Shown: piece after piece, positions 1 through 21,506 of the stretch
How the letters are laid out: every line of letters starts with the position of its first letter
Numbering within the stretch: position 1 is the first letter of the stretch
IMG/VR virus record: IMGVR_UViG_3300001472_000053
Location: 534-22,039 of that record
Reading direction: 5' to 3' (one strand)
Source: a virus
DNA length: 21,506 nucleotides
Translations under genes and position numbers: made by a program
The notes under the pieces: generated by a model
What the model was told of the DNA's origin: nothing
The model's input: the letters and a program-made list of their open reading frames with translations, nothing else
The model's database searches: none

Positions 1-1
1 A

Positions 2-67
2 AAGATTAGTGACGGTGTTGTCAAAGTTGGAGCCAACATAGGTGGATTATTTAAGAAAAAACCTTAA
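2..67 (+). CDS. 3' end of an unidentified phage gene (partial)
   Basis: The first bases of the window read as an open frame for 21 residues ending in a Lys-rich tail (LFKKKP) and a TAA stop. The start lies upstream of the window. The visible part is Gly/Val/Lys-rich and short, so no function can be assigned. The next gene starts 18 bases after the stop on the same strand, which fits the compact array that follows. It could also be chance, but the strand and spacing fit a real gene end. Confidence 0.45.
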   Translation, partial: KISDGVVKVGANIGGLFKKKP

Positions 68-85
68 AATTAAAAAACAATAAAC

Positions 86-307
86 ATGCATAAACCAGGA
101 CATTACGCAAACGACCCACACGCAGAAAAGATGGGTAAAGGAAAAGTTGGTATAGTAGGTGAATCCGCTATATGGGACGGACCATTAGATCAAAGAGGTA
201 GATTACACGCACCGGGCTCAAGCTCAGGCATAACAGGTATGCAATTGCAAAAATACCCTTCAAAATACATAGCTGGACCTATAACTACCATAGCTAAACA
301 CGGGTAA
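86..307 (+). CDS. small phage protein of unknown function (73 aa)
   Basis: A 73-residue basic, Gly/His-rich protein starting MHKPGHYANDP. There is no signal peptide, membrane segment or catalytic motif. It is preceded by an A-rich leader (aaaaaacaataaac) with no Shine-Dalgarno sequence, as elsewhere in this window. The stop at 305-307 is two bases before the next ATG at 310, so the two genes are probably translated together. The N-terminal His residues and Gly/Pro/Ser stretch in the middle suggest an extended, non-enzymatic polypeptide. I do not recognise a characterised family. It is more likely real than not because it fills the space between neighbours exactly. Confidence 0.6.
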   Translation: MHKPGHYANDPHAEKMGKGKVGIVGESAIWDGPLDQRGRLHAPGSSSGITGMQLQKYPSKYIAGPITTIAKHG

Positions 308-309
308 AA

Positions 310-462
310 ATGACAACAGCAGATTTTAAATTATACGCCATGAATGGTGGAGCTATGGCTATTTCTATGACACATATTGATATGGTACTTAAAATAACTT
401 TATTAGTAGTTACTATTGGTTATACAATTCACAAATGGATAAATCTTAAAAACGAAAAGTAA
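310..462 (+). CDS. small single-pass membrane protein next to endolysin; possible holin or lysis accessory
   Basis: A 50-residue protein. Its N-terminal half is short and weakly charged (MTTADFKLYAMNGG...). It is followed by one hydrophobic segment at about residues 25-41 (VLKITLLVVTIGYTI) and a basic tail (HKWINLKNEK). This is the layout of small phage membrane proteins with the N-terminus outside and a cytoplasmic basic end. The stop codon directly abuts the TTG start of the amidase gene, so coupling with the endolysin is likely. Phages often pair a holin with the endolysin, so a holin, pinholin or lysis-accessory role is a reasonable inference. A second holin-like gene lies at 4349-4810, so the roles of the two are not settled. 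The length and exact tiling with neighbours support a real gene. Confidence 0.6.
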   Translation: MTTADFKLYAMNGGAMAISMTHIDMVLKITLLVVTIGYTIHKWINLKNEK

Positions 463-888
463 TTGAGAGAAATAGATAAAATAATTATCCATTGCTCTGC
501 TACGCAAGAAGGTAAAGAAATATCTGCTTCAACCATAGATAAATGGCATAAAAAAAGAGGGTGGCGAGGTATTGGTTACCATTATGTAATAGGTTTAGAC
601 GGTATGATTGAATACGGTAGACCTATAACAGAAACAGGCGCTCATGTAAAAAGACACAATAAAGGTAGTATAGGTATTTGTTATATTGGTGGTGTTGAAG
701 CTGAAAGAGGATCTGATGGAGACTGGATAGCTAAAGATACTAGAACGCCTAAACAAATAGCTACATTACTAGAGTTATTAAGAATATTAAAAAAGCTACA
801 TCCAAAAGCAACGATACATGGTCACAACGAATTTGCGGCTAAGTCTTGCCCGTGCTTCGATGTTCAAGCTGAATATTGTAACTTATAA
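463..888 (+). CDS. N-acetylmuramoyl-L-alanine amidase (T7 lysozyme-type endolysin)
   Basis: A 141-residue zinc amidase that cuts the bond between N-acetylmuramic acid and L-alanine in peptidoglycan, releasing virions at lysis. The whole protein is one Amidase_2/PGRP-type domain. The zinc ligands match T7 lysozyme (151 aa; H17, H122, C130): here H10 in IIIHCSAT, H121 in IHGHNEF and C129 in KSCPCFD. Tyr39 in GYHYVI and Lys127 correspond to the catalytic Tyr46 and Lys128 of T7 lysozyme. The spacing H10 to Y39 (29 residues) is the same as H17 to Y46. There is no signal peptide, so export needs a holin. The start is TTG, immediately after the TAA of the small membrane protein. No ATG gives a full-length domain. 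T7 lysozyme also inhibits RNA polymerase; nothing here shows that this one does. Confidence 0.93.
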   Translation: MREIDKIIIHCSATQEGKEISASTIDKWHKKRGWRGIGYHYVIGLDGMIEYGRPITETGAHVKRHNKGSIGICYIGGVEAERGSDGDWIAKDTRTPKQIATLLELLRILKKLHPKATIHGHNEFAAKSCPCFDVQAEYCNL

Positions 889-889
889 A

Positions 890-1156
890 ATGGCAAATAA
901 ATTTAAAAAATCAGACTTAGCTTGTAATAAACCAAAGAAAACTCCTGGGCATAAAACAAAGTCTCATATAGTAAAAGCTTGTAAAGCTGGTAAAGAGAAA
1001 ATAATTAGATTTGGCCAACAAGGTGTAAGCACTGCTGGTAAAAAAACAGATGCTAAATCAAAAGCAAGGCGTGCTAGTTTTAAAGCTAGACATGCCAAGA
1101 ATATAAAAAGAGGCGTGTTCAGTGCCGCATACTGGGCTAATAAAGTAAAATGGTAA
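890..1156 (+). CDS. conserved small basic phage protein of unknown function (88 aa)
   Basis: The start chosen is the ATG at 890, one base after the amidase stop. An upstream in-frame ATG at 818 would lie inside the amidase gene and is rejected. The 88-residue product is strongly basic and carries a pattern I recognise from uncharacterised proteins of marine phages: an N-terminal LACNKPKKTPGHKTKSH, a central VKACKAGKEKIIRFGQQGV, then a FKARHAKN block and a terminal YWANKVKW. The conserved Cys, His, Arg and Trp positions suggest a compact fold, possibly nucleic-acid or metal binding. No catalytic signature can be named. It lies between the endolysin and another small gene that starts four bases after its stop. 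Confidence 0.78.
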   Translation: MANKFKKSDLACNKPKKTPGHKTKSHIVKACKAGKEKIIRFGQQGVSTAGKKTDAKSKARRASFKARHAKNIKRGVFSAAYWANKVKW

Positions 1157-1159
1157 ATT

Positions 1160-1447
1160 ATGGCAAATGAATTCCCAAAAATAGATAAAAAAAACGAAGG
1201 CAAATTTAAAGCTTGGATTAAAGCTAATATGAAAGGCGTTGATACTTGCTCGGCTGCTAGTAAAGTAATGGCTAACAAAGATGACTATTCTACAAATGTG
1301 GTTGAAATGGCAAACTATGCCAAGAATATGGGTTGCAAATCTAAAGGTGGACCTAAGCAGAAATCAGATGGTGATGAAAAAGGTAAAAAGAAATTACCAC
1401 CGTTTTTAGAATACAAAGATGGTAAAGTTGTAAAAAAGAAAAAGTAA
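1160..1447 (+). CDS. small Lys-rich phage protein of unknown function (95 aa)
   Basis: A 95-residue protein with a mostly helical N-terminal half (FKAWIKANMKGVDTCSAAS, VVEMANYAKNMGC) and a disordered, highly basic C-terminal third ending in a run of lysines. Two Cys residues (around 28 and 57) lie in the helical part. It starts four bases after the previous gene, and its TAA shares one base with the ATG of the next gene (TAATG at 1445-1449), so translation is probably coupled. No domain is recognised. The Lys-rich tail would suit binding to DNA or to an acidic partner, but this is speculation. Confidence 0.65.
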   Translation: MANEFPKIDKKNEGKFKAWIKANMKGVDTCSAASKVMANKDDYSTNVVEMANYAKNMGCKSKGGPKQKSDGDEKGKKKLPPFLEYKDGKVVKKKK

Positions 1448-1815
1448 TGGCTTTTAAAATGAAAGGTCTTAATATGGTTTCATATGGAGATTCTCCTAGT
1501 GGCACAACTGTAGCTGAGCCTAAAATTAAACCTTCGGAAGTTAATTTTGAAGTTCCAGGACTAGCAGAATACAAGGAGCACGTATCTAATACTCCTCAGT
1601 TTGAAGAAGGAGGTGGTATTATAAGTAAGTTAAAAACAATTGGTAAAAGGATTTTACATAATACAACAGGGCCAAGTAACCCATTAATGAATACTGGTGG
1701 TGGTGCTATAGATTTAATAGGTGGTAAAGGCGCTTATAAACTTTTATCAAGAGGTTTTGCTAAATTAGCTACTAAGCAAGCTGTTAAAAAAGGAATTGGA
1801 AAAATAACAAACTAA
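1447..1815 (+). CDS. MAFKMKG-start protein with Gly-rich amphipathic C-terminus (122 aa), unknown function
   Basis: A 122-residue protein starting MAFKMKGLNM. The same six residues after Met occur at the start of the 447-residue protein at 2807, and MAFK occurs in the protein at 2446. Residues about 12-55 are polar and probably extended. The C-terminal half (about residues 85-122) is Gly/Ala/Lys-rich with alternating hydrophobic residues (LIGGKGAYKLLSRGFAKLA), resembling membrane-active or ejection-type segments rather than a soluble enzyme. It overlaps the preceding gene by one base. I do not know its function. The shared N-terminus suggests a set of related accessory or minor virion proteins. 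Confidence 0.68.
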   Translation: MAFKMKGLNMVSYGDSPSGTTVAEPKIKPSEVNFEVPGLAEYKEHVSNTPQFEEGGGIISKLKTIGKRILHNTTGPSNPLMNTGGGAIDLIGGKGAYKLLSRGFAKLATKQAVKKGIGKITN

Positions 1816-1825
1816 AAATATAATT

Positions 1826-2101
1826 ATGGATAAATCTTGCTGTGACTACGAAAAAGGTCATTACGGAAAATACACGGGTAATCACCCTCATTACGCTAAA
1901 CACGATCAACATGGACATACACATGTAACAGACTGCAATGCTGCAGCCGCTGAAAGAGATGATAAGGCTCATATGGATTATTTAAAAAGAGATGTTCTTT
2001 ACGATAACTCTCATGGGAATAGCGACGAAAAAATGACAGCTGACGAGAAGCATATCTCTAAATTAGCTGGAGATGTTAAATATGATGAATCACATCACTA
2101 A
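1826..2101 (+). CDS. His-rich small protein, possible metal binder (91 aa)
   Basis: A 91-residue acidic protein with 12 histidines (13%): 12, 20, 22, 26, 29, 31, 33, 49, 63, 76, 90 and 91, plus Cys5, Cys6 and Cys37. The N-terminal third has a dense cluster (HYGKYTGNHPHYAKHDQHGH), followed by an Asp/Glu/Lys-rich helical-looking segment and a terminal HH. The cluster would be expected to bind transition-metal ions such as zinc, nickel or copper, but no named domain is recognised. The start is preceded by an A/T leader with no Shine-Dalgarno sequence. It sits in the same array as the other small proteins. Possible roles include a virion metal site or an accessory protein acting in the host. Confidence 0.65.
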   Translation: MDKSCCDYEKGHYGKYTGNHPHYAKHDQHGHTHVTDCNAAAAERDDKAHMDYLKRDVLYDNSHGNSDEKMTADEKHISKLAGDVKYDESHH

Positions 2102-2115
2102 TAAATAAATAAATT

Positions 2116-2286
2116 ATGGCTTATAAAAACGATAGTAATATAGCGCACTGTGGCCCAGCTCACCAAAAAAGTGCAGGAGTTAAAATGATGGGCGGATCAT
2201 TCTGTTCTAAGCATATGCAAAGTAGTGCTTATTTCAAAAACATGCCAATTGTTTCAGATCAAAACCCTGGTAAAAAAGGAGCATAA
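2116..2286 (+). CDS. small MAYK-start protein with Cys/His pairs (56 aa), unknown function
   Basis: A 56-residue frame starting at ATG 2116 after an AT-only leader (ataaataaataaatt). The product starts MAYKNDSN, a variant of the MAFK start found at 1447, 2446 and 2807. It contains two Cys/His pairs: H11-C12 with H16, and C30 with H33 (IAHCGPAH and FCSKH). These could form one metal site. The remainder is Gly/Ser/Lys-rich with no membrane segment. Its TAA overlaps the next ATG by one base (TAATG). It is too short for fold recognition by eye, but the tight tiling with its neighbours supports it. Confidence 0.6.
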   Translation: MAYKNDSNIAHCGPAHQKSAGVKMMGGSFCSKHMQSSAYFKNMPIVSDQNPGKKGA

Positions 2287-2444
2287 TGGATAAAGGTTTA
2301 GGAGATTTTATAGAAAATAAAATAACTCGACCGACAGGAATTAAAGCTGCTGTTAATATGTTGTCAGAAGGGCTTGGTATTCCTTGTGGTTGTGAAAGTA
2401 GAAAACAAGCATTAAATAGAATGATGCCTTTTAATAAAAAATAA
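2286..2444 (+). CDS. small conserved phage protein with CGC motif (52 aa)
   Basis: A 52-residue protein starting MDKGLGDFIENKITRPTGIK and containing PCGCESRKQALN near the C-terminus. The pattern GLGDxIE...TGIK...CGC..RK..LN is one I recognise from short uncharacterised proteins in phages of Bacteroidota and in marine phage contigs. The Cys pair (C34 and C36) may bind metal or form a disulphide. The function is unknown. It overlaps the previous stop by one base, and the next ATG lies at 2446, directly after its stop, so it forms part of a coupled translation string. Confidence 0.68.
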   Translation: MDKGLGDFIENKITRPTGIKAAVNMLSEGLGIPCGCESRKQALNRMMPFNKK

Positions 2445-2445
2445 T

Positions 2446-2796
2446 ATGGCTTTTAAACTAAGTAATCCTCCATACGCTGAGAATCAAACACCTGTTTATG
2501 AAAGAGATTTAGGACCAGGCGTTTTAGGTGAATCATTAAAAAATCAAGTGATAATACTAAACGACAAACTTGATCCTTCTTTTCATAAGGAAGTTAAAGG
2601 ACACGAAGATGTTCATGTTGCTCAAATGAAGTCTGGAGAATTAGATTACGATGATCAAAACATATATTGGAAAGGCGAAACAATACCAAAACATAGTGCT
2701 AGAGCTATGTCGGGTGATCCTAAGCAATTAGGATACGAAGCTCAAGCTTATAATATCTCTGGCACAAAATACAAAGATAACAAATATAACGTATAA
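2446..2796 (+). CDS. miniature HExxH metalloprotease-like protein (116 aa)
   Basis: A 116-residue protein that begins MAFKLSNPPY and carries a zincin-type motif, GHEDVHVAQM, with H53, E54 and H57 in HExxH order. Downstream, LGYEAQAY at about residues 95-102 supplies Glu98, in a position that could be the third zinc ligand, as in gluzincin-like families with an H-E-x-x-H...E arrangement. The hydrophobic strand VIILND before the motif and the W75/P81 region after it fit the usual arrangement of a strand and active-site helix in zincins. It is far smaller than classical metalloproteases, so it may be a minimal peptidase domain or a pseudo-enzyme. It has no signal peptide. Neighbours are phage small proteins and a probable minor virion protein, so a substrate in the virion or host envelope is possible. 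The motif is seen; the enzymatic role is inferred. Confidence 0.6.
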   Translation: MAFKLSNPPYAENQTPVYERDLGPGVLGESLKNQVIILNDKLDPSFHKEVKGHEDVHVAQMKSGELDYDDQNIYWKGETIPKHSARAMSGDPKQLGYEAQAYNISGTKYKDNKYNV

Positions 2797-2806
2797 AATT
2801 AAAACT

Positions 2807-4150
2807 ATGGCATTTAAAATGAAAGGCATGGCACCACCTCAAGAACCAATTGGAGCTGGTGTAAACCAAAGAACAAATATTGGAAGAGGTTTAGCTACCA
2901 TTTTTGGTAGTAAAGAAAAAAGAGAGAGAAACAAAGCTTACTTTGCAAAGAAAAAAGAAGTTAGAAAAGCTTTAAAAGAAGACGGTACATATGGTGACGT
3001 TAACAATGAGACTGGAATGGAACTTACTGGCACGGGTGTAAACTCAGGTCAGTTTACTAATTTTGGTAAAAGCACGGCTAGCACAAGAGGTAAAGCCGCT
3101 AAAGAAGTTGCTTTATCACACTTTGGTGATGAACAGTACTTTGATAGAAAAAACTATTCAGGAGCTGCTACTACTAAAAAAGTAAAAAAGAAAGATATAA
3201 ATGCTAATGCTAATGCTTATGCTAGCGCAAACCCTAATAAGTTGCTTTCTATAGATGCTGATGTTGATATTAAAAAAACTAATTATATAAAAGACGATGC
3301 TAAGGTTTATAAAACAAAAGTAACCCCTGGATCTACTAAAGTAATTCCTGGTGTAACTACTCCAGGTGCTATAAAAACAGAAACTTTTGATAATACTGAA
3401 GCTGCTACAAAAAGAAACGCAGAGTTAAAGAGGCTTGGTATGCTTAAAATGAAAGAGAATGATGGCGTTGAAATGCAAGGCGGAATGGGCTTTATGCAAA
3501 AAAGTAATATTTACGAAATAAGTGGAGCTAAAGCTAGAGTCATGCAAGCATCAAACCCAAACCCTATAACAGAAAGTTCTGAAGAAATTACTTTAGATTA
3601 TGGTGGTGGTAGTACCAATACTAAAAATCAAGAAGATTACAAAAAGAAAGGAACTTCTGGTGGTCCAAAAGCTCATGAAATAGGTGGTGAAGTATACGAA
3701 AAGTATAAAAGAGAAAAATCTAGATGCGAAAAAAATCCTAACGCAAAAGGTTGTTCGGGTTTTAATAACCCAAGCACAGACTTACCTGGTTTGAATGAAA
3801 GTAAAACTAATATTACTTTAAATTACCAAGAACCATCAACTACAACAGCTGATCAAACTATTGTTACACCAGAAAAAAGTGAAACTACAGGAACTTCTAT
3901 AGGTGGTAAAACAGGTAAAAAAATCGGAGTAGATGTAGATGCTGACATTAAAGGTAACCTACCTAAAATTACATTACCTAAAATTACATTACCTAAAATT
4001 AAATTACCAGAAGTAATTACTGATGCTAACAATGATGGTAATGTTGTAACTAGAACTGTTGATAAAATTAAAAAGAAAAGAAAAGAAAGAAAGACAGCGA
4101 GAAATGTAGCAAAAGGTAATTGCCCTCCTTGTCCTCCTTGCGAAAAATAA
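2807..4150 (+). CDS. MAFKMKG-start low-complexity protein with PKITL repeats and CPPCPPC tail (447 aa), probable minor structural protein
   Basis: A 447-residue, Lys/Thr/Asn/Gly-rich protein with little predicted globular core. It starts MAFKMKGMAPP, sharing its first residues with the product at 1447. Features in order are a basic helix around 25-55, an Asn-Ala repeat (NANANAYASANPN) near 132, a Cys pair at 307 and 316 in a KREKSRCEKNPNAKGC segment, three PKI(T/K)L repeats at 386-400, a highly basic stretch at about 418-435, and a terminal CPPCPPCEK with C439, C442 and C445. The composition resembles phage fibrous or decorating proteins more than enzymes. No characterised family is recognised. 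It has its own A-rich leader and is followed by a small gene two bases downstream. Confidence 0.72.
   Translation: MAFKMKGMAPPQEPIGAGVNQRTNIGRGLATIFGSKEKRERNKAYFAKKKEVRKALKEDGTYGDVNNETGMELTGTGVNSGQFTNFGKSTASTRGKAAKEVALSHFGDEQYFDRKNYSGAATTKKVKKKDINANANAYASANPNKLLSIDADVDIKKTNYIKDDAKVYKTKVTPGSTKVIPGVTTPGAIKTETFDNTEAATKRNAELKRLGMLKMKENDGVEMQGGMGFMQKSNIYEISGAKARVMQASNPNPITESSEEITLDYGGGSTNTKNQEDYKKKGTSGGPKAHEIGGEVYEKYKREKSRCEKNPNAKGCSGFNNPSTDLPGLNESKTNITLNYQEPSTTTADQTIVTPEKSETTGTSIGGKTGKKIGVDVDADIKGNLPKITLPKITLPKIKLPEVITDANNDGNVVTRTVDKIKKKRKERKTARNVAKGNCPPCPPCEK
3962..4006 (+). repeat. three tandem 15-base repeats coding PKITL
   Basis: Three consecutive 15-base units (3962-3976, 3977-3991, 3992-4006) of the form CCTAAAATTACATTA. 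The first two are identical and the third has one change (ACA to AAA). They encode PKITL, PKITL, PKIKL within the 447-residue protein. Their identity at DNA level indicates a recent in-frame duplication or slippage, and the repeat number could vary among relatives. Confidence 0.9.
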
Positions 4151-4151
4151 C

Positions 4152-4349
4152 ATGAGTATAAAGGGTTATAAAAAAGATAGTCCCGACGTTAACAAACCAT
4201 ACAACGTTATTCCCGGAGGTAATATAACTATGAAAGGTGTCGAGTTTAAAGTACTCGGCACTGATGATAGAGGATATACTAAGGTTATGTACCCTGGTTA
4301 TGATTATACATTTCCTGGGGCAAAGTATGTTATTGAAAAGAAAATGTAA
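4152..4349 (+). CDS. small conserved phage protein (65 aa), unknown function
   Basis: A 65-residue protein, MSIKGYKKDSPDVNKPYNVI at its start, followed by PGGNITMKGVEFKVLGTD and MYPGYDYTFPGAKYV. Alternating short hydrophobic stretches and Gly/Pro turns suggest a small beta-rich fold. I recall very similar short proteins in uncultured marine phage contigs, always near structural genes, without a known role. It begins two bases after the CPPCPPC protein and its stop overlaps the holin-like ATG by one base (TAATG at 4347-4351), so these three genes look like one translation unit. It might be a small decoration or adaptor protein. Confidence 0.72.
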   Translation: MSIKGYKKDSPDVNKPYNVIPGGNITMKGVEFKVLGTDDRGYTKVMYPGYDYTFPGAKYVIEKKM

Positions 4350-4810
4350 TGACGGATAAAAAAAGAAAAAAGTTTAAAGACACTAAAGTCGGTCAATTTT
4401 TATTAGGTAAATCAGGTCTTGTAAAAGCCATAGGAGACGTGATGCCAGATAAAGGTTTGCTAGGTATAGTTAAAAACTTAATAAATAATGATCCTGAATT
4501 ACCACAACAAGATAAAGACATTGCTTTAGCTTTACTAAAACAAGATATAGTAGAAGCTCAAGAAATAAGTAAGCGCTGGGAAAGCGATATGACATCAGAT
4601 TCCTGGCTTAGTAAAAATACTAGACCAATGACTTTAATATTTTTAACTGTATCTTTGATAGTATTTATATTATTAGATAGTTTTAATATAGAGTTTGGAA
4701 TAGATTCAGGCTGGATAGATTTATTAAAATCACTTTTAATAACTGTGTATGTAGCTTACTTTGGCTCGCGTGGAGCGGAAAAGTTTAAAAGTATAGGTAA
4801 TAATAAATAA
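4349..4810 (+). CDS. holin-like membrane protein (two C-terminal transmembrane helices)
   Basis: A 153-residue protein. Residues 1-88 form a charged, helical cytoplasmic part (KGLLGIVKNLI, QDKDIALALLKQDIVEAQE). The motif SWLSKNTRPMT then leads into transmembrane helix 1 (about 94-110), a short loop with acidic residues (about 111-120), transmembrane helix 2 (about 121-139), and the closing motif YFGSRGAEK with a basic tail. The RP before the first helix and the FGxRGxEK after the second match holins related to the gene-transfer-agent holin family (GTA_holin_3TM type). Such proteins permeabilise the inner membrane so that the endolysin can reach peptidoglycan. The endolysin lies 3.5 kb upstream, not next door. 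The product may have only two helices where the family name says three. Confidence 0.75.
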   Translation: MTDKKRKKFKDTKVGQFLLGKSGLVKAIGDVMPDKGLLGIVKNLINNDPELPQQDKDIALALLKQDIVEAQEISKRWESDMTSDSWLSKNTRPMTLIFLTVSLIVFILLDSFNIEFGIDSGWIDLLKSLLITVYVAYFGSRGAEKFKSIGNNK

Positions 4811-4836
4811 TAGAGTAACTAATTAAATTTAATAAA

Positions 4837-5076
4837 ATGGCAAAAATAAAAAAAGCAGAACTAGAAAAAGTTGTAAAACAACAAGAAACATTAAAAGAAT
4901 ACTTAGTAGGAGTCGGTGGTTTAGAATCTCAAAAACACTCACTACTACACAGAATAGGTGCTTTAAATGAAGAGATAGAAAACACTAAAAAAGAATTAGA
5001 AGAAGAATATGGTGCTGTAAACATAAACCTAGAAGACGGTACTTATACTGCTATCGAAAAAGAAGATGGAAAGTAA
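4837..5076 (+). CDS. coiled-coil small phage protein (79 aa)
   Basis: A 79-residue helical protein with two heptad-rich segments: residues 5-24 (KAELEKVVKQQETLKEYL) and 31-58, ending in a strongly acidic ELEEEYG. A short beta-type tail follows (VNINLEDGTYTAIEKEDGK). I recognise this combination of coiled coil plus 'YGAVNINLEDGTY' as a frequent small protein in marine phage genomes, with no experimental role known to me. It is preceded by a 26-base AT-rich leader after the holin gene. Its last 11 bases overlap the next gene. It may act as an oligomeric adaptor. Confidence 0.75.
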   Translation: MAKIKKAELEKVVKQQETLKEYLVGVGGLESQKHSLLHRIGALNEEIENTKKELEEEYGAVNINLEDGTYTAIEKEDGK

Positions 5077-5290
5077 AATTAGAAAAATCAGCATAGGCTC
5101 TGATTATAAAAATGATGCTATGCATTATTCTGTAGGTCAAGAAGTTTATGGTGGGCATACTATATCTGACATCTTATTAGATGAAGATAGTTCTTATAAT
5201 ATTTACATAAAGAAAAACAACGAGATATTACCATGGAAAAAGTTTAATCCTAACATGGCTATATCCGTTGAATATGATTTACAATATTAA
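5066..5290 (+). CDS. small conserved phage protein (74 aa), unknown function
   Basis: A 74-residue protein with a beta-rich look: IRKISIGSDYKNDAMHYSVG, then GGHTISDILLDE, YNIYIKKNNEILPWKKF and a final ISVEYDLQY. The segment 'RKISIGxDYKNAMHY.VGQEV.GG' is one I have seen in uncharacterised phage proteins located just upstream of terminase genes. It overlaps the coiled-coil gene by 11 bases in another frame and overlaps the following ATG by one base (TAATG at 5288-5292). There are no membrane or catalytic motifs. The function is unknown. Confidence 0.73.
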   Translation: MESKIRKISIGSDYKNDAMHYSVGQEVYGGHTISDILLDEDSSYNIYIKKNNEILPWKKFNPNMAISVEYDLQY

Positions 5291-5895
5291 TGAAAGCTAT
5301 TTGGAATTTTTTAGTAAAACCTATAGGTGATAGGTATGATAATTCTGTAAAAATAAATAATAAAAATTTAATACTAAATACTAGTATTGAAAAGTTTAAG
5401 TTTATAAACAATAGAGCTGTTATAGTTAAAACACCTAAAGCTTTTAACACTGTTTTAAAAGAGGGTGATGAAATAGTAATACACCATAATGTATTTAGAA
5501 GATATTACAATCAAAAAGGTGAAGCGGTTGATAGTAGTAGAAAATTTATAGATGATTTATTTTTTTGTCAACCTGATCAAATATATTTATATAAAACAAA
5601 CAATAAGTGGAAATCATTTGGCGATAGATGTTTTGTAGCACCTATAAAAAATAAAGATCCTCTAACGTTAGATAAAGAGCAAAAGAATATTGGTATACTA
5701 AAATATGGTAATAAGCTCTTAGAAGCAAAGGGAATAAGCGAGGGAGATCTTATAGGGTTTCCTAGTATGAGAGAGTTTGAGTTTATAATAGATAACACGC
5801 GTCTTTATTGCCTACATATAGACGACATTTTAATTAAATATGAATACAAAGGAAACGAAGAAGAATATAATCCAAGCTGGGCAAAAAGCAGTTGA
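5290..5895 (+). CDS. tandem GroES-like (chaperonin-10 fold) protein, possible phage co-chaperonin
   Basis: A 201-residue protein that reads as two consecutive GroES-like barrels. Barrel 1 (about 5-102) has NFLVKP, NLILNT, a strand NRAVIVKTP, LKEGDEIVIHHN and a closing DQIYLYK. Barrel 2 (about 107-187) has GDRCFVAPI, IGILKYGN, ISEGDLIGFPS and LYCLHIDDILIKYE. These follow the order in bacterial GroES: DRVIVKR, GGIVLT, RGEVLAVGN, VKVGDIVIF and EVLIMSESDILAIV. A Trp/Tyr-containing tail (NPSWAKSS) ends the protein. No clear GroES-type hydrophobic mobile loop is visible, which weakens a direct co-chaperonin role. Phage co-chaperonins such as T4 gp31 help the host chaperonin fold capsid protein, and the position just upstream of terminase and capsid genes fits. 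The fold is inferred from sequence pattern only. Confidence 0.55.
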   Translation: MKAIWNFLVKPIGDRYDNSVKINNKNLILNTSIEKFKFINNRAVIVKTPKAFNTVLKEGDEIVIHHNVFRRYYNQKGEAVDSSRKFIDDLFFCQPDQIYLYKTNNKWKSFGDRCFVAPIKNKDPLTLDKEQKNIGILKYGNKLLEAKGISEGDLIGFPSMREFEFIIDNTRLYCLHIDDILIKYEYKGNEEEYNPSWAKSS

Positions 5896-6112
5896 GGAAT
5901 TAATAAAGGTAGCTAAAGAACCTATTGTAGATTCAGATGATGATATCTCGGCTGATCGTTTAAAGAACGCGGCTGCAACAAAAAAACTAGCTATATTTGA
6001 TGCGTTTGAAATACTTCAGCGTATACAAGAAGAAGAAAATATGTTAAATGAAAAACCTAAAAAAACAAATGAAAAAGTTTTTAAAGGTTTTGCAGAAGGT
6101 AGATCTACGTAA
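5840..6112 (+). CDS. small helical protein upstream of terL; possible small terminase subunit
   Basis: A 90-residue, almost entirely helical protein (IIQAGQKAVEELIKVAKE, AAATKKLAIFDAFEILQRIQ) with an acidic linker (VDSDDDIS) and a basic tail. It starts inside the preceding gene, a 56-base overlap in another frame, and its stop shares one base with the large terminase ATG. Position and size fit a small terminase subunit, which is often a small helical DNA-recognition protein just upstream of terL. No helix-turn-helix can be read with confidence. Alternatives are an unrelated small adaptor or regulator. I hold the function call as weak; the coding call is firmer because of the terL junction. 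Confidence 0.65.
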   Translation: MNTKETKKNIIQAGQKAVEELIKVAKEPIVDSDDDISADRLKNAAATKKLAIFDAFEILQRIQEEENMLNEKPKKTNEKVFKGFAEGRST

Positions 6113-8316
6113 TGTATAATCAAGAATTATACAAAGTACTAAAAGATCACGTTAAACCTCATGTTCTTACTAAATTAAATAAAGGTAAGAAATGGAAGTA
6201 TGGTTACAACGAAGAGCATGACGTTATAGTTATAAGTAAAAGTGGCCAAATCGGTGACATATACGAAATACAAAACTTAAAAATAGCTTTACCTAAAGAG
6301 TCGAATTTAGTTAAATTTAAATCCGACAAATGGACAAGAACAAACATACCTGAAGAGTTAAAAAGAATAAAAACAAGGTTCGATTGGGAAGAATACCCTT
6401 TAGACTTTAAAGAAAAGTGGTATGATTACATCGATAAAGAATTTATTAAAAGAGAAGAAGGGTTATGGTTCTATAATAAGGGCGTGGCTACTTACATTAC
6501 TGGCACTCACTATATGTACTTGCAGTGGTCCAAAATTGATGTTGGGAAGCCAGACTTTAGAGAAGCAAATAGATTATTCTACATTTTCTGGGAAGCTTGC
6601 AAAGCCGATGAACGGTCTTATGGAATGTGTTATCTTAAAAACCGTAGGTCAGGCTTCTCATTTATGTCCTCAGCTGAGTCGGTCAACCTTGCTACGATAT
6701 CAACGGATTCACGGTTCGGAATATTGTCCAAATCTGGTGCCGATGCTAAGACTATGTTCACAGATAAGGTGGTACCAATTTCCGTCAACTATCCCTTCTT
6801 TTTCAAGCCGATACAGGACGGAATGGACAGGCCCAAGACCGAGCTCGCCTACAGAGTCCCTGCCTCCAAATTTACCCGTAGAAAACTGGAAGCCAATGAA
6901 AAAACCCAAGAAATTGCCGGTTTGGATACCACCATCGACTGGAAGAATACCGGCGACAACGCCTACGATGGGGAGAAACTTAAACTCCTCGTCCACGATG
7001 AGAGCGGGAAATGGGAAAGGCCAAACAACATTAACAACAACTGGAGGGTTACGAAAACCACCCTTAGACTAGGTAGTAGAATAGTAGGTAAATGCATGAT
7101 GGGATCAACTAGCAACTCGCTAGATAAAGGTGGAGAGAACTTCAAAAAACTTTATAATGATTCAGATGTTACAAAAAGAAACGCCAATGGACAGACTCGC
7201 TCAGGATTATATAGTTTGTTCGTACCTATGGAATGGAACTACGAAGGATACATTGATTCTTATGGAATACCTGTATTCGAAAATCCAAAAGAAAAAATTC
7301 TTGGACCACATGGTAATGAAATAAAATTAGGTGTAATAAACTATTGGCAAAATGAAGTTGATGGTTTAAAAGGCGATCAAGAAGCTTTAAACGAGTTTTA
7401 CAGACAATTTCCAAGAACAGAGCAACATGCTTTTAGAGACGAGGCAAAATCTTCTTTATTTAATTTAACTAAAATATATCAACAGGTTGATTACAATGAA
7501 GATCTTAGGAATTCTAGTATAATAACAAAAGGTTCTTTTAGATGGGAAAATGGGCAGAAAGACACTAAGGTCATATTTTATCCAAACAATGACGGTAGGT
7601 TCTTAATTAGTTGGGTTCCACCATTACATTTACAAAATAAAATAGTTTTAAAAAGAGGCGCTAAGTATCCAGGAAACGAACACGTTGGCGCATTTGGTTG
7701 TGATAGTTACGATATATCTGGTACGGTTGACAGAAGAGGATCTAACGGATCTCTACACGGTTTAACTAAATTTAGCATGGAAGATGCACCCGCTAATCAT
7801 TTCTTTTTAGAATATGTAGCAAGACCTCAAACAGCAGAGATATTTTTTGAAGATGTTTTAATGGCTTGTGTTTTTTACGGCATGCCGATACTTGCTGAAA
7901 ACAATAAACCTAGATTATTATATCATTTTAAAAGAAGAGGTTATAGAGGTTATAGCATGAACAGGCCTGATAAGTTAAAACTATCAATAACAGAAAGAGA
8001 AATTGGTGGAGTGCCAAACTCAAGTGAAGACATGAAGCAAGCTCACGCTGCAGCTATAGAAACATATATAGAATCTCATGTAGGATTATTACCAGAAGGT
8101 TATGGAGACATGTATTTTCAAAGAACCTTAAATGATTGGGCTAGATTTGATATAAATAATAGAACAAAGCATGATGCTTCTATTAGCTCTGGTTTAGCTT
8201 TGATGGCATGCAACAAACATAGATATAGACCAATAGCAGAAAAAATAGTAAAATCAGTTTCTTTGGGTTTTAAAAAATATGATAACAAAGGAGATACTTC
8301 AAAAATAATTAAGTAA
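6112..8316 (+). CDS. terL: terminase large subunit (packaging ATPase and nuclease)
   Basis: A 734-residue DNA-packaging motor that docks on the portal, pumps DNA into the prohead with ATP and cuts the concatemer. The ATPase motifs are a deviant Walker A at 176-183 (KNRRSGFS, same pattern as the KSARVGYS of lambda gpA, with the lysine at the first position), Walker B at 292-297 (LLVHDE, D296/E297) and a coupling motif near 331-335 (GSTSN). The RNase H-like nuclease domain shows D531 (AFGCDSYD), E596 (ILAENNK) and D688 (KHDAS) as the likely metal-binding acidic triad. It overlaps the preceding stop by one base and ends directly against the portal ATG. Length is in the range of large TerL proteins of Bacteroidota phages. 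A GC-rich segment with different codon choice lies within the ATPase domain (6661-7020). Confidence 0.93.
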   Translation: MYNQELYKVLKDHVKPHVLTKLNKGKKWKYGYNEEHDVIVISKSGQIGDIYEIQNLKIALPKESNLVKFKSDKWTRTNIPEELKRIKTRFDWEEYPLDFKEKWYDYIDKEFIKREEGLWFYNKGVATYITGTHYMYLQWSKIDVGKPDFREANRLFYIFWEACKADERSYGMCYLKNRRSGFSFMSSAESVNLATISTDSRFGILSKSGADAKTMFTDKVVPISVNYPFFFKPIQDGMDRPKTELAYRVPASKFTRRKLEANEKTQEIAGLDTTIDWKNTGDNAYDGEKLKLLVHDESGKWERPNNINNNWRVTKTTLRLGSRIVGKCMMGSTSNSLDKGGENFKKLYNDSDVTKRNANGQTRSGLYSLFVPMEWNYEGYIDSYGIPVFENPKEKILGPHGNEIKLGVINYWQNEVDGLKGDQEALNEFYRQFPRTEQHAFRDEAKSSLFNLTKIYQQVDYNEDLRNSSIITKGSFRWENGQKDTKVIFYPNNDGRFLISWVPPLHLQNKIVLKRGAKYPGNEHVGAFGCDSYDISGTVDRRGSNGSLHGLTKFSMEDAPANHFFLEYVARPQTAEIFFEDVLMACVFYGMPILAENNKPRLLYHFKRRGYRGYSMNRPDKLKLSITEREIGGVPNSSEDMKQAHAAAIETYIESHVGLLPEGYGDMYFQRTLNDWARFDINNRTKHDASISSGLALMACNKHRYRPIAEKIVKSVSLGFKKYDNKGDTSKIIK
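6661..7020 (+). other. GC-rich, codon-atypical patch inside terL
   Basis: By hand count 175 of 360 bases are G or C (49%), and 122 of 240 (51%) in 6781-7020, against 28% and 37% in two 60-base blocks downstream (7321-7380 and 7381-7440). None of the eight leucine codons in the patch is TTA (they are CTT, TTG, CTC, CTG, TTG, CTT, CTC, CTC), whereas seven of nine leucines in the first 100 codons of the gene are TTA. Flanking 60-base blocks are near 42%, so edges are gradual. The reading frame and ATPase motifs are intact. It looks like a recombination or conversion tract from a donor of higher GC. Confidence 0.75.
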
Positions 8317-10737
8317 ATGAATATATACACAAATCCTAATAGTTCTTTCCCTAGTCAGGTAGTACCAGATGAAGAGAAAAGCACACAAGAATATGGATTA
8401 GCAATTGCAAGAGCTATAGAAGGCGAATGGTGGGCTGGTGATAGAGGCATTGGAGCAGGAGGAAGATTTGGAAATAACTGGCAAGACTTTAATAGATTAA
8501 GACTTTATTCAAGAGGAGAACAGTCTGTTCAAAAATATAAAGATGAATTATCTATTAACGGTGATTTGTCTTATCTTAATTTAGACTGGAAACCGGTTCC
8601 TATTGTTTCTAAGTTTGTAGACATACTTGTAAATGGTATGTCAGCTAAAGTTTATGATATAAAAGCTTTTGCTCAAGACCCTGAATCGGTAAAACAAAGA
8701 ACTAATTACGCTGCAGGTTTAATGAGAGACATGTACGGAAAAGATCTTTTAAATGAAACTAAGGAAAAAACTGGTTTAGATTTTTTCACAGTAACAGATC
8801 CAGATTCTCTTCCTCAGTCTCAAGATGAAATAGATCTTCACATGCAACTTAGTTATAAGCAAGCTATAGAAATTGCTGAAGAGGAATTAATTGAAAATGT
8901 TTTGCAAAGAAACAAATATCAATTAACAAAAAGAAGAATAATAAATGATTTAGTTGTTTTAGGTATAGGTGCTAGTAAAACTAGTTTTAATTTATCGAAC
9001 GGAATAACAGTTGATTATGTAGATCCAGCTAATTTAGTTTATTCTTATACAGAAGATCCTAATTTTGAAGATATATATTATGTTGGAGAGGTTAAGCAAA
9101 TAAGTTTAGAAGAATTAAAGAAACAATTTTCATATTTAACAACTGAGGATTTAAAACAAATAGAAAAATATCCAGGTAATTCTAACTATAGAAATAGCTA
9201 TTACGGTCAACAAGATAATTACAACACTGTTAATGTTCTTTATTTTGAATACAAAACATATCAAGATCAAGTTTGGAAAATAAAAAGATCTGAAAATGGT
9301 TTAGAAAAAGCTTTAGAAAAACCAGACACGTTTGATCCTCCTAAAAATGATAATTTTGAAAGAGCTTCTAGGTCTATAGAGGTTTTATATAGCGGAGCTA
9401 AAATATTAGGTTTTGATAAAATGTTAAGATGGGAAATGGCAAAGAACATGACTAGACCATCAAGTAATATAGCTAGAGTTAATATGAACTATAGCATTGT
9501 TGCGCCTAAGATGTATAAAGGTAGAATAGAATCTACTGTTAGTCGTATAACTGGTTTCGCAGACATGATACAGTTGACTCATTTAAAACTACAGCAAGTA
9601 TTATCTAGAATGGTTCCAGATGGAGTGTTTGTAGATGTAGATGGATTAGCAGAAGTTGACTTAGGTAATGGAACAAATTACAATGCACAAGAAGCATTGA
9701 ATATGTATTTTCAAACTGGTAGTATTGTAGGTAGATCTTTGACACAAGAGGGAGACCCTAATAGAGGTAAAGTACCTATTCAAGAACTACAAACAAGTAG
9801 TGGTAATGCTAAAATAGCTAGTTTGATTCAGACTTATCAATATTATTTACAAATGATAAGAGATGTAACCGGATTAAACGAAGCTAGAGATGCTAGTACT
9901 CCGGCTGTAGGTTCTTTAGTTGGATTACAAAAATTAGCAGCCGCAAATAGTAACACAGCGACTAGACATTTAATGCAAGCGCAATTATACTTAACATTAA
10001 GAAATTGTGAAAACATAGCTTTAAGAGCAGCTGATGCTTTGGAATTTCCTTTAACTAGACAAGCTTTAGTAGATTCTATATCTATGTTTAATACAGCTAC
10101 ACTAGGTGAGTTGATGGAAAAGCAACTAATGGAATTTGGTATTTATCTAGAACTAGAACCAGACGAAGAAGAAAAGCAAATGTTAGAACAAAATATTCAA
10201 ATGGCTTTACAGCAACAGAGTATTGGTTTATCAGATGCTATAGATCTTAGGCAAATAAAAAACCTTAAACTTGCTAATCAAAAATTAAAACTTAGTCAAG
10301 AAAAGAAACGCCAGCGTGATCAAGAAGCTAGCATGATGAACATACAAGCTCAAGCAGAAGCTAATTCTCAAACAGCTGAAAAAGCAGCTTTAGCAGAAAT
10401 GCAAAAACAACAGGCTCTTACAGAATCTAAAGTTCAGATAGAGCAAGCTAAATCTCAGTTTGAAATACAACGTATGCAAACGGAATCTGAAATCAAAAAG
10501 CTTTTGATGGCTGAAGAGTTTGGATATCAAATGAAATTAGCTCAAGCTAGAATACAAGAAGAGAGCATGAGAGAAAAAGAAATTGAAAATAGAAAAGATA
10601 AAAGAGTAAAAATACAAGGCACACAACAAAGTCAAATGATAAATCAAAGGAAAACAGATGGTCTTCCTAAGAATTTTGAATCCGCAGGAATGGATAATTT
10701 AGGCGGATTTGGATTAGAGCAATTTGATCCTAGATAA
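8317..10737 (+). CDS. portal protein
   Basis: An 806-residue portal, the dodecameric ring at the capsid vertex through which DNA enters and leaves. The N-terminal wing carries conserved blocks (DWKPVPIVSKFVDILVNGM at about 90-108, and KRRIINDLVVLGIGASKTSF around 208-227). A helical stem/crown region occupies about 400-440 (RIESTVSRITGFADMIQLTH) and about 505-580 (YYLQMIRDVTGLNEARDAS and a following Gln/Ala-rich helix). The last roughly 150 residues (about 617-768) form a long Gln/Lys/Glu-rich coiled coil, the barrel-like extension seen in large portals of podovirus-like phages. It begins on the base after the terL stop. The position between terminase and capsid genes confirms the call. No protease fusion is visible. 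Confidence 0.9.
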   Translation: MNIYTNPNSSFPSQVVPDEEKSTQEYGLAIARAIEGEWWAGDRGIGAGGRFGNNWQDFNRLRLYSRGEQSVQKYKDELSINGDLSYLNLDWKPVPIVSKFVDILVNGMSAKVYDIKAFAQDPESVKQRTNYAAGLMRDMYGKDLLNETKEKTGLDFFTVTDPDSLPQSQDEIDLHMQLSYKQAIEIAEEELIENVLQRNKYQLTKRRIINDLVVLGIGASKTSFNLSNGITVDYVDPANLVYSYTEDPNFEDIYYVGEVKQISLEELKKQFSYLTTEDLKQIEKYPGNSNYRNSYYGQQDNYNTVNVLYFEYKTYQDQVWKIKRSENGLEKALEKPDTFDPPKNDNFERASRSIEVLYSGAKILGFDKMLRWEMAKNMTRPSSNIARVNMNYSIVAPKMYKGRIESTVSRITGFADMIQLTHLKLQQVLSRMVPDGVFVDVDGLAEVDLGNGTNYNAQEALNMYFQTGSIVGRSLTQEGDPNRGKVPIQELQTSSGNAKIASLIQTYQYYLQMIRDVTGLNEARDASTPAVGSLVGLQKLAAANSNTATRHLMQAQLYLTLRNCENIALRAADALEFPLTRQALVDSISMFNTATLGELMEKQLMEFGIYLELEPDEEEKQMLEQNIQMALQQQSIGLSDAIDLRQIKNLKLANQKLKLSQEKKRQRDQEASMMNIQAQAEANSQTAEKAALAEMQKQQALTESKVQIEQAKSQFEIQRMQTESEIKKLLMAEEFGYQMKLAQARIQEESMREKEIENRKDKRVKIQGTQQSQMINQRKTDGLPKNFESAGMDNLGGFGLEQFDPR

Positions 10738-10753
10738 AAATTATATTAACTAT

Positions 10754-10767
10754 TATATTATATTATG
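10754..10767 (+). promoter_or_regulatory. AT-only leader shared with the gene at 13572
   Basis: The 14 bases TATATTATATTATG, including the start codon, precede the scaffold-like gene and are repeated exactly at 13561-13574 before another gene. No Shine-Dalgarno sequence is present. It may be a translation enhancer of the Bacteroidota type or part of a phage late promoter. Low sequence complexity means chance similarity is possible. Confidence 0.3.
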
Positions 10768-11979
10768 TCAGAAGAAACAACAAATCAACCTGCAAAACAG
10801 GAAGGAGAATTTACACTAAAAGGTAAATTAAAAACAAAACCTAAGCAATTAGGTAAACAAGATTCACCAGTAAAGGTGAACTTAACGGCTAAAGAAGCTC
10901 AAGGTGAAGTTATACCTGAGGTTACTAAAGTAGAAATAAAAAAAGAAGATAATGCCATTTCAGAGCAAGAAACAGGAGAACTGGCTGAAGTTAAACAAGC
11001 CGGAGATATACCTCAAGTGGAAGAACAGGTACAAGAGCCCAGCTCCGATGCTGTCATTCCGCTCCAAGAAATAACAAAAGAAGAGGTACAACAAGAGGTA
11101 AAGCAAGTTGAAAACCAAATTAAAGAAGCAAAAAGAGATGCTAAATTAAGCGGTCAACCTTTACCAGAAAATATTGAAAAGCTAGTAACATTTATGAATG
11201 ATACTGGCGGTACATTAGAAGATTACGTTAGATTAAACGCTGATTATTCTAATGTTGATAATACAGCTTTAATTAGAGAGTATTATAAACAAACTAAACC
11301 TCATTTAGATTCTGAAGATGTTAGTCTTTTATTAGAAGATTATTTATTTGATGATGAAATAGATGAGCCAAAAGAAATACGCAAAAAGAAAATTGCGTTT
11401 AAAGAAGAAGTTGCAAAAGCACAGAACTTTTTAGAAGATGCTAAGAGTAAATACTACGACGAGATCAAGTTGAGACCGGGCGTAACTCAAGATCAACAAA
11501 AAGCTATGGACTTTTTCAACCGCTATAATGACGAGCAAGATATAGTTGCAGAACAACACGCTCAGTTTAAAGACCAAACTAAAGACTGGTTCACTAATAA
11601 ATTCAAAGGTTTTGATATTAAAGTAGGTGAAAAAACTTTTAGATACGGTTTAAAAAACACTGATGCAGTTGCAGATAGACAGTCGGATGTTGGTAATACT
11701 ATTAAGAAGTTTCTTGATAATGATGGCAACGTGGTAGATATTGCTGGATATCACAAGGCTATATATGCCGCAGATAATGTTGATACTATAGCTAATCATT
11801 TTTACGAGCAAGGTAAAGCCGACGCTGTAAAAAATATGATGGCTAAATCTAAAAACATAGAACAAGAACCTCGTAGAGTTGCGAGTGGCGAAGTCTTTGT
11901 TAATGGAATAAAAGTAAAAGCATTAAGTGGTGTTGACTCCTCAAAACTTAAAATAAAAAAAGTAACAATTAAAAATTAA
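10765..11979 (+). CDS. probable head scaffolding protein
   Basis: A 404-residue acidic, Glu/Lys/Gln-rich protein placed between portal and major capsid protein, the standard place of a scaffold. Residues 1-105 are low-complexity and likely disordered. A coiled coil (EEVQQEVKQVENQIKEAK) lies near 107-125, followed by a conserved-looking region (TLEDYVRLNADYSNVD, REYYKQTKPHLDSEDVSLL, then acidic YLFDDEIDE and a basic helix). The C-terminus is a short basic beta-type tail (SSKLKIKKVTIKN), similar to capsid-binding tails of scaffolds. Such proteins guide prohead assembly and then leave. A brief GC-richer stretch (about 11032-11070) interrupts the AT-rich coding. The role is inferred from position and composition. 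Confidence 0.75.
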   Translation: MSEETTNQPAKQEGEFTLKGKLKTKPKQLGKQDSPVKVNLTAKEAQGEVIPEVTKVEIKKEDNAISEQETGELAEVKQAGDIPQVEEQVQEPSSDAVIPLQEITKEEVQQEVKQVENQIKEAKRDAKLSGQPLPENIEKLVTFMNDTGGTLEDYVRLNADYSNVDNTALIREYYKQTKPHLDSEDVSLLLEDYLFDDEIDEPKEIRKKKIAFKEEVAKAQNFLEDAKSKYYDEIKLRPGVTQDQQKAMDFFNRYNDEQDIVAEQHAQFKDQTKDWFTNKFKGFDIKVGEKTFRYGLKNTDAVADRQSDVGNTIKKFLDNDGNVVDIAGYHKAIYAADNVDTIANHFYEQGKADAVKNMMAKSKNIEQEPRRVASGEVFVNGIKVKALSGVDSSKLKIKKVTIKN

Positions 11980-11984
11980 AAATT

Positions 11985-13493
11985 ATGAGTCAAAATGTAA
12001 GCCCGTTATTCGGGACAATCAAGCCGTCTCAAAGACAACAAGTGTTAGATTCTAACTACTTGTCGTTTAATGGAGGCGCAAATCCAGGTGATTCTGATAC
12101 ATTTGCTCAGCAATATCTACCTGAAATCTACGAACAAGAAGTAGAAAGATATGGAAACAGAACTTTATCTGGTTTCTTAAGAATGGTAGGCGCTGAAATG
12201 CCAATGACATCAGACCAAGTTATCTGGTCAGAACAAAACAGATTACACATCGGTTACGAAGGTTGTACTAACGATCAAGTAAACACTATAACAATTCCTG
12301 TAGATTTAGCTCCGGCTGTTGCAAGTGATTATGTAGCTAACGTTGTTTCACCAAATCAAACTATCGTTATGATGGATGATACTGGTGCAGAAGCAAAAGG
12401 TATTGTTACAGCTAGTAACACCGCGACTGGTGCTTTAACTGTAGCTGTATATGGAGCTGCAAATTTAGCTGCTTTAGCCCTAACAAATATTAAGATATTT
12501 GTATACGGTTCTGAGTATGGAAAAGGAAGTTCTATCGCTAACAACACAGCTGCCGCAGGCGCTGTTAATGGTTATCAAAGTATAACTCCTTCTTTTACTC
12601 AATTCTCTAATTCACCAATAATTATCAGAAACAAATATGTTGTATCTGGTTCTGACACTGCTCAGATTGGTTGGGTTGAAGTTGCTACTGAAGATGGAAC
12701 ATCAGGATATTTATGGTATTTAAAAGCTGAGTCTGAAACAAGACTACGTTTTGAAGACTACCTAGAAATGTCAGTTGTTGAAGGTGAATTAGCTGATGCT
12801 GCGGGTGCTCCTGCAGGTTCTGCTGCTGCTGCTGGATTTAAAGGTACTCAAGGTTTATTTGCTGCTATTGAAGATAGAGGTAATATAAATATTGGGTTTA
12901 ACGCTGCTCCTGTTGGAGGTATTTCTCAGTTAGATTCTTTCGATTCTATTCTTAGAAACTTAGATACTCAAGGTGCTATTGAAGAAAATATGCTTTTCTT
13001 AAACAGAGAAACTGCATTATCTTTTGATGACATGCTTGCTGGTATTTCTGCTGGAACTGCTGGTGGTACTGCTTATGGTTTATTTGAAAACTCTGAGCAA
13101 ATGGCACTTAACTTAGGATTCTCTGGATTTAGAAGAGGTTCTTATGACTTTTATAAAACAGACTGGAAATACTTAAACGATGCTTCTACAAGAGGCGCGA
13201 TTGAGACTGCTCCAGTTGTTGGGTACGGTGTAAGTTCTATTGACGGTGTATTAGTACCGGCTGGAACATCTACTGTTTATGACCAAATTTTAGGTACAAA
13301 CATTAGACGACCATTCCTACACGTTAGATATAGAGCGTCACAAGCTGATGACAGACGAATGAAATCTTGGCTAACAGGTTCTGTTGGTGGAGCGTTCACA
13401 TCTGATCTTGATGCAATGGAAGTAAACTTCTTATCAGAAAGATGTTTATGTGTACAAGCTGCTAATAACTTTGTATTATTCAAAGGTATCTAG
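11985..13493 (+). CDS. major capsid protein
   Basis: A 502-residue protein, the expected HK97-fold shell subunit. It begins SQNVSPLFGTIKPSQRQQ, with an N-terminal helical arm (FAQQYLPEIYEQEVERYGNR) and then the hydrophobic core. A Val/Ala/Thr/Gly-rich beta segment at about 100-178 looks like a surface insertion domain and ends at GSEYGKGSS. The C-terminal part has FLHVRYRASQADDRRMKSW and a typical mature end (FVLFKGI). Synonymous choice is more balanced than in the neighbours, as expected for a highly expressed gene. It is preceded by an AT leader without Shine-Dalgarno sequence and followed by a strong hairpin terminator at 13510-13536. The HK97-fold assignment is by family knowledge and gene order, not by a single catalytic motif. 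Confidence 0.88.
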   Translation: MSQNVSPLFGTIKPSQRQQVLDSNYLSFNGGANPGDSDTFAQQYLPEIYEQEVERYGNRTLSGFLRMVGAEMPMTSDQVIWSEQNRLHIGYEGCTNDQVNTITIPVDLAPAVASDYVANVVSPNQTIVMMDDTGAEAKGIVTASNTATGALTVAVYGAANLAALALTNIKIFVYGSEYGKGSSIANNTAAAGAVNGYQSITPSFTQFSNSPIIIRNKYVVSGSDTAQIGWVEVATEDGTSGYLWYLKAESETRLRFEDYLEMSVVEGELADAAGAPAGSAAAAGFKGTQGLFAAIEDRGNINIGFNAAPVGGISQLDSFDSILRNLDTQGAIEENMLFLNRETALSFDDMLAGISAGTAGGTAYGLFENSEQMALNLGFSGFRRGSYDFYKTDWKYLNDASTRGAIETAPVVGYGVSSIDGVLVPAGTSTVYDQILGTNIRRPFLHVRYRASQADDRRMKSWLTGSVGGAFTSDLDAMEVNFLSERCLCVQAANNFVLFKGI

Positions 13494-13509
13494 TATATTA
13501 ATGTAATTC

Positions 13510-13536
13510 TTACCCTCGTTAAATCAACGGGGGTAA
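13510..13536 (+). terminator. rho-independent-type terminator after the capsid gene
   Basis: An 11-base-pair stem (TTACCCTCGTT at 13510-13520 with AACGGGGGTAA at 13526-13536, including one T-G wobble) around a five-base loop, followed by a T-rich stretch (ttattacttttatt). It begins 16 bases after the capsid stop. It probably ends or attenuates the capsid transcript. Confidence 0.85.
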
Positions 13537-13560
13537 TTATTACTTTTATTAATTTTATTA

Positions 13561-13574
13561 TATATTATATTATG
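13561..13574 (+). promoter_or_regulatory. AT-only leader shared with the scaffold gene
   Basis: A second exact copy of TATATTATATTATG, ending in the start codon of the gene at 13572. It lies directly downstream of the terminator, so a promoter is needed somewhere between 13537 and 13571 if the terminator is efficient. No canonical Bacteroidota -33/-7 (TTTG) elements are visible there. Confidence 0.3.
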
Positions 13575-14345
13575 ACAAAAGAAAAAAAGATGTCCACCTC
13601 CTTAGAAAAAGGGTGGGAAATAAAGGACAGACATTATTATGTTACTGGTAAATACAATCCATTAACATTAACTATACCATCAAGACACGGAAAAAGATAT
13701 CCTTTAACTTGGTTTGATGAAGAAAAAGGTGGAGTAAGAGAATTAAGATATGCAACAAATATGTCTAGTCCATTTGTAGATGAACAAAAAGGTGAGGCTA
13801 CATTAGGACATATTATGTTTAAAAAAGGTACATTATATGTTCCTAAGCAATATCAATCATTACAAAAATTACTTTCACTATATCACCCTCTATTAAATAA
13901 GAAATACGCAGAAGTAGATAAAGTTAAAGATGCAACCAATGATTTAGATTTTATAGCGGTTGAACTAGAAGCTTTAAACGCTGCAGCTGCTATGGACGTA
14001 GATATGGCTGAAGCTATATTAAGAGTTGAATTTGGTAACAAAGTATCTGGATTAACTTCTAAAGAGTTAAAAAGAGATATAATGATTTTTGCAAGAAGAA
14101 ATCCTGAGTTATTAATAGCTCTTGCTAATGACGAGAACGTAGAGTTAAGAAACTTTGCAATCAAAGCTCAAGAAGCTAAGATAATCTCTTTATCACAAGA
14201 TCAAAGAACTTTTAATTGGGCTAGTAATGGTAAAAAACTTATGACTATACCATTTGATGAAAATCCATATTCTGCTATGGCTTCATTCTTTAAAACCGAC
14301 GATGGTGTTGAAGTTTATAAGTCAATAGAGAAAAAGTTAAAATAA
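13572..14345 (+). CDS. conserved phage protein between capsid and connector genes (257 aa), unknown function
   Basis: A 257-residue soluble protein. The N-terminal part (about 15-95) is beta-rich and contains GKYNPLTLTIPSRHGKRYPL, LTWFDEEKG and GTLYVPKQYQ. The remainder is helical: QKLLSLYHPLLNKKYAE, an acidic Ala-rich segment near 125-145 (LEALNAAAAMDVDMAEAIL), then KELKRDIMIFARRNPELLIAL and a C-terminal WASNGKKLMTIPFDENPYSA followed by FFKTDDGVEVYKSI. I recognise this pattern from uncharacterised proteins that follow the capsid gene in marine flavobacterial phage contigs. A head-completion or internal virion role fits the position, but nothing proves it. The start at 13572 is preferred; an alternative ATG lies six codons downstream. 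Hairpins bracket the gene on both sides. Confidence 0.82.
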   Translation: MTKEKKMSTSLEKGWEIKDRHYYVTGKYNPLTLTIPSRHGKRYPLTWFDEEKGGVRELRYATNMSSPFVDEQKGEATLGHIMFKKGTLYVPKQYQSLQKLLSLYHPLLNKKYAEVDKVKDATNDLDFIAVELEALNAAAAMDVDMAEAILRVEFGNKVSGLTSKELKRDIMIFARRNPELLIALANDENVELRNFAIKAQEAKIISLSQDQRTFNWASNGKKLMTIPFDENPYSAMASFFKTDDGVEVYKSIEKKLK

Positions 14346-14354
14346 CATGTAATC

Positions 14355-14389
14355 TTAATATGAGGCGGTTTCGGCCGCCTTTATATTAA
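14355..14389 (+). terminator. long hairpin with UUCG-type loop, probable terminator
   Basis: A GC-rich stem (AGGCGG at 14363-14368 with CCGCCT at 14375-14380) closed by a T-G pair around TTCG. It is extended by an AT stem (TTAATAT at 14355-14361 with ATATTAA at 14383-14389) through one wobble pair and one bulged base. It lies in the 58-base gap after the 257-residue gene and before the next ATG at 14404. The T-run is short and forms part of the lower stem, so it may also act as an RNA processing or stability element. Confidence 0.78.
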
Positions 14390-14403
14390 CTTAAAAATAT
14401 AAA

Positions 14404-15168
14404 ATGGTAAACGTAAACACTGTATATCAAACCGTGTTGTTGATTCTTAATAAAGAACAGCGTGGTTATATGACGCCTCAAGAATTTAATAATGTGGCAG
14501 CTCAAGTGCAACTACAAATATTTGAGCAATACTTCGATGATATCAATCAACAGTTACGTGTACCTCAAGCTGATGTTGATTATGCTGACAGGCAAATGAA
14601 TATAGATGAAAAAATATCTATATTTAAAACATCTGCTTCCCTACAATATATCCAAAATTATTTTCAAATACCTCAACTAATAACCGACACTTACGGAGAT
14701 AACGTGTCGTTTTATAGATTAGGAGTTGTAACACATACTAATTCTTACAACAACGTAACAGAAGTTGAAAGAGTTAATAGAACTGACTTTTATAATGCTC
14801 AAAGTACTGGGCTGTTAAAAGCAACAGAAGAATATCCAGTTTATTTATATGAAGATGAAAAATTATTTGTTTCGCCTTCTACAATAAACCAATCAAATAC
14901 TATATCAATAGACTTTGTAAAAAGACCTTTAAATCCTCTTTGGGGGTTTACAGTTGGAAGTAGAGGGCAATACGTTTACAGCAATAGCGATTATAACCCT
15001 GATGTAATTCCACCAACTGGATCTATAAATTTTCAATTACATCCTTCTGAACAAACAAATTTAATATTAAGAATATTAGCATATGCTGGTGTTATAGTAA
15101 AAGATCCTTCAATAATTCAAGTAGCTACACAACAAGTAATGCAAGACGAAGCAAACGCAAAAAGTTAA
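14404..15168 (+). CDS. probable head-tail connector / ring protein (254 aa)
   Basis: A 254-residue protein with the N-terminal pattern NVNTVYQTVLLILNKEQRGY followed by MTPQEFNNVAAQVQLQIFEQY, a helical pair found in connector-type proteins of phages from Bacteroidota. The middle part is beta-rich (YPVYLYEDEKLFVSP, TISIDFVKRPLNPLWGF), and the C-terminus is helical (EQTNLILRILAYAGVIVKD and a Gln-rich end). In short-tailed phages, adaptor rings sit under the portal and seal the packaged DNA. The order portal, capsid, unknown, this gene, a 504-residue protein and a giant tubular protein fits such an adaptor. The exact ring number or homology to T7 gp11 or P22 gp4 cannot be set by eye. An A-rich leader follows the hairpin. 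Confidence 0.7.
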   Translation: MVNVNTVYQTVLLILNKEQRGYMTPQEFNNVAAQVQLQIFEQYFDDINQQLRVPQADVDYADRQMNIDEKISIFKTSASLQYIQNYFQIPQLITDTYGDNVSFYRLGVVTHTNSYNNVTEVERVNRTDFYNAQSTGLLKATEEYPVYLYEDEKLFVSPSTINQSNTISIDFVKRPLNPLWGFTVGSRGQYVYSNSDYNPDVIPPTGSINFQLHPSEQTNLILRILAYAGVIVKDPSIIQVATQQVMQDEANAKS

Positions 15169-15172
15169 TTAA

Positions 15173-16687
15173 ATGGCATTAGTAACAGAAAACAACAGAC
15201 AATATTACGAGGGTGCACAAAGTTTTGCTGCATCTAATCAGAGAGAAACTATAACCACAACTTTTGATACTGATTTAAAGTTCTTTACTGACGATAAAGC
15301 CAGTATACAATACAATCAAAATAACTTTAAAGTTTATTATAGTGCTACAAGACTTCCAGGAAGCTATGAAGAGTTGCATAAAACAAATATACCTTATTCT
15401 GTTGTTGGTAATGTTATAAATTTTACAGGAGAAGGTCAAACAACTACAGCTTCTGCAGCTTTACCTGGAGAAAATTTTGTAGTGTTTAACCTAAACACTG
15501 GAAGTATAGAACCACAAATAGGTTATAAAATAACACTATCTGGCAGTGCTGTAACATGGACACAGGGTTCAGCACAAGTTAGTTATGGTATAATAAATAG
15601 TGTTGTAGTTGATAGTAATGGTAACTATAAATGTACATGGGATCAAGCTATTTATGGAACAGTGACGTATGGCGGAGGGAATTCTATTGCTGATGTAAAG
15701 TTTATACCGTTTAATACATTTGCTGCTAGTTCAGACTTAGTTGTTCAACTTAAAAAATTAGACGGAGGTCAATATGGTGCAAGCTTACAAGAAAAAGCTT
15801 TTGGAGATGTAGTAGAAGAAAACTATGGCAACTATGCTTATACTAAATTAAAAGATATAATAAACGCGTTTCAAGTTGCGTATGTTGGGGCCGGTAAATT
15901 AATACCTAGTGTAAAAAGAACTGATCTAATATTTTTTGCTAAACGCTCTATGCAAGAGTTTAGTTATGATACTTTGAAAAGTATCAAGTCTCAAGAGTTA
16001 ACTATACCGCACAGCTTAAGTGTAATAATGCCTCAAGATTATGTTAATCATGTTAGCATAGGTTGGTACGATAGTCAAGGTGTAAAACACCCTATATATC
16101 CTACTAACAATCTTACTCAAAGTCCTTACAGAATGCCGCTACAAGATGGTAAAGGTGTTCCTATGCAAGATGTGTATGATACTAATATAACGGGTACTTC
16201 TATTGTAGAAGATCGCTGGAACAATAATGCCTATAAATATTTTAACGAATTAATAGATCAATCTTGGCTAGGTTATTTGTTACAGTTTGGCGATTGGGGA
16301 TTTGGTTTATATGCCGGATGGGGTGAGCTTTATGGTATGGATCCACAATATGCTAACGCAAATGGTTGGTACAATATAAATGAAAGAGAAGGTAAAATAT
16401 CTTTTTCAGCAAACTTAAGAGATAGAGTTATAATTTTAGAATACATCTCTGATGGTTTAGCATATGACTTAGATACTAGAGTACCTAAGATGGCAGAAGA
16501 AGCTATGTATGCATCTATATTGCACGCTATAATATCTACTAGAGCTAATCAACCTGAGTACATAGTTATGAGGTTGAAAAAAGAAAGATATGCTAAACTT
16601 AGAAATGCTAAAATAAGATTATCTAATATTAAATTAGAAGAAATTACTCAAGTAATGAGAGGTAAATCTAAATGGATAAAACACTAA
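15173..16687 (+). CDS. probable tail/connector ring protein (504 aa)
   Basis: A 504-residue protein with two parts. Residues about 25-200 are Ser/Thr/Gly-rich and beta-stranded (NFKVYYSATRLPGSYEEL, YSVVGNVINFTGEG, KITLSGSAVTWTQGS), resembling an extra Ig-like or barrel domain. Residues about 220-504 form a mixed connector domain with FQVAYVGAGKLIPSVKRTD, a following ARSMQEF-type helix, YVNHVSIGWYD, and a C-terminal helix bundle (RDRVIILEYISDGLAYD, KMAEEAMYASILHAIIS, KERYAKLRNAKIRLSN). The last part resembles ring or gatekeeper proteins of podovirus-like phages of Bacteroidota. It starts four bases after the previous stop and ends six bases before the giant tail gene, so all three should be co-translated. 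The name is a position-supported inference. Confidence 0.68.
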   Translation: MALVTENNRQYYEGAQSFAASNQRETITTTFDTDLKFFTDDKASIQYNQNNFKVYYSATRLPGSYEELHKTNIPYSVVGNVINFTGEGQTTTASAALPGENFVVFNLNTGSIEPQIGYKITLSGSAVTWTQGSAQVSYGIINSVVVDSNGNYKCTWDQAIYGTVTYGGGNSIADVKFIPFNTFAASSDLVVQLKKLDGGQYGASLQEKAFGDVVEENYGNYAYTKLKDIINAFQVAYVGAGKLIPSVKRTDLIFFAKRSMQEFSYDTLKSIKSQELTIPHSLSVIMPQDYVNHVSIGWYDSQGVKHPIYPTNNLTQSPYRMPLQDGKGVPMQDVYDTNITGTSIVEDRWNNNAYKYFNELIDQSWLGYLLQFGDWGFGLYAGWGELYGMDPQYANANGWYNINEREGKISFSANLRDRVIILEYISDGLAYDLDTRVPKMAEEAMYASILHAIISTRANQPEYIVMRLKKERYAKLRNAKIRLSNIKLEEITQVMRGKSKWIKH

Positions 16688-16693
16688 AATTAA

Positions 16694-19600
16694 ATGGCTG
16701 AAGTTAAAAATGTTTTCATAAAGTCTAAGATGAACAAAGACTTAGACGATCGATTACTACCTAGTGGAGAGTACAGAGACGCTATGAATATAGCTGTTAG
16801 TAAATCAGAGTCTTCAGACGTAGGTGCTTTAGAAAACATAGTAGGTAATGAAAGTGTTATAGATTTTTATAATTTTTTAGGTGTTGATGTTATTTGCATA
16901 GGCTATTTGAGATCAGAAGATACTAATACTATATTTTTCTTTTTAACAGATAATTTCAAAGTAACCAACCCAGAAGGTGTTTACAAACCTACAGCTAATA
17001 ATTTTGTGGTTAGCTATAATGTATTAGAGGGAACGAATCAAACTCCAGCTAGTCCAGTAATTAGACTTAAAGGTAGGTATTTAAATTTCTATGAAGGCAA
17101 TCCTATATATGGAGTTAATCTTATAGAAAATTTATTATTTTGGACAGACAATAGAAATCAACCAAGAAGAATAGATGTTTCAAAACCTAGCTCTTATTAC
17201 ACTAGTGAAGACCAAATATCGGTGGCTTCTTATAATCCATATCAACCTATAGATGTTTGGCAAGAAAGCGCTTTAGCTCCGGGTTTTTATGAAACAACAA
17301 TGAAGGATGTTGTTGATGAGTTTTTTCCAGGAGGAGGTCAATTAACACCTAACCTAACAAATACCGGAACAAGTTTTGCTTGTGATCCAGCGGGTATACA
17401 AGGAGTTCCTAGGCTTGGTGATAGATTAATTTCGGATCAGGTTGGTTTTACAGAAGCAAATATTACGGCTATAACATTTCCTGGAGCAGGAAGCCCTTTA
17501 AATGAAATCACTTTTGATACAAATGTAAGTAATACATACACTGCTGGGGCTGAGTATAAATTTGGTGCGAATCCTTATTATAACGAATTATTTCAAGGTG
17601 ATCCAGATTATTTAACAGATATATTCGCTAGGTTTAGTTATAGGTTTCAATTTGAAGACAATACTTATTCTATAATGGCACCTTACACTCAAGAGTGTTT
17701 TATACCTAAGCAAGATGGTTATTTTTTAGCTGAACGTTCTTTTGACGATCCACCTATTGTTTTATCTGAAGACATGGAGAACGCTTATAGAAGTACGGTT
17801 GTTCAGTTTATGGAAAACAAAGTCAATCAAATAGGTCTTAGAGTACAACTACCTTTTATTGGAGATAACTTAATAAAAGCTTTAAAATTAAAAGAGTTAC
17901 AAATATTATACAAAGAATCTGATGCTCAAGCAATACAAGTAGTTGATACTATTCCAGCTTCTACAGTTGCGGCTGTGGCAGGCTCTACTAATATTTTTGA
18001 ATACATGTACAATTCTACAAAACCTTTTCAAACGTTACCTGGTGATGAAATTGTTAGGGTTTATGATAAAATACCTGTTAAAGCTTTTGGTCAAGAAATA
18101 ATAAGCAATAGAATAGTATATAGTAATTTTCAAACAAAACACTCACCACCGAGTTCTATAGATTATAATGTTAATGTTACTCCAAAGTCTACTTTTAATA
18201 TAGATGACCAAAGCACACCTGATCAAACACCAGTACAATACACTACTAGTATTATAGAGTATCCTAACCACTCTTTAAAACAAAATAGAAATTATCAAGT
18301 TGGTTTTGTTTTATCTGACAGATATGGTAGATCATCTACTACTATATTATCTAACGACGGTAGTGACTCTGTTAGTAGCTTGTCTACTATTTTTAATCCA
18401 TATAGAAATCCAGCTCCTCCACAGCAAGATCCAGCAGCGTCTGTTTGGCCTGGTGATTCTTTAAAAGTTAATGTTAATAATGTTATACCAGTAGAACCTG
18501 TTTTAGATGATACTAATTTTTATCCAGGTGTTTACAATGGTGACGATACAAGTGATGACTACAATCCACTAGGTTGGTATTCCTATAAAATAGTAGTAAA
18601 ACAAAACGAACAAGATTATTATAATGTATACCTACCGGGTATATTAAATGGTTATCCAGATCAAGACACTGGAGCACCAGGCTACGTTCCATTTCCAACA
18701 GGTGAAGAAGGTTACACAGCTAATATTGTTTTAATTAATGATAACATAAATAAAATACCTAGAGATTTAAACGAGGTAGGACCAGAGCAAAGACAGTTTA
18801 GAAGTTCTGTAAGATTATTCGGTAGAGTTACAAACTTACAAGGCAGTGGTGTAATTATAGTAGGTAATCGTAATCAGCAATATTACCCTGGCAGAAATTC
18901 AGACACAGTTGTTAATATAGGTACTACCACAGACTCAAACATGGTATTTGAAACTTTAAGCAGCGACGGTCAAGATAACTTATATCAAATAGATACTCAG
19001 CCTTACATAGCTAGATTAAGTACTTTTAGTACTATCGGTCAAGTAAGTAGCGCAATGACACCTTTTTTAGCTGTTTATGAAACTGAACCTACAATATCTA
19101 GAATAGATATATACTACGAAACAACAACAGCTGGTTTAATACAAGATTTAAATTATGTTGTAGAAAACAATACATCTATAGCTAGTGGTTTACAAGGTTT
19201 TAACTTTTTATTAAGAGAAGATGCTGTGTTATACAATGGAGAAATAACATTAGGCCCTAACGTACCTAATCCAGCTCCATTTTTAGATAACAATGGGAAC
19301 GTAATTCCTTCAAATTTATTTCCAGGTCTACAAGGGCTAGGCGATGTTTATGACAGACCACAAGCTCAACCAGCTCAAACTGTAGCTAGATTTGAAAAAA
19401 CTGCTTTTCAAGGTGATGGCACAAAACTTGTTGGAACTACTGCTATAGGAGCTAACGGTACAACAGCTATAGTTTCTGAAGTAGTAGACCAACCTAACTA
19501 TTGGAGAGTAACAATAATAGGTGGAGGAACTTTTCCTTCGCCGGGTACAGAAATAAAATTTGCTGGAATATCTAAGTTAAATATAAATGGTAACTTCTGG

Positions 19601-21506
19601 CCTATAGACGCTGGTGGTAGTGCTTTAGAATATTCAAGAATAGGTTTAGACGCTAACAATGGTCAACTATTTTCAGTTACAGATAATAATAATTTAGATG
19701 TAACGGATCACTTTCAAATAATAAGAGTTGCAAAAGGCGATGCAATGCTAGACAATAGTGCAGCTGCTTATCCACAAGACACTTATTACTTAGCCACAAA
19801 AGATAAATATTTTTTACATGATGGCTTTAATAGTCCAGCTAATAATTATACGTTTCAATTCTCATTACAACAAACAGATGCCGCTGGTGTTCCTGTAGAT
19901 TCAAATGGAGACCCAACAACTCCCACTGTATTTACCATAGGTAATAATCAACTTCTTAACGTAACACCTATTATAAAAAATTGTCAAAATCAATTTAACT
20001 TTGCGTTCCAGCAAGGACAAGGGCCAACAGGTCCCTCAACTCCTACAGGTGCTAACCTACCTATGGTTGATTTTATTGGCGATAACGGTTCAAATGTAAA
20101 CAATTTAGTTCCTTTACAAAATGGAAATTTAATGTATGAGGATGCGTTGACATGGACTATAGAATCTCTTGGTGGGCCTGGGTTTACTAGCTCTTGTAGT
20201 AGTAGTAGCTCATGCGGGCCTTTTAGTATAAGTAATTATCAAGACCCTGCAACTGGAAAAAGATACGGTAGATTGATACAAAACGGGACAGCTATAGGTT
20301 CTTATACTATGACTATAAGATGTAGTGATTCAGGTGGTTTATTTGTAGACTGTACTTCACAGTATATATTTGGTGAAACACCTTTAGTTGGCGCTTTTCA
20401 AGGACAAACCATAGGTGGTTTTGGTAATTATGTTGGAGAAGCAAGCACTTTTTTGTTTATTAATAATCAGCAGGGTTGGAACTCTAGTGCACTTAGTGGT
20501 GCTCAAAGGTTTTCACAAATACCTCCTTTAAGTGGAACGGGATCTAGCGGCCAGTTGGTTGCGCCTACATCTCCTTCTTATGGAAGTGTAAGTCAAACCC
20601 AAGGATCAGCTGACTGTAATAAACAAGTTGTTCCAAATAATTCAACAAATGCTAGGTACACAAACACAGCTACATGGGTAGCACCTCCAGCTGGGCAAGG
20701 ATACACAAATAAACAAGGTATACAAGAAGGAACAGCTTATATTGGTATTGCTATGACTGGATCAAACGCTGGTACTTTTTGTGACACATCAGGTACTAAT
20801 GACGGTGGAATTGGCGGTGATGGTTTTGGTAATTCAGGAGTTAATAGTTTCAATACGGTTAAGTATGTTTTTGGAGGATTTAATATAGATTATAGATTAA
20901 ACAGGTTTCAACCTTGGACTCCAGCTGTAGATTTAAACGGAGATATATGTGGAGGTACTTCATTAAGCAATCAATCTAAAGGAACTTGGAGACACGATAA
21001 CAGTCCATCTAATTTTAATCTTGGACAAATGGAATACGACAACCAATATCCTCAACAAATTCTAAGTAATTTAGATGGTAATTGGATGGTTAGAATTAAT
21101 GGTAAAACCACCTCTGGGGGCGCTAGTTACCAATGTGTAGCGTCTAGAGTTTTTGCTTTTGATATACCTGGAGAATATAGAATACTTACGCAAAACTTAG
21201 TTACTAATCAATGGGAGTGCAATGACACTTTGTGTAGTGGAAATCAACAACTTGGAACAGGTAATCCAAATAGTACTTTTACAAATTTTGGTCAAGATAA
21301 ATATGATGTAAAATGGGGTGATTTTTATTATGACTTTGGGCCTAATAGAGCTTTTAAATATATAGTTAATTCAAACTCTAGCCCTAACTTTGGTAATACT
21401 TATTATGCAAAAGAGCCTTTGTTTAGATACGTTACTCAGTTTTATACAGATCCAGAACTTTTAACTATACCAACAAATCTTTCATATAGTGGTACTTATT
21501 ATGTAA
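16694..21506 (+). CDS. giant tail tubular/hub-like protein (partial, at least 1604 aa)
   Basis: The frame from ATG 16694 stays open through codon 1604 and runs off the window; I translated it by hand and met no stop. The N-terminus carries NKDLDDRLLPSGEYRDAMN (14-32) followed by a VGALENIVGNESV block. This resembles the start of tail tubular B proteins (T7 gp12-like), which bear the tail-tip propeller. LLFWTDNRNQPRRID near 147-161 is similar to YWTD-type propeller blades. Long Asn/Thr/Pro/Gly-rich beta regions follow. A Ser/Cys-rich loop (SSCSSSSSCG, 1166-1175) and a strand GSYTMTIRCSDSGG near 1202-1215 suggest an Ig- or cadherin-like insert. In podovirus-like phages this would be the tail hub, touching the host surface. 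The exact role is uncertain, and the C-terminus lies outside the window. Confidence 0.78.
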   Translation, partial: MAEVKNVFIKSKMNKDLDDRLLPSGEYRDAMNIAVSKSESSDVGALENIVGNESVIDFYNFLGVDVICIGYLRSEDTNTIFFFLTDNFKVTNPEGVYKPTANNFVVSYNVLEGTNQTPASPVIRLKGRYLNFYEGNPIYGVNLIENLLFWTDNRNQPRRIDVSKPSSYYTSEDQISVASYNPYQPIDVWQESALAPGFYETTMKDVVDEFFPGGGQLTPNLTNTGTSFACDPAGIQGVPRLGDRLISDQVGFTEANITAITFPGAGSPLNEITFDTNVSNTYTAGAEYKFGANPYYNELFQGDPDYLTDIFARFSYRFQFEDNTYSIMAPYTQECFIPKQDGYFLAERSFDDPPIVLSEDMENAYRSTVVQFMENKVNQIGLRVQLPFIGDNLIKALKLKELQILYKESDAQAIQVVDTIPASTVAAVAGSTNIFEYMYNSTKPFQTLPGDEIVRVYDKIPVKAFGQEIISNRIVYSNFQTKHSPPSSIDYNVNVTPKSTFNIDDQSTPDQTPVQYTTSIIEYPNHSLKQNRNYQVGFVLSDRYGRSSTTILSNDGSDSVSSLSTIFNPYRNPAPPQQDPAASVWPGDSLKVNVNNVIPVEPVLDDTNFYPGVYNGDDTSDDYNPLGWYSYKIVVKQNEQDYYNVYLPGILNGYPDQDTGAPGYVPFPTGEEGYTANIVLINDNINKIPRDLNEVGPEQRQFRSSVRLFGRVTNLQGSGVIIVGNRNQQYYPGRNSDTVVNIGTTTDSNMVFETLSSDGQDNLYQIDTQPYIARLSTFSTIGQVSSAMTPFLAVYETEPTISRIDIYYETTTAGLIQDLNYVVENNTSIASGLQGFNFLLREDAVLYNGEITLGPNVPNPAPFLDNNGNVIPSNLFPGLQGLGDVYDRPQAQPAQTVARFEKTAFQGDGTKLVGTTAIGANGTTAIVSEVVDQPNYWRVTIIGGGTFPSPGTEIKFAGISKLNINGNFWPIDAGGSALEYSRIGLDANNGQLFSVTDNNNLDVTDHFQIIRVAKGDAMLDNSAAAYPQDTYYLATKDKYFLHDGFNSPANNYTFQFSLQQTDAAGVPVDSNGDPTTPTVFTIGNNQLLNVTPIIKNCQNQFNFAFQQGQGPTGPSTPTGANLPMVDFIGDNGSNVNNLVPLQNGNLMYEDALTWTIESLGGPGFTSSCSSSSSCGPFSISNYQDPATGKRYGRLIQNGTAIGSYTMTIRCSDSGGLFVDCTSQYIFGETPLVGAFQGQTIGGFGNYVGEASTFLFINNQQGWNSSALSGAQRFSQIPPLSGTGSSGQLVAPTSPSYGSVSQTQGSADCNKQVVPNNSTNARYTNTATWVAPPAGQGYTNKQGIQEGTAYIGIAMTGSNAGTFCDTSGTNDGGIGGDGFGNSGVNSFNTVKYVFGGFNIDYRLNRFQPWTPAVDLNGDICGGTSLSNQSKGTWRHDNSPSNFNLGQMEYDNQYPQQILSNLDGNWMVRINGKTTSGGASYQCVASRVFAFDIPGEYRILTQNLVTNQWECNDTLCSGNQQLGTGNPNSTFTNFGQDKYDVKWGDFYYDFGPNRAFKYIVNSNSSPNFGNTYYAKEPLFRYVTQFYTDPELLTIPTNLSYSGTYYV

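Follow-up and report, generated by a model that had tools for sequence, protein, structure and literature searches.

In the sections of three accounts of bacteriophage T4 drawn upon here (PMC3012670, PMC5694885, PMC12373910), the internal proteins have only a packaging leader in common, and this leader, 10–20 residues long, packages proteins into the prohead core for injection. The capsid targeting sequence (CTS) of IpI, IpII, IpIII and Alt is thus described as a short N-terminal stretch on small proteins that are hypervariable, non-essential and otherwise unrelated to one another; for IpIII and IpII, leaders of 10 residues are annotated in the T4 record X04567. In SPN3US and related giant phages, an N-terminal element is believed to direct divergent head proteins into the prohead; several propeptides of their ejection proteins exceed 100 residues and are removed by a prohead protease (PMC5694885). 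Finally, the crassvirus phicrAss001, a Bacteroidota phage, stores proteins in its capsid and tail for ejection; its cargo (gp45, gp46 and RNA polymerase subunits) is few and large, and a common N-terminal tag is not described in the sections of that account used here (PMC10172136).

The DNA analysed herein, the window, is a stretch of 21,506 nucleotides from the viral record IMGVR_UViG_3300001472_000053, in which three otherwise unrelated proteins have a short N-terminal sequence in common, as the T4 proteins do. The bodies behind this tag across related phages are hypervariable, basic and cargo-like, which is a further likeness to T4. Unlike the IpII leader MKTYQEFIAE, however, the tag reads MAFKMKG or MAYIQxNNPF (unrelated by inspection), it comes in two interchangeable classes, and it is joined to many more bodies; moreover, no clear T4-type cleavage site was found in the marine clade, where packaging is proposed from sequence. 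In contrast to the SPN3US-type propeptides, the marine tag spans 7–12 residues and stands on unrelated bodies. On the reading favoured below, it is analogous to the T4 CTS, not homologous to it.

Four gene starts in the window

The features to which we refer, all on the + strand, are as follows.

890–1156, +: untagged gene, phrog_7595; 88 aa, taking the ATG at 890 as start
1447–1815, +: tagged gene 1; 122 aa, starts MAFKMKGLNM; tag in codons 1–7 (1447–1467)
2116–2286, +: look-alike start, probably not a tag; 56 aa, starts MAYKNDSNIA
2446–2796, +: tagged gene 2, small putative HExxH...E metallopeptidase; 116 aa, starts MAFKLSNPPY
2807–4150, +: tagged gene 3, low complexity; 447 aa, starts MAFKMKGMAP; tag in codons 1–7 (2807–2827)
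4152–4349, +: small untagged gene; 65 aa, MSIKGYKKDSPDV...
4349–4810, +: holin-like gene that follows the tagged block (phrog_3427, E 2.3e-18)
6112–8316, +: terminase large subunit, marker of the tag-bearing clade (phrog_6681, E 6e-165), on the strand of all tagged genes
10765–11979, +: scaffold-like gene between portal and capsid, candidate partner; N-terminus ...EGEFTLKGK...

The string ATGGCNTWYAAR occurs exactly four times in the whole 37,026-base record, each time at one of the four MAFK/MAYK gene starts, and its reversed control does not occur there. The first-pass annotation had proposed that all four genes share a tagged start, a proposal that absence from orthologues would undo. For three of the four, orthologues retain the tag: MAFKM is kept in 4/4 members of family 1447; MAFKMKG is found in the two clustered members of family 2807 and in two further relatives, L001 and L113 (L141 also retains it), while a third relative, L124, reads MAFKMRG preceded by an upstream in-frame ATG; and family 2446 is treated below. 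The fourth did not stand, since the four members of family 2116 start with MAYK (2), MAYT (1) and MGHD (1), so that this gene is probably a look-alike rather than a tagged gene.

In the protein encoded at 2446, H53, E54, H57 and E98, that is, an HExxH motif with a downstream Glu ligand, are invariant in an alignment of 79 rows (78 of the 98 eligible relatives plus the window, the omitted ones including several with longer or different N-termini). In the same alignment, F3 and K4 reach 90%, an upper figure given this selection, the family figure for an M[AG][FY]K start being 80/101, and residues 5–20 vary. The predicted structure (pLDDT 81) matched best to IrrE (Z 5.9 over 88 residues, 4.2 Å), followed by the abylysin zymogen (Z 5.0) and a protease of DPC repair (Z 4.8); Foldseek gave no match to this model under E 0.3. 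We annotate the protein as a putative HExxH...E metallopeptidase, possibly gluzincin-like (ImmA/IrrE-like).

Range and bodies of the tag

MAFKMKG was searched as a DNA pattern in IMG/VR, with the residue-scrambled MAKFMGK as a control; at least 120 loci were found versus 8 for the control, and the same pattern had only 27 matches across bacterial and archaeal genomes totalling 257 Gb. Among the matches listed, 118 of the 120 MAFKMKG loci contained clade markers (the terminase or other window-like genes). By this measure, MAFKMKG belongs to a single clade of uncultured marine podoviruses, the one to which the window belongs, and the similar starts that the first-pass annotation mentioned for marine phage contigs do exist. 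A scan of 42 records gave 116 forward or reverse matches versus 5 for the control, with 10 versus 2 in the nine records retrieved by terminase.

Unbiased frequencies come from 80 loci retrieved by their terminase (L001–L080; with the window they form the terminase-retrieved set), whereas those over L088–L207 are biased, because these loci were retrieved by the tag itself. In that set, a MA[FY]K start is present in 35 of 1024 unique proteins, versus 4.2 expected from positional frequencies. Over all records, up to eight such starts occur in a single one (G033). The terminase strand carries 178/178 tagged genes and 1795/1936 untagged ones (p 4.9e-6). On the terminase tree, the FKMKG label changes at least seven times, a count from a quick-mode tree in which the label depends on how the loci were retrieved. 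A made-up consensus peptide of the tag had no match in the phages collection, where no tagged relative of the HExxH protein was found either. In the PMC literature, the string MAFKMKG had no match; among the papers matching four shorter strings, the six listed of seven dealt with unrelated subjects, as did the three listed for N-terminal motifs of internal virion proteins.

The idea of a common tag on unrelated bodies was borne out as well. Tagged bodies fall into 144 BLAST clusters, 106 of them singletons; some chance starts (MAFKDP, MAFKRW) are included in this number, and low-complexity masking can hide kinship. The bodies are rich in lysine (16.9% vs 9.8%), with a net charge of +8.6% vs -1.2%. 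Pfam recognised DUF6321 in two of 143 representatives and a viral polymerase model in one, nearly all tagged bodies belonging to no known family, and the PHROGs families matched by representatives have at most two members each. Among T4-like phages, three carry the DUF6321 body, but in only one of them does it follow a start resembling the CTS, which is too weak to build on. The T4-like prohead-protease site [LI]xE occurs within residues 8–35 of 25/133 representatives versus 15.2 in shuffles, giving no clear signal.

The tag consensus has the core [FY]-K-M/L-K/R-G, usually at residues 3–7, and often S-[PA]-[LMAF]-[KQEN] within about 30 residues after it. Among 184 occurrences, FKMKG begins at residue 3 in 160, elsewhere within residues 2–25 in 20 and beyond residue 25 in 4. 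Since the codon of Gly7 is free (GGT 56, GGC 34, GGG 29, GGA 27) and copies within one genome differ, selection acts on the tag peptide. A second tag, MAY[KI]QxNNPF, was found at 38 loci versus 0 for its control, and it is equally clade-bound, with a window-type terminase in 33/33 newly fetched records. The same body may carry a MAFKMKG-class tag, a MAY[KI]QxNNPF tag or none: the body tagged MAFKMKG in L191 is shared with bodies tagged MAYKQKNNPF in L283 and L119, and bodies related to the untagged gene 890 carry MAYIQHNNPF in L262 and L285. Such a distribution shows that the two classes are interchangeable on the same bodies and supports an older swapping of tags.

Readings of the tag

We read the tag as a modular, exchangeable N-terminal address, most likely one that loads hypervariable cargo into the prohead, and give this reading a probability of about 0.5, its loading step being our deduction. 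One marine podovirus clade joins the tag to many unrelated late proteins; a single structural partner (scaffold, portal, coat or large internal protein) would read it during assembly and load lysine-rich, mostly low-hydrophobicity proteins and the small HExxH protein into the prohead, and the loaded proteins would be ejected along with the DNA. In that case the hypervariable bodies would be cargo for host takeover or anti-defence, as with the T4 internal proteins. In favour of virion loading, the domain of gene 4152, which bears the tag in the relatives L140 and L171, is also found N-terminally in gp41 of Cellulophaga phage phi17:2, an 896-aa protein annotated as a virion structural protein. 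More tentatively, at somewhat below even odds, we might speak of a general virion-loading code, in which two interchangeable tags of 7–12 residues, unrelated to that of T4, could be acquired by any late protein, so that, along with a small metallopeptidase, dozens of protein families, most of them uncharacterised and all changing fast, would enter the cell with the DNA.

Counting against prohead loading, 9 of the 30 loci that were retrieved by terminase and extend 3.5 kb or more upstream have no tag (a script flagged 22, of which L068, whose flagged gene is the terminase, was dropped and counted as tag-free). Likewise, in six isolates or named genomes whose terminase is related (32–63% identity), no tagged gene lies near it in the stretches examined; their only MAFK match, in L082, is far upstream and within a different gene region. 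The tag was also absent from the examined regions of phi38:1, phi19:3, Panino and Gundel. Head architecture thus works without the tag in phages with a related terminase.

As for the partner, FK[IMLV][KR] lies within the first 60 residues of 23/55 scaffold-like proteins versus 0.4 in shuffles; this motif is missing from the tag-rich branch, however, and we keep the scaffold as a lead only. The predicted structure of the window's scaffold-like protein is mostly helical with no protease feature (residues 1–104 at low confidence), and no PHROGs match to a prohead protease was obtained among the window genes scanned. The giant virion protein was considered and rejected as well: that of G033 starts with SPFLQ, but that of G000 has no such motif.

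Possible, if on balance doubtful, is a protein-level address for elsewhere (the tail or virion surface, the packaging motor, the lysis machinery, phage GroEL/GroES or a host component), with tagged proteins never in the head. Tagged genes do stand among GroEL, GroES, holin and terminase genes (G033, G026, G019), and the sequence gives no pointer to the head over other late structures; however, GroEL/GroES are present in tag-free relatives too (Manatee Spring phage, elemo), lysine-rich, hydrophobicity-poor bodies are more like head cargo than tail or membrane parts, and the domain of a virion structural protein counts among the tagged bodies.

It is rather unlikely that the shared start is a relic of a fast-diverging multigene family or of 5'-end shuffling, that is, of common ancestry or of recombination at the start. 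Very fast divergence would be expected to leave many singleton clusters, as is seen, and tags do move between bodies. Yet HExxH mini-metallopeptidase, DUF6321 and phrog_7595-type bodies occur without the tag in other phages, with untagged homologues in HTVC028P, XacN1 and Melnitz, so that a tag was added to pre-existing bodies. Of 34 within-locus pairs of MAFKMKG genes, just one shares all 18 tag nucleotides, versus 8% of random pairs; of the 5'-end shuffling suggested by the first-pass annotation, recent copying is therefore not supported, while older swapping is. Furthermore, F3 and K4 of the HExxH family are kept while the residues behind them vary, and the core is kept even where displaced by 1–15 residues.

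Highly improbable is a translation-start effect (the favoured second codon GCA in an A-rich, low-structure start) or plain chance: GCA does encode Ala2 in untagged (254/372) and MAFKMKG genes (103/146) alike, but cores at residues 4–18 of other starts and the rarity of the scrambled peptide refute this as a full account, and with the use of all four Gly7 codons they exclude mere start-region codon composition, while the restriction to one clade also speaks against it.

What the tag would mean for the clade

Should the tag prove to be a loading signal, sequence alone would suffice to read which proteins an uncultured marine phage group injects. Genomes of these abundant uncultured phages would then list their injected effectors through the tag, and new anti-defence and host-takeover proteins would likely be found in that repertoire. 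The tag would also represent a second solution, independent of that of T4, in which a short constant signal packages hypervariable cargo, and it would offer a candidate peptide with which chosen proteins might be loaded into marine podovirus heads. Whatever the destination, an N-terminal tag that is swappable, clade-wide and present on more than 100 body clusters is unusual and directly testable.

Tagged starts in the window and its clade

The first-pass annotation had reported MAFK/MAYK starts on four small genes of the window (1447, 2116, 2446 and 2807), and all four were confirmed. The source virus record (IMG/VR) comprises 37,026 bases, and the window corresponds to C1:534-22039. Its landmarks, in window coordinates, are:

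463, amidase
890-4349, small-gene block
4349, holin-like gene
5290, GroES-like gene
6112, terminase
8317, portal
10765-11979, scaffold-like gene
11985, capsid-type structural protein

The GroES-like gene (5290-6112) and the next gene overlap by about 55 bases directly before the terminase; GroEL and a second GroES are also encoded upstream in the clade.

The pattern ATGGCNTWYAAR matched these four starts only in the whole record, with none in the reversed control. MAFK is retained by the relatives of 1447, 2446 and 2807, so the shared start holds for these three genes, whereas the 2116 family has mixed starts (MAYK 2/4, MAYT 1/4, MGHD 1/4), and its MAYK is therefore probably a chance look-alike.

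In named records, the terminase has its relatives among Bacteroidota phages, namely Flavobacterium elemo, Cellulophaga phi38:1 and phi19:3, Maribacter Panino, Tenacibaculum Gundel and, with 63.5% identity, an uncultured Manatee Spring genome. The tag was absent from the stretches read of named relatives with annotated virion proteins. Three virus records have their terminase in two matches (G011:C1:15974-18191, G017:C1:1435-3667, G098:C1:31466-33687): in G011, the longer match contains one TGA, and in G017 and G098 the two matches adjoin each other.

Among 80 loci retrieved by terminase, independently of the tag, plus the window, 35 of 1024 unique proteins had MA[FY]K starts versus 4.2 expected. 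A tag-like start occurred in 21/30 terminase-retrieved loci in which 3.5 kb or more precede the terminase, a count leaving out L068, where the flagged gene is the terminase itself. The proposed search for MAFKMKG starts in related genomes was productive: across all viral_contigs (the IMG/VR viral DNA collection), the DNA pattern occurred in at least 120 loci versus 8 for scrambled MAKFMGK, and 257 Gb of cellular genomes gave 27 matches. Among the 120 loci listed, 65 contained a window-type terminase, 41 more had one elsewhere in the record, 12 had other window-like genes only, and two had none. Since clade markers accompany nearly all listed loci, the tag marks one phage clade. The MA[FY]K pattern was found 116 times versus 5 reversed in 42 records (33 of them tag-retrieved), and 10 times versus 2 in the nine terminase-retrieved ones. 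On a quick terminase tree, FKMKG-bearing loci fell into several branches, one 30-row branch having FKMKG throughout, a label that depends on retrieval by the tag.

Bodies behind the tag

The tag is modular. When the proteins were clustered by BLAST from residue 11 onward, an M[AG][FY]K start occurred at least once in 144 clusters, of which 106 were singletons and a few were chance starts. Searches with 143 representatives found DUF6321 in two and a viral polymerase model in one (Pfam), and at most two members per matched family (PHROGs). Several bodies also exist without the tag. The HExxH relatives encoded by Xanthomonas phage XacN1 and Methylophilales phage Melnitz start differently, as does DUF6321 in pelagiphage HTVC028P. 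Gene 4152 (4152-4349, 65 aa, stand-alone) corresponds to the N-terminal domain of a virion structural protein of 896 aa (L243:11968-14655) found in Cellulophaga phages phi17:2, as gp41, and phi4:1; within the clade this domain is mostly untagged, with MAFKMKG in L140 and MAFKMR in L171. Gene 890 (phrog_7595) is untagged in the window and has a relative with MAYIQHNNPF in L262 and L285. Because the HExxH, DUF6321, 4152 and 890 bodies occur untagged, the tag has been joined several times to pre-existing bodies, and the earlier claim of a common tag on unrelated bodies is borne out.

Tagged proteins other than HExxH differ from other small clade proteins in lysine (16.9% versus 9.8%), charge (+8.6% versus -1.2%) and hydrophobic residues (26% versus 35%). 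The strand of the terminase is shared by 178/178 tagged genes versus 1795/1936 others (Fisher p 4.9e-6). In three genomes covered for the most part (G033, G026, G019), the tagged genes surround GroEL/GroES and precede the terminase; in G026 and G019, they also occur past the giant virion protein. This giant late protein (>2900 residues), one per genome, is encoded downstream of the tail genes (L245:7838-16567, 2909 aa; L248:5888-16993, 3701 aa) and starts with MKKPSPFLQ in G033. A D-x-D-G-D/N motif, e.g., PDFLDLDGDGNKTESMK, is present in many tagged proteins (L088:4371-5075, L103, L012:4500-4811 and others); among the 143 representatives, D.DGN occurred 11 times versus 0.57 in shuffles and D.DGD 10 versus 0.7.

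In the family of the HExxH protein (gene 2446), 80/101 members have an M[AG][FY]K start. An alignment of the window's protein with 78 of the 98 eligible relatives showed H53, E54, H57 and E98 to be invariant and F3 and K4 at least 90% conserved. The predicted model (pLDDT 81) has weak likenesses only, namely IrrE (Z 5.9), the minigluzincin abylysin (Z 5.0) and a protease of DPC repair (Z 4.8), and an Ochrobactrum phage encodes a relative with the annotation ImmA/IrrE metallopeptidase. The product is likely a putative mini-metallopeptidase.

The conserved peptide and a second tag

The first-pass annotation had weighed start-region codon composition and 5' end shuffling as sources of the similarity. 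GCA at codon 2 is preferred equally in untagged (254/372) and MAFKMKG genes (103/146). Against composition speaks the free Gly7 codon: all four codons are used (56, 34, 29 and 27 in 146 MAFKMKG proteins), the third base carrying almost no information (143 representatives). Displaced cores argue likewise. Among 2775 unique proteins, [FY]K[ML][KR]G occurred 184 times: 160 at residue 3, 20 elsewhere within residues 2-25 and four beyond. Four of these 20 are MAFKMKG starts with an in-frame ATG upstream; the existence of others, such as MSGFKMKG, MSEYTPFKMKG and MARKSKAKFKMKG, shows that position at the start codon is dispensable. As for shuffling, tag DNA was identical in only 1/34 within-locus pairs of MAFKMKG genes; recent copying therefore does not account for the shared tag. 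The conserved unit is thus the peptide.

A second element, S[PA][LMAF][KQEN], lies within residues 8-35 in 45/133 MA[FY]K representatives versus 2.4 in shuffles. A second N-terminal pattern, MA[YF]xQxNNPF, scanned in its MAY form only, occurred in 38 loci versus 0 for the scrambled control, and 33/33 further records with it had a window-type terminase (a short weak match in G084). L191 has MAFKMKGFSGFK in front of the body GGYHKGQV..., whose copies in L283 and L119 are preceded by MAYKQKNNPF; DUF6321 carries either tag. Seventeen groups of related bodies mixed tag classes or tagged and untagged members, some of the "untagged" having a looser tag, such as MAFKL, outside the filter. The two tags thus replace each other on common bodies. 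At L246:16045-16480, two neighbouring genes start with MGWFKVMGGVTTPFLQKKP and MGLFKFIGGVATPFLQKSY, a further common start in the same block.

A possible role in the prohead

The clade's tag differs in sequence from its nearest known likeness, the capsid targeting sequence of T4. Neither a clear T4-like cleavage site (residues 8-35 of 133 representatives) nor a prohead protease (window genes scanned with PHROGs) was found. In an alignment of 55 scaffold-like proteins, 23 had FK[IMLV][KR] near the N-terminus versus 0.4 in shuffles; the tag-like FK[IL]K element belongs to one branch, and the tag-rich branch is without it. The scaffold-like protein is predicted to be helical, with a low-confidence N-terminus. 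In elemo, it starts with MFKMK, and repeated K-V-D-L type motifs follow the N-terminal FK[IMLV][KR] in these proteins.

Given the precedent of the T4 internal-protein leader, as described in passages of PMC3012670, PMC5694885 and PMC12373910, we consider loading into the prohead the most likely role of the tag, with a probability of about one in two. We infer that a structural reader would recognise the tag, that the tagged proteins would be loaded into the prohead and so reside in the head, and that they would act as cargo to be ejected.
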